DNA of 64,000 nucleotides from Psychrobacillus sp. NEAU-3TGS (lineage in GTDB: Bacteria; Bacillota; Bacilli; Bacillales_A; Planococcaceae): the NCBI RefSeq assembly GCF_029955155.1, contig NZ_JAPNOZ010000004.1:5599-69598 (forward strand), given 5' to 3'. Shown here in pieces: positions 1 to 64,000 of this stretch. The notes beneath the pieces were generated by a model. It was not told the origin of the DNA. It did no database searches and worked only from the letters and a program-made list of their open reading frames with translations. The position numbers and the translations under genes were made by a program. Each line of letters opens with the position of its first letter. Positions within the stretch are counted from its first letter, which is position 1.

Positions 1-149
1 GCTTTTTTGATGCTTAAAAAATTATAAAATCTATTAAATGTGGATAACTTCATATAAGGGCTTCTTTGTACATACTCCAGTGTCTTACACCTAATTTTTT
101 TTGTGAACTTAATGTAAAATAGAAGAAATTTCGAGGGAGGTGTTTCCAA

Positions 150-730
150 GTGAAGAAAGCATATAAATGTCGTATCTATCCAAATCAAACGCAACAACAG
201 TTGTTGGCCAAAAACTTCGGTTGTGTGCGTTTTGCGTTTAATCAACTACTCGATGCGGTCCAAATTGCTTTACTGGAAAAATCCTTCGAAGGTGGATATG
301 GTCAAGTCTATCACCACATTAAACGAGCTGTACCCCTTCTTAAAGGATTAAAGGATTAAAGGAAGTAGACAGTACTGCGTTACAATCCGTTGGAGAACAG
401 CTAGACGATGCCTACCAACGCTGGTTTTCCAAACAAAATGGAAAACCACGTTTCAAAAAGAAAACAACGCGCCAGCTATACCACTAAAAAGGTGAATGGC
501 ATTACTATGTCAGCCTGTTTGTGAAGAGGACATTCAACCACTGGCGAAGATAGGGCAATCGATTGGTATCGATGTAGGGCTGACGGAAATCGCTACCCTC
601 AGCGACGCACGTTCATCTCCTCCTTGAAAGAGATGTGGCCATTACGAACACCAATTAGACAAGGCACAGCGCATCCTATCGCGTCGAATTGAACGCGCCA
701 AACGAGAAGCCCAAAATGTCACCTATAACA
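150..730 (+). pseudogene. tnpB: Degenerate IS200/IS605-family TnpB (OrfB) nuclease
   Basis: The first 69 residues match the TnpB N-terminus (MKKAYKCRIYPNQTQQQLL). A tandem duplication of the 8-mer AAAGGATT at 342-357 then shifts the frame; with one copy removed, translation continues as LKGLKEVDSTALQSVGEQL up to about 480. Further on, another frame restores the piece EEDIQPLAKIGQSIGIDVG around 520-585, which carries the RuvC-I aspartate of the family, and a last piece (YEHQLDKAQRILSRRIERAK) ends near 725. The middle is shortened and the catalytic C-terminal half with the zinc ribbon is absent. Known TnpB proteins have about 370 to 400 residues, so this is a dead relic. The element ends could not be placed. 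Confidence 0.85.
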
Positions 731-1001
731 AAGGTAGCATTCTAGAAATTGTGTTCATCTATGCGAAGTTATGCTCTAAGCTTAAAACTTGATAAAACTC
801 AAATGGATTGGCCTAATCCCCACCAAATTCTAACTAGTCTTCTGTGTAATGAGTTTTTGTGCAAAGAAAGCATCCGGACCTCAATTTGTTGCTTTGAAAG
901 CAGTTTACCATGATTTAGCTATTAATTGATTTTCTCTACCAAAGGGGATTAAACGCAAATAATACAATATGATATATTTTAAAAAAAATGTAGAATTATA
1001 C

Positions 1002-1029
1002 TTGAAATATAATTAATTATTGTTATAAT
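1002..1029 (+). promoter_or_regulatory. SigA-type promoter of the tRNA cluster
   Basis: TTGAAA (1002-1007) and TATAAT (1024-1029) are separated by 16 bases and lie 30 bases before the first tRNA. This fits a vegetative promoter driving the tRNA genes. Confidence 0.6.
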
Positions 1030-1058
1030 TATATTTGTACTTTAAATAGATGCATTGT

Positions 1059-1133
1059 TCCGAAGTAGCTCAGTGGTAGAGCAATCGGCTGTTAACCGAT
1101 CGGTCGTAGGTTCGAGTCCTACCTTCGGAGCCA
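1059..1133 (+). tRNA. tRNA-Asn(GTT)
   Basis: Acceptor arm TCCGAAG pairs with CTTCGGA, the anticodon loop is CTGTTAA, the T-loop is GGTTCGAGTCC, and CCA is encoded. It is the first of six tRNAs read in one direction. Confidence 0.95.
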
Positions 1134-1146
1134 TTTTTTTGTCTGT

Positions 1147-1219
1147 GCTTCCATAGCTCAGCAGGTAGAGTGCTTCCATGGTAAGGAAGAGGTCAGCGGT
1201 TCGAACCCGCTTGGAAGCT
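1147..1219 (+). tRNA. tRNA-Thr(GGT)
   Basis: Acceptor GCTTCCA pairs with TGGAAGC. The anticodon stem CTTCC/GGAAG encloses ATGGTAA, giving anticodon GGT. CCA is not encoded after the discriminator base, so it must be added by nucleotidyltransferase. Confidence 0.92.
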
Positions 1220-1343
1220 TACATTTTGAATAGTAAATGTAAAAAAGCCTAGATAACTACTTGCCTAAGAGAAACAAATATGTTATTATAGTTCTTGTCC
1301 GATTCTAGTAGAAGTATAAGACGAGTCGTGATTTTATAACCCA

Positions 1344-1419
1344 GGAGGATTAGCTCAGCTGGGAGAGCATCTGCCTTACAAGCAGAGGGTCGGCGGTTCG
1401 AGCCCGTCATCCTCCACCA
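1344..1419 (+). tRNA. tRNA-Val(TAC)
   Basis: Acceptor GGAGGAT pairs with ATCCTCC, the anticodon loop is CTTACAA, and CCA is encoded. A 124-base spacer separates it from the tRNA-Thr gene; I see no convincing separate promoter there. Confidence 0.94.
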
Positions 1420-1440
1420 TTTATTTTCATACTTAGCTTT

Positions 1441-1524
1441 GGAGGGGTAGCGAAGTGGCTAAACGCGGCGGACTGTAAATCCGCTCCTTAGGGTTCGGCG
1501 GTTCGAATCCGTCCCCCTCCACCA
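1441..1524 (+). tRNA. tRNA-Tyr(GTA)
   Basis: Class II tRNA with a long variable arm. The anticodon loop CTGTAAA gives GTA, the acceptor GGAGGGG pairs with CCCCTCC, and CCA is encoded. Confidence 0.94.
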
Positions 1525-1530
1525 GTTTAT

Positions 1531-1605
1531 TGGGGTATAGCCAAGCGGTAAGGCAACGGATTTTGATTCCGTCATGCCCTGGTTCGAATCCAGGTACCCC
1601 AGCCA
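1531..1605 (+). tRNA. tRNA-Gln(TTG)
   Basis: Acceptor TGGGGTA pairs with TACCCCA, the anticodon loop is TTTTGAT, and CCA is encoded. It starts six bases after the tRNA-Tyr gene. Confidence 0.94.
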
Positions 1606-1628
1606 CAAACATTTAACTTTTATTTAAC

Positions 1629-1701
1629 GGGGCCTTAGCTCAGCTGGGAGAGCGCCTGCCTTGCACGCAGGAGGTCAGCGGTTCGATCCCGCTAGGCTCC
1701 A
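1629..1701 (+). tRNA. tRNA-Ala(TGC)
   Basis: Acceptor GGGGCCT pairs with AGGCTCC, including one G-U pair. The anticodon TGC lies in loop CTTGCAC. CCA is not encoded. It is the last tRNA before a terminator. Confidence 0.93.
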
Positions 1702-1721
1702 TATTTATATATGACAAATTA

Positions 1722-1748
1722 AACCTTCCGTCTTTAGGAAGGTTTTTT
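1722..1748 (+). terminator. Terminator of the tRNA cluster
   Basis: Perfect 8-bp stem AACCTTCC/GGAAGGTT with a 7-base loop and a T run. Confidence 0.85.
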
Positions 1749-1907
1749 ATTTTGCTAAAAAAACAAAGCATAACGTAATCAACACTCCAAAACCCCTGAC
1801 TCCCCTATATACAAACTTAACTTATTATTTTCATAGTTTCTGAGATAAAATCCTTTTAATGCATCCATCTTTCTATTATGATGATATAAAAAAGTGAGGT
1901 GTTTAGC

Positions 1908-2489
1908 TTGGCTGAAACAATCGTATATGGAGACGTGACATTACGACCATTGAAAGAAAGTGACATTCCGTTTTTATGGGAGTTGTATGATCCCAAAATA
2001 TTTGAATTTATGTTGAATAAAATAGAAGATAGGGAACAACTCAGTAATTGGTTGCAAGTAGGAATTGATCAAATGAATATTGAACAAACTGCACTTTCAT
2101 TTGTAGTAGAAAATACCGATACCCATAAAATAATGGGGACGACCCGTATATATGGAATGGATCATACGAATCATGCTTGTGAGATAGGATCTACTTTTTA
2201 TGGAAAACAGTTTCAGCGAACGCATGTGAATACAACAGCTAAATACTTGCTTTTAAAACATTGCTTTGAACAGTTAGGGATGATTCGCGTCCAATTTAAA
2301 ACGGATGAGTTGAATGTGACTTCCCAGCGCGCGATTGAACGAATAGGTGGTATAAAAGAAGGGGTTCTTCGCAATGAAAGAATTCGTTCAAATGGCACGG
2401 TGAGAAATGCCATTGTTTACTCAATCATTGAAAGTGAATGGACGGAAGTGAAAAATCATCTAGTTCAGTTAATGAATAAATATTCATAA
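1908..2489 (+). CDS. GNAT N-acetyltransferase, RimJ/RimL type
   Basis: The protein of about 193 residues follows the RimJ/RimL layout. It opens with a beta strand (VTLRPLKESDIPFLWELYD), has a central EIGSTFYGKQFQRTHVNTTA segment matching the acetyl-CoA pyrophosphate-binding region, and ends with the typical ERIGGIKEGVLRNER motif. The family moves an acetyl group from acetyl-CoA to an amino group; the substrate cannot be read from the sequence. I chose the TTG at 1908 because GTGAGGTG sits six bases before it, whereas the in-frame GTG at 1899 overlaps that ribosome binding site. It appears to be a single gene between the tRNA terminator and arginase. Confidence 0.85.
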   Translation: MAETIVYGDVTLRPLKESDIPFLWELYDPKIFEFMLNKIEDREQLSNWLQVGIDQMNIEQTALSFVVENTDTHKIMGTTRIYGMDHTNHACEIGSTFYGKQFQRTHVNTTAKYLLLKHCFEQLGMIRVQFKTDELNVTSQRAIERIGGIKEGVLRNERIRSNGTVRNAIVYSIIESEWTEVKNHLVQLMNKYS

Positions 2490-2559
2490 AAATGCTGAGT
2501 TGAGCCATTTCCCCTTTAAGATTTACAATAGGTGTAGGAATAGAAGGGGGTATTAAATC

Positions 2560-3465
2560 ATGAACAAGTTAGATATCTCAATAATTGGTGTACCAATGGA
2601 TCTTGGTCAAAATAGACGGGGAGTCGATATGGGACCAAGTGCTATCCGCTATGCCGGCGTGGTAGAACGCCTACAAGCACTTGGCCACACCGTTAAAGAT
2701 GAGGGAGATATTGCGATTAGCCATACTCGTAAAGAACAATCTCCAAATACACATTTGCGTAATCTGGAAGATGTGATGGAGGGAAATACAAAGCTAGCAA
2801 ACAAAGTACATGAGGTGCTATTGGAAGGAAGATATCCTTTAGTGCTTGGTGGTGACCATAGTATAGCAATCGGAACACTAGCAGGGCTTGCAGATCGCTA
2901 TGAAAACTTAGGCGTTATTTGGTACGATGCGCATGCTGACTTAAATACAGCTGAAACTTCTCCTTCTGGGAATATACATGGAATGCCACTTGCAGTGAGT
3001 ATTGGCTTAGGTCATGAAGACTTAGTGAATATACGCGCTTACGCTCCAAAGATTAAACCAGAAAACGTAGTTATTATTGGTGCTCGCTCTGTAGATCCAG
3101 GCGAACGTGAATTAATAAAAGAAAAGGGCATTAAAGTATTTTCCATGCATGAAATCGATAAGCATGGAATGACAGAAGTAATGAATCAAACAATTGCCTA
3201 TTTTCAGGAACGTAATGTAGATGGTGTCCATTTATCACTCGATTTAGATGGTTTAGACCCGCTTTATACACCTGGGGTTGGTACACCTGTACCTGGTGGT
3301 ATTAGTTATCGTGAAAGCCATTTAGCCATGGAGATGCTCTATTCTTCCAATTTGATTACGTCAGCTGAATTTGTGGAAGTAAATCCTATACTGGATGAAA
3401 AAAACAAGACGGCGGATGTTGCAGTTGGATTAATGGGGTCACTATTTGGGGAAAGTCTCATATAA
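2560..3465 (+). CDS. rocF: Arginase
   Basis: This 301-residue protein is a full-length ureohydrolase. It hydrolyses L-arginine to ornithine and urea in the cytoplasm, the first step of arginine catabolism. The binuclear manganese ligands lie in GGDHS (about residue 97), DAHADLN (about 126-132) and SLDLDGLDP (about 226-234). The bacillus-type N-terminus ISIIGVPMDLGQNRRGVDMG is also clear. The ATG has AGAAGGGGG upstream. It is followed at once by a terminator and so is monocistronic here, not in a roc operon. No RocR or AhrC site was recognised. Confidence 0.95.
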   Translation: MNKLDISIIGVPMDLGQNRRGVDMGPSAIRYAGVVERLQALGHTVKDEGDIAISHTRKEQSPNTHLRNLEDVMEGNTKLANKVHEVLLEGRYPLVLGGDHSIAIGTLAGLADRYENLGVIWYDAHADLNTAETSPSGNIHGMPLAVSIGLGHEDLVNIRAYAPKIKPENVVIIGARSVDPGERELIKEKGIKVFSMHEIDKHGMTEVMNQTIAYFQERNVDGVHLSLDLDGLDPLYTPGVGTPVPGGISYRESHLAMEMLYSSNLITSAEFVEVNPILDEKNKTADVAVGLMGSLFGESLI

Positions 3466-3474
3466 TAAAAGAGG

Positions 3475-3507
3475 AAAGCGGGCAAATAGTCTGCTTTTCT
3501 TTTTTTA
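3475..3507 (+). terminator. Terminator after arginase
   Basis: A 9-bp stem (AAAGCGGGC with GTCTGCTTT, two G-U pairs) is followed by a T-rich run. Confidence 0.7.
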
Positions 3508-3559
3508 TTATCAACACAATGCATGGAATATTTGGTAAAATAAATAATATAGAAAAAAA

Positions 3560-3588
3560 TGAAACCTGTTGCTACCTTAATACGTATA
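3560..3588 (+). promoter_or_regulatory. SigW-type (ECF) autoregulatory promoter
   Basis: TGAAAC (3560-3565) and CGTATA (3583-3588) with a 17-base spacer match the known Bacillus subtilis sigW promoter in both boxes and in spacing. This implies that SigW drives its own operon here. Confidence 0.85.
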
Positions 3589-3625
3589 GGTAAGACAGCC
3601 GCATGAGGCGGAGGGGAAAATCACG

Positions 3626-4201
3626 ATGGATGCGTTAATAAATAAACGAATAAAACAAGTGTTAAAAGGCGATAAAGACGCATTCGCGGAGATTGTCGAC
3701 CTGTATCAGCATAGGCTATTTCAAGTATGTTTTCGGATGTTAGGAAACCGTCATGAAGCCGAGGATATTGCACAAGAAGCATTTGTGCGAGCCTTTATCA
3801 ACATACACACGTATGATCAAAAAAGAAAGTTCTCTACTTGGCTATACCGTATTGCGACGAATTTATGTATCGATCGTATACGAAAAAAGAAGCCGGATTT
3901 TTATTTAGATGCAGAAGTAAAGGGTACTGAAGGGCTCGATATGTATTCTCAAATCGCAGCAGCAGATGAACTGCCAGAAGAAGAAATAATGAAACTTGAG
4001 CTGCAAGACCGGATACAATATGAAATTAGTCGTCTTCCGGATAAATATCGATCGGCCATTGTATTAAAGTATATGGAAGAATTATCTTTACAAGAGATTA
4101 GTGAGATATTAGAATTACCACTTGGAACAGTAAAAACGAGAATTCATAGAGGCAGAGAGTTTCTTAGAAAACAGTTAAGCAGGCAACCCAATTTTTTATA
4201 G
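3626..4201 (+). CDS. sigW: ECF RNA polymerase sigma factor SigW
   Basis: The 191-residue protein has sigma region 2 (HRLFQVCFRMLGNRHEAED, about residues 29-47, with WLYRIATNLCIDRIRKKKP about 77-95) and region 4 with its helix-turn-helix (LSLQEISEILELPLGTVKTR, about 153-172). SigW directs the response to cell-envelope stress and membrane-active antimicrobials in bacilli. The assignment to SigW rather than another ECF factor rests on the following rsiW-like gene, the SigW-type promoter, and the downstream cdaA-cdaR-glmM order, which is the B. subtilis order. The ATG follows GGAGGGG. Confidence 0.95.
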   Translation: MDALINKRIKQVLKGDKDAFAEIVDLYQHRLFQVCFRMLGNRHEAEDIAQEAFVRAFINIHTYDQKRKFSTWLYRIATNLCIDRIRKKKPDFYLDAEVKGTEGLDMYSQIAAADELPEEEIMKLELQDRIQYEISRLPDKYRSAIVLKYMEELSLQEISEILELPLGTVKTRIHRGREFLRKQLSRQPNFL

Positions 4202-4213
4202 GAGGGAATCACG

Positions 4214-4843
4214 ATGAATGCATGTCCAGAGCGAATTGTTCACTTAATGCATGAATATTTAGATGGTGAAATAAGCCGTGAACATGAGCTTGAACTTAAA
4301 TCTCATTTGCAGTCATGCGTGGATTGTCAGGCTCATATGCACGAGTTAAGCGATGTGGTCGCATTTGTAAAAGGAGCAGCTCATGTAGAGGCCCCAACTA
4401 ATTTTAGTCAAAATGTAATGGCAAGACTTCCAAAAGAAAAATCACATGCTGGTGTTAGTAGATGGTTGCGGCATCATCCGATTCTCACTGCAGCAGCATT
4501 ATTCTTTTTATTTATGAGTAGTGCATTATTTAGTAATTTCCATGAAGAGCAGCAATTCTCTTTTACCAAACAAGAAAATGTCGTGGTAGAAGGAGAAACG
4601 GTTATAATCCCCGAAGGACAAGTTGTAAAAGGCAATCTAGTCGTTCGAAATGGGGATGTTCGAATCGATGGTGAATTGGACGGGAATCTAACCGTCATAA
4701 ACGGTTCGAAATACATGGCTTCTACAGCAGTAATAACGGGTAAGACAGAAGAGATTAATGAAGTATTTGACTGGCTTTGGTTTCACATAAAAGATGGGGC
4801 GAAAGAAGTCGTGTCGTTTTTTGAAAAAGAGGAAACAAAATAA
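4214..4843 (+). CDS. rsiW: Anti-sigma-W factor RsiW
   Basis: The 209-residue protein begins with a zinc anti-sigma domain; the H-x3-C-x2-C motif is HLQSCVDC at about residues 34-41. One transmembrane helix (ILTAAALFFLFMSS, about 95-110) follows, then an extracytoplasmic part with repeating short hydrophobic strands (VVKGNLVVRNGDVRIDGELD) that resembles a bactofilin-like beta solenoid. In the known system RsiW holds SigW at the membrane until it is cut in turn by PrsW-type and RasP proteases. It lies 12 bases after sigW with GGAGGG before its ATG and is surely cotranscribed. Confidence 0.93.
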   Translation: MNACPERIVHLMHEYLDGEISREHELELKSHLQSCVDCQAHMHELSDVVAFVKGAAHVEAPTNFSQNVMARLPKEKSHAGVSRWLRHHPILTAAALFFLFMSSALFSNFHEEQQFSFTKQENVVVEGETVIIPEGQVVKGNLVVRNGDVRIDGELDGNLTVINGSKYMASTAVITGKTEEINEVFDWLWFHIKDGAKEVVSFFEKEETK

Positions 4844-4847
4844 TGGG

Positions 4848-4879
4848 AAGTCTATCCAGTGAAGTGGATAGACTTTTTT
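4848..4879 (+). terminator. Terminator after rsiW
   Basis: Perfect 10-bp stem AAGTCTATCC/GGATAGACTT followed by five T. It separates the sigW operon from cdaA. Confidence 0.88.
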
Positions 4880-4958
4880 CGCCCTAAAATGTAGAGAACT
4901 GGGCAACTATGTTATACTTACATGGTATGGATTTGTGATGAAAAGTGGGGGATGCCAC

Positions 4959-5798
4959 ATGTCGTTTATGGAGCAGTTTACCAGTTTTATGCCAGTAAAC
5001 GTAATTGTAAACATTTTAGATGTTTTAGTTGTATGGTTTGTTATATACAAATTAATAACCTTGATAAAAGGAACGAAAGCTGTTCAATTATTAAAAGGAA
5101 TATTTGTTATTATCGCAGCTCGAGTAGTAACGGACTTTTTAGGTATGGATACACTAGGTTGGTTGCTTGAAAATGTAATTAGTATTGGTTTTTTTGCAAT
5201 TATTGTGATCTTCCAACCTGAAATAAGAAGAGCGCTCGAACAAATAGGTAGGGGTAAGCTCTTCGCAAGAAGCTCATCCATGCAAGAAGAAGAAGAGAAA
5301 AATCGTTTAATAGAGGCGATGACCAAATCTGTAAGCTATATGGCAAAACGTCGAATTGGTGCATTAATATCTATTGAAAGAGAAACAGGTTTAAATGAAT
5401 ACATTGAAACGGGAATTCAGTTGAATGCGCATCTTACTTCGGAGCTTATGATTAATATCTTTATACCAAATACACCTTTACATGATGGTGCGGTTATTGT
5501 ACAAAAGAATAGTATTGTCTCCGCCGCTTGTTATTTGCCATTATCTGAAAGTCCTTTCATCTCCAAAGAGCTTGGAACACGGCACCGTGCGGCAATTGGT
5601 TTAAGTGAAGTAACGGATGCGATAACCATTGTTGTATCAGAAGAAACCGGTGCGGTAAGTTTAACATCTAACGGAGATCTCCATCGAAATTTATCCATGG
5701 AAGAGTTTGAAACTCACTTGAAACGCCTTTGGTTTGGACCAACAGAGGAACAGGTAGCTTCTTCTAAATGGTTGTGGAGGGGGAAACAGAATGGATAA
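4959..5798 (+). CDS. cdaA: Diadenylate cyclase CdaA
   Basis: The membrane enzyme makes c-di-AMP from two ATP molecules. It has 279 residues from the ATG at 4959, which has AGTGGGGGA six bases upstream; the longer frame from the GTG at 4935 lacks a site. Three N-terminal membrane helices (about residues 10-85) precede a DAC domain with the signature DGA at 176-178 and RHR at 208-210 (GTRHRAAIG). The sequence stays close to B. subtilis CdaA throughout. Its last eight bases overlap cdaR. c-di-AMP controls potassium transport and wall homeostasis in Firmicutes, and CdaA activity is modulated by CdaR and GlmM, both encoded next. Confidence 0.96.
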   Translation: MSFMEQFTSFMPVNVIVNILDVLVVWFVIYKLITLIKGTKAVQLLKGIFVIIAARVVTDFLGMDTLGWLLENVISIGFFAIIVIFQPEIRRALEQIGRGKLFARSSSMQEEEEKNRLIEAMTKSVSYMAKRRIGALISIERETGLNEYIETGIQLNAHLTSELMINIFIPNTPLHDGAVIVQKNSIVSAACYLPLSESPFISKELGTRHRAAIGLSEVTDAITIVVSEETGAVSLTSNGDLHRNLSMEEFETHLKRLWFGPTEEQVASSKWLWRGKQNG

Positions 5799-7053
5799 AA
5801 TGATGGGCAATCCATGGTTTTTACGAATAATTGCATTGGTACTTGCCATTCTATTATTCGTTTCTGTGAAATCGGATATGGAAAAGAATAATATGAATAC
5901 AACTAGCACGTCAGTGGAAGTTCTTCGAGATGTGCCTGTAGAAGTATATTATGACGATGAAAATTCAGTTGTAACAGGAGTGCCAGAAACTGTTACGGTG
6001 AATATAGAAGGTCCATCGCAACAGGTTTTTTCCACGAAAGTGATGAAGGACTATAAAGTATTTATTGATTTACGAAATGTAACGTTTGGGGAACATAGAG
6101 TAGAATTTTCAACCGAAAACTTTTCAGATAAATTGAAAGTGCGTATCGAGCCTGTAAATGTGAATGTGGTGATTGAGGAACGAGTTTCTCAAGAATTTAA
6201 TGTGGATTTAGATATGAATGAAAGCTTGTTAGCCGAAAACTATATCGTCAAATCCTATGATATGGAACCGAAAAAAGTAGTTGTTACAGGAGCAAAAAGT
6301 ATTATCGATAGCATAGGCTATGTAAAAGCTACTATCGTTAGAGACCAGGGAATTAACAAATCGTTTGAACAAGAAGCGAGCATACGGGTACTAGACGCTG
6401 ATTTAAATAAATTGGATGTAACCGTTGAACCGAAAACGACACAAGTAAAAGTAAATGTCGAAGAATACAGTAAAGAAGTCCCTGTGGTTCTAGTCCCTAA
6501 AGGAGTACCTAAAGAAGGGGTAAAGATTAATAAATTGTCAACTGATGTAAAAAATATTAGACTATACGGCCCTCGAACAGTATTAGATAAAATGGGGCAG
6601 TTACAAGTTGATGTAGACGTGAGTAAACTAGAGGATACGAGTAGCTTTGATTTGAAGTTAGCAATTCCAGATGGTGTGACTAGATTGTCTCTCGACAAGA
6701 TTAAAATAACAGCAGATGTCACACCAGCTCCACCAGTTGAGGAAGAAGAGCAAGAGGAAACTGTTTCAACAGTGGAAGAGAAAGCATTTGAAAAAGTTAC
6801 GATTGCAGTGAAGGGACTACCGGAGCAGCTAGTTAGTAATTTTGAAACACCTACGGATGGAATCGTTTCTGTCGTAGCAAAAGGAACACCCGAGGCTTTG
6901 GAAAATATTCAACTAAACAATGTTTCCGTTTACGTAAATGCCGAGAATGCCCAAGTTGGGGAAGTAACCCTTCCAATTCAAATAGAAGGCCCATCTAATA
7001 TAGAATGGGGAACGTCTGAATCTGAGGCAAAAATAACAATAAAAGAAGCTTAA
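5791..7053 (+). CDS. cdaR: CdaA regulatory protein CdaR (YbbR domains)
   Basis: The 420-residue protein has one N-terminal membrane helix (FLRIIALVLAILLFVSVKS, about residues 8-26). A long extracellular part then carries YbbR repeats, seen as recurring blocks such as VTVNIEGPSQQV, KKVVVTGAKS, KNIRLYGPRTVL and VSVYVNAENAQVGEVTLPI. A Pro/Glu-rich linker (TPAPPVEEEEQEE, about 313) lies before the last repeat. CdaR binds CdaA through the membrane and modulates c-di-AMP synthesis. The gene overlaps cdaA by 8 bases and is followed by glmM after 37 bases, so the three form one operon. Confidence 0.95.
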   Translation: MDKMMGNPWFLRIIALVLAILLFVSVKSDMEKNNMNTTSTSVEVLRDVPVEVYYDDENSVVTGVPETVTVNIEGPSQQVFSTKVMKDYKVFIDLRNVTFGEHRVEFSTENFSDKLKVRIEPVNVNVVIEERVSQEFNVDLDMNESLLAENYIVKSYDMEPKKVVVTGAKSIIDSIGYVKATIVRDQGINKSFEQEASIRVLDADLNKLDVTVEPKTTQVKVNVEEYSKEVPVVLVPKGVPKEGVKINKLSTDVKNIRLYGPRTVLDKMGQLQVDVDVSKLEDTSSFDLKLAIPDGVTRLSLDKIKITADVTPAPPVEEEEQEETVSTVEEKAFEKVTIAVKGLPEQLVSNFETPTDGIVSVVAKGTPEALENIQLNNVSVYVNAENAQVGEVTLPIQIEGPSNIEWGTSESEAKITIKEA

Positions 7054-7090
7054 TGCGTAGGACAACAGGTTTTTAAGGAGAGAAGAAGAA

Positions 7091-8443
7091 ATGGGAAAAT
7101 ATTTTGGTACAGATGGTGTTCGAGGAGTAGCGAATTCAGAATTAACACCAGAGCTAGCTTTTAAACTAGGTCGTGTTGGAGGATATATATTAACGAAGGA
7201 AGCGAAGGAACGAGCGAAGGTATTAATCGGTCGTGATACTAGGATTTCTGGTCACATGCTAGAAGGCGCACTAGTTGCTGGACTTCTCTCGGTTGGTGTG
7301 GAAGTAATGCGTTTAGGAGTCATTAGTACACCTGGTGTAGCTTTTTTAACGAGAGTTATGAGTGCCAATGCAGGAGTAATGATTTCTGCTTCACATAATC
7401 CTGTGGCAGACAACGGGATCAAGTTCTTTGGACCAGATGGCTTCAAGCTTTCAGATGAACAAGAAGAAGAGATTGAGCAGCTACTTGATGCAGCAGTAGA
7501 TGAAATTCCTCGTCCTACTGGAGCAGGAGTTGGTTCTGTATCAGATTATTTTGAAGGCGGACAAAAATATATTCAATACTTGAAACAAACAATAGATGAA
7601 GAGTTTGTAGGTGTTCATGTTGCATTAGACTGTGCAAATGGAGCAACTTCTTCTCTTGGAACTCATGTATTTGCGGATTTAGATGCAGATTTATCGACGA
7701 TGGGTGTATCTCCAAATGGATTGAATATTAATGAAGGCGTAGGTTCTACGCATCCAGAAGAATTAGCTAAGTTTGTCTTAGAAAAAGGAGCAGACGTTGG
7801 TCTTGCTTTTGATGGAGACGGGGACCGATTAATCGCTGTGGATGAAAAAGGACAAATCGTAGATGGCGACCAAATCATGTATATATGTGCAAGATATTTA
7901 AATGCACAGGGGCGCCTAAACAAAAGTACGGTTGTTTCCACAGTGATGAGTAATATGGGCTTCTATAAAGCATTAGAAACGCATGATATGACAAGTGTGA
8001 AAACAGCAGTTGGAGATCGCTATGTAGTTGAAGAAATGAAAAAGAATGGCTACAACCTTGGCGGGGAGCAGTCAGGACATATTGTCTTCCTAGATTACAA
8101 CACAACAGGTGATGGATTATTAACTGGACTACAACTAGTCAATATTATGAAAGTGACTGGGAAAAAACTTTCAGAGCTCGCATCTGAAATGACAATATTT
8201 CCTCAAAAGCTTGTAAATGTACGCGTAACAGACAAGCACGCAGTGACAGAAAATGCGAAAGTAGCAGCTATCATTCAGACAGTAGAAGCAGAAATGGCTG
8301 GCAATGGTCGCGTATTAGTCCGACCATCAGGCACAGAACCGCTTGTACGCGTTATGGTAGAAGCAGAAACAGAAGCAGACTGCGAAAACTATGTAAACCG
8401 AATCGTGACTGTCGTAAAAGAAGAGATGGGCTTAGCCGAATAA
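7091..8443 (+). CDS. glmM: Phosphoglucosamine mutase GlmM
   Basis: The enzyme converts glucosamine-6-phosphate to glucosamine-1-phosphate for UDP-GlcNAc and peptidoglycan synthesis. It has 450 residues, the usual length. The phosphoserine loop ISASHNP places the catalytic Ser at 101, the metal loop is FDGDGDR (about residue 240), the sugar loop GGEQSGH is near 325, and the phosphate-binding RPSGTEP is near 410. In B. subtilis GlmM also binds and inhibits CdaA, which fits the shared operon. GGAG lies eight bases before the ATG, and a terminator follows. Confidence 0.96.
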
Positions 8444-8456
8444 AAATGAATGATAC

Positions 8457-8485
8457 AAAAATCCAGCCCTGTGCTGGATTTTTTT
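8457..8485 (+). terminator. Terminator of the cdaA-cdaR-glmM operon
   Basis: Stem AATCCAGC/GCTGGATT with a 5-base loop and a run of seven T. Confidence 0.88.
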
Positions 8486-8657
8486 GTTCTAAAAATAAGT
8501 GAGAAGGGCTTGGTGTTGCTCCCTTCATACTAAGGGGGCAACCATTTTACGTCTTTTATAAAGCATAAAAGTCGTTTTAACAAAACTATTGATTACATGT
8601 TTACTATGATTTATTAGTGGAATAATAAGAGAGAACAAGCAGATAAGGAGTGAGGAA

Positions 8658-9173
8658 ATGGCTAAAGTAGCAACATTAATCACAAATATGTTTGAAGACG
8701 TCGAGTACACCAGCCCAGCGCAAGCTTTGAACGATGCAGGACATGAGGTATTTACAATTGAGAAAGAAGCAGGAAATGAAGTAACAGGTAAACAAGGTGA
8801 AGCCAATCTTAAGGTAGACTATGGAATAGATGACGTAAAACCGGAAGATTTTGATGCATTATTTATTCCGGGTGGCTTTTCACCAGATATTTTACGAGCG
8901 GACGATCGTTTTGTAGCTTTTGCAAAAGCTTTTATGGATGCAAAGAAACCAGTATTTGCAATATGTCATGGACCGCAGCTTCTAATTACTGCAAAAACAT
9001 TAGAAGGACGAGACGCTACTGGATACAAGTCGATTAAAGTCGACCTAGAAAACGCCGGAGCAACTTATCACGATGAGGAAGTATTCGTTTGTGGCAATCA
9101 ACTTGTCACAAGTAGAACCCCAGATGATCTGCCAGCGTTTAATAGAGAAATTGTCAAATTGCTGGAGAAATAA
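8658..9173 (+). CDS. DJ-1/PfpI family protein, YfkM-like
   Basis: The 171-residue protein is a complete PfpI-type class I glutamine amidotransferase-like fold. The nucleophile elbow AICHGP puts the reactive Cys at 103, and the acidic partner lies in LFIPGGFSPD (about 68-77). It aligns throughout with the B. subtilis general stress protein YfkM, including the end motif TSRTPDDLPAFNRE. Family members are reported as proteases, chaperones or deglycases; the true activity is unsettled. No clear SigB promoter is visible. It stands alone between two terminators, inserted with the next gene between glmM and glmS. Confidence 0.88.
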   Translation: MAKVATLITNMFEDVEYTSPAQALNDAGHEVFTIEKEAGNEVTGKQGEANLKVDYGIDDVKPEDFDALFIPGGFSPDILRADDRFVAFAKAFMDAKKPVFAICHGPQLLITAKTLEGRDATGYKSIKVDLENAGATYHDEEVFVCGNQLVTSRTPDDLPAFNREIVKLLEK

Positions 9174-9190
9174 ATGATTAATGAAAAATG

Positions 9191-9220
9191 GAGCACCTTC
9201 AATCGAAGGTGTTCTTTTTT
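9191..9220 (+). terminator. Terminator after the DJ-1/PfpI gene
   Basis: Stem GAGCACCTTC/GAAGGTGTTC (one G-U pair) with loop AATC and six T. Confidence 0.88.
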
Positions 9221-9304
9221 ATTTTGTAAAGTTAATGGAATATTTTTATAATTTTCTGTTATTCTATAACAGAGACGAAATAAATACATAGAGGGGAAAT
9301 GATT

Positions 9305-10909
9305 GTGGACTATTTATACCACCCGTTTTCTGCTAAACGACATACTGTTTTTGCAAAAAAGGGAATGATTGCAACATCTCAACCATTGGCAGCACAAGCA
9401 GGTTTAGACATATTAAAGCAAGGAGGAAATGCGATTGATGCTGCAATTGCAACAGCTGCAGCACTTACCGTTGTAGAACCCACTTCTAATGGTATTGGAG
9501 GAGATGCGTTCGCTTTAGTTTGGACAAAAGACAAGCTACATGGTTTGAATGCTTCAGGTCCCGCACCACAGTCTATTTCTATACAAAAACTCAAAGAACA
9601 AGGATATGAGAAAATGCCTATGTATGGCGTCATACCGGTTACAGTACCTGGTGTTCCTGCTGCGTGGGCTCAACTGTCAAAACGCTTTGGCAAACTCTCG
9701 CTTAAAGAAGTACTCCTACCAGCCATTCGATATGCAGAAGAAGGCTATCCGTTAACACCAATTCTAGGGAAGTATTGGAAATTGGCATATAATAGATTTA
9801 AAGATTCCCTTACTACGGAAGAATTTACTGCATGGTTTGAAACTTTTGCACCGAATGGTAGCGTACCTGAAATAGGGGAAATGTGGTCTTCACCAGGTCA
9901 TGCCAAAACACTTCTAGCCATTGGAGAAACGAACGCTCGCGACTTTTATGAAGGGAAAATAGCAGATCAAATAGATGCTTATATGAAAAGGCACGGCGGA
10001 TATCTATCAAAAGATGATTTATCTTCATATAATGTAGAATGGGTAGAGCCTATCTCTGTAAATTATCGAGGTTATGACGTTTGGGAAATTCCACCAAATG
10101 GTCAAGGGATGATAGCCTTAATGGCGCTTAATATATACAAAAGTTTAAATATGCCGATTTGGCAAAATGCAGATACATTCCACTATCAAATGGAAGCGAT
10201 GAAATTAGCATTTACAGATGGCAAAGCATTCATCACAGAGCAAAATGCCATGCCTATAAGCGTAGAACATTTATTATCAGATGAATATGCTAAATCTCGG
10301 GGTGTAACTATTCGAGCAGAAGCAAGTAACCCAGAACCATATGAATTGCCAAAAGGTGGAACGGTTTATTTAGCGACAGCTGATGAAGAAGGAAATATGG
10401 TTTCTTACATTCAAAGTAATTACATGGGGTTTGGTTCCGGTATTGTCATTCCGAATACAGGAATCGCCTTGCAAAATAGGGGACGTGATTTCTCATTGGA
10501 TGAAGAACACCCAAATGCTTTGCAACCTGGTAAAAGAACATTCCATACGATTATTCCAGGATTTTTAACGAAGGATGGTAAAGCAGTCGGTCCATTTGGT
10601 GTGATGGGTGGATATATGCAGCCACAAGGACATTTCCAAGTGGTGACGAATACGATTGATTACTTATTGAGCCCACAAGCAACGTTAGACATGCCACGTT
10701 GGCAATGGGTGAAAGGAAAAACAATTCATGTAGAGCCTGAGTTTCCAAATTATCTTGTGCAAAGCTTAATAAGAAAAGGTCATGATATTCAAATGACAAC
10801 GGATGGAGGTAGCTTTGGTCGTGGTCAGATTATTTGGAGAAACCCGGAGACAGGCGTTCTACAAGGCGGTACAGAATCTAGGACAGATGGAGCAATAGCA
10901 GTTTGGTAA
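9305..10909 (+). CDS. Gamma-glutamyltransferase family protein (YwrD-like)
   Basis: The protein of about 534 residues has the Ntn-hydrolase layout of gamma-glutamyltranspeptidases. The N-terminal block GGNAIDAAIATAAALTVVEP and SNGIGGDAFALVW is typical. The likely autoprocessing threonine lies in KGGTVYLATADEEGN (about residues 350-360). Other family blocks are PPNGQGMIALMALNI and GVMGGYMQPQGH. No signal peptide is visible, so it should be cytoplasmic like YwrD, unlike secreted Ggt. GAGGGGA lies seven bases before the GTG at 9305; the ATG at 9299 is too close to that site. The substrate may be glutathione or another gamma-glutamyl compound, which is an inference. Confidence 0.88.
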   Translation: MDYLYHPFSAKRHTVFAKKGMIATSQPLAAQAGLDILKQGGNAIDAAIATAAALTVVEPTSNGIGGDAFALVWTKDKLHGLNASGPAPQSISIQKLKEQGYEKMPMYGVIPVTVPGVPAAWAQLSKRFGKLSLKEVLLPAIRYAEEGYPLTPILGKYWKLAYNRFKDSLTTEEFTAWFETFAPNGSVPEIGEMWSSPGHAKTLLAIGETNARDFYEGKIADQIDAYMKRHGGYLSKDDLSSYNVEWVEPISVNYRGYDVWEIPPNGQGMIALMALNIYKSLNMPIWQNADTFHYQMEAMKLAFTDGKAFITEQNAMPISVEHLLSDEYAKSRGVTIRAEASNPEPYELPKGGTVYLATADEEGNMVSYIQSNYMGFGSGIVIPNTGIALQNRGRDFSLDEEHPNALQPGKRTFHTIIPGFLTKDGKAVGPFGVMGGYMQPQGHFQVVTNTIDYLLSPQATLDMPRWQWVKGKTIHVEPEFPNYLVQSLIRKGHDIQMTTDGGSFGRGQIIWRNPETGVLQGGTESRTDGAIAVW

Positions 10910-10933
10910 GAGCCTCAATTGGAGGCTTTTTTT
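10910..10933 (+). terminator. Terminator after the gamma-glutamyltransferase gene
   Basis: Stem AGCCTC/GAGGCT with a short AATTG loop, followed by seven T. Confidence 0.82.
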
Positions 10934-10964
10934 CAATTATTCTATTAACCTTTGTTCCATAAAA

Positions 10965-10993
10965 TTGACGTGCATATAATGAGCGTATATAAT
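10965..10993 (+). promoter_or_regulatory. SigA-type promoter of glmS
   Basis: TTGACG (10965-10970) and TATAAT (10988-10993) with exactly 17 bases between. Transcription would start near 11000, giving a leader of about 300 bases with the ribozyme. Confidence 0.82.
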
Positions 10994-11070
10994 GAAAAAG
11001 TTACTTTTAATGTAAATTCAAAAGTGACCGCGTAGAAATGGAGGAAAGATAAACGCGTTAAAATGAGGAA

Positions 11071-11230
11071 AACAATTATAGCGCCAGAGCTGAAGAAATT
11101 GATCGATATATCTTCAGCAGACGAGGTGGAGGTTATCGAAAATTCGGCGGATGCCTCCCGACCGTATTTGCCCGGTTGTTATTCTTTTTCAGAAACCATA
11201 CGAGTGATTGTATGACAGAGGGGAAAAGAA
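11071..11230 (+). ncRNA. glmS ribozyme/riboswitch
   Basis: The self-cleaving RNA senses glucosamine-6-phosphate. The cleavage site is in AATTATA|GCGCC, between 11080 and 11081. The conserved core follows: the P1 loop, GACGAGGTGGAGGTTATCGA, then AAATTCGGCGGATGCCTCC, all nearly identical to the B. subtilis element. The P4 stem CATAC/GTATG and the AGGGGA segment close it near 11230. High glucosamine-6-phosphate should trigger cleavage and destabilise glmS mRNA. The 3' limit is approximate. Confidence 0.95.
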
Positions 11231-11308
11231 GGCATTCTTAGCATAATGAGCATCTCAGGTAAAAAGAGAGGCTTGTTTTGACATGAATGTAAACGGAGGA
11301 ATATGAAT

Positions 11309-13111
11309 ATGTGTGGGATTGTAGGATATATTGGAGAAGCAGATGTAAAGGAAATATTATTAAAAGGGTTAGAGAAATTGGAGTACCGTGGTTACGATTC
11401 AGCGGGAATTGCTGTACTTAATGACGAAGGCGTAGTTGTCTTTAAAGAAAAAGGACGAATTGCAGACTTACGTGATGTGGTAGATGAAGAAGTAGATGCA
11501 AAACTTGGAATTGGGCATACTCGTTGGGCAACGCATGGTGTCCCAAACCAACTAAACGCACACCCTCATCAAAGCACAACACAACGATTTACACTTGTGC
11601 ACAACGGTGTTATTGAAAATTATCACCTTATGAAAAAAGCTTATTTATCTAATGTAGAAATGGCTTCTGATACAGACACAGAAGTAATTGTACAGTTAAT
11701 TGAAAAGTTTTCACAAGATGGATTATCCACCATTGATGCACTAAGAAAAACATTACATCTTATCCATGGATCATATGCACTTGCACTACTTGATAAAGAA
11801 GATCCAAATACTATTTATGTTGCGAAAAACAAATCGCCGCTTCTTGTAGGTCTTGGTGAAGGCTTTAATGTAGTAGCGTCTGATGCAATGGCTATGCTAC
11901 AAGTGACGGAGCAGTATGTAGAGCTTCACGATCAAGAAATTGTTATCGTGCATAAGGATTCAGTTGAAATTCAAAAATTGGATGGCTCTATTGTAGAACG
12001 TCCAGCATATAAAGCAGAGCTAGATATGAGCGATATCGAAAAAGGAACATATCCTCACTATATGTTAAAAGAAATGGACGAACAGCCTGCGGTTATTCGT
12101 AAAATCATCCAAGCTTATCAAAATGAGCAAGATGAGCTAACAATTGACGCAAATATCTTGGATGCACTGCACCATGCAGATCGTCTCTATATTATTGCTG
12201 CGGGAACTAGTTATCATGCAGGTCTTATCGGCAAGCAATACTTTGAGAAAATTGCAGGTATACCTGTAGAAGTGCATATTTCTAGCGAATTTGGCTACAA
12301 TATGCCACTACTTTCTGCCAAACCGCTATTTTTATTTATCACGCAATCAGGTGAAACAGCAGATAGCAGACAAGTGTTAGTGAAGATAAAAGAGCAAGGG
12401 TACCCAACGATTACGATGACAAACGTGCCAGGGTCCACACTTTCTCGCGAAGCAGATCATACGCTTTTACTTCATGCTGGTCCTGAAATTGCAGTGGCAT
12501 CTACGAAAGCATACGTTGCGCAAGTAGCAGTATTAATGGTAACAGCTTCCGCATATGCGCAAGCTCAAGGCAAAACACTAGACTTTGATGTTGTCAAAGA
12601 ACTTGGTATTGCAGCAAATGCTGTGCAAACAATTGTTGATTCCAAAGAAGAAATGGAAGAAATAGCGACAGAGTTTTTAGCAACAACTAGAAATGCATTC
12701 TTTATCGGACGAAACGTTGACTTCTATGTAAGTTTAGAAGGCGCATTAAAACTAAAAGAAATTTCCTATATTCAAGCAGAAGGCTTTGCAGGCGGAGAAC
12801 TAAAACACGGTACTATCGCACTTATTGAAGATGGTACCCCAATATTCGCCCTTGCAACGCAACAAGCTGTAAGCCTCAATATTCGTGGTAATGTAAAAGA
12901 AGTAGTGGCACGAGGAGCAAACCCATGCATTATTGCAATGGAGGGCTTGGAGGAAGAAGGAGATCGTTTCGTGCTTCCAAAAGTACACGAGCTATTCTCT
13001 CCACTTGTGGCTGTTGTGCCATTACAGCTGATTAGTTATTATGCAGCATTGCATAGAGAATGTGATGTGGATAAACCACGGAACTTGGCTAAGTCTGTTA
13101 CAGTGGAATAG
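11309..13111 (+). CDS. glmS: Glutamine-fructose-6-phosphate aminotransferase GlmS
   Basis: The 600-residue enzyme makes glucosamine-6-phosphate from fructose-6-phosphate and glutamine, the entry to amino-sugar and peptidoglycan synthesis. The start is the ATG at 11309, because the next codon is the catalytic Cys of the N-terminal amidotransferase (MCGIVGYIG) and AAACGGAGGA is eight bases upstream; the ATG at 11303 is too close. Two SIS domains follow (for example [10 protein letters not shown] and [12 protein letters not shown]), and the end [13 protein letters not shown] is the family signature. Expression is controlled by the ribozyme upstream. Confidence 0.97.
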
Positions 13112-13143
13112 TAATGAATGAATTGATTTTTGTATGTGTTCAC

Positions 13144-13243
13144 GTACAACTGAGTCATACCCTGTACAACTAAGTCGTAACTCAAACAACTTAAATGTAC
13201 CCCAAACAACTAAATCGTACCCTAAAACAATTTAGTTATGAAT
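13144..13243 (+). repeat. Imperfect tandem array of 20-bp units
   Basis: Four clear units start at 13144, 13164, 13184 and 13204, each of the form (GT/AA)ACAACTaAgTCGTACCcT, with a fifth, weaker copy at 13224. The period is exactly 20 bp. The array lies between the glmS stop codon and its terminator and so is transcribed as 3' UTR. No long reading frame uses it. Confidence 0.85.
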
Positions 13244-13246
13244 GGA

Positions 13247-13277
13247 AACTGGTTAGATATACTAACCAGTTTTTTTA
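13247..13277 (+). terminator. Terminator of glmS
   Basis: Perfect 10-bp stem AACTGGTTAG/CTAACCAGTT and a T run, 136 bases after the stop codon. From here to the next gene (13278-13577) I see only a weaker hairpin with T run at about 13472-13502 and one copy of the AACTAA repeat. Confidence 0.88.
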
Positions 13278-13535
13278 ATTGTCTTGTTAATGACGCGGGC
13301 AGAAAGTACCTATTTCAAGTCCTGTTCACTTTTTTCTTTTTGGTCTAACTTTCTTTTGTAGTGTTATTCTTATATTTTACAATCTCATTTAATTTATGAT
13401 TTTAGAGAAAAAATAATAGCCTCTATCTTTTCCACCCTGTTCATATACGTAAATATCTCTGAAACCTGTACGATCACCGTTTTTGATAACGGGTGATTTT
13501 TCGTAAAGTGGGATTGTTTGTGAAATGTTACACTT

Positions 13536-13562
13536 AAACTAACGGGGCAGTTTAGTTGAAGA
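13536..13562 (+). repeat. AACTAA-type intergenic repeat, copy A
   Basis: AAACTAACGGGGCAGTTTAG(TT) contains the inverted arms AAACTAA and TTTAGTT. It lies directly before the membrane-protein gene at 13578. Confidence 0.6.
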
Positions 13563-13577
13563 ATGGGAGTGAAAAGA

Positions 13578-14078
13578 GTGAAAAAGAAGTCGTTTAAATA
13601 CACAATAATTGGAGTTACTTCTTTCTTTTTGATTTTATTTGGATTTTACTACTTAATAATAAGGTGCGAGCAAGGAGAGTTCTTTAAGTACGATAAAGGT
13701 GTAACAATTGTGATTAATAATACAAGTAAACAAGAAATAACGGATTTAAACTTCTTTTTTTCATTTTATAGCACTTATGATGTGCAACAGGATTTAGGGA
13801 ATATCGACAAATTAGAACCGGGAGAAACTACGAGTATTTATAGTCGTCACATAAATGGAACTGGAAATGATCGAAGTTTGTATCTTCAATATCCAATTAA
13901 CAAAGATGAGGGACAAGTTGATAGCCTTGCTTATGTAGCGGCTTATAAACCAAGTAAAGTAGTAGTTATCCTAGAAATAACCGGTACTGATAATAATGGC
14001 AAATTATTATTCAGGGTAAAAGGGTATGATGATGTTTCTGGCCAATTTGATTATGATTTGACCTCTGCTAGAGAGTGA
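13578..14078 (+). CDS. Hypothetical membrane-anchored protein
   Basis: Not recognised. The protein of about 166 residues has a basic start, one N-terminal membrane helix (YTIIGVTSFFLILFGFYYLI), then an extracytoplasmic soluble part rich in beta-strand segments (VTIVINNTSKQEI, SKVVVILEITGT). It resembles small Bacillales membrane-anchored proteins of unknown role. I prefer the GTG at 13578 with GGGAG seven bases upstream; the in-frame ATG at 13563 lacks spacing for a site. It is the first of two small membrane-protein genes lying between copies of the AACTAA repeat. Confidence 0.65.
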   Translation: MKKKSFKYTIIGVTSFFLILFGFYYLIIRCEQGEFFKYDKGVTIVINNTSKQEITDLNFFFSFYSTYDVQQDLGNIDKLEPGETTSIYSRHINGTGNDRSLYLQYPINKDEGQVDSLAYVAAYKPSKVVVILEITGTDNNGKLLFRVKGYDDVSGQFDYDLTSARE

Positions 14079-14110
14079 TCATTTCAATAATGGGGAATAA
14101 GTGGTTATAT

Positions 14111-14138
14111 AACTAACCGGTGCTTTAGCAAACAAAGG
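14111..14138 (+). repeat. AACTAA-type intergenic repeat, copy B
   Basis: AACTAACCGGTGCTTTAGCA followed by AACAAAGG, closely like copy C at 14514. It lies between the two small membrane-protein genes. Confidence 0.6.
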
Positions 14139-14165
14139 CGGTGGAATTAGTGGAAAATAGTCGGG

Positions 14166-14520
14166 ATGTTGAGAAATCTATTCGTCGTTTTGATGACTCC
14201 TGTTGTTATATTCTTAGAGTTAATACGAATTTTGTTCATAATGGCTATTGTTATTGGCATTTTGGGTTATTTTGTTGGAGAAGTATATTTAGAAATTGGT
14301 ACTGATATAGACAAATATGGTTGGATGACTTATATCTCTATTCCTATTCTGATTTTTGTACTATATAGAAATAAATTGCAATTTAGCGGATGGTATAAAG
14401 GAAAAGGTAGAGAAAAACTACCGAAATTAGTTTCTAGAATACTTATTTTCTAGAATACTTATTTTCACTTCAGTTAGTCTGTTATTCTTACCGCCAGTTC
14501 TAAGTTTCTTCTTCAACTAA
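14166..14520 (+). pseudogene. Small hypothetical membrane protein, C-terminus lost by duplication
   Basis: As it stands, the frame ends at 14453 after 95 residues with two membrane helices (VVLMTPVVIFLELIRILF and a second near residues 55-70). A tandem copy of the 16-mer TCTAGAATACTTATTT at 14433-14464 creates the stop. If one copy is removed, reading continues in frame through ILIFTSVSLLFLPPVLSFF, a third membrane helix, to a TAA at 14518-14520. The ancestral protein therefore had about 112 residues. The family is not recognised, and the start is weakly supported by a poor ribosome site. Confidence 0.55.
14433..14464 (+). repeat. Tandem duplication of a 16-mer
   Basis: TCTAGAATACTTATTT occurs twice head to tail at 14433-14448 and 14449-14464. 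It is a recent-looking perfect duplication that shifts the reading frame of the gene containing it. Confidence 0.95.
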
Positions 14521-14542
14521 CGGGTGCTTTAACAGAACAACG
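14514..14542 (+). repeat. AACTAA-type intergenic repeat, copy C
   Basis: CAACTAACGGGTGCTTTAAC followed by AGAACAACG. It begins in the last codons of the ancestral frame of the small membrane-protein gene. Confidence 0.6.
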
Positions 14543-14570
14543 CTGTCAGTAGATAGCTTTAATTCTTATT

Positions 14571-14602
14571 CAACTAAAGCAGCAGTTTAGTTCAATAAGA
14601 AG
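14571..14602 (+). repeat. AACTAA-type intergenic repeat, copy D
   Basis: CAACTAAAGCAGCAGTTTAG followed by TTCAATAAGAAG. It has the same inverted AACTAA and TTTAGTT arms as copy A. Confidence 0.6.
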
Positions 14603-14680
14603 TGGTAAAATAATTACTGTACCCTACGTTGTTTAGAGAAAAATATTTACATGCAAAAATTTTCTATTTTACTTACATAA

Positions 14681-14714
14681 AAAAACGTTTGACTAGGCCT
14701 TCTAATCAAACGTT
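14681..14714 (-). terminator. Terminator of the 14727-15101 gene
   Basis: On the minus strand, AACGTTTGA pairs with TCAAACGTT and is followed by a T-rich run. Confidence 0.82.
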
Positions 14715-14726
14715 AACAGGTCCTAT

Positions 14727-15101
14727 TTAGTTATTTTCATCCGTTATTCCTACATTCTTATAGATATATTCTTTCAGCTTTTCCTCAGTAAACGCTATTT
14801 CGTAGGTCAGAAGGTTATCCTTCACATGAGCTAGTTTGTTTCCATCAGTTGATTCCGATTGAATGTGTAGGATATTATCTATATACAATACACCTTCATT
14901 CGTTATGCGTTCTTTGTTATCCTCTTTTGCGCTATCTACCAAACCTTCCTGTTGCAGTTCTTCTACGGATTTTGCGTAATTTTCCTGTAGGCTATCCTGT
15001 AAGACATTTTCCAATTCCCTCATCGCTTGTTCCGTGTCTTCTAAAAAATTATAAATATAATAGGCAAGTAATACTTGTTCTTTGAGCGCTAGTTTTGCCA
15101 T
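14727..15101 (-). CDS. Hypothetical 124-residue protein
   Basis: Not recognised with confidence. It is small, acidic and largely helical in composition. The N-terminal part (ALKEQVLLAYYIYNFLEDTE) and the block NYAKSVEELQQEGLVDSA followed by NEGVLYIDNIL resemble a winged-helix fold, with a possible wing near residues 60-75. No signal peptide or membrane helix is present. AGGAGGAAATTCC precedes the ATG. It is monocistronic, with its own terminator 12 bases after the stop. A DNA-binding role is only a guess. Confidence 0.65.
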   Translation of the reverse strand: MAKLALKEQVLLAYYIYNFLEDTEQAMRELENVLQDSLQENYAKSVEELQQEGLVDSAKEDNKERITNEGVLYIDNILHIQSESTDGNKLAHVKDNLLTYEIAFTEEKLKEYIYKNVGITDENN

Positions 15102-15155
15102 GGAATTTCCTCCTATTTATCGTTGTATAACCATTATTCCTTTTCAGCCTTGTTT

Positions 15156-16034
15156 TCAAACTTCCATTTTTGGATTTGTTCCTGGTTTGATCAAGGTGTA
15201 AATAATGCCTCCAAAAATAAGTAGTATACCGATTGTCTGTAAAATCGAAGGACGGAAATTTAAAATAAGTGTATCAAGTAAAATAGCAACAACTGGATCT
15301 ACAAAAACTAAAGCGGATATAACTACAGTTGATAGTTTACGAAGACTATCAAAAAATAAGTAATAAACAAATCCCGTATGTATCAAGCCAGTTCCTAATA
15401 TGTAAAGCCAATTGGATCCACTCAAATCATGAAACACATCAAAACTAACGATTGGAAGTAATATTAAAATTCCTATTGTTGTTTGGACGAAGGTCATAGC
15501 ATACGCACTTAAACCATTAATCCCTTTCCCAAGTAACATCGTCAACGCATAGCACAGCGCTGACAACAAGGCCCACACAAAGCCTGAACTCATAAAGTCT
15601 GTTAAGGAAGTGAAATTTTGAATACCAATAATAAATATACTTCCAAGAAAACAAACGATAATTGCTAATAAGGACGTAAATGTCAACTTTTCTTTTAGAA
15701 ACAAGCTCCCTAATATTAATACAAATATGGGAGCCAAATTATAAATAGAGATAGCTACCGTAATGGACATTTCCTCAAATGCTTTAAATAAAAATACCCA
15801 GTTCAAAACTAAAAAAACACCACAAATAAGCGTTTGTATCACTTCACGTTTCTTCCATACCTCCACTTTATGTTGCCCTGTGATGAACCAACAGAAGCCT
15901 AGAAAAAGCGTAGCGCAAATACATCGCACAAAAACCAATTCTACTGCTGGTATACCAGTTTTGCCTGTAAAAAAGCCAATTGAACCGAATATTGCCATTG
16001 ATAGCGTCATCTTGAACATAGCTGCTCCGTTCAT
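15156..16034 (-). CDS. EamA/DMT superfamily transporter
   Basis: The 292-residue protein has ten predicted membrane helices in two EamA repeats. The first ends near YNLAPIFVLILGSLFLKEKL and the second near LVFVDPVVAILLDTLILN, both typical of the drug/metabolite transporter superfamily. It should lie in the cytoplasmic membrane and export a small metabolite; the substrate is unknown. GGAAGGGGGG lies before the ATG. It is downstream of the ComA-like regulator in the same direction, 36 bases away, so it could be cotranscribed with it. Confidence 0.88.
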   Translation of the reverse strand: MNGAAMFKMTLSMAIFGSIGFFTGKTGIPAVELVFVRCICATLFLGFCWFITGQHKVEVWKKREVIQTLICGVFLVLNWVFLFKAFEEMSITVAISIYNLAPIFVLILGSLFLKEKLTFTSLLAIIVCFLGSIFIIGIQNFTSLTDFMSSGFVWALLSALCYALTMLLGKGINGLSAYAMTFVQTTIGILILLPIVSFDVFHDLSGSNWLYILGTGLIHTGFVYYLFFDSLRKLSTVVISALVFVDPVVAILLDTLILNFRPSILQTIGILLIFGGIIYTLIKPGTNPKMEV

Positions 16035-16070
16035 AACATGCCCCCCTTCCTCTTTGATTGGCTTTTAGGT

Positions 16071-16721
16071 TTAATCCAACGATAATAGCTGGTGCTCTTG
16101 AGCTTTTTGTACAGCTTCCATCCGTGATTCCACTCCTAGTTTGGAAAAAATTTTCGTTAATTGGTGCTCAACTGTTCGCTGGCTCATAATTAAATTTCTA
16201 GCAATTATTTTATTCGTATAACCTTTTTCTATTTCCCTTAAAATTGCTTGTTCTTTTTCTGTTAAACGTATATTCACTAAAGGTGTTTCTTTATCCTGTA
16301 CATTGGTAGGAACTTCGATTCTTCTAAGCTGACGAAGTAAACATAGTGGAACAACTACCTCTTCTCTTAATGCACATCTAATAGCTGTTATAATTTGATC
16401 TCCAGTAGCTGTTTTGCTTAAAAAGCCAGACACTTTCGCTTCCATCAACAAATTGTAGTGAATCTCTATGTCAAAACCGGTATAAATGAGAATAATCGAC
16501 TCTGGTTCTTTTTCTCTGATCATTTTCATTAAATCTAATCCGTTCAGTTCCGGCATATATAAATCAATTAAATATACGTGGTATGTCGTTTGTTCCAAAT
16601 GTTCCATTACCTCTATACTGTTAGTCAATACAGTTACATTCATATCCTGTTGTTGGTTTATAATAACCTTTGTTCCTTCACTTACAGCAGGATGATCATC
16701 CACTATTAACACTTCAATCAC
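16071..16721 (-). CDS. ComA-like response regulator (NarL/LuxR type)
   Basis: The 216-residue regulator has a receiver domain with LIVDDHPAVSEGTK at the start, the phospho-acceptor Asp in YLIDLYMPELNG (about residue 53) and the conserved Thr/Lys in IYTGFD and FLSKTA. A LuxR-type helix-turn-helix (LTEKEQAILREIEKGYTNKI, about 150-170) follows. The DDHPAVxEGTK start and the overall fit point to ComA, the competence and quorum regulator of B. subtilis. The GTG at 16721 has GGAGG nine bases upstream, and the gene starts one base after the kinase stop. Its cognate kinase is broken, so it may be uncoupled. Confidence 0.88.
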   Translation of the reverse strand: MIEVLIVDDHPAVSEGTKVIINQQQDMNVTVLTNSIEVMEHLEQTTYHVYLIDLYMPELNGLDLMKMIREKEPESIILIYTGFDIEIHYNLLMEAKVSGFLSKTATGDQIITAIRCALREEVVVPLCLLRQLRRIEVPTNVQDKETPLVNIRLTEKEQAILREIEKGYTNKIIARNLIMSQRTVEHQLTKIFSKLGVESRMEAVQKAQEHQLLSLD

Positions 16722-16722
16722 T

Positions 16723-17205
16723 TCATTTCGCCTCCGTTTCAACCTCAATTCTGATTTTCATCCCTTGACCTTTAGATGATATTATTTCGATATTTCCATC
16801 GATACTTCTAATTCGTTCTTTTATCCCTACGAGTCCCATGGAGCTAAAGGAATATCCTTCATTTGTCAGGTCAACCCCTACCCCATCGTCTTCATACTGA
16901 AGTATGATCGACCAATCGACTTGATAAAAGTCAATACTTACTTCTGTTGCGTTAGAGTGTTTCATTGCATTTGTAAGTAATTCTTGGAATATACGATAGA
17001 ATATTAGCTCTTCTTCTTTGCTAGGGTGAATATTTTCACCTATTGATACATAAAGAAGAAAGTTACAACGCAATTTAGTTTGGCGGATCAACCTCTGTAA
17101 AGATACCTTTAATCCTTGTTCACTTAGCAATGGCGGTCGGAGCTCCATACACGTTTCTCTAATGAGATGCACATTATCTAACATCTGTTCTTTCATCTCG
17201 TTCAA
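16723..17205 (-). pseudogene. ComP-like histidine kinase, ATPase-domain fragment
   Basis: This 160-residue piece holds the HATPase_c domain: the N box is FQELLTNAMKHSNATEV (about residues 72-88), the G1 box DDGVGVDL and the G2 box SSMGLVGIKERI. It begins at a TTG that overlaps the stop of the preceding piece. Reading upstream in this frame gives VKDRLNEMKEQM, while the preceding frame ends QALRID. A single missing base near 17213-17222 would join them. Without the join, the ATPase domain is separated from the phospho-acceptor histidine. Confidence 0.8.
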
Positions 17206-17501
17206 TCTATCCTTAACGCTTGATCATCAACTATTTTGTGTATACTATCCATCTCTCTTAATAGTTGTAATTGTTCCTGTAATATAGAATCATGCAAATC
17301 ATTGGATAGATTTGCTCTCTCTTTTTCTGAAAGTGCAAATAATAGTTTCGATAACCATTTAGGAGACTCATTTGTTTCTTGCAATTTTAGTTGGTCGATT
17401 TGTTCCACTAATCCTTCTATAAGCTTCATATTTTCTACAACTACATTTGCAAAGTAAGCCATCATTTCAATCCAAATTTTCTCATCATTTTTCAATTTCA
17501 T
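17202..17501 (-). pseudogene. ComP-like histidine kinase, dimerisation/H-box fragment
   Basis: This 99-residue piece contains the HisKA_3 H box SEKERANLSNDLHDSILQEQ (about residues 57-76), with the phospho-acceptor His in DLHDS. It starts by an ATGA overlap with the sensor piece. A run of six T on the plus strand (17507-17512) marks the break: one more base there would give the continuous reading DEKKTGMKLKNDEKIW. The piece also lacks the ATPase domain because of the second break at its end. Confidence 0.8.
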
Positions 17502-19033
17502 GCCTGTTTTTTCTCATCACATAAAATAAGTTTCTTAACATGAATGTCACTACCAACAACTACTGCAAAACCTCTTGAAAAAGTGAGGATATTTCCAATC
17601 GATTCATATTCCCAATCCACCGTTTCTAATTTCAACAGATTCATAATGGTTTCCGATGATTTAGAATGAACTTTCCAAGTCTTTAAGGATTCATCCTGCT
17701 GCATTTCTATAAAAGTTGCACTTTTTACATTCAACGTGTTTTCCATCTCTTTTAATATCCGATCGATAACGATTTGTACTTTGTTTTCATCTTTTGTTTT
17801 TTGAAAAAACGTGTACATATTCGTTTGTAAATTACCTCTAACCGAAAACATATACTTTCTATTTCTGTAATCCATCCGTTCTTTGATGTACAAAAAAAGT
17901 ATGTTGCCGACAAAAAGCATTATAAATATTAAGGAAACTTCTTCTAGAGATGGATTTTCTACTAAAAACATACTAATTATTCCACAAATCAGAGCCGAAA
18001 ATGGAAATGCAAGTACAGTGTAATATTTAAACCGACTCAAAATGTAGTCGATGTCAAACAGCCTTTCTGTTAATTGAAAATAGATGAAGCTAAAAGGAAT
18101 GAATAATAAAAACGTTACGGCTATTTCAGCATTCATAATAGGTTCTGATATTAGTACTGCCGGAATTGCATATAAAAACGTAAATGGAATAAAAGCTAAA
18201 ACAAATAGGAATACAAGTAGGCTAACAGCTTGACTCCCTGGCTTATCTTTATACTGAGAGTAGGTTTTGATAAACAAAGCGATAATAAGAATGAGCAGTA
18301 AACTAAATATCCCCAATTCCAACATCGTTCGAGTATCCTTCCATGATGGAACGAATAAAGTAACTAAGTTTGCCACAAAGATAAATAATGGAAGGCTAAA
18401 TAATTTCCGTAGACTAGATTGACTGATAAAGGTAATTTGAAACCTTTCTAAGAAAATCTTTAAAAATTGGATATAAAAAACAAGACAGCCTACAAGTGTT
18501 ACTCCGTTAACTAATCGTCCCACTATATCCCCTCGACTCGAAGCACCCGCGCTTCCATATGCCAAAGCAATGCATAGTAAAAACTGGATTAAAACAAGCG
18601 CAGATAGTTCTTTCTTTTGTTTTCGATATATATAGAGCGCAACGTATATAGTTAATAATAAATAGACGAGTGGAAAGAATAAATGGGAGAAAAGCTGCTT
18701 AGTTTCAGATACATAAGAAACAGTGAAGGTCTTCTCTTCACCGTTTTTATCTATTAAGGTAAAATTCTCTGCCGCTCTAATTAGCTTTTCTTTTATAACT
18801 TGATCGTTGTGTTCCGGGCAATCACCATCTATATTTAATAGTATATCCCCCGTCTCTATATCTTGGTTATATGCCCAACCGTCCTCATGTAGTTCGTCTA
18901 CTATCCAATTGCTATTTTCGTTTTTAACGCTAAAACCAACTAGTGGTGACTGGATTGTAATATACGAAGCATAAAACATGAAAATAAGGACTGTCACTAT
19001 TGGGATTAATATTTTTTTATCTAAATGTCTCAT
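17498..19033 (-). pseudogene. ComP-like histidine kinase, membrane sensor fragment
   Basis: The 511-residue piece is the sensor half. One membrane helix lies at about residues 8-26, followed by a PDZ-like extracytoplasmic domain (ELHEDGWAYNQDIETGDIL) and a block of about eight further helices to residue 370. A GAF-like cytoplasmic part (MYTFFQKTKDENKVQIVIDR) leads toward the kinase core. B. subtilis ComP has about 769 residues; the three pieces here sum to 770. No comQ or comX gene is found next to it, so the signal is unknown. Confidence 0.8.
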
Positions 19034-19062
19034 AGCTTGTCCTTCTTCCCCCTACTGTATTG

Positions 19063-19584
19063 TCATCCTCCAATAAACAATACACATTGGCTAATACCGA
19101 TAAAAAATGCCACATGTTGAATTGGTGAATCTTCTGCTATTTCTAACTGGATTAAAAATTCTCCTTCTACATCTGCTCTCCACTTTGCAATTTCTTTGCC
19201 ATCACATATAAATCGTGACCAGCCTTCCATTTCCTTCTGGATAAGGATTTCTAAATTACCATTTGTAATGATTAAATCTGGTATCAGTTCCTTCCATTTA
19301 TCGTAAGCTACCATAAATTTTTCTTTTGTTAAGTAGTCGTAAGCTTCAAAATATATGCTGCCTTTTCTCGATACCTTCTTGCATGTAAATACGAGTTGGT
19401 TTTCCAAATCATATACATCATATTGTAAAAAATATCGATAATCCATTAGCCTGTCTATCATTTTTTTGAGTCCATTCGAGTAATGCCTTTGAAATTTGTA
19501 GGCGAGGATACTTTCTTCATTATATACAGGTGTAATTGGTGTTGTTTCAAGGGTTATTGGTTGTGCATATGTATATTTGTACAT
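19063..19584 (-). CDS. Tubby C-terminal-domain-like (LURP-one-related) protein
   Basis: The 173-residue protein has the alternating strand pattern of the LURP-one/tubby-like fold found in many bacilli: MYKYTYAQPITLETTPI at the start, YDVYDLENQLVFTCKK in the middle and a hydrophobic C-terminal helix (HVAFFIGISQCVLFIGG). Its function is unknown; related domains bind membrane lipids, which would be an inference here. It lies 29 bases before the ComP-like gene on the same strand and could be cotranscribed. Confidence 0.6.
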   Translation of the reverse strand: MYKYTYAQPITLETTPITPVYNEESILAYKFQRHYSNGLKKMIDRLMDYRYFLQYDVYDLENQLVFTCKKVSRKGSIYFEAYDYLTKEKFMVAYDKWKELIPDLIITNGNLEILIQKEMEGWSRFICDGKEIAKWRADVEGEFLIQLEIAEDSPIQHVAFFIGISQCVLFIGG

Positions 19585-19778
19585 GTTTTGTTCTCCTTTT
19601 CTTTAACCATAACACAAATAGAACCCCCTTTAGATAGTAAATTCTAAAGGAGGTTTCCTCTTGGATAATTTAATATGTCTTCCAAAACTTTTCAAATGGA
19701 ATGAGCAGGGATCATCTTGTATTTAATTATTAAATGATCAAATAGAAAACTCAAGATTTATAAAAAGAAGGCGGTTTT

Positions 19779-20498
19779 TCATCTGCGCTGATGAGGACAT
19801 GTTTTACAATACTTCTTGCTATCTGTTAAATATGAATAGCAACAAGTACTTCTTCTAACTTCATTTCCTTGCTCCTTGCGGTAATATCTGTTTAATGGAT
19901 TGATATCATAGTCCCCAAATAAATGGCCCGGAGCTTTATTCATGATAAATTGAAAATCTTCCTTTGACCGATTGACTATCTCTATTGGTACTTCTTCCGT
20001 TAAAACTGTTCCATACAGCCAGTATATGTAAACCGCTATATTTTCCCATAGAATTAGTTTTGATACTTTCGTTGTTTGTGAAAGAAGATTGAGTAAAGGA
20101 GATATATGCTCCTTAAATAGAGCTTCTATACAATACGATCGCCACTCATCCCTATCACCATGTAATGTTGCCGACTCCAAATGATGAAAGTGGAAATTTG
20201 GCAACCAAAGTTTATCATGATCATCTGTTTCTAACGAAATATTTTTATAAGACACGTTTAGCTTTTCATTCCATGCTGTCATTGCATACAAATATATAAC
20301 CGATAAGAATGAATAGCGTTTCACAAATAAAGATGCCGCAACTTTAGTGTTAGAAGCACCAATATGAGTACAAAGAATGTCTAAATAATTACTTATAGAT
20401 TGTTCCTCTAGAATTTCACTAATTTCTACAGAAAGGGAAGAATGTATTCTTTCAGTTGTAAGACGCAACTTTCGGAGCTTATCTAATTTAGAATCCAA
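19779..20498 (-). CDS. FhuF-like (2Fe-2S) siderophore-iron reductase
   Basis: The C-terminus carries the FhuF cysteine signature C-C-x10-C-x2-C (CCYSYLTDSKKYCKTC, about residues 219-234), which binds a [2Fe-2S] cluster. Length (239 residues) fits FhuF proteins, which reduce ferric siderophores in the cytoplasm to release iron. The gene begins at the base after the ATPase gene ends, so it is the last gene of the Fur-type uptake operon. The N-terminal two thirds show only weak conservation, as is normal for this family. Confidence 0.85.
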   Translation of the reverse strand: MDSKLDKLRKLRLTTERIHSSLSVEISEILEEQSISNYLDILCTHIGASNTKVAASLFVKRYSFLSVIYLYAMTAWNEKLNVSYKNISLETDDHDKLWLPNFHFHHLESATLHGDRDEWRSYCIEALFKEHISPLLNLLSQTTKVSKLILWENIAVYIYWLYGTVLTEEVPIEIVNRSKEDFQFIMNKAPGHLFGDYDINPLNRYYRKEQGNEVRRSTCCYSYLTDSKKYCKTCPHQRR

Positions 20499-21311
20499 TT
20501 ACAACACTACTTCCTTTAAAATACATCTACCTTTTCCAAAAGGAATACATAAAGGAGTTCCAAATAGGGGGTCCATTGTAATCTGACAGTCCATACCAAA
20601 TACATCCTTCACTAAAGGACAACTTACAATATGCTCTGGTTTCCCTTGTGCGTATATTTTGCGATCTTTTATCGCAACTATATTATCCGCATAGCGGCAT
20701 GCTAAGTTTAAATCATGCAACACCATTACAATAGTCCTTTGCTCTTTTTCATTTAATTCGTATAGCAAATCCAGTATTTCGATTTGGTGTGTCATATCCA
20801 AATAAGTTGTAGGCTCATCCAAAAGAATAACATCTGTATCTTGCGCTAAAGTCATCGCAATCCAAGCCCTCTGACGTTGTCCTCCAGATAGCGAATCTAC
20901 CGGACGATCCTTTAAATCTTCAATCGCAGTAGCTTTCAAAGCCTTTGTTACTTCTTCCTCGTCTTTCTCGGTCCATTGCTTTAACCACGTTTGATAAGGG
21001 TATCTCCCCTGCTTTACTAGTTGGAGAACGGTAAGCCCCTCTGGAGCAACAGGAGATTGTGGAAGAATAGACATTTGTTTTGCAACATCCTTTGTAGACA
21101 TTTTGGCAATTGCATTTCCTTCTAACAAAACCGCTCCATTTTTTGGTTTTAATAATCGAGCAATAGAACGAAGAAGTGTCGACTTTCCGCAACCATTTCC
21201 ACCAATAAAAACAGTAATTTCACCTTTAGGAATTTGAAGATCTAATTCATTTATAATAATGCTATCCCCATACGAAAGGGTTAAGTTTTTTGTCTCAATC
21301 GCTGTCTTCAT
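20499..21311 (-). CDS. Ferric-siderophore ABC transporter ATPase (FecE/FhuC type)
   Basis: The ATPase has Walker A GGNGCGKST (about residues 35-43), signature LSGGQRQRAW (about 139-148), Walker B VILLDEPTTYLD (about 157-168) and switch His in VMVLHDLNLA. It powers the two FecCD-type permeases encoded upstream in the operon. I chose the ATG at 21311 (270 residues) with AAAGGAG eight bases upstream; a GTG at 21320 overlaps that site. Confidence 0.92.
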   Translation of the reverse strand: MKTAIETKNLTLSYGDSIIINELDLQIPKGEITVFIGGNGCGKSTLLRSIARLLKPKNGAVLLEGNAIAKMSTKDVAKQMSILPQSPVAPEGLTVLQLVKQGRYPYQTWLKQWTEKDEEEVTKALKATAIEDLKDRPVDSLSGGQRQRAWIAMTLAQDTDVILLDEPTTYLDMTHQIEILDLLYELNEKEQRTIVMVLHDLNLACRYADNIVAIKDRKIYAQGKPEHIVSCPLVKDVFGMDCQITMDPLFGTPLCIPFGKGRCILKEVVL

Positions 21312-21351
21312 TTCAGTCACTCCTTTTTTCCAAAATTTCTATATGAATCAT

Positions 21352-22407
21352 CTATGCGTTACGCGTTTTAAACAGTAAATAAATAAAATACGGTGCTCCT
21401 ATTCCCGCAGTAAACACGCCCGCTGGGATTTCTAAAGGAGAAAACATTGTTCTACCGATTAGATCCGCTAGCATAACTAATATAGCACCAATGAAAGCAG
21501 ACACGGGTAATAATGCTCCAAACGAAGAACCAACTAATCTTCTTGCCATATGAGGAGCCATTAAACCGACAAATCCAATACCGCCTGCAAATGCAACAGA
21601 TCCTCCGACAAGTGCCGTACTAATCAATAACAATAAAAAACGGTGACGCTGAATATGCCCCCCGACACCAGTCGCAATATCTTCTCCAAGTTCTAAAATA
21701 TTTATATTCTTTACCATAAAAAAGGCGATTACAATAAAAATTATAGTCCATGGCACTAATATTGCTACATTGCTCCAGCTTGATCCATATACAGTGCCTG
21801 TAATCCAAATGTTAGCCTGACTCGCTCTATATATAGGACCCATGATCATCATTAAAGTCGTTAAAGCTTGCATAAGAGCAGAAATACCGATACCTATTAA
21901 AACAATCCTTATAGGTGATACTCCATTTTTCCATGCTAGGAAATAAACGAGCATGGCAATAATGGTTGCCCCAGCAAATGCAGCTAAAGGCATCCATTTT
22001 ATGCTCACTGTCAAAGCATTGTTCTGGTCACTAAAAAATGCTAAAAAACTTACTACTGCAACGGAAGCTCCACCTGTAAGCCCTAGAACATCGGGTGACG
22101 CTAAGGGGTTACGAATGATTCCTTGGAGTATCCCTCCCGCAACCGCTAGAGCCATCCCTACTATTAGTGCAACGATAATCCTTGGTAAACGAAACGACTG
22201 AACGACAAGTGTCTCCATTTCTGTTCCTCCACCAAAAAACACTTTTAGAACAGCTAGTGGGCTTAATTTCATATCACCCATTCCTGTACTTAAAACGAAA
22301 ATAGCTCCTGCTACTATCATCAAAACTATTAAGACAATCGTTGCTTTTTTATCTAAGAGAAAGGATACTCTTCCTTTCATCGGTCTAAAATTTTTATATT
22401 GACTCAT
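21352..22407 (-). CDS. FecCD-family iron-siderophore permease
   Basis: The 351-residue integral membrane protein follows the BtuC/FecD pattern: the block [20 protein letters not shown] and [19 protein letters not shown] near residues 70-110, and the conserved end [19 protein letters not shown] about residue 275. About nine or ten helices are visible. It would form a heterodimer with the upstream permease. Its start overlaps the last codons of that gene by four bases (ATGA-type). Confidence 0.92.
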
Positions 22408-23409
22408 CGTGCATTAAACCCCCTTCTTGCAATGTAGATAAAGAATGGAGTTCCGATAATAGCAGTCATTACACCAACAGGAACTTCCTGTGGCATGATA
22501 ATATATCTTGCCATTATATCTGCTACAAGCAAAAGAATGGCTCCTAAAATACCAGCAAAAGGGATGAGCCAACGGTGATCTATTCCAACGATAGATCTTG
22601 TTACGTGTGGAATAACAATGCCAATAAAACCGATTGGACCTGCAATCGCTACAGATCCTCCTGCTAGCAGGACGACAATGATAGCAACCATTATTTTTAA
22701 AAAATCCTGTATTTAAACCTAAACCTTTTGCAACATCTTCTCCCATAGAAAAAACGTTCATCTTGGAAGAGATGATAAGCGATCCTAACCAACCAATTAT
22801 CAAATAGGGTAAGACATTAGTTAAAATCTCCATTTTCCTTCCTTCTACAGACCCCGCTAGCCAAAACAAAACTTGCTCGAAGGCAGCCTCATTAATAACT
22901 AGAAAGCCTTGGGTAAAAGAAGCAAACATAGCCGAAATTGCTGCACCAGCTAATGTTAATTTCATTGGTGTTAACCCTTCTCTACCCGTAGAACCGATTG
23001 TATATACAGCGATCACAGCGACAGTTGCCCCTAAAAAGGAAATCCACGTAAATGCTTGAAGATTCCCTACAGAGAATAATGTGACAGCTAAGACTACTGC
23101 GAACCCTGCTCCTGCATTTACACCAAAAATTCCAGGTGATGCAAGTGGGTTTTTAGTTAAAGTTTGCATAAGAACTCCAGAAATAGCTAAACTGCCTCCA
23201 ACGGCTGCCGCAATTAATGCCCTTGGCAATCTTACAGTTTCTATTATTATATGTTCGTTTGAACCGTTATTATTTTGAAAAGCGTCCAAGACCATTCTCC
23301 AAGTTGTATCCGTATATCCGTAAACAATACTTGCACACATTAATAGTAGTAATAAAAAAATGGCAATGAAAAGTACAATTAACCTTTGTCCATTATTTTT
23401 TAACAACAT
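22404..23409 (-). pseudogene. FecCD-family iron-siderophore permease, frameshifted
   Basis: The N-terminal two thirds (23409 to about 22705) read well as a FecC-type permease: ETVRLPRALIAAAVGGSLAI and LTKNPLASPGIFGVNAGAGF. After GLGLNTGFF the frame turns into nonsense, while the other frame continues from [20 protein letters not shown] to the end. Removing one base from the run of six A on the plus strand (22699-22704) restores [14 protein letters not shown]. Either a real inactivating mutation or an assembly error is possible. It is the first gene of the operon; loss would leave the transporter with one permease. Confidence 0.85.
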
Positions 23410-23457
23410 TACAAAAACCCTTCCAACAACTTATTAGTAAAGAATTTTACACACTTT

Positions 23458-23486
23458 AGTCTATTCGATGTTAAATACACTGTCAA
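23458..23486 (-). promoter_or_regulatory. Promoter of the iron-uptake operon
   Basis: On the minus strand TTGACA (23486-23481) and TAGACT (23463-23458) are separated by 17 bases, about 50 bases before the permease start. Confidence 0.7.
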
Positions 23487-23492
23487 TGAGTC

Positions 23493-23507
23493 TGAAAATC
23501 ATTTTCA
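23493..23507. promoter_or_regulatory. Fur box, permease side
   Basis: TGAAAATCATTTTCA is a perfect 7-1-7 inverted repeat, one base per arm away from the Bacillus Fur consensus TGATAATCATTATCA. Confidence 0.8.
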
Positions 23508-23515
23508 ATTATATA

Positions 23516-23544
23516 TTGACATGTTCATAGGATGGTTTTATTAT
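23516..23544 (+). promoter_or_regulatory. Promoter of the siderophore-binding protein gene
   Basis: TTGACA (23516-23521) and TATTAT (23539-23544) with a 17-base spacer. The Fur box at 23557 starts just after the expected transcription start. Confidence 0.72.
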
Positions 23545-23556
23545 AAAAATTGTAAT

Positions 23557-23575
23557 GAAAATGATTATCATTGGC
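23557..23575. promoter_or_regulatory. Fur box, binding-protein side
   Basis: GAAAATGATTATCATTGGC closely matches the 19-bp Fur consensus GATAATGATTATCATTATC. It predicts iron repression of the lipoprotein gene. Confidence 0.85.
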
Positions 23576-23599
23576 AATATACATAGGGGGAACCATAAG

Positions 23600-24592
23600 A
23601 TGAAATCTTTTAAATTCATATTCACCCTTATTTCCATCATGAGCATCTTGTTATTAGCTGCATGTGGAAATACGGACGAAAAGGCAGACAAAGAACAAGA
23701 TACAGGAAATAAAACAGAAGGCTCGAGCTATACAATTGAACACGCAATGGGATCAACTACTATCGATAAAACACCTGAAAGGGTAGTAATCCTTTCAAAC
23801 GAGGGAACGGAAGCACTTCTTGCATTAGGAGTAACACCTGTAGGTGCTGTTCAATCGTGGCTAGGTGATCCTTGGTATGACCATATTTCAGATAAAATGA
23901 AAGATGTAGAAGTGGTAGGCACGGAATCAGAAGTAAATTTAGAAAAAATTGCAGCACTAAAACCAGATTTAATCATTGGTACAAAAATACGCCAAGAAGC
24001 TATCTATGATCAATTAAACGCTATTGCTCCAACCGTTTTTTCTGAGACATTAAGAGGCGACTGGGAAGATAACTTCACATTATACGCAAAAGCTCTGAAC
24101 CTAGAAGAACAAGGAAATGAAGTATTAAGTCAATTTGATGCACACGTAGAAAAAGTAAAACAAAGCCTGGGCGATAAAGTCAATCAAGAAATATCGGTTG
24201 TTCGTTTCATGGCAGGAAAATCACGTATTTACTATACGGATTCCTTCTCGGGGGTTATTTTCGATAAATTAGGCTTTCAACGTACTGCACCACAAGCTGA
24301 GCTATTCGAAGCAGATACCAAACTAGGCAACCTTGCAATCGAAGTTGGAAAAGAAGTAATTCCTAAAATGGACGGAGATGTTCTATTCTACTTCACATAT
24401 GCACCACAAGGTGACCAAGCTGCTCTGGACACAGCAAAAGAATGGACAAATGATCCTCTTTGGAAAAATCTAAGTGCTGTAAAGAGCGGAAACGTTCACG
24501 AAGTTAGTGATGCTGTATGGAATACAGCAGGTGGAGTTTTAGCTGCTAATTTAATGTTAGATGAAATTGAAGCTATTTTTGAAAGTAAATAA
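23600..24592 (+). CDS. Iron-siderophore ABC transporter substrate-binding lipoprotein
   Basis: The 330-residue lipoprotein has a signal peptide ending in the lipobox LLAAC with lipidated Cys at 22, followed by an acidic linker. Two lobes of the FepB/FecB fold follow: ERVVILSNEGTEALLALGV (about 60-78) and KPDLIIGTKIRQEAI are typical. It would bind a ferric siderophore or ferric citrate outside the membrane and deliver it to the permeases encoded divergently. The ATG at 23600 has AGGGGG nine bases upstream; an upstream in-frame ATG would lie in the Fur box. The ligand is not determined. Confidence 0.92.
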   Translation: MKSFKFIFTLISIMSILLLAACGNTDEKADKEQDTGNKTEGSSYTIEHAMGSTTIDKTPERVVILSNEGTEALLALGVTPVGAVQSWLGDPWYDHISDKMKDVEVVGTESEVNLEKIAALKPDLIIGTKIRQEAIYDQLNAIAPTVFSETLRGDWEDNFTLYAKALNLEEQGNEVLSQFDAHVEKVKQSLGDKVNQEISVVRFMAGKSRIYYTDSFSGVIFDKLGFQRTAPQAELFEADTKLGNLAIEVGKEVIPKMDGDVLFYFTYAPQGDQAALDTAKEWTNDPLWKNLSAVKSGNVHEVSDAVWNTAGGVLAANLMLDEIEAIFESK

Positions 24593-24600
24593 TTTCTCAT

Positions 24601-24644
24601 AAAAGGCATCCTTTCCTCAATATTTTGAGGAAAGGATGCCTTTT
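24601..24644 (+). terminator. Terminator after the binding-protein gene
   Basis: Long perfect stem (AAAAGGCATCCTTTCCTCAA and its complement) with a short loop; it can also serve the minus strand. Confidence 0.88.
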
Positions 24645-24671
24645 GCAATTAATGTATAGAGGAGACAAAAA

Positions 24672-24812
24672 CTATCTTCCGCAACACCCTCCACGCTTAG
24701 TGTTTTTAATTACTTTTTTTCCATCTGTTGTAGTGTTTACTATAGTAGGGCTTTGGGTTGCGTTCGTAGAGGATTTCTTTATATATTGAATACTCGCCTT
24801 ATTTTTTTTCAA
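24672..24812 (-). CDS. Small hypothetical basic protein ending in GGCCGR
   Basis: Not recognised. The TTG at 24812 has GGAGGTG six bases upstream and gives 46 residues, rich in Lys, Thr and Asn, with the end KNTKRGGCCGR. The adjacent double Cys and the neighbourhood suggest a spore-coat type peptide, but this is only an inference. It is downstream of the JAMM peptidase gene on the same strand. Confidence 0.5.
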   Translation of the reverse strand: MKKNKASIQYIKKSSTNATQSPTIVNTTTDGKKVIKNTKRGGCCGR

Positions 24813-24875
24813 TTTATTCACCTCCATCGCTATGGTGTAGTATATTAAAACTAGCAAATAAAGGTAGGGCAAATA

Positions 24876-25286
24876 TTATGTCTCTATTAAAAAAAGGCAT
24901 TCATAATATGTCGGGGATAAAATGTGGTAGCACTTTGCTTCCGGAGGTTCTGACTTAAATGAAACAATCAGCATTTTAACGTCAGGATCAGGATGGTTTA
25001 TAATATCATGACTAGAAGGTATCGGTGAAGTAGTTGGATGTGAATGATAAATAGCTATTACATTTTCTTTCCGTTCTGCAATTTGCGCAAGCGTTTTTGA
25101 CACTGCCGTTTCTGAGACAAAAAAATGTCTATCCGATTTTAGTTCATTTTCTAATACCCAAAATGAATTCACTTTTCCATTGTTACCAGCAAGTAGACCA
25201 CATGATTCATATGGAAGATGATCACGTGCATGGTCTATCACTTCTTTTAATAGAAATTCTGAAATGCGTACTTGGTTCATTTCCAC
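24876..25286 (-). CDS. JAMM/Mov34 (M67) family metallopeptidase
   Basis: The 136-residue protein is a minimal JAMM domain. The zinc site is HSHPTTSPIPSSHD (about residues 80-93), that is H-x-H followed by S-x2-D, with the upstream Glu in YESCGLLAG (about 26-34). Bacterial JAMM proteins cut isopeptide or C-terminal bonds, often near sulfur-carrier proteins; no such carrier is encoded nearby. The GTG start has AAAGG five bases before it, directly after the stop of the preceding gene, so the two are cotranscribed. Confidence 0.85.
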   Translation of the reverse strand: MEMNQVRISEFLLKEVIDHARDHLPYESCGLLAGNNGKVNSFWVLENELKSDRHFFVSETAVSKTLAQIAERKENVIAIYHSHPTTSPIPSSHDIINHPDPDVKMLIVSFKSEPPEAKCYHILSPTYYECLFLIET

Positions 25287-25287
25287 T

Positions 25288-26379
25288 TTAACCTTTCTTC
25301 TGGAAAAAGTTTAAAAATGCAAAAACATCTCTATTTTTTGTTTTGCTTTCTGGCTGTTCTTTTACTGTGGATTCTTCTACTAATTCATTTGTCGGCTCAA
25401 TTGTATTCTCTAATATCGTCTCTGCTTCATCCTCTACTATTAGTTCAGCCTTATCTTCTGTCACCATATCAACTGTATCCTCTACTACTATTTCACCTGT
25501 ATCTTCTTCCTCTAGCTCGGTTTCATCTTCTACTATTATATTAACTTTATCTTCCGCTTCCGTTTCAGCTGTAACTTCTACTACCTGCTCAATTTTCTCT
25601 TCAACTATTAGTTCAGATTTATTTTCTAGCTCTTCAATCACTGCTTCGTTTTGTACTATATCAAATGATTTCATTTCAGTTGTATTTTCTTCCGACTGAG
25701 TATCGTACGTTGTGAAGGAAATAGAAGGACTTATATTTCCTTTTAGTGGTATCGCTTGTTTCAATACGACTCTATTTAATGTGTTCGTTGGTTTTGTATG
25801 AAAACTTCTAGACTGACCGTGACTTTTCTTGGAAGAATTACCGCCTATAGATGGGAAACTTCTTCTTCCGATAGACTTGCTAACCATACTTGTGTTTACT
25901 ATAGGTTCGGGATCGGCCGAAATTTCTTGGACATCGCTTGCATTATGGAAAAAGTTTCTTAGTTGTTTGTAAGAAAGTGGAAGAGTCGGTGTTGGAATCG
26001 GAGAAGCTATTGTTTCTGTATGATTGATTGTCGTTTCAGCCTCATTCACATCGTTTTCATTGGTTATATTTATTGAATCATGTAAATCAACTAGGGTATT
26101 AATACTTTCAATAAGGTCGTTCACTTCCTCTGATTTTAATAAATCCATAATTACGGAAATATCCTGGCTCAACACCTCTACAGTTTGATTTATAGATTCT
26201 ATCTGAACTGAAATGTTTTTCACTCGTTCGCCATATTCTTCTTTTTTAATGTTTTCTGTTTCATCTTTTACTTCCACTGGATTTCCAGCCTTTAAGGAAT
26301 TTAAAGTGTCTCTATAAATAGCAATTTTCTGTTTCAGGTCTTCGATGTCTTGAGTGGAGTATAGCTTAGAATCTTCCAT
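25288..26379 (-). CDS. Hypothetical protein with coiled-coil and acidic repeats
   Basis: Not recognised. The 363-residue protein has three parts. Residues 1-120 are helical with coiled-coil character (VKNISVQIESINQTVEVLSQ). Residues 130-240 are Ser/Pro-rich and basic (SIGRRSFPSIGGNSSKKSHG). Residues 265-345 are a very acidic series of repeats of the type IVEDxxELxxEDTxEI. It ends VFAFLNFFQKKG. There is no signal peptide. The ATG at 26379 has AAAGGGGTG upstream. The composition and the divergent coat-like gene suggest a spore coat or cortex-associated protein (inference). Confidence 0.65.
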   Translation of the reverse strand: MEDSKLYSTQDIEDLKQKIAIYRDTLNSLKAGNPVEVKDETENIKKEEYGERVKNISVQIESINQTVEVLSQDISVIMDLLKSEEVNDLIESINTLVDLHDSINITNENDVNEAETTINHTETIASPIPTPTLPLSYKQLRNFFHNASDVQEISADPEPIVNTSMVSKSIGRRSFPSIGGNSSKKSHGQSRSFHTKPTNTLNRVVLKQAIPLKGNISPSISFTTYDTQSEENTTEMKSFDIVQNEAVIEELENKSELIVEEKIEQVVEVTAETEAEDKVNIIVEDETELEEEDTGEIVVEDTVDMVTEDKAELIVEDEAETILENTIEPTNELVEESTVKEQPESKTKNRDVFAFLNFFQKKG

Positions 26380-26686
26380 TACTTTCACCCCTTTGCGGTA
26401 TATGACTATACTATTAATGACGTTTGCTTTGCGTGACAAATTTTAACGGCTAGGCTTAAGCAATTCGCTCTGTCAAATCTGCCCTAATACTTCCCTGAAA
26501 CTTTGCTTCCATAGTAAGAAGTGTATAGAAGTAAATCACCAAGATTCAGATGTAAATACATTTACCAAATAATCATTTAAACAGTCAATTTTATTAATGC
26601 TCTAATAAGCACTTTACCTATACGCTTGAGCACTAACTCCATATGATACTTGTGTAAGCAAAAAAATAATGGAGGTTTTCGCAAAT

Positions 26687-27388
26687 ATGCAAGCAAAAAA
26701 TTTAAGTGGTGGTCAAGAACTTATATGTATAAATGTCGATAAGGTCTATGACTGGATTGTAAAAGAAAGATCGTTTGATTTTGTATTGCCAACAGGAAAT
26801 ATCGTATTTACACCAACAGCTGGAGTACCTACAGGAACTGCTCCAACAACCCTTACTGGTGCGGTAGTTACATGTGAAGTGACTCCCGATCCGGTAAACC
26901 CTGTAATTATCGTAGATCGTGAGGATCGTCCATTTGTTATTGATGGAACACCGGTTACGCTACAACAACTTAATATTCGTAAGAACTTTGTGATCAGACT
27001 TTGTATCACTTTAGCAGACGGAACGGTGTTGACTAGTGCACCTTCAGTTGTTGGAGGTACCAATGCAAGTCTTCTAATTTCTCGTTGTGAAGTAGTAACT
27101 ATGTGTGCTCCTGAAGGAACGGATGTTGAAATTACGTACACAGATCTAGACTGCTTCATTTGTACACCTGGAGTACTCACAGTAGGAACTGCAGCTACAC
27201 CAACTATTCCTGCTGGTTCAATCAATATCGCGGGGTTAACTCTCTCCATCGTAACTTGCCAAAGCATCCAATCTACATTCCCTGTAACTGTTGAATTCTT
27301 GGCTGAGTTCTGTGAACCAAGAGAAGAATTAGCAACTGAATGCCCTGCACCTATTCGTCCTTTACAATGCCCTGTTATTTTTCCTTAA
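26687..27388 (+). CDS. Conserved hypothetical protein, probable spore surface protein
   Basis: The 233-residue protein opens with ELICINVDKVYDWIVKERSF and consists of beta-rich, Thr/Val/Pro-rich segments with about nine Cys (for example CEVTPDPVNPVIIV, SRCEVVTMCAPEGTDVEITY, LDCFICTPGVL), ending FCEPREELATECPAP. No signal peptide or membrane helix is seen. I recall similar proteins with this KVYDW start in spore formers, but I know no proven function. Cys-rich beta proteins without a signal are typical of the mother-cell-made coat or exosporium. GGAGGT is ten bases before the ATG at 26687. The preceding 300 bases hold only a weak SigK-like CATATGATA at 26640. Confidence 0.7.
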   Translation: MQAKNLSGGQELICINVDKVYDWIVKERSFDFVLPTGNIVFTPTAGVPTGTAPTTLTGAVVTCEVTPDPVNPVIIVDREDRPFVIDGTPVTLQQLNIRKNFVIRLCITLADGTVLTSAPSVVGGTNASLLISRCEVVTMCAPEGTDVEITYTDLDCFICTPGVLTVGTAATPTIPAGSINIAGLTLSIVTCQSIQSTFPVTVEFLAEFCEPREELATECPAPIRPLQCPVIFP

Positions 27389-27427
27389 TGTGGACGATGG
27401 TGATAATGGATACGAACCAAACATATT

Positions 27428-27460
27428 ATGAAGAGAGGATATTTCTCTCTTCATTTTTTT
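27428..27460 (+). terminator. Terminator between coat-like genes
   Basis: Perfect 10-bp stem ATGAAGAGAG/CTCTCTTCAT with seven T. It shows that the next gene cannot start at the in-frame ATG at 27428. Confidence 0.88.
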
Positions 27461-27481
27461 GGGATAAAGGGGTGCGAAGCA

Positions 27482-28057
27482 TTGAATTACGATACGAGTG
27501 ATGTAGTAGTAAAAATGAAAAAGCTACAACATCAAACGAGAACATACTTAGATGAGATAAAAAAATTAGTAGGTGAGCTTGATAGCCCTAGCAAACCGAA
27601 TATCATAAGCTATTTTACTTATTCATTGGATATATCACATACTCCTTCAGAGGAAAGCCTATGCCTTGGGTCTTACCATGTGATGAATATAGGGAATAAA
27701 CCGATAACAAATCCTTATTTATGTATCAAAATTTCAAAAGAATCCCCTTTTTCATTCTCAGGGAAGTACGTTTATGAAGATTTTAAGCAGTCATTAAAGG
27801 GTCCAGGAGGATGGCAACGCATAAATGAAAAAACAAATAAAGAGGAGTTTTGGCTGAAACCTTTAGGTAAATCATCCATCGAGCCAAATGAAGTCCTTTC
27901 GTTCTCCAATTTCCAGATTACATGGTCAGCTGAAAAATCTTATGGAGGCAGTGTGATGGGGTTTGCATATAGCGACCAACTAACAGATGGTATAGCTGCA
28001 ATTAATCCCATAAGTTTGAATGGAACTATTATTAAACAGGGGGATGAAAATGAGTGA
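27482..28057 (+). CDS. Hypothetical protein, spore-cluster member
   Basis: Not recognised. The 191-residue protein has an N-terminal coiled-coil segment (VVVKMKKLQHQTRTYLDEIK) followed by a soluble beta-rich domain (SYHVMNIGNKPITNPYLCIK, SNFQITWSAEKSYGGSVMG). The start is the TTG at 27482 with AAAGGGGTG seven bases upstream. It overlaps the next gene by eight bases, so at least the next gene is translationally linked. Confidence 0.68.
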   Translation: MNYDTSDVVVKMKKLQHQTRTYLDEIKKLVGELDSPSKPNIISYFTYSLDISHTPSEESLCLGSYHVMNIGNKPITNPYLCIKISKESPFSFSGKYVYEDFKQSLKGPGGWQRINEKTNKEEFWLKPLGKSSIEPNEVLSFSNFQITWSAEKSYGGSVMGFAYSDQLTDGIAAINPISLNGTIIKQGDENE

Positions 28058-28364
28058 CCTAACTGGAAATGAACAGGAAATATTATTAAAAAATCTGATG
28101 CGACGATTGATGAAGGACCAACTGGACGAGCTAAAAGAAGAAAAAAATAGAAGCAACAATAGTTTTCTCTTTTTAGAAAACAATACATTAAATATGCTCC
28201 TTACTTATATGGTGATGAACCACTCTAACCGAAAGGATGTAGAAGTGGTGGACGATAACAGTAGGTTTTCTCAAGTAAAAATTCTCGAGGAACTTGACCA
28301 TATTATTGTAGATAACCAACAGCAATTTGAAGAAGTCATCACTATATTAAAAGAAAAGTTATAA
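28050..28364 (+). CDS. Small hypothetical helical protein
   Basis: Not recognised. The 104-residue protein is highly charged and predicted helical throughout (NLMRRLMKDQLDELKEEK, SQVKILEELDHIIVDNQQQF). The ATG at 28050 has AGGGGG six bases upstream, inside the end of the preceding gene. It lacks a signal peptide. It sits between two genes that also encode coiled-coil-rich products. Confidence 0.65.
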   Translation: MSDLTGNEQEILLKNLMRRLMKDQLDELKEEKNRSNNSFLFLENNTLNMLLTYMVMNHSNRKDVEVVDDNSRFSQVKILEELDHIIVDNQQQFEEVITILKEKL

Positions 28365-28405
28365 TTTTGCTTTCTTATCGAACATTTGTGATGGGAGGTA
28401 ATGGT

Positions 28406-29284
28406 ATGAACAGTGAAGACATCCAAAGTAACGATACCAAACAACTTCAACAAACGATTATTTACTTAAAAGCAGAACTAGCTAAATCGACCGAACGACT
28501 AAAAAAATATGATGAGACACCTAATTATGTGTTAATAGAAAAACTGGAGCAAGAAATCTTCCAATTATCAAACGATAAAAATGACTTATCTAATGAATTG
28601 TATAAATTACAGGAAGAAATGGAAAAGCAGAGTCTGGATCATAAAGAACGAATATATTTATATGACATGCAAAGAAAAACAGCGATGACCACTATTAACC
28701 ACCTGGAGAAAACAGCCACTGATTTAAGACAAATGAATAAACAGTTGACCGAGGTTATTAAAGTGCTAAAAGATGGTTTCACTACCGATAAATATAGGGC
28801 ACAAAAATATGACAAGCAAGTCTCTTCTCTTCATCAAAAAATAGCAGAATATAAACCGACCATGGAACAGCTAGAATATACGCTTGTTCATCTCGTGGAA
28901 GAAGCAAACAAACAAGTATCTTCCAAAATTGAAAAATTAGATACCTCCTTCTATGACTATACACAGTCCCAACAAGACAAACAGCAATTATTGAATGAAA
29001 TAGAAAAGAAAAATGTGACTATCGAAAACCTCCAACAGGAACTATTGAATGTAAAAAAGCTGAACCAAAAGCAAGATTTTCAAGCAGTTACAGAGGAACA
29101 CTCTCTGCCTGCTAAAGCTCCTGAATCATTTGTACAATTAGAGCATCAAATAAAAGAAGTAATAGGAAAATCACTAGACTACGAAGAAAAATTAGATGCC
29201 AAGTTGATCATTATTAATGATTTAGAATATAAATTAAACCAGCTTGCTACAGAAATCGACACCAGAACAAACCCTCGACTCTAA
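28406..29284 (+). CDS. Coiled-coil protein of unknown function
   Basis: Not recognised. The 292-residue protein is nearly all coiled coil, with heptads from residue 10 to 250 (for example LKAELAKSTERLKKYDE, LSNELYKLQEEMEKQS, EIEKKNVTIENLQQELLNVK). It has no signal or membrane segment. The ATG at 28406 has GGGAGGT six bases before it. It is the last gene of the plus-strand cluster and is followed by a terminator. A scaffold role in the spore coat is conceivable but unproven. Confidence 0.68.
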   Translation: MNSEDIQSNDTKQLQQTIIYLKAELAKSTERLKKYDETPNYVLIEKLEQEIFQLSNDKNDLSNELYKLQEEMEKQSLDHKERIYLYDMQRKTAMTTINHLEKTATDLRQMNKQLTEVIKVLKDGFTTDKYRAQKYDKQVSSLHQKIAEYKPTMEQLEYTLVHLVEEANKQVSSKIEKLDTSFYDYTQSQQDKQQLLNEIEKKNVTIENLQQELLNVKKLNQKQDFQAVTEEHSLPAKAPESFVQLEHQIKEVIGKSLDYEEKLDAKLIIINDLEYKLNQLATEIDTRTNPRL

Positions 29285-29307
29285 TATTCAAAAACATTGG
29301 ACTAAAA

Positions 29308-29358
29308 GAGGACTGATCTTAAAAGCCATTATTAATGGCCATTGAGATCAGTCCTTTT
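29308..29358. terminator. Bidirectional terminator
   Basis: Outer 10-bp stem GGACTGATCT/AGATCAGTCC encloses a second hairpin GCCATT/AATGGC. T runs on both sides can serve both converging genes. Confidence 0.75.
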
Positions 29359-29377
29359 CCCCCTTACCTATGACAAA

Positions 29378-30268
29378 TTATTTTACTTTCTTGTAACGAT
29401 TCATTTGTTGTGATAAAAACAGGAAAACTCCTAGTAAGACAAGCAATCCACCTACAATTTGCCAGCCTACAAGGCGTTCGCCTAAAAAAATTGCTGCAAG
29501 TATTGTTGCACCTACTGGCTCTCCTAAGATACTCATCGAAATAGTGGTGGCATTTACATAGTTTAACAACCAGTTATTAATGACATGGGAAATCGTTGGC
29601 ACGATTGCAAGTAAAACAAAAATTCCCCATTCTTTTGCGTCATATCCTCCCATCGCTACACTTGTTGCGAAGTTATAGACAACCAATGCAATTGCCGCGA
29701 ACCCAAAAACACAAAAACTATAAATCCAGTGAGACACTTTTTTTACTGCATTTTGTCCGATTAACAAGTATCCAACAACCGCGATAACACTTAAAAAGGA
29801 AAGAATGTCCCCTATAATTGCGCTTTTACTTAAACCGAAATCGCCCCAACCGACCATTACTGCTCCTACAACAGCAATACCCATTGTCATTAAAGCTGCG
29901 GAGGTCGTTCTTTCTTTATATAAAAATGCTCCACCTATTAATGCGACGATTGGTTGCAAGGCCAGGATAATTGTTGAACTTGCAACCGTTGTTAACTTCA
30001 ATGACCCAAACCAAAGCGCGAAATGAAGCGCTAAAAATAAACCAGCAAAAAATAATAATAACCATTCTTTTTTTGCTATCTTTTGAAACTCTTGTCTTTT
30101 AAACCAAACAACTGGAACTAATAACAAGCATGCCAAGATCATTCGATACATACTTAAAATAGTTGCCGGTGCAGTAGACCATTTCACAAAAATTGCAGCA
30201 AACGATATTGCCACAATAGAAATGATTAATGGTAGCACAATGGACTTGGATGTTTTTCCTTCTTTCAA
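29378..30268 (-). CDS. EamA/DMT superfamily transporter
   Basis: The 296-residue protein has ten membrane helices and two EamA repeats. FVKWSTAPATILSMYRMILA lies in the first helices, VASSTIILALQPIVALIGGA ends the first repeat, and ISMSILGEPVGATILAAIFL lies in the second. It should export a metabolite from the cytoplasm; the substrate is unknown. The start is a TTG at 30268 with GGGGTAAAG before it. It converges on the coat-like cluster. Confidence 0.9.
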   Translation of the reverse strand: MKEGKTSKSIVLPLIISIVAISFAAIFVKWSTAPATILSMYRMILACLLLVPVVWFKRQEFQKIAKKEWLLLFFAGLFLALHFALWFGSLKLTTVASSTIILALQPIVALIGGAFLYKERTTSAALMTMGIAVVGAVMVGWGDFGLSKSAIIGDILSFLSVIAVVGYLLIGQNAVKKVSHWIYSFCVFGFAAIALVVYNFATSVAMGGYDAKEWGIFVLLAIVPTISHVINNWLLNYVNATTISMSILGEPVGATILAAIFLGERLVGWQIVGGLLVLLGVFLFLSQQMNRYKKVK

Positions 30269-30359
30269 TTCTTTACCCCGTTCTTTTAAAGTTCGTTATT
30301 TATATAAGTTTTGCACACATATAAATATACTGTATACGGGCTGGAATAGGAAATAGAAA

Positions 30360-31802
30360 TTACTTAAAATGTTCCCGCTTCCATTTTCTATATTTATCCC
30401 TAATACCTTTTCCACTTGTCGAGACAAGCAAAGTTGTTGATAATGCTATCCCTGACAGCGCAGTAACGAGGGTAATCCACTCAAAGAAGGTATAGGTGAA
30501 CACGCTAGACCAATTAAAGTCTTCTTTCCAATCCTCTATTACTAAATTCATCCCATAAATCCCGGAAACAACCGTGTATACTGTTAAGATAAACAATAGC
30601 ATATTTTGCCGTTTATCCGCTTGCTTTTCTTGTGCACGATATAAATCATCCACAGTTCTCTTTACTTCTACAAAAAGAGGCTTTAAATAAAAAGCTTCAC
30701 GCAGCATGTTTGTAAGTTCTTTTCCTTCTGAACGGACTGATATTTCTTCAAAGTAATAATGCGAATCAAATTTAGAAATAAGCTCAATTAACTCTTCTAC
30801 ATATTGTTTGTCTTTTTCCCAGCTTACCTCACTATGTTCAAAAGACAATCTCAATAACATAATTTTATAATAAAAATGAAGCAATAAATTATAATAATGA
30901 ATGCTCATAAACTGTGCTATCTCTTTCTTTAATGATTCTTTACTTTTTACTGAAATAGTCGTTTGAGTATGTAAAGAAGTAATCGTATATGTATTCGGTG
31001 CCCATCTATCATGTATCCGCTCCTCTACATAACGGTTAATATATTCTGGATTAGTGCTAGATATAAACTCATTTCCTTCAGGATCCCTGCCATCCAATTG
31101 ACCCATTCGGAATAATTGATCGTTCGTAATAAGTTGGTCTCCAGCAGCTATTAAAAAGGCTTGTGAAAGCATACGCTCATCCTCGAAAAACGGTAAGCTT
31201 CCATAATACCCTGCCATTTTTTTGTTTTTCACTATAAACGATTTTAAAAAAGGACATAGATAATCGAAAATAAGTTCACTCGTTGTTGTGAATGTTTTAT
31301 TATGCAAATAAATTTTTGTTCCTCTTTCTTCTTCCAGTTTAGGCTCTAAAACACGAAAATGGCTCATAAAGTCCAACACGTTTGTTAAGCTTTCAAGCTC
31401 TTTTATCATTTCTGTTCGAATCGTAATAATTCCAATGCCAAAAGGACATAGTATTATATCCAAACTATTTACAGTAAACTTGAATTCGTTATTATTTCCT
31501 TTTAAAGCAAATGATTCTTTTATTTCTTTCGAGTATCGCAGAAAACCTCTTTCGTTTACTGACTGTGGAAATAGTTTGTCTTCAATAAAAGGTAAAAAGA
31601 ATTGATCTAATTCTTGATGGTTTATTTGAATACCTTTCCCATAATATAGGTCTTGTAGCTCATAGTTATCTAAATCGAATAGCTTAAAATTGTGTTTCTT
31701 CAACTGTTCCATTATTTTTTCTCTTTCCTTTTCACGAAATGAAAAGGGAAATAAATAATTCATGAAAGCATCTGTTATTTCCAAATGTTGAATACTTTCC
31801 AT
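30360..31802 (-). CDS. CorA-like divalent cation transporter, divergent
   Basis: The 480-residue protein is mostly cytoplasmic and helical, with two C-terminal membrane helices. The first ends in the motif YGMN (VYTVVSGIYGMNLV, about residue 423), the hallmark of the CorA/Mrs2 magnesium channels. The expected coiled stalk helix before it is also present (VDDLYRAQEKQADKRQNML). The N-terminal domain is much longer than, and unlike, that of classical CorA (about 320 residues), so the ion and activity are uncertain. The ATG at 31802 has GGAGGT ten bases upstream. It stands alone. Confidence 0.7.
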   Translation of the reverse strand: MESIQHLEITDAFMNYLFPFSFREKEREKIMEQLKKHNFKLFDLDNYELQDLYYGKGIQINHQELDQFFLPFIEDKLFPQSVNERGFLRYSKEIKESFALKGNNNEFKFTVNSLDIILCPFGIGIITIRTEMIKELESLTNVLDFMSHFRVLEPKLEEERGTKIYLHNKTFTTTSELIFDYLCPFLKSFIVKNKKMAGYYGSLPFFEDERMLSQAFLIAAGDQLITNDQLFRMGQLDGRDPEGNEFISSTNPEYINRYVEERIHDRWAPNTYTITSLHTQTTISVKSKESLKKEIAQFMSIHYYNLLLHFYYKIMLLRLSFEHSEVSWEKDKQYVEELIELISKFDSHYYFEEISVRSEGKELTNMLREAFYLKPLFVEVKRTVDDLYRAQEKQADKRQNMLLFILTVYTVVSGIYGMNLVIEDWKEDFNWSSVFTYTFFEWITLVTALSGIALSTTLLVSTSGKGIRDKYRKWKREHFK

Positions 31803-31867
31803 TTTATAGATGACCTCCACAACATAAATGTTAGTTCTTTATACCACTAAGGCTCAAGCTTCAAACA

Positions 31868-31905
31868 AAAATACAGTCCTTCCTATTATTATTCTTAGGA
31901 AGGAC
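31868..31905 (-). terminator. Terminator of the Asn-rich protein gene
   Basis: Perfect stem GTCCTTCCTA/TAGGAAGGAC with a T-rich minus-strand tail, directly after the 31917 stop. Confidence 0.82.
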
Positions 31906-31916
31906 CGAACTTTAAA

Positions 31917-32108
31917 TTATTTGATGTTGTTTTGATTGTTTTGGTTATTACGATTGCTATTGCGATTATTTTGGTTGTTTTTATTTTTTTCGTTGCGCTT
32001 TTGGTTGTCTAAATTGTCGAAGTTGAAATCCTCTCCGAACTCAAGACCATTATTTTGATTGTTGTTTTGTTTGTTATTATTGTTATTGCGGTTGTTGTTG
32101 TTTGCCAC
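31917..32108 (-). CDS. Asn-rich low-complexity small protein, possibly spore-associated
   Basis: The 63-residue protein contains about 50 percent Asn with Gln, Lys and Arg. The only non-repetitive part is LEFGEDFNFDNLDNQKR (about residues 22-38). The GTG start has GGAGGTG seven bases upstream and a strong terminator follows, so it is a real gene. The EFGxxF element recalls gamma-type small acid-soluble spore proteins, but the remainder does not match, so I leave the function open. Confidence 0.65.
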   Translation of the reverse strand: MANNNNRNNNNNKQNNNQNNGLEFGEDFNFDNLDNQKRNEKNKNNQNNRNSNRNNQNNQNNIK

Positions 32109-32172
32109 TACTGCTCACCTCCTTGACCATATTAGATTGGTCCTTTTAGAAAGAAATATACTTTTTATTTAA

Positions 32173-32685
32173 CTATTTTCTTTTACCATTTTTCTCTTTT
32201 TTTACAGAGGGTTTTACTTCTTTTTCTTTAGTTTCTCTGGATATTTCATCTACATCCACTTCTTCAGCAAACTCGGTTTGCAGATTTGTTCGTTGGTAAT
32301 AACCTGTTTTTTCCTCGGGATTCGTAATTTGGGGTTCAAAAATATGGCTTTCCATATATCGATGTAAAAATAATTCTCCAACCATCAGAACAAGGGCAGA
32401 TATAAACGAAGCCGTTCCCAAAGCAATTCTTTCGTCAAATATGCTGGAGCCAAGGACCCATACTACGACCATTGCAAGAACGAAATCAGTTATCGCTGCA
32501 AGCACATTACCAATTCGCGGCAAGACAAACAAATCACCTAAAAAGCCTACAACGGTTAATACTATGCTTGTAAGTAATATATCCGTAAAGCTAACATTAA
32601 AGAACACTCCTAAAATAACCCATAAAACCGCAGTAGTTACTACAAACTTCATTAAAAATGCTTTAATATGCAATTTACTCGCCAC
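32173..32685 (-). CDS. YndM-family (DUF2512) membrane protein
   Basis: The 170-residue protein has four membrane helices in the first 115 residues (MKFVVTTAVLWVILGVFFNV, DILLTSIVLTVVGFLGDLFV) and a charged cytoplasmic tail ending in VKKEKNGKRK. This is the layout of the DUF2512/YndM family, common in spore-forming bacilli with unknown role. The start is uncertain: a GTG at 32685 lies very close to AAAGG, and a TTG ten codons or fewer downstream is also possible. Confidence 0.78.
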   Translation of the reverse strand: MASKLHIKAFLMKFVVTTAVLWVILGVFFNVSFTDILLTSIVLTVVGFLGDLFVLPRIGNVLAAITDFVLAMVVVWVLGSSIFDERIALGTASFISALVLMVGELFLHRYMESHIFEPQITNPEEKTGYYQRTNLQTEFAEEVDVDEISRETKEKEVKPSVKKEKNGKRK

Positions 32686-32701
32686 ACCTTTCTTCGATTA
32701 T

Positions 32702-32875
32702 CTACTTATTGTTACTAATTGAAGTACCGTTCATATTTTCCCCATTTTCACTATTCATTTTTCTAGCAAACCATTCATTTAGCTCGTTATAACTCATACC
32801 CGAATTTGCATTGAGTCTTTTTACTTCTTCAATGTCCGTCCCAACAACCGTAAACTTTGCCTGCTTCTTTTCCAT
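32702..32875 (-). CDS. Small conserved-type hypothetical protein
   Basis: This 57-residue frame begins MEKKQAKFTVVGTDIEEVKR and continues with LNANSGMSYNELNEWFARK, then an Asn-rich end. AGAAAGGAC lies before the ATG at 32875. Its compact helix pattern and position between coat-type and membrane genes argue for a real gene. I recall similar short proteins (VVGTDIxEVKxLNAxSGMSYNE) in other Bacillales, function unknown. Confidence 0.72.
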   Translation of the reverse strand: MEKKQAKFTVVGTDIEEVKRLNANSGMSYNELNEWFARKMNSENGENMNGTSISNNK

Positions 32876-32891
32876 TTAAAACATGTCCTTT

Positions 32892-33692
32892 CTAATTTTT
32901 CTGTAGTTGTAGATTAGCTGATTTCACCTTAGAACGAGTGCTTCTATACCACTGATAACAGAGGATACAAACTAATCCTACCTCTATAGCATCCCCACCA
33001 TAATACATAATCATCCCACCCAATTCAGCCTGTACCGAGGATATACCATCAGGTGGATGTGCATAAAGATACTTGGACAATATGGAATGTGCCGCTAAAG
33101 CAATTAATAGTACTACAGAACGATAAATAAAGGATTTTCGTTGAGGAGTGGGATCAATATAAATAATGGATATAGTGAAAAGATAACCTGCCAAGAAAAT
33201 GTGAATGTGGATGAATGCATAAAGTACGACATTTTCATGCATCATTGGGAATAGTTCAGTTGTGTAAAGTAACCATAAAGCTCCGACGTTTATAATTGAA
33301 GTAAAAATAGGATTATGAAGGATATTAATTGGTCCACTACGTAAAATATATGAAAGCCGTCTCGCCGATTGAACAGGTAGGGTTCGTAAGAGAAGTGTCA
33401 TAGGAGCACCTAATGCCATGAAAAGTGGAGCAAGCATGCCAAGCAACAAATGACCAACCATATGTGCAGAAAAATCTTCATGAGAACGATCTGCTATTGG
33501 TCCAATGACCGATAAAGATGCACAAACCACACCAATTATCCATAAAACTACACGATAAAAAGGCCACTGTTTTTTCTTTCTATTAGAAATACTTACCGAC
33601 AGTAAATAACCTATTAAACCTAAAACAAAAGGTGATACCAATAGGATTTGGACAAGATCACTGATTTCATTAGAATGATTATGGGTATGCAT
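32892..33692 (-). CDS. CtaG-family cytochrome c oxidase assembly protein
   Basis: The 266-residue membrane protein has seven helices and the caa3_CtaG features: HNHSNEISDLVQIL at the start, HMVGHLLLGMLAPLFMALGAP (about 80-100) and YGGDAIEVGLVCILCYQWY at the end. His residues lie in membrane positions, as expected for copper delivery to caa3-type oxidase. The ATG at 33692 has GGAGGGAG eight bases upstream. It lies 18 bases after the DUF2243 gene and is surely cotranscribed. Confidence 0.88.
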   Translation of the reverse strand: MHTHNHSNEISDLVQILLVSPFVLGLIGYLLSVSISNRKKKQWPFYRVVLWIIGVVCASLSVIGPIADRSHEDFSAHMVGHLLLGMLAPLFMALGAPMTLLLRTLPVQSARRLSYILRSGPINILHNPIFTSIINVGALWLLYTTELFPMMHENVVLYAFIHIHIFLAGYLFTISIIYIDPTPQRKSFIYRSVVLLIALAAHSILSKYLYAHPPDGISSVQAELGGMIMYYGGDAIEVGLVCILCYQWYRSTRSKVKSANLQLQKN

Positions 33693-33710
33693 ATGTCCAA
33701 CTCCCTCCAA

Positions 33711-34163
33711 TCAACGTCGTGTTCGATTCAGTAAAACAAGACCTATAACAATCATAATAACAGCTGAAATATTCCATATTAAATCATATGGAACAATGTT
33801 GACATTATAGCGGATTTGATGGAGCCCCATTAGTTTATGCTGGATAATACCATCATAAAGTTGAAATACTCCGGCCCCCAACAATATGCCTCCAATCCAT
33901 CTCTTTAGCCAAAATGCATGCCGCCGGTGAAGGTCCGCCAACAAAAACGACGACCCAATTGTCGCAAAAAAGCTAAAAGCATGGAATAGACCATCCGAAA
34001 CCAGTCCAATATCCTTTGTAGATTTATCATAAAAATGGTGCCAATGCAGTAACTGATGAAATACAACTTCATCGATAAAAGCTATTAATCCAAAACCAAA
34101 TAAAATACCTGTCCACATATTTTGTTTTGCATAGATCAATTGATTATTCCTCTTGTCAGTCAT
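33711..34163 (-). CDS. DUF2243 membrane protein
   Basis: The 150-residue protein has four membrane helices with conserved His in FGLIAFIDEVVFHQLLHWHH (about residues 24-43) and LYDGIIQHKLMGLHQIRY (about 102-119). This is the DUF2243 family, often encoded beside CtaG, as here. A role in oxidase or copper handling is inferred from that pairing only. The ATG at 34163 has AGAGG five bases upstream; the longer frame lacks a site. Confidence 0.88.
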   Translation of the reverse strand: MTDKRNNQLIYAKQNMWTGILFGFGLIAFIDEVVFHQLLHWHHFYDKSTKDIGLVSDGLFHAFSFFATIGSSFLLADLHRRHAFWLKRWIGGILLGAGVFQLYDGIIQHKLMGLHQIRYNVNIVPYDLIWNISAVIMIVIGLVLLNRTRR

Positions 34164-34233
34164 AGGCACCTCTTTAATAATGAATTTTCTTGTAGTTTCC
34201 CCTAGTGATTTAAACTTAAACTCCGTTTTAAAA

Positions 34234-34270
34234 GAAAAAAGTGAGAGAAAATGTATTTCCCTCACTTTTA
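34234..34270 (-). terminator. Terminator of the HTH/AtpD-like gene
   Basis: On the minus strand AAAGTGAG pairs with CTCACTTT and six T follow. It separates this gene from the DUF2243-CtaG pair. Confidence 0.8.
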
Positions 34271-34274
34271 CTTA

Positions 34275-35312
34275 TTATAGACTTCCTTTGTATGTTAGTT
34301 CTTTAACAGACATATGGTCCATTTTTCCTTCTAAAATAGATTCAACATCGGCAAGTGTTTGGGACATGGACACTGCTTTTCCTGCTTGACCGGTGAATGC
34401 TTCCGCCACAAAGAATGGTTGTGAGAAATAGGCTTCTAAACGCTCTCCTTTTTCATACGTCTCTAGTTCAGTATCTGGAATTTTATTAATCCCATGTACA
34501 ACTACAATAGAGCGCAATTCACGATAACGACGTAGAAGCTTTTGCGCACGTTGCCTTAAATTAAAATGACGTTCATCTAAATCGACACCTTCAATAATAG
34601 AAGATGTGGAATAGATAGGATGGATAGCTGGATAAAGATGACGCGTTGCAAGATCCGCATCCAATTGCCAAACAGTTTCCAAAGGACCATAAGGCATATC
34701 TTCATCTACCACTTCACCAGAAAGGTCTAATAAAATGGTTGTGATGTTATGAATACTTTCTGTCACCAATTTTTCTTGCAAATCTAAAAGCTCTCCAGAT
34801 ACTATATAACTCTTATCCGAAATAAATATAATATTCCCCGAAAGCTCTGCTAATTTAGCAAATGCTTCATCAACGGAGATCGCAACAAAGTCCGCTAACT
34901 CTGTTGTACCTTCTAACTCTCTATGCTCAGTAGTCGGCAATAAAAAAACGGTGGTGTAATCACTTTCTTTAAAACGATGCATCAACTCAGCAAGAATGAC
35001 AAGTTGCCCCATTCCTGGTCGAGCCACTAATCCTGTTGTTCCACCTTTTACTAGTGGTGCAAAGAAGTCCAATGCTTTAATTTGCGTTTCAATCATCTTT
35101 AATTTCTCCCCCCGTATGATTAATTCATCCACCGTACAGTTAGCGAGCGTCGCGAGACCTACAAGAGTCTTTACCTCTGCTTTACCTAAATCAATTTTTC
35201 CTGTACACAGATTGGATACTGTTGCAGGTCGAATCCCAATCGATTTTGCAGCAGTCGTTAAATTAGGTACTTTTCTTCTTAATAAAGCTACGTTTAACCG
35301 AATTTCATCCAT
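34275..35312 (-). CDS. HTH domain fused to an F1-ATPase beta-subunit-like domain
   Basis: The 345-residue protein joins two parts. Residues 1-68 form an XRE-like helix-turn-helix (TTAAKSIGIRPATVSNLCTG). Residues 75-345 align in order with AtpD after its N-terminal barrel: LDFFAPLVKGGTTGLVARPG (P-loop region, 81-100), YPAIHPIYSTSSI (227-239), LRRYRELRSIVVVHGINKI (260-278) and YFSQPFFVAEAFTGQAGKAV (295-314). The Walker A GGAGVGKT is replaced by VARPGMGQL, and the GER loop by TEH, so ATP hydrolysis is unlikely. It probably is a DNA-binding regulator with an AtpD-derived sensor or oligomerisation domain. GGAGGGGAG precedes the ATG; it has its own terminator. Confidence 0.88.
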   Translation of the reverse strand: MDEIRLNVALLRRKVPNLTTAAKSIGIRPATVSNLCTGKIDLGKAEVKTLVGLATLANCTVDELIIRGEKLKMIETQIKALDFFAPLVKGGTTGLVARPGMGQLVILAELMHRFKESDYTTVFLLPTTEHRELEGTTELADFVAISVDEAFAKLAELSGNIIFISDKSYIVSGELLDLQEKLVTESIHNITTILLDLSGEVVDEDMPYGPLETVWQLDADLATRHLYPAIHPIYSTSSIIEGVDLDERHFNLRQRAQKLLRRYRELRSIVVVHGINKIPDTELETYEKGERLEAYFSQPFFVAEAFTGQAGKAVSMSQTLADVESILEGKMDHMSVKELTYKGSL

Positions 35313-35327
35313 TTTCTCCCCTCCTTG

Positions 35328-35386
35328 TTACTTTTAATAGTAAATTATTTTACTTTAAGAAGCAATATCTTTTCTTTTAAAAGTAA
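35328..35386. promoter_or_regulatory. Possible operator of the HTH/AtpD-like gene
   Basis: TTACTTTTAA (35328-35337) and its exact complement TTAAAAGTAA (35377-35386) flank a related TTTTACTTTAAG (35349-35360), all just upstream of the gene. They could be autoregulatory sites; this is an inference. Confidence 0.4.
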
Positions 35387-35409
35387 TTTTTTTTACGCTA
35401 AAATGATTT

Positions 35410-35459
35410 AAAAAAGCAACAGGTTCATCTCCAATCAAATGGAAGATGAACCTGTTGCT
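35410..35459 (-). terminator. Terminator of the 35507-36022 GNAT gene
   Basis: Perfect 15-bp stem GCAACAGGTTCATCT with its complement, followed by T on the minus strand. Confidence 0.86.
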
Positions 35460-35506
35460 CTTGATATTATTAGCACTAAATTGTATGTCTTTATCCCCAA
35501 AACCCC

Positions 35507-36022
35507 TTATTCTTCAAGTAGTATTTTATAATAATAAATGGTGGCTTGAAATTCGCCAGATACCGATTTCACATAGTTAGGTATCTTTCCAACCTCAATA
35601 TAACCTAATGAAGCATAGAGATTATTAGAAGGATCTCCCTCTCTTGTATCTAGTATTAATAACGATCTTTCCTCTCTCATTGCCCTCTCTTCTGCACTTT
35701 TCATCAATAAGCGAGCTATTCCATTTCGTCGATAATTAGGATGAGTCATTAGTTTAGCAATCTCCGCTCTATGTACACCATTTTGTTTTGCACATCGATG
35801 CAACTGAACACTTCCAACGATTCGATTATTTCTTTTTGCTACAAATAGTATTACTTCTGGATTTAATACTTCTTCCCAATAGTTCGTCGCATCTGCTAAA
35901 GCTACCGGTGGTAAAAAGCCAATCGACGCTCCATCTTCAACTACTTGAATGAGAAGCTCCGATAATTCTTCCATATGATCTTCTGTAGATATTAATTGCT
36001 CTATTGTCACTTCATTCCCCAC
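35507..36022 (-). CDS. GNAT family N-acetyltransferase
   Basis: The protein of 171 residues has the GNAT core: VGSVQLHRCAKQNGVHRAEI (strands 4), KLMTHPNYRRNGIARLLMKS with the acetyl-CoA-binding R-x2-G-x-A loop (about residues 93-112), and YASLGYIEVGKIPNY near the end. The substrate is unknown. I place the start at the GTG at 36022 with GAGG eight bases before; the GTG at 36031 overlaps that site. It is a single gene with a strong terminator. Confidence 0.85.
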   Translation of the reverse strand: MGNEVTIEQLISTEDHMEELSELLIQVVEDGASIGFLPPVALADATNYWEEVLNPEVILFVAKRNNRIVGSVQLHRCAKQNGVHRAEIAKLMTHPNYRRNGIARLLMKSAEERAMREERSLLILDTREGDPSNNLYASLGYIEVGKIPNYVKSVSGEFQATIYYYKILLEE

Positions 36023-36096
36023 CGTAATCACCTCAAATTAATACATTTCCTTCTATTTAAATTTATTCGACATAACATTCCTTTGTTCCTTTTATA

Positions 36097-36131
36097 ATAA
36101 ACAAACTCCTCATCCAATAAGATGAGGAGTT
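36097..36131 (-). terminator. Terminator of the clpP-like gene
   Basis: Perfect 11-bp stem AACTCCTCATC/GATGAGGAGTT with a T-rich minus-strand tail. Confidence 0.85.
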
Positions 36132-36135
36132 CTCT

Positions 36136-36711
36136 TTAAATAATTTGATCAATTATCCCGTAATTCATTGCTTCTTCTGCTGTCATAAAATAATCCCGGT
36201 CAGAATCAGTTGCAATTTTCTCGATTGTCTGTCCTGTTCTATCTGAAAAAATACGATTAATCCTTTCCTTCATCAAGAGAATTCGCCTAGCGCTAATTTC
36301 AATATCACTAGCTTGCCCTTGTGCGCCTCCAAGTGGCTGATGTATCATAATTTCACTATTCGGCAAGGCAAAACGTTTTCCTTTTGTACCTGCTACAAGT
36401 ATCGTAGCTCCAAAAGATGCTGCTAATCCAGTGCAAATCGTGCGTACATCCGGCTTAATGATTTGCATTGTATCATAAATTGCAAATCCAGCACTTACTG
36501 AACCACCAGGGCTGTTAATATATAAAGAAATATCTTTTTCCGGATCCTCTGCCTCTAAAAACAGCAGTTGCGCTACAATATTATTGGCAACTACATCATT
36601 TATTTCTGACCCTAAAAAAATAATCCGATCTTTTAATAATCGCGAATAAATATCATAAGAACGCTCCCCGCGACTTGTTTGCTCTACAACATACGGAATA
36701 AGATTAGACAT
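36136..36711 (-). CDS. clpP: ATP-dependent Clp protease proteolytic subunit (ClpP paralogue)
   Basis: The 191-residue serine protease has the catalytic triad Ser99 (GLAASFGA), His124 ([12 protein letters not shown]) and Asp173 (DSDRDYF), plus the Gly-rich [10 protein letters not shown] loop. It is close to B. subtilis ClpP but differs at usually fixed spots, such as AASFGA where the main ClpP has AASMGA, and [12 protein letters not shown] for the end. It therefore looks like a second ClpP rather than the housekeeping copy. It would form a tetradecamer fed by a Clp ATPase. No CtsR site is obvious; it follows a sigma-factor gene by 14 bases. Confidence 0.88.
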
Positions 36712-36725
36712 TCAAAATCCCCTTT

Positions 36726-37544
36726 CTATGCTACAGTCGAAAATTCCTTTTGCTTCAACCAAGCTATTTGCGATAATAATGCAGATAACTCTAATTGATA
36801 AAATGGAACGAAAAGGATTCCCCCATTTTTCTTTGGAATTGAGATAAGCACATAAGGAGTACTGCCACTCACAAAAGTATGAGCGATTGGGGATGAATGG
36901 ATACTGTACTGATCGCTTCTAGCATACATAGATGGTTCTTGTATTTCTTTTTGATATAGCCGTAGGACAGCATTTGAATTTTGATTACTTAAAGCAGTTA
37001 CATATGGCCATAAGTTATCTTCATCCAACTCGTAGGAATAGTCATGTATATTCACTTGTTTTAACTTTTTTCGCGCACGATGGAGGGTTGCTTTTATAGA
37101 TCCTTCACTATTAGAAAGCAAGCTTGCAGTTTCTTTAATCGTGTAATCGAATCCTAATACGAATAAAACTACCGCTCTTTGTTTAGCCGACAATTCGTTT
37201 AACAATACCATAATCGCCGGAAAAACTGACTCCATTTTAGGTCCATTTTCTTGTGCAAATTGAGATAAATCTTGACCCATGTCTTCCTCTATTTTTCGTT
37301 TACGGTGTTTATCAATCCATGTATTAGAAGCAATGCGGAACAAATATGCCTTAGCTATTTGCTTTGGAGTTTTCATCCAGCTTTCAAATGCCTTCGCTAA
37401 GGTCTCCTGCATTAAATCTTCCCCGTCCCACTTAGTTCTCGTTAGGGAAAAGCAATACTTCTTCAAATCGTGCATATAAGGCATAATTGCCATCTCAAAT
37501 TCTTCTGTTACTTCAATGGGAGTTTTTTCAACAAGCGGCCGCAT
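36726..37544 (-). CDS. Sigma-70 family RNA polymerase sigma factor with C-terminal extension
   Basis: The 272-residue protein has sigma region 2 (LKKYCFSLTRTKWDGEDLMQ and YLFRIASNTWIDKHRKRK, about residues 20-95) and region 4 (KQRAVVLFVLGFDYTIKETA then SEGSIKATLHRARKKLKQ, about 128-165). A further 100 residues follow (SIHSSPIAHTFVSGSTPYVL), with a strand-rich pattern of unknown fold. No anti-sigma gene is adjacent, so the extension may regulate it, as in ECF factors with C-terminal domains. The ATG at 37544 has GGAGGGG. The gene is 14 bases before the clpP-like gene, so they are probably one operon. Confidence 0.82.
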   Translation of the reverse strand: MRPLVEKTPIEVTEEFEMAIMPYMHDLKKYCFSLTRTKWDGEDLMQETLAKAFESWMKTPKQIAKAYLFRIASNTWIDKHRKRKIEEDMGQDLSQFAQENGPKMESVFPAIMVLLNELSAKQRAVVLFVLGFDYTIKETASLLSNSEGSIKATLHRARKKLKQVNIHDYSYELDEDNLWPYVTALSNQNSNAVLRLYQKEIQEPSMYARSDQYSIHSSPIAHTFVSGSTPYVLISIPKKNGGILFVPFYQLELSALLSQIAWLKQKEFSTVA

Positions 37545-37865
37545 GTTTTCCCCTCCTCCAAATTTGTCTTTCACTTATATAAACGAAAAAATTTATTGAA
37601 AAGGTACGGGTAAGGAAAAAGAATTATACTTTCTTTATTATTCCCGGTTCATATCGTGTGTTGGTCCTCCTTCGCAGCTCTTATCATTGAAAAATGGAAA
37701 AATGATCAACATTATAATGACCATGCAATACTTTGTTGATGATTGATAATTTGTTCAGCAACTAAAACGGGGCTATCTGTTAAGTGTCCATCATCCACTA
37801 ATGTGACGTACAGATACTATTGCAGTTCTTACGGCAGTATCAATGCAATGTTCTGTTTCACATCA

Positions 37866-39470
37866 TTAGCTAGCAATCCTAGATTGAAAAAGTGTCTTTG
37901 AGAGCCAGTGAATCAAAGCAAAAGTAAAAAATACCGAGAGCATCAATATCAATACTGTTGACCAAAAAGATGAAATACCTAACAGAAGGATTACAAAATG
38001 AATTAGTACTATCAAAATGATGACTGGAACCCCATAGCAAAGACTAACCAGCACATTTGGATTGGATTTGACAGCCTCGGATGGATTTCCCCATTCTGTA
38101 CTAGGGTTTTTCTTATCATAAATAGGAGCGAGCAAGTTGTAACAAGTAACAAGGAATAGCACAATCAACATCATCATGAAGGAATCCATATTCATGTATC
38201 CCAACAAAGAATACACAAGAAAACTTGTAATGATTGCAATCATACTAGTAGCAGAAGCAACGATCACCTTTGAAAAAAAAATTGTCCTTGCATTGAACGG
38301 AAGATAGTTACTCAAGTAAAAATATTTTCCTTCTCTTGAATAAGGGGTGCCACTATTATTATTCATACAACTCAATAACAAAAGCGTATAGGCAAAGTAC
38401 TTCTCAAAATACACTGATTCTGTATCTAATAAAAGCCAACCTGTTTGAATCGTTATTAATAAAATGAATGAAATCACAGGTGGAAATAAGAGTCCGAGAA
38501 CAATTTGCATCTTAAAATATGCTTCCGACTGAATAACCCATAACTCTCGTTGCAAATAGTATCCCCATTCGCTTTTTATATTGTACATTCTAGACTTTTT
38601 TCTACTTGTTTGACTTATTTCGATATGACCATTTATAAAGTAATTAATAGCAATATTTTTTGTTATCAAGAAAAAGAGGAGCGAGCTTATAATAATTAAT
38701 AAACCAATGAAGAAGAAAAACATCCAAGAAAAACTACTAGATGTAAACTCGCGTATCATAGTTCCGATGAATGGTAGATGTAAATTCGTTTCATACATTA
38801 AGTTCAACAAAATAGAGATTGACCCTTTCAATTCGGAAATACTTGAAAGTTCAATTTCTGAAAATAGGAGGCCCATACCCTCTCTTAAATTTTGCTTGAT
38901 AAATACTGCAAAAGCTATCATTACCAAAGACACTGCCAAAATATTGCTAAATAAGTACACCACATTACTGACAAAACGATGGCGGAAACGATTAATCACC
39001 GACAGAATAAACAATAGGAGCAGTGTGGTAAACAAATTGGAGATCGGTAGAAATAATAGTAGCTTTACTGCCTCAACAAATTCCATTGAAATAACGATGA
39101 ATAGCAGAGTTGGAATTTGTGTAACAATCGATATGCAGATAGGAACGATCAAGCTGCTACAAACTTTAGACGCAACAATTCGCTCAGGCTTAATCGGAAG
39201 CGATGCCATCATATCAAATTCGTGATAGTGAAAAACAGTTGAAATTGACAGATATGAATTAAGAGAGAAAACTAGAATGTTCGAAATGACCAAATTGTAT
39301 AACATGTATTCTTGTATATCTCCTAAAAAGTAAATTGCCACATTCGCAGCTGTCAATTGTATGTAGAGATAGATAAAGGCGATAATTAGAACAACCTGAA
39401 GCATTGTTTGTTTTGGTCGGGAATAGAAAGAGGATATAAAGAACTTTGTAAGTGGGAATTTATGCTTCAT
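37866..39470 (-). CDS. ABC-2 type exporter permease
   Basis: The 534-residue protein has about twelve membrane helices, beginning KFFISSFYSRPKQTMLQVVL and ending FWSTVLILMLSVFFTFALI. It resembles large bacilli ABC permeases paired with a single ATPase. Two six-helix halves are visible, with loops such as FHYHEFDMMASLPIKPERIV, the amphipathic elbow typical of these exporters. Its start overlaps the ATPase gene by 11 bases. The substrate is unknown; neighbours suggest an antimicrobial or envelope compound. The 300 bases beyond its 3' end show no gene I can support. Confidence 0.85.
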   Translation of the reverse strand: MKHKFPLTKFFISSFYSRPKQTMLQVVLIIAFIYLYIQLTAANVAIYFLGDIQEYMLYNLVISNILVFSLNSYLSISTVFHYHEFDMMASLPIKPERIVASKVCSSLIVPICISIVTQIPTLLFIVISMEFVEAVKLLLFLPISNLFTTLLLLFILSVINRFRHRFVSNVVYLFSNILAVSLVMIAFAVFIKQNLREGMGLLFSEIELSSISELKGSISILLNLMYETNLHLPFIGTMIREFTSSSFSWMFFFFIGLLIIISSLLFFLITKNIAINYFINGHIEISQTSRKKSRMYNIKSEWGYYLQRELWVIQSEAYFKMQIVLGLLFPPVISFILLITIQTGWLLLDTESVYFEKYFAYTLLLLSCMNNNSGTPYSREGKYFYLSNYLPFNARTIFFSKVIVASATSMIAIITSFLVYSLLGYMNMDSFMMMLIVLFLVTCYNLLAPIYDKKNPSTEWGNPSEAVKSNPNVLVSLCYGVPVIILIVLIHFVILLLGISSFWSTVLILMLSVFFTFALIHWLSKTLFQSRIAS

Positions 39471-40161
39471 TGGCTTGTTTCTCTATAAAGAAGGATTCCA
39501 GTGTGCGCTCACCAATTACATTATTAATATCTTCATGTAAAACAATCTTACCATCTTTTAGAATCGCCACAGTACTACAAATTTTTTCAGCTATATCAAG
39601 TAAATGCGTAGAGAAAAAGACAGTACCCCCTTCTTCTACATACGCCTTTAAAAGTAGTTTAAACATTAATACTGCAGTAGGGTCCAAACCATTTAACGGC
39701 TCATCCATAATAATGATGGGTGGATTAATTGTGAAAGCGGCAATCAGCGACATCTTATGCATCATTCCATAAGAATACGATCCCATCGGATTATGAATTG
39801 TTTCATCCATGTCAAAATTTCTAACAAATTCATTCAGCTTTCCCGTTTGCTTATTATCGTATAGTTTCAGGACGAAGTGAATCCAGTCATATCCAGAAAT
39901 GTTTTTAAATACATTAATCGTATCGGGAATATAGAAGAACTGCTTTTTATAGATAAGTCGATTTAATTTAGAAATACCATTAATAGTGACCATTCCCTCA
40001 TCAGGTTCTAAAATCCCTGTAATGCTGTTTAAGGTTGTAGTCTTACCTGCACCGTTTGATCCAACGAAACCTAGTATTTCACCTTTTTCAATTTGTAGTT
40101 CAACACCTTGTAAAACCTCTTTACTACCATATCGTTTTTTCAAGTTATTTATGGTTAACAA
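39460..40161 (-). CDS. ABC transporter ATPase of the large-permease exporter
   Basis: The 233-residue ATPase has Walker A GSNGAGKTT (about residues 34-42), a divergent signature YSYGMMHKMSLIAAF in place of LSGGQ (about 127-141), Walker B PIIIMDEPLNGLDP and switch His in FSTHLLDIAEKIC. The divergent signature is seen in several bacitracin or lantibiotic-type exporters. It pairs with the overlapping permease gene. Confidence 0.9.
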   Translation of the reverse strand: MLTINNLKKRYGSKEVLQGVELQIEKGEILGFVGSNGAGKTTTLNSITGILEPDEGMVTINGISKLNRLIYKKQFFYIPDTINVFKNISGYDWIHFVLKLYDNKQTGKLNEFVRNFDMDETIHNPMGSYSYGMMHKMSLIAAFTINPPIIIMDEPLNGLDPTAVLMFKLLLKAYVEEGGTVFFSTHLLDIAEKICSTVAILKDGKIVLHEDINNVIGERTLESFFIEKQANEA

Positions 40162-40184
40162 CGATTCCTCTCCTCCTATTTTGG

Positions 40185-40973
40185 TTAATCTTGCTGGAAT
40201 TTTTTCTGGCTAATCCACAAATGCGAAACTAGCAATGTAAACAAAACCCAGAGAAATGTAATGAATAAATTTACATATATACTAGAATCCACAGAACCAG
40301 TAAATAAGAGGGACATAGCATGCTGACTCATTCCTGCCGGATTTATTAAATCAATTATTGGATGAATTCCCGTTATCATTCTACAAATTATTAGAAACAC
40401 AATTCCTATTAAAGCTATAACACCTTGTCCATTAAATATCGTGCTAATCATTAGAGTGAAAGAAATCATAAAAAGGACCCAGATCAAGTAAATTAGAAGT
40501 GCTGAAAGCATATGTGAAATCGGCACATCTGTAAATAGATAGTTGACATATAAGTAAGAAACAAAATAGCCAGACGTTACACTCACTATCACTAACAAAA
40601 AATTCGATATGACTTTTCCGGCAATGTAGGACCAGACTGTTACAGGTCTAGTCAAAATAAACGCAAGCATTCCACTAGCTTTATCTGCCTGAATCATCCC
40701 CATCATAGAGATAACGATAATCAAAATACCTAGCTGATCAAATTGGGAGCCAAGCGTCGTTGCCAACACTTGACCACCTTCTTGCTGAACCATTGTTGGA
40801 TCAATCGTAATACCTTGCCCCCCACCGAGTGCCCCTAAAATAGTTGGCAAATAATAAGTAAGCACTGGCTGAGTCATGCCCAAAAATATAAAAACGATTG
40901 GTAACCAAATAATTTTAAAGTCACGTATCATTTGAAAGTATTCTTTATTCATCAAGATATAAAAAGGATTCAT
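40185..40973 (-). CDS. ABC-2 permease, YxlG/NosY-like
   Basis: The 262-residue protein has six membrane helices: IKIWLPIVFIFLGMTQPVLT-type first helix, a large loop with Gly (ALGGGQGITIDPTMVQQEGG), GMIQADKASGMLAFILTRPV between helices 2 and 3, and a final VNLFITFLWVLFTLLVSHLW. This is the ABC-2 layout of YxlG. Its start overlaps the ATPase gene by four bases. Confidence 0.85.
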   Translation of the reverse strand: MNPFYILMNKEYFQMIRDFKIIWLPIVFIFLGMTQPVLTYYLPTILGALGGGQGITIDPTMVQQEGGQVLATTLGSQFDQLGILIIVISMMGMIQADKASGMLAFILTRPVTVWSYIAGKVISNFLLVIVSVTSGYFVSYLYVNYLFTDVPISHMLSALLIYLIWVLFMISFTLMISTIFNGQGVIALIGIVFLIICRMITGIHPIIDLINPAGMSQHAMSLLFTGSVDSSIYVNLFITFLWVLFTLLVSHLWISQKKFQQD

Positions 40974-41878
40974 GCGCTCACCACCAAATTTAAAAATATT
41001 TCTTCTAGCGTGTCGTTTCCACTCACTTCAAAATGAACGATATCTACGTCATTATTCAGTGCATGTTGAATTAACAGATTTTTATGTACATCGATGTTAT
41101 CCATTGTAATTTTCACTTTACTCCCTATCATCTCTGTTTTCTTTACATAAGGCAGCTGACTAACCAATTGAGTCCAAAAATGATCTTTTGGTGTTATTTT
41201 GACATATACAACGGGTTCATGGTTGCGACTTATCAATTCAGTCATCGTTGTGTCTTCAATTTTTGTGCCATTTTTAATAATTACGAAACGTTCGCAAATT
41301 TCTTCTGCATCACTCAAGATATGAGTAGATAACAAAATCGTTGTTTCCTTTTTAATTTCCTGAATTAAATTTAAAACCTCTCTTCTTCCGATAGGATCAA
41401 GTGCGGAAACTGGTTCATCCATCACGATTAAAGCTGGTTTATGAAGCAACGCCTGCGCGATACCAAGTCTTTGCTTCATCCCCCCAGAGAACGTACGAAC
41501 TTTTCTATTTTGCTCACCAGTGAGTCCTACTTTCGTCAAAATAGTGGGAATATCTTCAATTAGTCTTTTTTTCGAAATGCCCGATAGTTGTCCCATAAAT
41601 AACAGATTTTCACGTGCTGTCATCCACTGAAAAAAGTTTGGAAATTGAGGTAGATACCCGATCTCTCGCTTCATTTTTGAAATCCTCTTTCCATCCAGAA
41701 CAACCTCCCCTTCATCCGCATTTAGAATATCCGCAATGATTTTAATTAATGTGGACTTGCCTGCTCCATTTGGACCAATTAGCCCAACACATTGCCCAGT
41801 TTCAAGTTCCATCGAAAACTGGTTAACTGCCATTTTATCTTTAAATCGCTTCGTTACATTTCTTATTTCAAGTTTCAT
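40970..41878 (-). CDS. ABC transporter ATPase, YxlF-like
   Basis: The 302-residue ATPase has Walker A GPNGAGKST (about residues 35-43), signature FSGGMKQRLGIAQAL (about 130-144), Walker B LIVMDEPVSALDP and LLSTHILSDAEEIC. A C-terminal domain of about 90 residues follows, as in YxlF and bacitracin-type exporters. It overlaps its neighbours on both sides by four bases, showing tight translational coupling. Confidence 0.9.
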   Translation of the reverse strand: MKLEIRNVTKRFKDKMAVNQFSMELETGQCVGLIGPNGAGKSTLIKIIADILNADEGEVVLDGKRISKMKREIGYLPQFPNFFQWMTARENLLFMGQLSGISKKRLIEDIPTILTKVGLTGEQNRKVRTFSGGMKQRLGIAQALLHKPALIVMDEPVSALDPIGRREVLNLIQEIKKETTILLSTHILSDAEEICERFVIIKNGTKIEDTTMTELISRNHEPVVYVKITPKDHFWTQLVSQLPYVKKTEMIGSKVKITMDNIDVHKNLLIQHALNNDVDIVHFEVSGNDTLEEIFLNLVVSA

Positions 41879-42114
41879 CGTTCAGCTTCATCCTTTCTTC
41901 CAAGTGCAAAATATAATATCGGTCCAATTGTGTTAAGAAAGAAAATAATGAGTGCCCACATAAGAACGTTTTTTCTTGTCTTTCGATTCCGAAACAAATC
42001 GATCCATGCAATTAGAATAAGAATGAAGCCGACCGCCAAAAACGGTAGAATTATTGGCATTATACCCATCCAGTCTAAATCCCCTAATTCTTCTAAACCA
42101 TAATGCAATTGCAT
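41875..42114 (-). CDS. PLDc_N-domain membrane protein, YxlE-like
   Basis: The 79-residue protein has two membrane helices (MPIILPFLAVGFILILIAWI and VLMWALIIFFLNTIGPILYF) with the sequence DLFRNRKTRKN between them and ends in ALGRKDEAER. It matches the phospholipase-D-nuclease N-terminal family, YxlE of the B. subtilis sigY operon. There YxlD and YxlE act as negative factors for SigY; here no sigY gene is adjacent. The ATG at 42114 has GGAGAGG five bases upstream. It heads the operon. Confidence 0.85.
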   Translation of the reverse strand: MQLHYGLEELGDLDWMGIMPIILPFLAVGFILILIAWIDLFRNRKTRKNVLMWALIIFFLNTIGPILYFALGRKDEAER

Positions 42115-42140
42115 ACTAACCTCTCCTTCACTTGTATTCG

Positions 42141-42162
42141 TTATCATTATTGATAATGATAA
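42141..42162. promoter_or_regulatory. Inverted-repeat operator candidate
   Basis: TTATCATTAT-TG-ATAATGATAA is an inverted repeat with 10-base arms in the divergent gap between the YxlEFG-like operon and the winged-helix gene. A second, weaker repeat (TATTAT..ATAATA) lies near 42212-42228. The natural candidate binder is the divergent regulator; Fur could also fit loosely. Confidence 0.55.
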
Positions 42163-42262
42163 TATAATAATGAATCGTTTGCAATTATTTTTTTACACAT
42201 GCTATGATTATTATTATTAATGATAATATTCTCACTAAGAAATTCAAGGAGGTGCAAAAAAA

Positions 42263-42814
42263 TTGGTTAATAAAGCAGAAGTGTTAATGCACCCTGTAAG
42301 AATGAAGATTTCTCAGGCACTCATGCGCAACAAGGAAAACGGCTTGACCCCTCTTGAAATGGTAGAAATCATCCAAGACGTTCCACAAGCCACATTATAC
42401 CGGCATATTCAAGTATTAATGGATGCTGGTGTTATACGAATATTAAAAGAAAAAAAAATAAGATCTGTGACCGAAAAATATTACACGCTTAACGAAGATG
42501 CCGCACGACTTAATACGGAAGAGTGGAGAAACTTAAATAAGGATAAGAAGCTGAGTTATATTTCTTACTACCAGTTATCCTTAATGACCCAGTATCAAAA
42601 TTACCTTTCGAACTTAGAGCAAAAAAACAGTTCTGAGGATCATGCAACTTTCTCGATATTGGAGTTAAAAATGGATGATCAACAATTTGAAAATTTCCAA
42701 ACTGAATTAAACGATTTAATGCTCAAGTATTACGAGCAAAAAAATGAAGAATCTAATGTTTCAACCCGTACTATAGCAGTGACCATTATTCCAGAATCTA
42801 ATTCACATTGTTGA
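42263..42814 (+). CDS. Winged-helix transcriptional regulator (ArsR-like)
   Basis: The 183-residue protein has a winged helix in its first 75 residues: HPVRMKISQALMRNKENGLT, recognition helix QDVPQATLYRHIQVLMDAGV and wing KEKKIRSVTEKYYTLN. A helical C-terminal part (about 85-175) may bind a ligand or dimerise. It is divergent from the ABC-2 exporter operon with inverted repeats between, so it likely represses that operon. The start is TTG with AAGGAGGTG eight bases before. Confidence 0.85.
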   Translation: MVNKAEVLMHPVRMKISQALMRNKENGLTPLEMVEIIQDVPQATLYRHIQVLMDAGVIRILKEKKIRSVTEKYYTLNEDAARLNTEEWRNLNKDKKLSYISYYQLSLMTQYQNYLSNLEQKNSSEDHATFSILELKMDDQQFENFQTELNDLMLKYYEQKNEESNVSTRTIAVTIIPESNSHC

Positions 42815-42854
42815 TGATGAAGGGAATAACAATCAGCATTCACTATATTTGTTT

Positions 42855-42904
42855 CCAATAAGAACACCTTTTTAGAGTATTATCTAAAAAGGTGTTCTTA
42901 TTGG
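42855..42904. terminator. Long perfect inverted repeat, bidirectional terminator
   Basis: Two perfect 22-base arms (CCAATAAGAACACCTTTTTA+GA and complement) surround a 6-base loop. It lies between converging genes at 42814 and 43003. No long T run follows on either strand, but the internal T and A tracts fit bidirectional termination. Confidence 0.7.
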
Positions 42905-43002
42905 CCTGTTGGTAATGTTGTAAGCAGAATATGCTGATTCAAAATTTGCTGATAGTCTTTTTTAGTCTTTTTCAACTTTATCCCTCTTTCAAGCAAAGGA
43001 AG

Positions 43003-43620
43003 TCAAAAACTAGTTATAACAATATCCGAACTTTCGATAGGATTTACTTCTTGTAAATAATAATCCTCGCCTCTCCAATACCTTCGCTCATATTTTTTCA
43101 ATCGATTATTCATATTCCCTATGTACTCATCCCTTTGTAAAACTCTCTCACTTCGAATTTTCTTTGGGCAATCCAGGTAAACTATATAATCAAAAAAGCC
43201 GCTCCATTCTTTTCGCTGAAGGAAGATTCCTTCTAGTAAAATGACAGTACATTGTTCTATATTTATACTTTTCATATAGCATAAATCGTTCTCTTTATCG
43301 TAAAACTTTAAATGGAGATGATTTAACCTTTCATGTACTGCTTCAAAAAGTTTTTCTTTTATCCCATGCACATCCCATTGAAGCGAGTAATATTCATACC
43401 ATTCAGGATGACCCGTATTATACCTGTTCCCTCGCTCTTCAATTAAATCGTCGATATGAATGACTACTACCTTTTGACCTTTAGTAGTAAGCTCTTCAGC
43501 AATGATTTCTGTTATCGTCGTTTTACCTGCTCCACTTAATCCGTCAATCCCAATAATGTATGTTCGATTCAGTTCCTTTAAGTGTTTCATTCTTTCCATT
43601 ATCTTATTTGTAATGTGCAT
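43003..43620 (-). CDS. Uridine-kinase-like P-loop kinase
   Basis: The 205-residue protein has Walker A GLSGAGKTT (about residues 27-35), a Walker B-like VVVIHIDDL (about 51-59), and the block HPEWYEYYSLQWDVHGIKEK as in uridine kinase-like proteins. VILLEGIFLQRKEWSGFFDY and a lid region with paired Arg (VLQRDEYIGNMNNRLKKYER) follow. It probably phosphorylates a nucleoside or similar small molecule. It stands alone on the minus strand. Confidence 0.82.
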   Translation of the reverse strand: MHITNKIMERMKHLKELNRTYIIGIDGLSGAGKTTITEIIAEELTTKGQKVVVIHIDDLIEERGNRYNTGHPEWYEYYSLQWDVHGIKEKLFEAVHERLNHLHLKFYDKENDLCYMKSINIEQCTVILLEGIFLQRKEWSGFFDYIVYLDCPKKIRSERVLQRDEYIGNMNNRLKKYERRYWRGEDYYLQEVNPIESSDIVITSF

Positions 43621-43869
43621 AGCTAATATTCATCTCTTTCTATTACCAATTTTTATGCATACTATCTAGATTTCCGGATTCTCTACTTTGTATATGTTCT
43701 GTCTTGCCAGATATAATTGGCGTGTACTTCAGAATGCTTCGTTTGTATGATTTCACCCGGAGCAGTTACTTTATTTAATTATTAGTTCCAAGCGGTTAAT
43801 GGAAATGCTATAACCCCTAATATATTTCTTAAAAACAGTTGTAGTTTCCATCTGGTTTTCCTTCTTCAG

Positions 43870-44658
43870 TTAGAATTTAATCCAAAGTGCTTTTGTATAA
43901 GCTAATTTAAGTCCAGCCCGTTCCATATTCCGATGACTAGCACTTCCAAAAGTAGCCTCACTCGTAATATATTTTGCTCCTTTTTCAAATGCAACCTGAA
44001 TTCGCTTTTGGATTAACGTCGATTGCACACCTCTCCCCCGATATTCTGGCAACGTTGCCGCTGCTGCCAGTGTTGCCCTTTCATCTTGTACAAACAAGAC
44101 AGCAATCCCGGCGGGCATACCCTTCACATACGCTACATAAAATTTCCATCCTGGCACGTCAAATAGAACTTCATTATTTTGCTTTATACTATTTTGAATA
44201 AAGGAAGGAAGACCAAAACCATTCACGTAGATAGAAGCAAATAAATCGAAATCTTCTCGATTTAAATGGCAGACCTCTATATCAGGTTGATAGATCTCAC
44301 CTTTTTCCTCCATACTATCTCCAATAAAGGATGCATGGAAACCAGAATGATAATATCCTTTATTGGTTAGTGCTCTGAATAATGACTCTGAACTATTCAT
44401 CGGTGTTATTTCAAAACGGAAGTTAATGGCATGTATTTCATAAAAATCAATTATATCCTCTAAGTATGGGATGTCATTTTTGTTTAACCCTCTAACTGTA
44501 TTAAATGCTGGTCCTGGTATATTTTTCGCAGCAAAAGCGCTTGTTTGTCCTTTAACTAATTGATGCACCCCCATCGGATTCCCCTCTATCGCTTGTATTG
44601 CAGAGAGCCTTGACTGTAAAGTTTGAATTTCTGCTTGCTCTACGATGGATAAATCCAT
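43870..44658 (-). CDS. GNAT family N-acetyltransferase
   Basis: The 262-residue protein has a C-terminal GNAT domain: AGIAVLFVQDERATLAAAAT (strand 4) then LPEYRGRGVQSTLIQKRIQV (about 204-223) with the acetyl-CoA loop RGRGVQ, and EATFGSASHRNMERAGLKLA near the end. The N-terminal half (about 110 residues) is a second, degenerate GNAT fold as in other tandem-type members. The substrate is unknown. The ATG at 44658 has AGGGGGAA before it. Confidence 0.85.
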   Translation of the reverse strand: MDLSIVEQAEIQTLQSRLSAIQAIEGNPMGVHQLVKGQTSAFAAKNIPGPAFNTVRGLNKNDIPYLEDIIDFYEIHAINFRFEITPMNSSESLFRALTNKGYYHSGFHASFIGDSMEEKGEIYQPDIEVCHLNREDFDLFASIYVNGFGLPSFIQNSIKQNNEVLFDVPGWKFYVAYVKGMPAGIAVLFVQDERATLAAAATLPEYRGRGVQSTLIQKRIQVAFEKGAKYITSEATFGSASHRNMERAGLKLAYTKALWIKF

Positions 44659-44771
44659 TCGAATTCCCCCTTTAAATATGTAAAATCAATTGTCTTTTGA
44701 GTAGAGTCAATTAGTGATTGATCGCCTTTTATTAATTCTTATTTACATGGCGTTACGAAAATAATCTACTG

Positions 44772-44975
44772 CTAATCTTGCTTGTAATAAGCACTTTCTT
44801 TATGCTGCTGGACGGTAAAATCTAAAAAGTTGGTATTATTAGTACATAATTCAATTGCTTCATCAAACTTGTTGAGCGCTTGTTCGTGTTGCCCATCATA
44901 TTTCAATGATTCGTCTAAACGAATGACATTATTTATTTGTTGGCTTTCTCCTCTACTACATTTATGCTTCTTCAC
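44772..44975 (-). pseudogene. Possible TPR-protein remnant
   Basis: The 67-residue frame includes RLDESLKYDGQHEQALNKFD and EAIELCTNNTNF, which look like one tetratricopeptide repeat. It begins at a GTG that overlaps its own possible ribosome site and ends soon after. It may be the tail or a fragment of a larger lost protein. Low confidence that it is expressed. Confidence 0.3.
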
Positions 44976-45081
44976 CTCATGGGGATGTATTTTTTCTATA
45001 CGTTCACAAACGATTAAAAAAAAGTCATTTCATCTACTCTAAATACAAATTCGCTATTAGTTGATTATTTCCTTTAACAGC

Positions 45082-45119
45082 AAAAAGGCGACTCGAATGT
45101 AATTTTTCGAGTCGCCTTT
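45082..45119 (-). terminator. Terminator of nupC
   Basis: Perfect 13-bp stem AAAGGCGACTCGA/TCGAGTCGCCTTT, directly after the stop of the transporter gene. Confidence 0.87.
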
Positions 45120-45130
45120 ACGTCGTTCCT

Positions 45131-46324
45131 TTACCAAACAAATAAACCAACAATCATCGCACTTAACAAGGAGACAGCCATACCACTTACGATAAGCTTC
45201 CATACGTTTTTACCGATAATCGCTGACTTCTTTTCTGATAATACAGAGTTATATGTTCCATAAATCATACCAATTGTACTAAAATTCGCAAATGACGTTA
45301 AGAATGTCGTTGCAACAGCGATAGTATGTGGTGGAAGTGTATCTAAGTTATTTTTTAAGTCCATCATCGCTACGAATTCGTTCGTAGCTAATTTAATGCC
45401 CATCAATTGTGCTACGTACATAGCATCCTGGAGAGGCAAGCCAAGTAAAAATGCAAACGGACTAAAGATGAAAGAGAAGATTTTTTGTATCGTAAGTCCA
45501 TTTACAAAAACACCCAAAATCCCATTAAGGCCAGCTGTAAGTGCTACATAACCAATAACCATCGCTAAAATGACGATGACCATATTCATCCCTACTAACA
45601 TACTATTCGAAATCGTGGAGAAGAAATCCTTTTTCTCCGATTTTGGTGGCACATAAATAATGTCTTCTTCTTTTGTCACATGCACTGGATTTAAAATACT
45701 AACTAAAATAAGTGCATTTAAGCAATTTAGCGGGATAGCACTGAATACATATTCCGCTGGGACCATTGATAAGTACGCTCCGAGTATTGATCCACTAATG
45801 CTGCTCATGCTCATAATTCCAAAGGTAAGCAATCGGTTGTCCTTTAAAACAGATAACTGATCACGGATAACAGCCAATGCTTCTGTATTGCCTAAGAACA
45901 TCATTTGAATGGAGAAAAAGCTTTCTAGCTTAGGTAAACGCGACACCTTTGATATAGCCCAACCTCCTTTATCAATAATCCATGTTAATATGCCAAAATA
46001 AGATAAAATATCGAAAAAAGTAACGATAAAAATAATCGGAAGCAATGCACCGAAGAAAAAGTCTACAGTTTCATTTGCCATAGCTGATGGAAAAACAAAT
46101 GCAATCCCTTCGCTCGCACATTCAATTAACCATGTAAAAAAAGAAGCAATCTTATTAATTACCCAACTACCTATTGTAGTACCTAACATAAACCATGTAA
46201 TGAGCAATTCAAGAAGGAGAAGGGAAACAATTGGTGGCCATTTTACTGCTTTCTTATTCGGTGAACATAAAAAAACGATGCCCATCACAACAAAAACGCC
46301 AAAAATGTTTAGCAAAAAGTACAT
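45131..46324 (-). CDS. nupC: Concentrative nucleoside transporter (NupC/CNT family)
   Basis: The 397-residue membrane protein has the CNT layout: KAVKWPPIVSLLLLELLITW at the start, FFFGALLPIIFIVTFFDILS (about 88-107), QMMFLGNTEALAVIRDQLSV with the conserved substrate-binding GNTEA (about 146-165), and LKLATNEFVAMMDL with the NEF motif (about 310). It imports nucleosides with sodium or protons. It follows a purine-riboswitch-like leader and terminator and is divergent from nucleoside deoxyribosyltransferase, both consistent with nucleoside salvage. Confidence 0.93.
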   Translation of the reverse strand: MYFLLNIFGVFVVMGIVFLCSPNKKAVKWPPIVSLLLLELLITWFMLGTTIGSWVINKIASFFTWLIECASEGIAFVFPSAMANETVDFFFGALLPIIFIVTFFDILSYFGILTWIIDKGGWAISKVSRLPKLESFFSIQMMFLGNTEALAVIRDQLSVLKDNRLLTFGIMSMSSISGSILGAYLSMVPAEYVFSAIPLNCLNALILVSILNPVHVTKEEDIIYVPPKSEKKDFFSTISNSMLVGMNMVIVILAMVIGYVALTAGLNGILGVFVNGLTIQKIFSFIFSPFAFLLGLPLQDAMYVAQLMGIKLATNEFVAMMDLKNNLDTLPPHTIAVATTFLTSFANFSTIGMIYGTYNSVLSEKKSAIIGKNVWKLIVSGMAVSLLSAMIVGLFVW

Positions 46325-46356
46325 ACAAGCAACTCCTAGTTGTGTCTTAAACCAAC

Positions 46357-46411
46357 AAAAAACCCTTACTTTTCATCGCTTCTAAAAAAGAGAAAGAATG
46401 AAAAATAAGGG
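46357..46411 (-). terminator. Leader terminator before nupC
   Basis: On the minus strand CCCTTATTTTTCAT pairs with ATGAAAAGTAAGGG (one mismatch) and six T follow, 33 bases before the nupC start. A second hairpin, AGGAT...ATCCT with AGTGTACACT inside, lies at 46421-46445 between aptamer and terminator and may be the switching element. Confidence 0.8.
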
Positions 46412-46466
46412 ATTCAAAGAGAGGATAGTGTACACTAACCCATCCTCATACTAATTTTAATCATAC

Positions 46467-46537
46467 TTCCTGTAGTCTAGTTTTTTTCGGTGATTAGGTA
46501 GAGACGATCAGCCCAGATATCTGATTCTATACAGAAA
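46467..46537 (-). promoter_or_regulatory. Purine-riboswitch-like aptamer
   Basis: P1 is TTTCTGTA (46537-46530) with TACAGGAA (46474-46467), fully paired with one G-U. P2 ATCAG/CTGAT encloses a loop ATATCTGGG. Then come the hallmark J2/3 TCTCTACC, an L3-like CACCGAAAA, and J3/1 GACTAC. The C in GACTAC matches the guanine-class discriminator. Deviations from the standard fold are a 9-base L2 and a weak P3. It lies 143 bases before nupC. Confidence 0.65.
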
Positions 46538-46768
46538 TTTCTTCCCAGTTGGAATGAAGAAATTCTATGCTTCACCGTTCCTATAATCCAAACGTTTGTC
46601 CTTATTCGAAATAGTAAAATTACCATACATAATATTTCTTACATATATATGGCATAGTATGAACAGAATATTATTTTTCATACAAAGTAGAATTTATTAC
46701 GACGAATGAACATTGTATTCACCTCTATTCTTTCATAAAATTATAGAGGTGATAGAGGAGGTAATAGG

Positions 46769-47251
46769 ATGAAAAAAGGTTATTTAGCAAATGGGTTATT
46801 TGGTTTAGGGGACAGAATGATCAATGAATTAGTTGCAAAAGAGGTGCGTACAGCGATTCCAGGAGTCGATTTATATGTGCCCCAAGAAAACATGTCCATT
46901 AATGACAAAGCTGCTTATGCAGACAGTCTCGCAATTGCAGGAGCGGATATGCAAGCATTAAAAGAAAGCGACTTTTTAGTGGCTGTTATCGACGGTGTTG
47001 AAATTGATGCTGGCGTCGCTGCTGAAATCGGTGCATTTTCTATGTTAGATCGTCCTATTTTCGGACTTTACACAGATACACGTCAACAAGGTCGAGATAA
47101 TACGAAAAAAATTGACGCATTAGTTGCAGATGGAACAGAGAACCAATTTATGTATCGCAACTTATTTGTAGTCGGCTTGATCAAACAAAATGGTATGATT
47201 GTAAATTCTGTTGAGCAATTAGGAGAAACACTAAAGAATGCAAAGTTTTAA
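46769..47251 (+). CDS. Nucleoside 2-deoxyribosyltransferase
   Basis: The 160-residue enzyme transfers deoxyribose between purine or pyrimidine bases, or hydrolyses deoxynucleosides. Family features are YLANGLFGLGDRMINELVAK (about residues 4-23), the block DSLAIAGADMQALKESDFLV and the catalytic Glu region DAGVAAEIGAFSMLDRPIFG (about 77-96). GGAGG lies seven bases before the ATG. It is divergent from nupC and suggests a nucleoside salvage pair, though the gap carries no riboswitch on this strand. Confidence 0.9.
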   Translation: MKKGYLANGLFGLGDRMINELVAKEVRTAIPGVDLYVPQENMSINDKAAYADSLAIAGADMQALKESDFLVAVIDGVEIDAGVAAEIGAFSMLDRPIFGLYTDTRQQGRDNTKKIDALVADGTENQFMYRNLFVVGLIKQNGMIVNSVEQLGETLKNAKF

Positions 47252-47261
47252 TTTATAGAAG

Positions 47262-47293
47262 AATCCTGTGGTCAAAATGCACAGGATTTTTTT
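47262..47293 (+). terminator. Terminator after the deoxyribosyltransferase gene
   Basis: Perfect 9-bp stem AATCCTGTG/CACAGGATT with seven T. Confidence 0.86.
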
Positions 47294-47448
47294 ATACTTT
47301 TAAAACTTTATTTTCTCATTCAATATACTTTCATGCCCCTATAAAAATTTACACTGAGCTGTGCACAGTTACAAAGCTCTTTTTCGTTATATCATTATTT
47401 GAATATTTGAATTAAAATAAACTATATAAATAGAGAGGAGTGTTGAAG

Positions 47449-47469
47449 ATGAAAAACGTACAATGGTGA
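47449..47469 (+). CDS. Possible leader peptide MKNVQW
   Basis: A six-codon frame ATG AAA AAC GTA CAA TGG TGA has a strong GAGAGGAG site eight bases upstream. It lies 80 bases before the GNAT gene, and its stop codon touches the first arm of the hairpin there. Such short frames are typical of translation-attenuated resistance genes. No independent proof of translation. Confidence 0.55.
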   Translation: MKNVQW

Positions 47470-47541
47470 TTGAAAAGTAAAAGGCTTACGCCATCTCTTT
47501 TCAATCTAATTCATATATTTAAAACTATGAAATGAAAAGAG
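47468..47541 (+). promoter_or_regulatory. Competing hairpins over the GNAT ribosome site
   Basis: GATTGAAAAG (47468-47477) pairs with CTTTTCAATC (47497-47506), with further inner pairs (AAGGC..GCC). The same second arm, CTCTTTTCA (47495-47503), is fully complementary to TGAAAAGAG (47533-47541), which contains the Shine-Dalgarno site of the gene at 47549. The two structures exclude each other, so leader translation can decide whether the site is open. Confidence 0.6.
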
Positions 47542-47548
47542 GAATTTT

Positions 47549-48118
47549 ATGTTTTATCAAGATAATGAATTGATCATTCGTCCCCTTCAATTGGATGATT
47601 TACCTAGACTTTGGGAATTAGCTTTCAAGGATGAAGCTCCCGAGTGGAAAAAGTGGGATGCACCTTACTATGAACATCAAGCAATCGCATTCGACATTTT
47701 TATGGAAAATGCAGCTTCATATATTGCTCGAGATAATTTTTGGGCCATTGAAGTTTCGGGAATCGTTTGCGGTATTGTTTCCTATTATTGGGAGCACGAA
47801 CCTTCCAAATGGCTCGAGATGGGAATAGTGTTTCATGAGGCTCCTAGCTGGGGGAAAGGCTTAGGGACACGCGCCTTAAAACTTTGGATGACCCATTTGT
47901 TTCATACAATGCCTCTGGTGCGTGTGGGATACGCAACATGGTCAGGTAATAAGCGTATGATTCGTGTCGGAGAAAAACTAGGTATGACAATGGAAGCACG
48001 CATTAGAAAAGTTCGTTATTATGACGGTCAATATTATGATTCCATTCGAATGGGGATTCTACGCGAGGAATGGGAATCATTAAGAACTGAAATCTCCACA
48101 AACATTAGTTTAAAATAG
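47549..48118 (+). CDS. GNAT N-acetyltransferase (RimJ/RimL-like), leader-controlled
   Basis: The 189-residue protein is a full GNAT domain of the RimJ/RimL type: LIIRPLQLDDLPRLWELAFK at the start, WLEMGIVFHEAPSWGKGLGT with the acetyl-CoA loop GKGLGT (about residues 90-109), and RVGEKLGMTMEARIRKVRYY near the end. The substrate cannot be read. The leader ORF and competing hairpins upstream suggest induction by translation inhibitors, so a role in antibiotic modification is possible (inference). Confidence 0.87.
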   Translation: MFYQDNELIIRPLQLDDLPRLWELAFKDEAPEWKKWDAPYYEHQAIAFDIFMENAASYIARDNFWAIEVSGIVCGIVSYYWEHEPSKWLEMGIVFHEAPSWGKGLGTRALKLWMTHLFHTMPLVRVGYATWSGNKRMIRVGEKLGMTMEARIRKVRYYDGQYYDSIRMGILREEWESLRTEISTNISLK

Positions 48119-48122
48119 TAGA

Positions 48123-48153
48123 AGACTAGGTTAGAGATATCTAACCTGGTCTT
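48123..48153 (+). terminator. Terminator after the GNAT gene
   Basis: Stem AGACTAGGTTAGA with TCTAACCTGGTCT (one G-U pair) followed by TTAATTTT. Confidence 0.75.
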
Positions 48154-48159
48154 TAATTT

Positions 48160-48485
48160 TATCCCGCTTTAACGGGCAGTAAGACTCCCCCTTCAAGATT
48201 TAAGAAAAGCGAAAAGACAAGTGGGAGATCAATTGCTGGCATGCGCCCGATGAAATGATCCCAGACTAAGTACGCAACATCGTGTTGCTCCTGCGCAAAG
48301 CTCGTCGCAAAATAAAAGAGCGTTTGCAACGTCTGTGTGACCCACATCGTGTGGGACACAACTAACAATCAGTGGGGGATGACGGGGACTAAAAGCGCGA
48401 CGTCCATGTCGCAACGTCCCCACTAGCACGTCCTGGGCGTCGAAAAACCCCCACTGATGGAAGTTTCACTTTATGTAAGTGAAAC
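48160..48485 (-). mobile_element. Structured IS200/IS605-like relic without transposase
   Basis: The stretch is much more GC-rich than its surroundings and full of stems. On the minus strand it begins with the hairpin GTTTCACTT/AAGTGAAAC (48485-48463). A long domain closed by ATCAGTGGGGG/CCCCCACTGAT (48368-48378 with 48448-48458) follows, with inner stems such as GCGAC/GTCGC. Further hairpins include GTCCCACAC/GTGTGGGTCAC-type pairs, and it ends with CCCGTTAAAGCGGG near the right end. The layout, end hairpins and stacked RNA stems, recalls IS605 elements with their guide RNA. Open frames here look like shadows of the structure. No TnpA or TnpB is present. The type is an inference. Confidence 0.5.
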
Positions 48486-48570
48486 CTAGCGATAGGCTTT
48501 CTGTTAGTATGAGTACTTATATTTTTGCTATAATACTGAGACAAAAATTTACTTTTGCAGGTGAACCAAT

Positions 48571-48937
48571 ATGTTATCCTTTATATTAACCGTCAAACGA
48601 TTTATAGAAGCATTCTTTAAAGCTTTCAAGGAACCAATCTTTCTATCTCTGTTTACTACTTTATTTTATCCTTCTTTCTGGTACTCTTTTCTATACGAAA
48701 AAAGAAGGATGGGACGTATTGGACGCTATTTACTTCTGTGTTGTAAGCTTGATACCGACTGGTGTAGAAACAAACCTCTATCCATCTACGGATCTTGGAA
48801 AAGTGTTTACAATGATTTATCTAGTAGTGGGAACTGGAGTCATGTTTATCACCCTTCTCACCTTAGGTAAAACAATGATAAATGCGGAAGCATTAGAGGA
48901 AAAAAGAAATAAATTACGTGACAAAGCGAAAAAATAG
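48571..48937 (+). pseudogene. Two-helix potassium-channel-like protein, frameshifted
   Basis: The first frame (48571 to about 48667) gives MLSFILTVKRFIEAFFKAFK and FLSLFTTLF. The second gives ILLSGTLFYTKKEGWDVLDA, then IYFCVVSLIPTGVETNLYPS, TDLGKVFTMIYLVVGTGVMF and a charged tail. One extra T in 48664-48667 separates them; without it the product is a continuous 121-residue protein of the Ion_trans_2 (LctB-like) family. The usual filter TTVGYGD is replaced by IPTGVETN, so ion selectivity would be unusual even if the frame were intact. A terminator follows. Confidence 0.7.
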
Positions 48938-48948
48938 TTATACACTCC

Positions 48949-48984
48949 AGAGCCGAAGATTTCATAAAATCTTCGGCTCTTTTT
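48949..48984 (+). terminator. Terminator after the channel-like gene
   Basis: Perfect 14-bp stem AGAGCCGAAGATTT/AAATCTTCGGCTCT with loop CATA and T run. Confidence 0.9.
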
Positions 48985-49185
48985 ACTCACTATTTCTTAT
49001 TTTAGAATAGTATTGACTACTCTTAATAATTATATTAATATTATAACAATTTAGTAGAATAAAAAATATATACTAAGAGTATTGATCATCATGCATTAAA
49101 AGTAATTGCTCATCCTAATGGAGAGCTTTTTATTTTTTAAAAATTAGCAATATATTTCATATAGTATATTTGGAGGTATTTAGAA

Positions 49186-50214
49186 ATGAAACAAACGACG
49201 AAACAATATATAATCGAACGAATGTATAAGGCGTCGCAAGGACTTGCAAATGCGGTACTTGTCACCCTAGGTATCGGCCTTCTTATAGAAACTTTTGGCA
49301 CGTTCACAGGATGGGAAGGCTTTACCACAATCGGCAAGGCTGCGCAGCTAATGCTAGCACCCGCAATAGGTGCTGGTATCGCCTATCAACTTGGTGGGAA
49401 TACATTAGTTATTTTCAGTGCCATGGCCTCTAGTACAGTCGGTGCAAATGCACTTCATATGAATGCAGATGGTGCTTGGATTCTTACTACAGGACAACCG
49501 ATCAGTGCTGTATTAGCTACCGTTTTTGCAGTGTGGGTTGGAAAACGCATTGCCGGTAAGACAAAATTAGATATGCTAGCAATTCCATTCGCCGCTATCT
49601 TAGTAGGAGGCGTCGCAGGTGTTGGATTAGCAGCGGTTACTACTCCACTTTTAGAGCAGTTAAGTAGTTTTATCGCAAACTCTGTTTCAGGATCTCCGCT
49701 TATGGGGTCAATAGTTATAGGACTTGTTTGGAGTATTTTCCTTATGTCTCCCGCCTCATCCGCAGCTATTGCAATTGCTCTGCAACTTGATCCAGTTTCC
49801 AGTGCGGCCGCTTTAATTGGATGTACAGCTCAATTTGCCGGATGGACGGCGATGTCGTTCAAACAAAATGATCTAGGTGCAAATATTGCTCAATCTTTTT
49901 TAACACCGAAAGTACAAGTTCCAAATATCGTTAAAAATCCGCTTCTTGTCATAGGACCATTTCTATCTTCTGTTATTTGTGCTCCAATTGCGATATTAAT
50001 GTTCCATTTTGAAGTTCCTTATACATTAGCAGGTCTTGGTCTTAATTCATTTATCGCCCCTTTAAATATTCTTGCGAACCAAGGTGTAATTGTTCTATTA
50101 ATGTATATTGTATTAGGTGTCATTTTACCAGCACTCATTTCTCTCACTGTTTATCATTTGCTAAAAGCTAGAGGTTTAGCTAGAACTGGTGATTTACGTA
50201 TGGAAATTCAATAG
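49186..50214 (+). CDS. PTS_EIIC_2-type membrane protein
   Basis: The 342-residue protein has about eight to ten membrane helices and the family blocks YKASQGLANAVLVTLGIGLL, GIAYQLGGNTLVIFSAMAS, LMSPASSAAIAIALQLDPVS and AALIGCTAQFAGWTAMSFKQ. This is the PTS_EIIC_2 (PF13303) family, membrane proteins resembling sugar phosphotransferase IIC subunits but without IIA/IIB domains. No such domains are encoded beside it, so the substrate is unknown. GGAGG lies nine bases before the ATG. Confidence 0.88.
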   Translation: MKQTTKQYIIERMYKASQGLANAVLVTLGIGLLIETFGTFTGWEGFTTIGKAAQLMLAPAIGAGIAYQLGGNTLVIFSAMASSTVGANALHMNADGAWILTTGQPISAVLATVFAVWVGKRIAGKTKLDMLAIPFAAILVGGVAGVGLAAVTTPLLEQLSSFIANSVSGSPLMGSIVIGLVWSIFLMSPASSAAIAIALQLDPVSSAAALIGCTAQFAGWTAMSFKQNDLGANIAQSFLTPKVQVPNIVKNPLLVIGPFLSSVICAPIAILMFHFEVPYTLAGLGLNSFIAPLNILANQGVIVLLMYIVLGVILPALISLTVYHLLKARGLARTGDLRMEIQ

Positions 50215-50235
50215 TCAATTATATATTAAAGAGAT

Positions 50236-50263
50236 AAGCCAGAGATTTCTGTCTGGCTTTTTA
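50236..50263 (+). terminator. Terminator after the PTS-type gene
   Basis: Stem AAGCCAGA/TCTGGCTT with T run. Confidence 0.85.
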
Positions 50264-50364
50264 TTTTCCCCCTCATTCAATTACTTGTCCAAAGTTCCAA
50301 GTTTACTTTCAAAGTAAACAGGGTAAATAGATTTTAAGAGAAAATAGTCTAGGAGTGATTAATA

Positions 50365-50514
50365 ATGGACGAAGAGAAACGCGTTGAAGTACGTCGAGAA
50401 GAAAAGTCAGATTCGGGTTTGGTAGGCGCAACATTTATTAAATACGCTGCCTATCTAATTATCTTTTTCGGTATACTGTGGTTTTTAATCTCGTATGTTT
50501 TTCCGAAGTTTTAA
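50365..50514 (+). CDS. Small single-helix membrane protein
   Basis: The 49-residue protein has a charged start (MDEEKRVEVRREEKSDSG) and one membrane helix (FIKYAAYLIIFFGILWFLIS) ending VFPKF. AGGAGTGATTAAT lies before the ATG, and a terminator follows ten bases after the stop, so it is a genuine gene too short for usual length filters. Similar small proteins occur in bacilli; function unknown. Confidence 0.8.
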   Translation: MDEEKRVEVRREEKSDSGLVGATFIKYAAYLIIFFGILWFLISYVFPKF

Positions 50515-50524
50515 CTTAACTATA

Positions 50525-50564
50525 AATCCCACATTTAAACTTTAGCGTTGAATGTGGGATTTTG
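50525..50564 (+). terminator. Terminator after the small membrane protein gene
   Basis: Perfect 11-bp stem AATCCCACATT/AATGTGGGATT with four T. Confidence 0.84.
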
Positions 50565-50574
50565 TAATTTTGCT

Positions 50575-50735
50575 GGAATTGTAAAAGAAAATAGTAAGGA
50601 AATCGGAAAGAAATTTTATGAATTATTATTTTCCAAAGCTCCAGATTTGTATAATCTATTTAACCAATCAAAAAAGAGGAATCCAACAAGAAGCGCTAGG
50701 CTATGCAGTATATGCAGCCAGAGGATCATATTCAT
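50575..50735 (+). pseudogene. Flavohaemoglobin (Hmp) globin-domain remnant
   Basis: GIVKENSKEIGKKFYELLFS and KAPDLYNLFNQ match the start of the globin domain of Hmp. After a frameshift near 50665, the other frame reads KRGIQQEALGYAVYAARGSY, the next globin segment, and then stops. The rest of the globin and the reductase domains are missing. It is a fragment of a nitric-oxide-detoxifying enzyme. Confidence 0.75.
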
Positions 50736-50853
50736 TTTGAAGTATTTAATCCAATTGCCATTTTGGGTAGTTAGAAATAAAGTTTAGTTTTGTTTTTATG
50801 TATATAGTAGGTGCTCCAGAAAACCCTATTTACAACTAAAATAGAATACCAAT

Positions 50854-50888
50854 AAAAAATCCCACATTCTACCCGAATGCGGGATTTT
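50854..50888 (-). terminator. Terminator of the azoreductase gene
   Basis: AAAATCCCACATTC pairs with GAATGCGGGATTTT; minus-strand T run follows. Confidence 0.82.
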
Positions 50889-50897
50889 CTCACTGTA

Positions 50898-51542
50898 TTA
50901 AGCGTTAACTGTTTCTGTAGATAATGATTTTGCAACCGCAGCTACTTTTTCAAGACCTTCAGCAATAATTTGTTCTGCTTTATCTGGCATTGCATTATGA
51001 CCTTCGATGATTACTTCTTCTACAGACATTCCGAAAACGCCACCGAAGACATTGCGCATGTAAGTAGCTGCCATTTCCATTGGTGCCGACTCAGGTGTAG
51101 AGTAGATTCCTCCACGAGCGCTTAATAGAATTGCTTTTTTCTCCGGCATTAAACTGATTAATTGGCCTTCTGGGCTATATTTAAACGCATATCCTGCTTG
51201 ATAAGTATAATCTACAAAAGTTTGTAATTTCGCTGGAATTGTTAGGTTCCATAATGGGAATGCGAAAACAACTACGTCTGCTGCAGATAAAGCATCCATT
51301 GCTTTTTGTTTAGCAGCTAATAAGCGTTGTTCTAAATCTGTTAACTCTTCCCCGTTTTGTGTTTTTCCAAATGCATTAAACAAATCTTGACCAAAGTATG
51401 GCATATCTTCTGCAAACACGTCAAAAGTAGTTACATTAAGTTCTTTTGCGTCTTTTACTGTTTCCATAAATGTTTCATACATTTTGCTTGATATAGCTTC
51501 CGTCGCTGGACGGTTATTTGCTTTTACTACTAAAATATTCAT
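50898..51542 (-). CDS. azoR: FMN-dependent NADH-azoreductase
   Basis: The 214-residue flavoprotein has the AzoR/flavodoxin-like fold: NILVVKANNRPATEAISSKM at the start, VVFAFPLWNLTIPAKLQTFV (about 90-109) with the FMN-binding PLWN motif, and ILLSARGGIYSTPE (about 146). It reduces azo and quinone compounds with NADH. The ATG at 51542 has GGAGGAAAG six bases upstream; the longer frame is not supported. Confidence 0.9.
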   Translation of the reverse strand: MNILVVKANNRPATEAISSKMYETFMETVKDAKELNVTTFDVFAEDMPYFGQDLFNAFGKTQNGEELTDLEQRLLAAKQKAMDALSAADVVVFAFPLWNLTIPAKLQTFVDYTYQAGYAFKYSPEGQLISLMPEKKAILLSARGGIYSTPESAPMEMAATYMRNVFGGVFGMSVEEVIIEGHNAMPDKAEQIIAEGLEKVAAVAKSLSTETVNA

Positions 51543-51701
51543 TGAGTTCTTTCCTCCAAAGCTTTTTCTTATTAGGTTACCTTTAGTAACTAGCATAACG
51601 TTTTTTATTCTAGCACAAGCTTCTATTAGAAATCTATTTTAATGCTCAACAAAGATATCATAGATGAAATAGCAATAAAGAGGAACTTATAGTGAAAACT
51701 G

Positions 51702-52499
51702 TTATAATGCTATTTTATTAGAATTCACTTCGCTTTTCTCTAGCCACACTAACGTCTCTTCAAACAATTGCTCTTCAAAAGAATAGCTCGAAAATGTATG
51801 ATTAGCATCTTTAATATAACGGATATTTCCGGTATTTCCGCGTTTCAATGATTCCGAATAGTAAACAGCGTTCTCTTTTGAAACATCTTTATCTTCCGCC
51901 GCGTGAATGACAAGTAGTTGTCCTTTATAAGAATGAATAGCTTCAAGTGGATAATGGTTTTTTAAATCCTCTAAAAACTGCTGACTTACATAAAAACCGT
52001 TATAATCAAAAACACCTAACGCCTTAGCAGTTTGTAAAGCTGTATCTCCCAAGATAGCCGTAATATCTTCATATGGTTTAGCAACAGGCGACCACAAAAT
52101 CAGTTGACGGATTCGCTTATCTACAGATGCCGTTAAAGATGCAACCGCCCCTCCTAGACTATGGCCAATCAAAATAATATTTTTTGTATCCACCTCTTTT
52201 AGCGTCGATACATAATCCAGTACTGCTTGAACCTCACTCAATTGCTTTGAAACTGTAACGTCTGCATAATCTCCATCGCTTTCTCCACACCCACTAAAAT
52301 CGAAGCGAAAAACAGCATAGCCTTTATCTGTAAACTTTCGGGCTGCTTTCACGAATAGTCGATGCTCTCCTACTTTGCTCCCTACAAACCCATGTAAAAG
52401 AACAATAAGCGGAACTTTTTTATCTTGGATTCCCTCAGGGAGATGAAGCACTCCAGAAAGGCATACGTTGTCACAAAGAATTGAAATCGATTCAGTCAT
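51702..52499 (-). CDS. Alpha/beta hydrolase
   Basis: The 265-residue serine hydrolase has the oxyanion region PLIVLLHGFVGSKVGEHRLF (about 30-49), FDFSGCGESDGDYADV, and nucleophile GHSLGGAVASL (about residues 110-120, Ser112). The acid lies in VIHAAEDKDV and the His in IKDANHTFSSY. It may be an esterase or acyl-peptide-type hydrolase of the osmotically or stress-linked group; the substrate is unknown. GGGAGCAGG precedes the ATG. Confidence 0.87.
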   Translation of the reverse strand: MTESISILCDNVCLSGVLHLPEGIQDKKVPLIVLLHGFVGSKVGEHRLFVKAARKFTDKGYAVFRFDFSGCGESDGDYADVTVSKQLSEVQAVLDYVSTLKEVDTKNIILIGHSLGGAVASLTASVDKRIRQLILWSPVAKPYEDITAILGDTALQTAKALGVFDYNGFYVSQQFLEDLKNHYPLEAIHSYKGQLLVIHAAEDKDVSKENAVYYSESLKRGNTGNIRYIKDANHTFSSYSFEEQLFEETLVWLEKSEVNSNKIAL

Positions 52500-52754
52500 A
52501 TTATCCTGCTCCCTTTTTAATTTTTACTATTCTAACTTGTTTACTAGGTATTATAAATTAATGATGTCATTAGGTCAATTCATAATATAAGTTATGATTA
52601 TTTCCTCCCTTCTCGTTTCTGCTCTAATTAACTGTTTTTCTTCTTACATAAACGAAGAGAATCCCATTTAGTCATTAAAGAAAAGGTCAGAATAAAAACC
52701 AGCTAGCACCTCAATGTGGCAACTAGCCGCAAAAATCATATAGGTATCAGATAC

Positions 52755-52903
52755 GATCACAAGTCTTCGATATCCGCTCCTTAACAAACCCCTTGCGCTC
52801 CTTAAAACTGTTTGCCCTCATACAGATTTCTCATGCGATCATAAATCTTCGGTATCCGCTCCTTAACAAACCTCTTGCGCTCTTTAAAACTGTTTGCGCT
52901 CAT
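52755..52903 (+). repeat. Two copies of a 67-bp repeat with inner 20-bp periodicity
   Basis: Copies at 52755-52821 and 52837-52903 (period 82) agree at about 90 percent of positions. Each contains a sub-repeat of about 20 bp of the type TnCGCTCnTTAAnAnnn (TCCGCTCCTTAACAAACC, TGCGCTCTTTAAAACTG, TTGCGCTCAT). The intergenic stretch 52500-53077 holds no gene I can support besides this. Confidence 0.85.
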
Positions 52904-53045
52904 AGCAGAAGTCTAGTATGACAATTTCGGCAAGCTTTAAGACGCATTATCCCTATACTTCGTTTCATTAAAAAATATTCTAACTTACTTATGTTACATG
53001 TAAATAGTTATCCACATGGCTAGAATTTTATGATTTCCTCAAGCA

Positions 53046-53075
53046 CAAAAAGCCATCTTTTTTAAAAGACGACTG
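53046..53075 (-). terminator. Terminator of the LysE-type gene
   Basis: On the minus strand AGTCGTCTTTT pairs with AAAAGATGGCT (two G-U pairs), followed by TTTTGTG. Confidence 0.68.
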
Positions 53076-53077
53076 AT

Positions 53078-53662
53078 TTATCCTATAAGGATAGTAATAG
53101 CACTATAGACTAATAGCAAAGCCATTACTATATTGAACTGATTTTTATACTTCGCAATAAATTCTTTAAAAATGGAACCAAACATACTCCAGCTGCTAGT
53201 TGACATGATAGCTATAGAAGCTAGGATCATTGAATAAAAAAGTAAGCTGAAATGGGAACTATTATACGGAAGAACAAAAGTTGACATGGCAGTTATACCA
53301 TATAAGATTGCCTTCGGATTTATAAATTGCAGCACCACTCCTACAAAAAAACTATTATTACTGCCCCCATTATTGTCGTTACCAGCATTTTTACTAGTAA
53401 CGATTTTAATTGCAAGATAAAGCATATAAGCAGCACCTAGGAGCTTCATTATGAATTCTATTTTGGGAAGAAAATTATGAAGCAGTAAATTAAAATATGC
53501 GCTTAGGATCAATATTACAAAAAAACCTACGCCTACACCTAAACAAAATTTAAATGTTTTCTTAAAACCATATTTGTTCGCAAATAACATGGCCATAATG
53601 TTATTTGGACCTGGGGTAAAACTAGAAACAAATGCATATAAAAGCAATGAAAATAACGGCAT
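53078..53662 (-). CDS. LysE-family exporter
   Basis: The 194-residue protein has six membrane helices and the LysE/RhtB signature SFTPGPNNIMAMLFANKYGF near the start, QFINPKAILYGITAM in the middle. It exports an amino acid or derivative. It is divergent from an XRE-cupin regulator with a 115-base gap, a pairing common for amino-acid exporters. Confidence 0.88.
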   Translation of the reverse strand: MPLFSLLLYAFVSSFTPGPNNIMAMLFANKYGFKKTFKFCLGVGVGFFVILILSAYFNLLLHNFLPKIEFIMKLLGAAYMLYLAIKIVTSKNAGNDNNGGSNNSFFVGVVLQFINPKAILYGITAMSTFVLPYNSSHFSLLFYSMILASIAIMSTSSWSMFGSIFKEFIAKYKNQFNIVMALLLVYSAITILIG

Positions 53663-53777
53663 AAAATGACCCCTCTCTCTTTCGTATGTTATAATGTCCT
53701 ATATGATCACTATAACGATTTACGTTTTATTGTACATCATGGACGTTATATAGTGCAACGAGAACAGGAGTGTTTTT

Positions 53778-54332
53778 ATGGAAGAAATACATCTTATCAT
53801 TGCCAGAAATTTAAAGGATTTAAGAGAGAAAAAGAAACTAAGTCTTGAGAAGGTTGCAGAGTTAACTGGAGTAAGTAAAACGATGATCGGTCAAATTGAA
53901 AGAGGAGAATCGACGCCAACGATAACAACTATTTGGAAAATAGCAAATGGGTTAAAGATTTCTTTTTCTACCCTGATAAATATTCCGCAAACAGATACAA
54001 AAGTCATTCTACGAAATGATCTACAGACCTTATCCGAAGACAATGGAAAATATCGAGTCTATCCTAACTTTCCCTTTGAGAATGATAGACGCTTCGAGGT
54101 TTATTCTGTCGAAATAGAAAAAGGTGGATTCTTAAGTGCGGATGCCCATTTAGAAGGGACTGAAGAGCTCATAACTGTATTTGAAGGGGAACTAACTATA
54201 TGTGTAAATAAAGATGAATACACAGTTAGAAGTGGTGATTCAATTCGATTCAAGGCGGACAAACCCCATACTTATCATAATTCAGGAGAAGTATTAACCC
54301 GATTAAGCATGATCCTTTATTATCCTTCGTAA
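53778..54332 (+). CDS. XRE-family regulator with cupin domain
   Basis: The 184-residue protein has an HTH (LEKVAELTGVSKTMIGQIER, about residues 22-41) and a C-terminal cupin (GGFLSADAHLEGTEELITVF, RSGDSIRFKADKPHTYHNSG). This is the family of repressors that sense small metabolites. The gap to the LysE gene holds an inverted repeat CACTATAACG (53707-53716) with CGTTATATAGTG (53740-53751), a likely operator. It should control LysE and itself. Confidence 0.87.
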   Translation: MEEIHLIIARNLKDLREKKKLSLEKVAELTGVSKTMIGQIERGESTPTITTIWKIANGLKISFSTLINIPQTDTKVILRNDLQTLSEDNGKYRVYPNFPFENDRRFEVYSVEIEKGGFLSADAHLEGTEELITVFEGELTICVNKDEYTVRSGDSIRFKADKPHTYHNSGEVLTRLSMILYYPS

Positions 54333-54337
54333 AAAAT

Positions 54338-54384
54338 GCTATCCCATAAGTCATAAATTGTCGCCTCGTGGGATAGCCCCTTTT
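54338..54384 (+). terminator. Terminator after the XRE-cupin gene
   Basis: GCTATCCCA pairs with TGGGATAGC over a 22-base loop, followed by CCCCTTTT. The rest of 54385-54638 shows no gene or structure I can support. Confidence 0.7.
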
Positions 54385-54638
54385 CGCCTTATGTCTAAAC
54401 TTTTATATCTCTTAATTCTGTTGGGTTTAGAATAGTAATTTAACGATTTCCAACTTCTGCTCCTTTATTAATTCCAATTTCAGTTACTTTTTTTCCTCAC
54501 CAACTTTGATTTATCTCCACTTTTTATTCATTAAATGTAAGCAGCCATTTTTCATGTCTCTTAGAAAAAGGAGAACACTCCTCTAACATCGAATGATATA
54601 CCAAGAAGCTTTGTATAGATTGTTTAGGAGGAAATTCA

Positions 54639-55418
54639 ATGACAGACATATTAACAGACCATACTGGGCGACCAGTAAACATCTCTATTCCACCAAAACG
54701 TATCATCACAATCTGCCCAGCCATTACAGAAACACTCTTTGCGCTAGGTCTAGAGAATGAAATAGTTGGTCGCACTAAATTTTGTATTTTTCCAGAAGGA
54801 ACTGTCGGAAACGTACCAATTGTAGGGGGAACAAAAGAAGTAAACGTAGAGAAAATACGAGCATTGCAACCCGATCTCATCTTAGCTGAAAAAGAAGAAA
54901 ACACATTAGAAATAGTACAAGCTCTTGAAAAAATTGCACCCGTGTTTGTCTTAGAAGTTCAGTCAATTGAAGATTCGTATCGATTTATAAAGACGCTCGG
55001 CACACTAACAAATAAAGAGTCCGAAGCAAATTTGCTCGTTGACTCTTGTAAAGCTGTATTCCCCTCTTCACGCGGACAAGTGAAAAACGCTGCTTACGTA
55101 ATTTGGCGAAAACCATATATGGTCGTTGGAGGAACTACTTATATTAATGACGTTCTACATACGATTGGTTTGCATAATCCTTTTGCAAAAGAAAGGTCAA
55201 GATATCCCGCTGTCACCAAAGAAGAGTTGGTAGCTGCAAACCTTGATGTCCTTTTACTCGCATCCGAACCATTTCCTTACCAAGAAAAACATATAGCCGA
55301 ATTTCAAGCATTTCTACCAAACACCAAAATCATATTAGTAGAAGGCGAAATGTTCTGGTACGGATCTAGAATGGAGAAAGCCGGGGCATACCTGAAAGAA
55401 TTAGTCGAAAGTATTTAA
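54639..55418 (+). CDS. Cytosolic-type BtuF-like (helical backbone) metal-receptor protein
   Basis: The 259-residue protein has the BtuF fold of vitamin B12 and siderophore-binding proteins: PPKRIITICPAITETLFALG (about 19-38), EKIRALQPDLILAEKEEN (about 73-90) and the second lobe AAYVIWRKPYMVVGGTTYIN then FQAFLPNTKIILVEGEMFWY. It has no signal peptide or lipobox, and no permease or ATPase is adjacent, so it should stay in the cytoplasm. GGAGG is eight bases before the ATG. Its ligand and role are unknown. Confidence 0.82.
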   Translation: MTDILTDHTGRPVNISIPPKRIITICPAITETLFALGLENEIVGRTKFCIFPEGTVGNVPIVGGTKEVNVEKIRALQPDLILAEKEENTLEIVQALEKIAPVFVLEVQSIEDSYRFIKTLGTLTNKESEANLLVDSCKAVFPSSRGQVKNAAYVIWRKPYMVVGGTTYINDVLHTIGLHNPFAKERSRYPAVTKEELVAANLDVLLLASEPFPYQEKHIAEFQAFLPNTKIILVEGEMFWYGSRMEKAGAYLKELVESI

Positions 55419-55426
55419 AGCAATAT

Positions 55427-55475
55427 AAAAAGGAATCAAAGCCTTCTAGTTTAAGGCTTACTTGATTCCTTTTTA
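55427..55475 (+). terminator. Terminator after the BtuF-like gene
   Basis: AGGAATCAA pairs with TTGATTCCT and an inner AGCCTT with AAGGCT, followed by five T. The A tract before it lets it also terminate the converging minus-strand gene. Confidence 0.84.
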
Positions 55476-55478
55476 TCT

Positions 55479-56015
55479 TTATTGCTCAAATAAGTTTTGT
55501 TGCTCTTGCAATGCTTTTTTACGTCGATACACTTTTATAGTAGGAACCGCTATAAGAATAGCCGCTGCAAAATTGAAGAAACTAGTATAAGAATTGACTG
55601 GACTATCGGCATAACCTGAAATAATCAAGTTTACAATACCAATAATAATATTAAAAACTAGTAATAAGGTGAAAAGTCCAATAATCCGATTAAAGTATGA
55701 AACTTTCGAAGCAGTGTCCGTATAAATTCCGAAAGGTCCATCTGATGCTTTTTTCCGAAAGTATACCCAACCTCCGAATTTACTTACTATTTCTATCCCA
55801 CTTTCCTTTAAAAATTGGAGATATTCATTTTTATCCTTTAAAGCAAGCCCTGCAAGTAACTCGTTTCGATAAATATAAGATCCAGCTTCTCCTTTTACAA
55901 ATGTAAAGCGAAAGAACTTAAACTTCTCTAAAAGCCATCCTTGCTGTGCCAACTCATTTATCCATTGTTCTTCTTTCTCATAATCCACATACAAGCGATA
56001 TTTTACTTTTTTCAT
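55479..56015 (-). CDS. DUF2812 membrane protein
   Basis: The 178-residue protein starts with the DUF2812 domain (KVKYRLYVDYEKEEQWINEL, GWLLEKFKFFRFTFVKGE) and has two membrane helices (LFTLLLVFNIIIGIVNLIIS, SFFNFAAAILIAVPTIKVY). DUF2812 proteins are usually encoded directly after a PadR-family repressor, as here, with a four-base overlap. They may act as membrane-anchored effectors of PadR systems; the function is unknown. Confidence 0.87.
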   Translation of the reverse strand: MKKVKYRLYVDYEKEEQWINELAQQGWLLEKFKFFRFTFVKGEAGSYIYRNELLAGLALKDKNEYLQFLKESGIEIVSKFGGWVYFRKKASDGPFGIYTDTASKVSYFNRIIGLFTLLLVFNIIIGIVNLIISGYADSPVNSYTSFFNFAAAILIAVPTIKVYRRKKALQEQQNLFEQ

Positions 56016-56332
56016 TTTAGTTTCTCTCCTTTCGTCATTAGTAAACCATTTTCATATAACTCATTTAATCGCTTCATTTCGTATTCCACCATAGTTTTCC
56101 CTAAGTCGGTAATAACGTATTCTTTTTTGCGTCCGTCATCATCTAACGCAACAATCCATTTCCGCCCTACTAATGTTTTGATTGCCCCGTAAATGGTCCC
56201 TGCTCCTAGCTGAACACGTCCTTTACTTAGTTCCTCTGTCAATTGCATAATTCCATAACCATGTCGTGGTTCATAAAGCGACAACAAAATATAATACACA
56301 CCCTCTGTTAAAGGTAGATGTTCCTGTCGCAC
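56012..56332 (-). CDS. PadR-family transcriptional regulator
   Basis: The 106-residue regulator has the PadR winged helix: EGVYYILLSLYEPRHGYGIM (about 9-28), LGAGTIYGAIKTLVGRKWIV (about 43-62) and the wing DDDGRKKEYVITDLGKTMVE. The GTG at 56332 has AGGAGG seven bases upstream; a longer frame from 56380 would run through the operator region. It should repress its own operon with DUF2812. Confidence 0.9.
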   Translation of the reverse strand: MRQEHLPLTEGVYYILLSLYEPRHGYGIMQLTEELSKGRVQLGAGTIYGAIKTLVGRKWIVALDDDGRKKEYVITDLGKTMVEYEMKRLNELYENGLLMTKGEKLK

Positions 56333-56354
56333 AAATATACCTCCTATCACCTGA

Positions 56355-56401
56355 CGATATATCGACTTCCGATACACCAACTATATCAGTTGTCGATATA
56401 G
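56355..56401. promoter_or_regulatory. PadR operator candidates
   Basis: CTATATC-AGTTGTC-GATATAG (56381-56401) and TATCG-ACTTC-CGATA (56360-56374) are perfect inverted repeats, and CGATATATCG (56355-56364) is a perfect palindrome. All lie just before the PadR gene. Confidence 0.65.
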
Positions 56402-56425
56402 TTGTCAAAGAAAATTTATGTAGTA

Positions 56426-56459
56426 TAAAAAAAGCCACCATTCGTCTGAAAGGTGGCTT
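56426..56459 (-). terminator. Terminator of the YqhV-like gene
   Basis: AGCCACC pairs with GGTGGCT; seven T follow on the minus strand. Confidence 0.82.
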
Positions 56460-56486
56460 GAGTTCATAAAATGCTAGCTATTAAAT

Positions 56487-56753
56487 TTAATTTGATTTCA
56501 AACTATAAAGAATCAGGAGGATTCCACCGAACAGACATAGCATCCTTGTTAAAGATATTTTTTCGGCTAGTCCAAATAGAGCGATTCCTGTCGTAATGAT
56601 TAATATACATGGACCTACTAAAGCTAGTAATGTGTTAATGTAAAAGGCTTTTTCCAAATCATTATATTTTAGCATCAGCATCGCAGCTCCTATATCAATA
56701 CTTCCAGAAAAAATTCTCAATATAATCATGAAAAGAAGTGCTTTTTCAATCAG
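56487..56753 (-). CDS. YqhV-family (DUF2619) small membrane protein
   Basis: The protein has two or three membrane helices and matches YqhV, including ILRIFSGSIDIGAAMLMLKY (about 11-30), INTLLALVGPCILI and the C-terminal ILLILYSLK. YqhV lies next to the spoIIIA operon in B. subtilis but its function is unclear. The ATG at 56729 gives 80 residues but would drop conserved residues; reading on upstream adds LIEKALLF. A CTG at 56753 with AGAGGG nine bases before it may be the real start, which would be unusual. Confidence 0.72.
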   Translation of the reverse strand: MIEKALLFMIILRIFSGSIDIGAAMLMLKYNDLEKAFYINTLLALVGPCILIITTGIALFGLAEKISLTRMLCLFGGILLILYSLKSN

Positions 56754-56924
56754 TCTTAACTACCCTCTTCCCTATAATTTACCTTATCATCTCCTTTAAA
56801 TTGTATGCACGCTTATCCACTTTTATCAAAGTTGCTTTTAATAATTAGTGATTTTTCGTGTTATTGCATTCATACGCTAACAACAAAAACCTGTGTAAAA
56901 TACTTACACAGATTTAACAATAAT

Positions 56925-58103
56925 TTAAGATTGAAGAATTTCCTTATCTCTTTTACCATGCAACACATAATAAACGAAGATTCCTATCACGATCAGCGCT
57001 ACCAAGGATAGATATAACCCTCTATAACCGATTACAGGAACTAAATAACCTAGTAAGAAAGGTCCTAATCCAAGACCCAAGTCAAGGAAGATAAAATATG
57101 TGGAATTTGCCAAGCCCATACGATGAGGCGGCGTCACTTTAATAGCAAGTGCTTGTGTAGTAGATTGAAAATTACCGTAACCTAATCCGATAAACGCAGC
57201 TGCCAACAAGAAAATGAAACTGCTATGCGCTTGGCTTAGTAATAACATTCCGACTGCAAATAACACTAATGCTGGATAAGCAACACTATTACCGCCTCTA
57301 CTGTCCAACATTTTCCCCGTAAATGGACGAGAAATTAATATAATAACTGCATAAACGAGGAAGTAAAAGCTCCCTGCCTTCACTAGATCAATATCTGCGG
57401 CATAGGTTGTAATAAAAGATAGTATACCTGAATAAGCCAACGCCATTACTAACATAGCAATGGACACTGGCATTGCTTTGGATTCGAAAAAGCTTGAAAA
57501 CTTAAATCCTGTGCTTTCAGAATTTGCTACATACTTAATTTGTGGAGCTTTAACCGGAAGTGCAAGAAGTAAACTAACAATCCCCATCACTAACGAAAAT
57601 ATAAAAATACTTGTATAACCAAAAGTAGCTATCAACGCAAGTCCAATCAGTGGCCCAATAGCTGTAGATAAGACTGCACTTAAACTAAAATAGCTGATTC
57701 CTTCCCCACTTCTGCTGGGCGGGATAACTTGTGACACAATTGTACCAGTTGCGGTAGTAGCAAGACCCACACCAATACCATGCAGCAGGCGAATAAGTAT
57801 TAATACATAAAGATTAGTCGGGACAAAATAAAATACCGTTACAATACTGAATATAATAATCCCGGTTATAAGCATTTTCTTGCTACCAACTTTTGCAATC
57901 TGTTTACCACCAAATAATCGCCCTATTAATGAACCGATGATAAAAATACTTGCAACCAAACCTGCCGTACTTGCCGAAGCATTATATGTTTCCGTTGTAT
58001 ATGTCGCCATCGTTACTAATAACAAGTACATCGATAGCATTAAGACAAAATTGACTACCGTTATAGAAATGAAATCCTTCGTCCATAATCTTTCCTTTTC
58101 CAT
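56925..58103 (-). CDS. MFS efflux transporter
   Basis: The 392-residue protein has twelve membrane helices and the family motif GSLIGRLFGGKQIAKVGSKK between helices 2 and 3 (about 56-75), and IRLLHGIGVGLATTATGTIV (about 108-127). It belongs to the sugar/drug-efflux MFS branch common in bacilli. It is encoded 19 bases after a MarR gene on the same strand and is probably controlled by it. Substrate unknown. Confidence 0.9.
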   Translation of the reverse strand: MEKERLWTKDFISITVVNFVLMLSMYLLLVTMATYTTETYNASASTAGLVASIFIIGSLIGRLFGGKQIAKVGSKKMLITGIIIFSIVTVFYFVPTNLYVLILIRLLHGIGVGLATTATGTIVSQVIPPSRSGEGISYFSLSAVLSTAIGPLIGLALIATFGYTSIFIFSLVMGIVSLLLALPVKAPQIKYVANSESTGFKFSSFFESKAMPVSIAMLVMALAYSGILSFITTYAADIDLVKAGSFYFLVYAVIILISRPFTGKMLDSRGGNSVAYPALVLFAVGMLLLSQAHSSFIFLLAAAFIGLGYGNFQSTTQALAIKVTPPHRMGLANSTYFIFLDLGLGLGPFLLGYLVPVIGYRGLYLSLVALIVIGIFVYYVLHGKRDKEILQS

Positions 58104-58122
58104 TTATCTTTCCCCTTCTTAT

Positions 58123-58536
58123 TTATAATTTGCTAGAAATCTCTTTTAAAACTCGGGCTACGACCAGTCTTTCTTCTTCAGATATACCCTCTGATAAGCC
58201 CTTTTGAAAATGGTCAATTTTTTCGCGCACTTGACCATATACTTTTGCTCCTTCTTCCGACAATTGAACAATTTTGACTCTTTTATCATTTCCAACATGA
58301 ATTTCTACGTATCCGAGATCTATGAGTTTTTGAACCAGTTTTGTCGTCGTTGGCTTCTCTACATTTTGATAAAGCGATATGTCGCCAATTGTTTTTGCGC
58401 CTTCTCGAAAAATCAAAAACATAATAGACCATTGGGCAGTCGTTAGATTATATGACGCCAGTAATGCATTCAACTTGTTTATATATGGTCGATACATAGC
58501 TATATATTCATTAAAAAGCTGTTTATATGATTCCAT
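58123..58536 (-). CDS. MarR-family transcriptional regulator
   Basis: The 137-residue protein has a MarR winged helix: YNLTTAQWSIMFLIFREGAK (about 30-49), recognition helix NVEKPTTTKLVQKLIDLGYV (about 58-77) and wing EIHVGNDKRVKIVQLSEEGA. TTAGTTTCCCTAACTAAC-type repeats lie before its start (58552-58573, TAGTTAGTTAG and TAATTAT), a possible operator. It heads the operon with the MFS gene. Confidence 0.88.
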   Translation of the reverse strand: MESYKQLFNEYIAMYRPYINKLNALLASYNLTTAQWSIMFLIFREGAKTIGDISLYQNVEKPTTTKLVQKLIDLGYVEIHVGNDKRVKIVQLSEEGAKVYGQVREKIDHFQKGLSEGISEEERLVVARVLKEISSKL

Positions 58537-58753
58537 GAAATCACCTTCCTCATTAGTTAGTTAGGGAAACTAATTATTATTATACAATATATAAGTTAAA
58601 TTTGTCTACCCTATACAGAAGGTGAACAAGCTTTTACTTCTTTCGATAAAATTATTTCCCACGGAATAATTTACTCCTTAATATGACAAAAAGTTAATTA
58701 ATTCGTGAGTGTATAAGCACCATAAAGTGACCCATTCTTTTTTTTAAAGAATA

Positions 58754-58792
58754 CAAAAAGCCCGACAAGATAATCGTTCATCTTGCCGGGCT
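58754..58792 (-). terminator. Terminator of the RND gene
   Basis: AGCCCGACAAGAT pairs with ATCTTGCCGGGCT (one mismatch); minus-strand T run follows. Confidence 0.86.
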
Positions 58793-58798
58793 AACATA

Positions 58799-61700
58799 TT
58801 AGTTTTCTTCTATTTCTTTACGATTTTTCTTAAATAGTTTGGATAGCATCTCATACACAATCGGTACAACGATTAATGTTAATAAAGTAGAACTTACTAA
58901 TCCACCAATTACAGTAATACCTAACCCTTTCGAGATGAGACCGCCGCCTCCGCCACCAGATCCAAGTGCTAACGGGATTAATGCACCGATTGTTGCAATT
59001 GCCGTCATTAAGATTGGACGTAGACGAGTGCCACCTGCTTCTAAAATCGCTTCACGCATTGTCATTCCATCACGTTCCATATGCACAATACGATCCACTA
59101 GAACAATCGCATTCGTTACAACGATACCTATCAACATTAATAGACCCATCATAACAGATACAGAAATAGTTTCGCCTGCGATTAATAAACCTACAAATGA
59201 ACCAATTACCGCAAATGGTAACGAGAATAGAATCGCAAACGGTGCGACACCTTCACGGAATGTCACAACAAGGATAAAGTAAACAATCGCAATTGCCGCA
59301 AGCATTGCAACAATTAATTGTGTAAATGTCTCCTCCATATCAGCAGCTGCTCCTGCAGTACCAATTGTAACTCCTTTAGGTAAATCTAATTTATCAATTG
59401 CCTTATCAACCTCTGATGTAGCTTTAGAGATATCCGCACCTAGAATCGTACCTGAAACTGTTGCGTAATACTCCCCTTTACTACGTGCAAGTGTATTTAA
59501 GGTTGTGCCTTCCTGGACAGTTACAAGCTCGGAAAGTTTCATCGTTGTACCAAGTGCTGTCGGTACTTCCGTTGCTAAAATATCATCGACAGATTTAGGT
59601 TGCGCAGCTTGTTCTTGCTGAACAATTACTTGTAATGTATCTCCGTCTTTTTCAACAGTCGTTAAAACATCCTGTGTTTTGTTTGGGTTTAACATCATGA
59701 CAATTTGACCCGTCGTTAAGCCATATTGCAGAAGTTCATCTTGCTCTACATTGAATGTATACTCTACATATGCATCCTCTGCACTTGATGAAACATCTTC
59801 TAAGCCGTCGTTTTCATTCATAACTCCTTCAACCATTTCTACCGCTTCATTTAGTTTATCTAAATCTTCACTGTAGAATGTATAGCTAAGTTCGTTTGTA
59901 GACATCGACATAGAAGTGAAGTTTTGGCTCTTCCATTCGCCAGTTTGACCAATGTTAAACACATAATCTTCAATTTCTGAACTAACTTCTGGGAAGTCTT
60001 TCATGTCAGGGTCAAAGATTAGGTACATTAATGCACCGCCTGCTCCTCCACCCATCATCGCTGTCATCTCATCTGCACTTTCTGTTACAGATAATTGGAC
60101 GATATCAATATCATCGCGTTTCAGCAGTTCTTCCTCTACCACACTAACATTTTCTAATGTATCTTCTTTCAACTCGCCTGCTTCTGGCGTATATGTTAAG
60201 TACATTACTTTTTCTTCTTCACTACCCATGAAACTAAATCCGATTAATGGTGTTAGTGCAACACTTCCAGCTAATAGAACAATGGCTATGAGTGAAGTAA
60301 TAACTTTGTGATTTAAGCTCCAGTTAAGAATACCTTTGTAGCCATTCGCCATTTTACCTGCTTCTTTATGGCTGCTTTCTGTTTTTTCTCCATATAACTT
60401 TTTCTTAAATAAGAAATGAGATAAAGCAGGAACGATCGTAATCGCAACAACTAATGATGCCGCAAGCGCGAACGTCATCGTTAACGCGAAAGGCATGAAC
60501 AACTCACCGACCATACCACCAACAAAAATAAGTGGTGCGAAAACCGCCACTGTTACTAATGTAGAGGACATGATTGGTTTGAACATTTCAATCGTTGCTT
60601 CTCGTACAAGCGCACGACCCGTTAACTTCTCTGACTTCAAATGCAGACGACGATAAATGTTCTCTACTACTACGATAGAGTCATCGATTACACGTCCGAT
60701 TGCAACTGTAATTGCACCTAATGTCATCATATTTAATGTAATATCCATCCAGTTTAATAGCAGTAATGCCATGAAAATAGAAACTGGAATGGAAACAATC
60801 GAAATAATAGTAGATTTGAAATCACGTAGGAATAAAAGAATGATCAATACTGCGATTAATCCACCAAATAATGCTTTTTCAATCATCGTTTTAATCGAAG
60901 CTTCAATTGGCGCACCCTGGTCTAGTGATATATCAATGATGATTCCATCGATAGCCGCCTTTTCTTCTTTTACTAAATCTTTCACAGCGTTTACAACATC
61001 TACTGTATTAGCTTGTTGTCCTTTGACTATTTGAATAGCAATCGCATTTTCACCATTTGTACGTGAAACAGATTGTACTTTACCTACTACTTCAATCGTC
61101 GCAATGTCACTAAGTTTTACAAATGGAGATGGACTTTCAGCTGTTGGTGTAACAGGGATAAGCATTTCTTTCAGCTCATCGGCTGTCATAAACTTACCAT
61201 CTACAGCGACTGCTTGTTCACCTTCTTCAAACTCATATAAACCTAATGAAACAGCTAGATCGCTCGCTTGAATCATTTGTTTTACATCATCTTCTGTTAT
61301 TGCGAGTTCAGCCATTTTTTCTTTATCATAAGTAAGCTGGACTTCTTCGATATGCTGACCTGTAATCGTAGCAGATGCTACCCCGTCAATTTTTTCGATT
61401 TTCGGAAGTAATAGTTCTTCTACTGTGGATGTCAATTCTACGATATCCTCTGTCGAACTACTTACACTTAATGCAACAACCGGCATCATGTTCATGCTGA
61501 TAGCAGTAATTGTTGGTGCTTGGGCCCCTTCTGGTAAATCCAATGTATCTAATGCAGATTGCAAAGCACGCTTCGCTTCGTCCATATCTATCCCATACTC
61601 GTACTCTACTTGAACATTTGCCATATTCGAGTAGGAATTAGAATAAACAGATTTTACATCTTCTAAATTCTCCACCGCTTTTTCGAGCGGCATCGATATA

Positions 61701-61888
61701 TCTTCCATTACTTGCTCAGGAGTTGCTCCTGGATATACTCCCATAACCATTAAGTATGGAATCGAAATATCTGGAATCGTCTCCGTTTTCATTTGTGTAC
61801 CCGAATAAATACCGGATACTGTAATAATAATCGTAAGTAACCAAACTGCTAACTTATTTTTTAATACAAAGTTAACTAAACCTTTCAC
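58799..61888 (-). CDS. RND-type efflux permease (SwrC/AcrB-like)
   Basis: The 1029-residue permease has the full HME/HAE RND plan. A first helix (KLAVWLLTIIITVSGIYSGT) leads to a large periplasm-side domain (PYLMVMGVYPGATPEQVMED). Helices 2-6 carry DFKSTIISIVSIPVSIFMAL and ITVAIGRVIDDSIVVVENIY, with the conserved Asp pair of the proton relay (about 395-410). A second repeat ends GGTRLRPILMTAIATIGALI. It resembles SwrC (YerP) of B. subtilis, which exports surfactin and cationic compounds. It needs no outer-membrane partner in Firmicutes. It is divergent from a TetR gene. Confidence 0.93.
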   Translation of the reverse strand: MKGLVNFVLKNKLAVWLLTIIITVSGIYSGTQMKTETIPDISIPYLMVMGVYPGATPEQVMEDISMPLEKAVENLEDVKSVYSNSYSNMANVQVEYEYGIDMDEAKRALQSALDTLDLPEGAQAPTITAISMNMMPVVALSVSSSTEDIVELTSTVEELLLPKIEKIDGVASATITGQHIEEVQLTYDKEKMAELAITEDDVKQMIQASDLAVSLGLYEFEEGEQAVAVDGKFMTADELKEMLIPVTPTAESPSPFVKLSDIATIEVVGKVQSVSRTNGENAIAIQIVKGQQANTVDVVNAVKDLVKEEKAAIDGIIIDISLDQGAPIEASIKTMIEKALFGGLIAVLIILLFLRDFKSTIISIVSIPVSIFMALLLLNWMDITLNMMTLGAITVAIGRVIDDSIVVVENIYRRLHLKSEKLTGRALVREATIEMFKPIMSSTLVTVAVFAPLIFVGGMVGELFMPFALTMTFALAASLVVAITIVPALSHFLFKKKLYGEKTESSHKEAGKMANGYKGILNWSLNHKVITSLIAIVLLAGSVALTPLIGFSFMGSEEEKVMYLTYTPEAGELKEDTLENVSVVEEELLKRDDIDIVQLSVTESADEMTAMMGGGAGGALMYLIFDPDMKDFPEVSSEIEDYVFNIGQTGEWKSQNFTSMSMSTNELSYTFYSEDLDKLNEAVEMVEGVMNENDGLEDVSSSAEDAYVEYTFNVEQDELLQYGLTTGQIVMMLNPNKTQDVLTTVEKDGDTLQVIVQQEQAAQPKSVDDILATEVPTALGTTMKLSELVTVQEGTTLNTLARSKGEYYATVSGTILGADISKATSEVDKAIDKLDLPKGVTIGTAGAAADMEETFTQLIVAMLAAIAIVYFILVVTFREGVAPFAILFSLPFAVIGSFVGLLIAGETISVSVMMGLLMLIGIVVTNAIVLVDRIVHMERDGMTMREAILEAGGTRLRPILMTAIATIGALIPLALGSGGGGGGLISKGLGITVIGGLVSSTLLTLIVVPIVYEMLSKLFKKNRKEIEEN

Positions 61889-61937
61889 CTTTACACCTAC
61901 CCTAAATTGACTTATCTTGCTCCGTTAATTATAATAA

Positions 61938-61951
61938 TGACTAATCGGTCA
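61938..61951. promoter_or_regulatory. TetR/AcrR-type operator
   Basis: TGACTAATCGGTCA has inverted TGAC/GTCA arms and matches the TGACYRRTYRGTCA-type sites of YerO-like TetR repressors. It lies between the divergent RND and TetR genes. Confidence 0.78.
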
Positions 61952-61988
61952 ATTGTCAACGAAATCACCTAGGAGCGATACAAAAAAT

Positions 61989-62822
61989 ATGAGTAAAAAA
62001 CAATTAATAATGGAAAAAGCATTAGAGCTTTTTGCGAAACAAGGTTTTGAAGCAACTTCCGTTCAACAAATAACTGATCATTGCGGTATTTCAAAAGGGG
62101 CATTTTACTTGTCCTTCAAGTCAAAAGATGAACTGATCTTTTCATTAATCGACTATTTTATGACACAACTTATTTCAGACATTGACTACAAGGTCAAAAA
62201 TACACAAAATAATGAACTTTTGTTCACATATTTCTATACTACTTTTCAAACCTTTTCTCAACACTCGGACTTTGCCAAAGTTCTTATGAAAGAACAAGCC
62301 CAAACATTTCATAATCAAGAACTAATTGAAAAGATGTATATGTACGATAGATTAGTGGATAAAGCTACTTTATCTATGGTTGAGCGTTTATATGGAGAAG
62401 AAATAATCAACACAAAATATGATTTAGTTTATTGTATTAAAGGATTAATGGGCAATTATTCAAAGCTTATGTTATTCTCTAATGTTCCTCTTGATTTGAA
62501 ATTGCTATCTGAATCACTTGTCGAAAAAATAAACTTACTTGCCGAGCATGCTACTATTGCATTCATATCAGAAGATTTTATTCGATCGATGGAACAACCC
62601 GCTCTGAAAGAAGTAACAAACGAACAGTTATTAGAGATGCTTACACAAAAAATTGAGGAGATGGAGGAGTCCATCGAAAAAGAATCATTGATCCTACTAA
62701 AACAGCATTTGCTTGATCCATCATTAAATCTTGCAATCGTAAAGGGATTAATCGAAAATATTCGCAATCATCCTCATTGCAAATGGATTTCTTATTTACT
62801 TCTTAGTTACTTTAATTTTTAA
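61989..62822 (+). CDS. TetR-family regulator of the RND pump
   Basis: The protein of 277 residues has an N-terminal HTH (FEATSVQQITDHCGISKGAF then YLSFKSKDELIFSLIDYF, about 21-58) and a long C-terminal ligand part. TetR proteins usually have about 200 residues, so this one has an extra 70 to 80 residues (EQLLEMLTQKIEEMEESIEK), as in YerO-type regulators. The ATG at 61989 has AGGAG 13 bases before it, a little far; an in-frame TTG at 61953 overlaps the operator region. It should repress the RND gene and itself. Confidence 0.88.
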   Translation: MSKKQLIMEKALELFAKQGFEATSVQQITDHCGISKGAFYLSFKSKDELIFSLIDYFMTQLISDIDYKVKNTQNNELLFTYFYTTFQTFSQHSDFAKVLMKEQAQTFHNQELIEKMYMYDRLVDKATLSMVERLYGEEIINTKYDLVYCIKGLMGNYSKLMLFSNVPLDLKLLSESLVEKINLLAEHATIAFISEDFIRSMEQPALKEVTNEQLLEMLTQKIEEMEESIEKESLILLKQHLLDPSLNLAIVKGLIENIRNHPHCKWISYLLLSYFNF

Positions 62823-62828
62823 ATAGTG

Positions 62829-62863
62829 AAAGGCAGAATGCGTATTGCATTCTGCCTTTTTTG
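62829..62863 (+). terminator. Bidirectional terminator
   Basis: Perfect 13-bp stem AAAGGCAGAATGC/GCATTCTGCCTTT with T run; it also serves the converging minus-strand gene. Confidence 0.88.
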
Positions 62864-62871
62864 TAAGTATA

Positions 62872-64000
62872 TTACGCTTCAGTTTCTGGAAAAAACGCCT
62901 GCTCTGTATAAATATCAACTAAGACCGGACCTGTAGTATGGATAGCTTCTTCTAGAATAGATTCCAATTCACTATCCGTTTCAGCACGGAACCCTGTCCA
63001 TCCACAAGCTTTGGCCACCTGAACAAAATCCGGGTTAGTCAATTGAGTTCCTAGTTCCCTATCACCTGCTGCTTGGATTTTATCACTTTCCATTTGTAGC
63101 GCTCCATTATTAAAAACTAGGACTGTAATATCTAGGTTATAGCGAGTTGCAGTTAATAAATCGGCAAGTGTCATCTGAAGGCCTCCATCTCCCACTATGG
63201 CGATGACTTGTTTTTCAGGTTGCACAAGTTTTGCCGTGATAGCCGCGGGAAGACCGAAACCCATCGAACGCCAATAACCAGAAAAGAGTACGGACTGCTG
63301 ACTTTGGCGAAAATTACGATTCATCCATACGGTAATATCTCCTGTATCCAGTGTAATTACCGCATCTTCTGCGACTGTTCGTTCAATTGCTCGCACAATA
63401 CGAGATGGATGGATAGGAGATCCGGTAATCTGACCTTCCTCTTCATTTTGGTCAGCCCATTTAGCTTTTGCTTCCTCCACTTGCGTCTTCCATGCAGAAT
63501 TTTTTTGATAGCCTGCTAAGTCTTGAAGTAACAGTGGGACTACTTGCTCTGCTTTACCATTGACCCCAAGCTCCGTCGGAACCCCTTTATGGGCGGTTGC
63601 AAAGTTGGTATCAATCTGAATAATACGCGCATTTTGAGGCACATATCCCTCCGGCCACCAAGTTACCCCTACAAGAAGGACAACATCAGCTTCTTTAAAA
63701 ACCTCGGCTGCATGAGGATTTCCACCTTCTCCAATTCCTTGAAGAAGACATGGCGTAGATTCTTTAAACAATCCTTTACCACCTAAACTAGTGAGGATAC
63801 CCGCTCCCCAAGTTTCGGCTAGTTCTTCAATAGCAGAAGTTGCTTTTTTCGCTCCTGCTCCAGCAAGTATAATTGGCTTACTTGCTGTCTTCATCAATGT
63901 CGTCACTTCTGTTAAATCTTCTATTTGAAAAGATGCTGTCCCTTCCAATACCGTTGGCAGTCCACGAGCTTCCACAGCTGTTTTTACTTGAAACAAGTCT
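62872..64000 (-). CDS. ThDP-dependent enzyme, pyruvate oxidase/acetolactate synthase type (partial)
   Basis: Only the last 375 or so residues are in the window; the frame is open at 64000. The central FAD/nucleotide-like domain (KPIILAGAGAKKATSAIEEL, LLVGVTWWPEGYVPQNARII) is followed by the C-terminal ThDP domain with the GDG...NN motif: IAIVGDGGLQMTLADLLTAT and VLVFNNGALQMESDKIQAAG. This fits pyruvate oxidase (YdaP/PoxB) better than AHAS, because no small subunit or ilv genes are adjacent, but the distinction is not certain. The stop lies just before a shared terminator. Confidence 0.82.
   Translation of the reverse strand, partial: DLFQVKTAVEARGLPTVLEGTASFQIEDLTEVTTLMKTASKPIILAGAGAKKATSAIEELAETWGAGILTSLGGKGLFKESTPCLLQGIGEGGNPHAAEVFKEADVVLLVGVTWWPEGYVPQNARIIQIDTNFATAHKGVPTELGVNGKAEQVVPLLLQDLAGYQKNSAWKTQVEEAKAKWADQNEEEGQITGSPIHPSRIVRAIERTVAEDAVITLDTGDITVWMNRNFRQSQQSVLFSGYWRSMGFGLPAAITAKLVQPEKQVIAIVGDGGLQMTLADLLTATRYNLDITVLVFNNGALQMESDKIQAAGDRELGTQLTNPDFVQVAKACGWTGFRAETDSELESILEEAIHTTGPVLVDIYTEQAFFPETEA

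Follow-up and report, generated by a model that had tools for sequence, protein, structure and literature searches.

The window, by which we mean the whole 64,000-nucleotide stretch of DNA analyzed here, carries on its minus strand a gene for a helix-turn-helix (HTH) domain fused to a degenerate F1-ATPase beta-like domain. A preliminary description had proposed this architecture; the open reading frame was confirmed at 34275-35312, and its two parts were assigned with Pfam, NCBIfam, and AF2 with Foldseek. The fusion is real and conserved, and the following features lie at its locus.

34275..35312, minus strand: coding sequence of the HTH-F1-beta fusion (ATG start, 345 amino acids, stop codon at 34275-34277; 66 distinct homologues)
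35115..35312, minus strand: predicted XRE/Cro-CI helix-turn-helix, residues 1-66 (Pfam HTH_26, AF2 and Foldseek)
Residues 28-39 of the same domain, minus strand: recognition-helix region RPATVSNLCTGK, in which R28, A30-L35, and T37-K39 are invariant in 64/64 homologues
34278..35105, minus strand: F1-ATPase-beta-derived, predicted pseudo-ATPase domain, residues 70-345 (Pfam, NCBIfam, alignment, Foldseek), with the P-loop equivalent at residues 97-104, the Walker-B Asp at 166, and the C-terminal helical domain from about residue 245
35328..35353, minus strand: candidate operator core GTAA-N6-TTAC-N8-GTAA, exact, ending 15 nucleotides before the start codon and conserved in homologues
35328..35396, minus strand: whole candidate operator array with a period of about 22 bp (26-mer matches with a TTGC half-site between them)
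35337..35365, minus strand: probable sigma-A promoter TTGCTT-N17-TACTAT inside the array (our own assignment)
34237..34269, minus strand: terminator-like stem-loop 3' of the fusion gene (14 pairs, T-tail)

The stem-loop is weak evidence taken alone, because one was found and 0.7 was expected in shuffled sequences; the fusion gene is probably a single-gene transcription unit. Genes for a DUF2243 membrane protein and the caa3 oxidase assembly factor CtaG lie downstream of the stem-loop on the same strand (window positions 32892-34163), and CtaG is found downstream in 4 of 46 loci (the window, L019, L020, and L021). A sigma-70-family factor with a C-terminal extension is also encoded in the window (36726-37574; Sigma70_r2 and r4 matches), and the adjoining reading frame (36136-36711) is presumably clpP-like.

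Domain architecture of the fusion protein

In the window protein, Pfam placed ATP-synt_ab at residues 78-135 (32.9 bits; cutoff, 29.5) and ATP-synt_VA_C at residues 245-319 (26.9 bits; cutoff, 24.7). Across a 27-member alignment, these models were matched by 27 and 26 members, respectively, at an E value of ≤0.01. The NCBIfam atpD model retrieved the fusion with an E value of 2e-35 and 122.5 bits, although its full-length cutoff (462.85) is far higher. A sequence search of solved structures at an E value of ≤1 gave 102 distinct matches; among the 60 listed, nearly all were beta subunits. Residues 70-345 are assigned to F1-beta on these matches.

The HTH_26 model matched residues 5-66 of the window protein with an E value of 0.0032 and 18.1 bits, which is under the curated 22-bit cutoff; 23 of the 27 aligned members matched it at an E value of ≤0.01 (best E value, 1.4e-5). 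An AF2 model of residues 1-72, built from nine sequences, reached a pLDDT of 84.5. The first Foldseek matches of this model were of the Cro/CI type (CylR2, a Prevotella XRE antitoxin, and P22 c2), with a best E value of 0.011 and no matches at ≤0.001. Searching the HTH alone against PDB sequences returned nothing credible. On the models, residues 1-66 look like a Cro/CI-type (XRE) HTH, with the multi-helix arrangement of XRE/Cro-CI regulators.

The full-length AF2 model, from the window protein and eight relatives (nine sequences), was poor (pLDDT, 65.3; pTM, 0.40) and was used for fold assignment only. AtpD ranked first among its Foldseek matches (E value, 2.8e-10; TM-score, 0.32). Because confidence in this model is low, no oligomer can be proposed from it.

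The preliminary description held that an HTH had replaced the N-terminal barrel of the beta subunit and that the rest of AtpD was kept in order. The first part stands, as homology to AtpD begins at about residue 70 and the HTH occupies the place of the barrel. The second needs correction: in an alignment with the AtpD of the same genome, about 50 further residues are absent, some in the region of the catalytic-Glu loop and some beyond Walker B. We take these gapped stretches to be the catalytic Glu (GER) and catch-loop segments. The claim that GER had become TEH falls within such a gap and cannot be asserted. The DELSEED-equivalent stretch is likewise not retained. Stretches such as RRYRELR and QPF.VAE survive in the C-terminal domain. 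The reported P-loop, VARPGMGQL, is correct and is conserved in homologues, in place of the Walker-A GGAGVGKT. The Walker-A Lys is replaced by Gln in all 64 full-length homologues, and the next residue is Leu, Val, or Phe instead of Thr, also in 64/64. With the catalytic loop gone as well, the expectation that catalytic features were lost is upheld.

Other positions are kept. The Walker-B D166 is Asp in 62/64 homologues, and Y227, which aligns with what we take to be the adenine-pocket beta Tyr345 of bovine F1, is Tyr or Phe in 64/64. Position 306, presumably corresponding to Phe424 of F1-beta, is aromatic in 54/64. Judged by its sequence, the beta-derived part is a conserved inactive form, a putative pseudo-ATPase, and not a product of random decay.

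The fusion is homologous to AtpD (TIGR01039) in its nucleotide-binding core and C-terminal domain and differs from it in the missing segments, the lost Walker-A Lys and Thr, and the location. A normal AtpD is present in the same genome (4.42 Mb in 16 contigs), encoded on contig C2; the fusion gene lies on contig C11, outside the atp operon. The F1-like ATPases of Mycoplasma (MSC_0618 and the MMOB1670 G1-ATPase), which appear in the same match lists, are also F1-beta relatives put to other use. The fusion scores 122.5 bits against atpD and 113 and 105.4 bits against the Mycoplasma F1-like models, and we know of no HTH in those ATPases. With XRE/Cro-CI regulators (HTH_26; CylR2, P22 c2, and the 434 repressor are among the structural matches), the fusion shares the predicted HTH fold; it differs from them in that its effector domain is derived from F1-beta and its candidate operator repeats about every 22 bp. 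The 14-bp 4-N6-4 palindrome over its own promoter has what we take to be 434-like geometry.

No Pfam, NCBIfam, PHROGs, or PADLOC model covers both the HTH and the F1-beta parts, and no description of an HTH-F1-beta fusion was found in the open-access literature. An article on Caryophanaceae signatures (PMC6971209) mentions ATP synthase subunit I and, without further specification, a "helix-turn-helix transcriptional regulator" (WP_108306939); the portions of that article considered here draw no link between an HTH and a beta subunit.

Conservation and distribution

Homologues were sought in genus, family, class, and phylum samples, which overlap. The genus sample gave matches in 16 of its 19 genomes (E value, ≤1e-25), the family sample in 55 of 250 (≤1e-40), and the class sample in 19 of 398 (≤1e-40), with 8 of these 19 belonging to the same family. 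A profile search of the phylum sample (≤1e-70) retrieved 3 of 398 genomes, one of which (G762) lies outside the class. From 97 sequences, two AtpD loci and one partial second copy (L058) were excluded, and the remaining 94 represent 66 distinct proteins. Both the HTH and the beta parts are present in 64 of the 66, each longer than 300 residues; when the homologues were collected and mapped, the HTH thus proved common to them, as the preliminary description had supposed. The two exceptions are an N-terminally truncated reading frame (G046) and a broken one that is cut off close to the end of its contig (G029). Named carriers include Paenisporosarcina, Planococcus, Oceanobacillus, and Cytobacillus, and the closest named homologue is a Psychrobacillus lasiicapitis protein (97% identical).

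Selection on the fusion is purifying, with a whole-protein dN/dS of 0.04 to 0.15 in all 10 chosen pairs. No part of the protein is better conserved than the HTH (mean pairwise identity, 0.80), whose dN/dS exceeds 0.033 in only one of the 10 pairs, the closest (0.106). Mean pairwise identity is 0.75 around the P-loop, 0.39 over residues 116-190, 0.71 over residues 191-240, and 0.59 at the C terminus. These values, together with the widely conserved operator and the 64 proteins above 300 residues, already contradict the idea that the gene is a decaying chimera without function, to which we give practically no credence. What could be cited for decay is the loss of the P-loop motif, the two broken or truncated homologues among 66, and a stop codon in a partial copy in genome G504. 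That copy (L143, G504:C23:15500-21360) is the second in its genome and has its own operator array; a full-length copy lies on another contig.

Long flanks were available for 46 loci and contain 580 ORFs; no neighbor is common to more than 10 of these loci. Shared neighbors are mostly genus bound, and gene order differs between genera at these loci. In a gene tree of 64 sequences, those from two genus g3 genomes fall within the g11 sequences (support, 0.99). Because gene order is not conserved and the g3 sequences nest in this way, the fusion unit has probably been transferred between lineages. A plasmid search gave 110 records; among the 10 listed, one is a true relative, annotated "hypothetical protein" and carried on a megaplasmid of Paenibacillus cellulositrophicus, and the other nine lack the HTH (seven are annotated atpD and two are unannotated). 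A phage search gave 19 records, and all 10 listed matches begin at residue 62 or later. Phage-labeled records, including OR846590, OR850173, OR845006, and MG065691, hold AtpD-like beta matches that perhaps represent bacterial contamination. PHROGs and PADLOC searches of the fusion gave no match.

The promoter array and its sites elsewhere

The conserved GTAA-N6-TTAC promoter array is new here. Within it, 26-mer matches lie at 35328-35353 and, with one mismatch, at 35371-35396. A scan of the whole window for the core with up to two mismatches gave four matches against 0.76 expected, a number reached by 2 of 100 shuffles. Conservation places a palindromic candidate operator at the fusion's own promoter: the exact core occurs in 54 of 65 regions upstream of fusion genes (Markov-shuffle expectation, 0.005) and lies 11 to 18 nucleotides from the start codon in 51 of 61 aligned upstream regions. 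Relative to the core in these 61 regions, GTAA is found within 1 nucleotide of -44 in 34, TTAC within 1 nucleotide of -34 in 40, GTAA within 1 nucleotide of -22 in 22, and TTGC at -12 in 48. The 22-bp period is pronounced at the core and relaxes in the upstream half-sites. Three genomes (G102, G116, and G556) have TTGAC at the place of TTGC. The TTGCTT-N17-TACTAT inside the array is a probable sigma-A promoter, judged from the sequence; a simple promoter consensus scan did not report the proposed -35 and -10, and by our reading TTGCTT falls under the threshold of that scan.

Of the 66 carrier genomes, 59 contain a longer, 38-nucleotide pattern (≤3 mismatches), and none contains its reversed control. 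Among these 59 genomes, the pattern stands at the fusion promoter in 56 and heads a gene pair or operon ending in the fusion in 3. Seven carriers lack it: the fusion gene is truncated in G046 and G029, lies at a contig edge in G247, and in G071, G138, G569, and G583 has an array that appears weaker by eye. The array is retained, with its last half-site degraded, in G762 and on the Paenibacillus megaplasmid. An exact, W-restricted form of the core was found in 41 of 60 carriers versus 5 of 60 non-carriers, and the non-carrier matches have unrelated spacers. In the genome of the window, the core with up to one mismatch gave 7 matches versus 10 for the reversed pattern; because the one-mismatch core is no more common than its reversed control, only exact or longer forms are informative. 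Three exact-core sites (G001:C78, G013:C1:101506, and G162:C32) were discarded as chance, as 60 genomes gave 3 such matches versus 8 reversed ones. The second of these falls inside an 808-residue ORF that we take to be parC.

The preliminary description spoke of an energy-linked regulator, and the array gives that link no support. A 17-kb region holding the whole atp operon of the same genome with its flanks (L106) contains no core with fewer than two mismatches, and no 38-nucleotide site was found at atp in the 66 carriers. The best core match at atp has two mismatches and looks like chance, and regulation of ATP synthase was rejected as a candidate role for lack of evidence.

Strong array sites are restricted to the fusion, M3b, and AmdA genes: the 38-nucleotide sites away from the fusion promoter in the 66 carriers head only genes for an M3b oligoendopeptidase or an AmdA-hydrolase-fusion run. 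The genome of the window has two exact core matches, one at the fusion promoter and the other before the M3 peptidase (an M3 oligoendopeptidase by TIGR02289 and Peptidase_M3). This genome (contig C16) is one of four Psychrobacillus genomes in which the array precedes an M3b gene that is unlinked to the fusion. In G102 and G116, the order is array, M3b, and fusion, with M3b in line with the fusion gene, which in G116 runs off the contig. At an E value of ≤1e-160, M3b was found in 6 of the 250 genomes of the family sample; each of these carries the fusion, and in each the array (≤3 mismatches) ends within 30 nucleotides of the M3b start. M3b is a separate type, 40 to 45% identical to the widespread M3 paralogue. 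The universal-type M3 served as a control, and the 25 loci covered, out of 44 matches, all have at least 6 mismatches to the array after strand correction. The recurrence of the M3b link both in trans and in line is our best evidence that the array has the fusion as its binding partner. M3b is a probable regulated partner gene. The M3b of the window's own genome (L104:6175-7668; G000:C16:59174-60667) has an in-frame TAG about 65 codons short of the end of its relatives and may therefore be shortened or inactive; the M3b reading frame is also interrupted in G102. In G556 (L144:9018-11922), the array is followed by an acetamidase/formamidase-like gene, an alpha/beta hydrolase gene, and then the fusion gene, a run that possibly hints at an amide-type signal.

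Proposed function of the fusion protein

The proposal that the protein is a DNA-binding regulator gains backing from the conserved array and the small candidate regulon. We consider it likely that the fusion is an autoregulating XRE repressor whose regulon is small and whose oligomerization or ligand domain was recruited from F1-beta. As a one-component transcriptional regulator, it would bind through its N-terminal XRE-type HTH to 14-bp GTAA-N6-TTAC palindromes spaced about 22 bp apart over its own -35 and -10. Since 22 bp corresponds to two helical turns, the sites would lie on one face of the DNA, and such phasing of dimers suits a second domain that multimerizes as beta subunits do. Binding across the promoter would most likely repress the fusion gene; repression is favored because the sites overlie the -35 and -10, and it is their position that points to a repressor over an activator. 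The F1-beta remnant, its catalysis lost, would serve oligomerization and signal binding, making array binding cooperative and relievable. We infer, in short, a protein that binds the array, acts as a repressor, is oligomeric, and senses a ligand. Its regulon would be tiny: usually only itself, the M3 oligoendopeptidase in some genomes, and the acetamidase/hydrolase operon in one. A regulator that controls only itself in most genomes is odd. Some relieving ligand would be expected, and the substrates or products of M3b or the amidase (peptides and amides) are as plausible in this role as nucleotides.

One version of this explanation, with which its probability overlaps, casts the protein as an energy-charge sensor in which ATP or ADP, held by the retained base pocket and Walker-B Asp, switches DNA binding. 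The conservation of Y227 (Tyr/Phe in 64/64), D166 (Asp in 62/64), and the aromatic position 306 (54/64) fits such a sensor; however, with Gln for the Walker-A Lys and Leu, Val, or Phe for the next Thr in 64/64, the catalytic loop gone, and no operator found at atp, we regard it as unlikely. A different reading confines the HTH to setting the protein's own level and has the beta-like domain act on another protein, such as the host F1-ATPase or its assembly. That the fusion promoter is the sole 38-nucleotide site in most carriers would fit, as would the retained RRYRELR and QPF.VAE stretches and the patchy presence, varied location, and gene-tree mixing, which suggest a portable single-gene unit. 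Yet the fusion lacks the beta-barrel that forms the F1 crown, has not kept the DELSEED equivalent, and drew no PADLOC match, and the operator is also placed ahead of M3b and the AmdA operon, as would be expected for a regulator; we judge this reading rather improbable. Slightly more doubtful still is an elaborate arrangement in which the beta domain assembles an F1-like ring or ring segment, six HTHs sit on three phased operators, and an adenine nucleotide or related metabolite in the base pocket switches assembly.

If the autoregulating repressor is confirmed, the fusion would represent a new type of regulator in bacteria and would show clearly how a catalytic subunit of F1-ATPase came to serve a transcription factor as its signal domain. 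Should the ring arrangement prove true, a rotary-ATPase subunit would have been turned into an allosteric, DNA-bound metabolite switch. The fusion would come with an operator already in place, a few candidate target genes, and natural variants by the dozen for testing, and it gives genes labeled hypothetical a testable role. It may also provide a direct route to asking what a beta subunit can sense after catalysis is lost.
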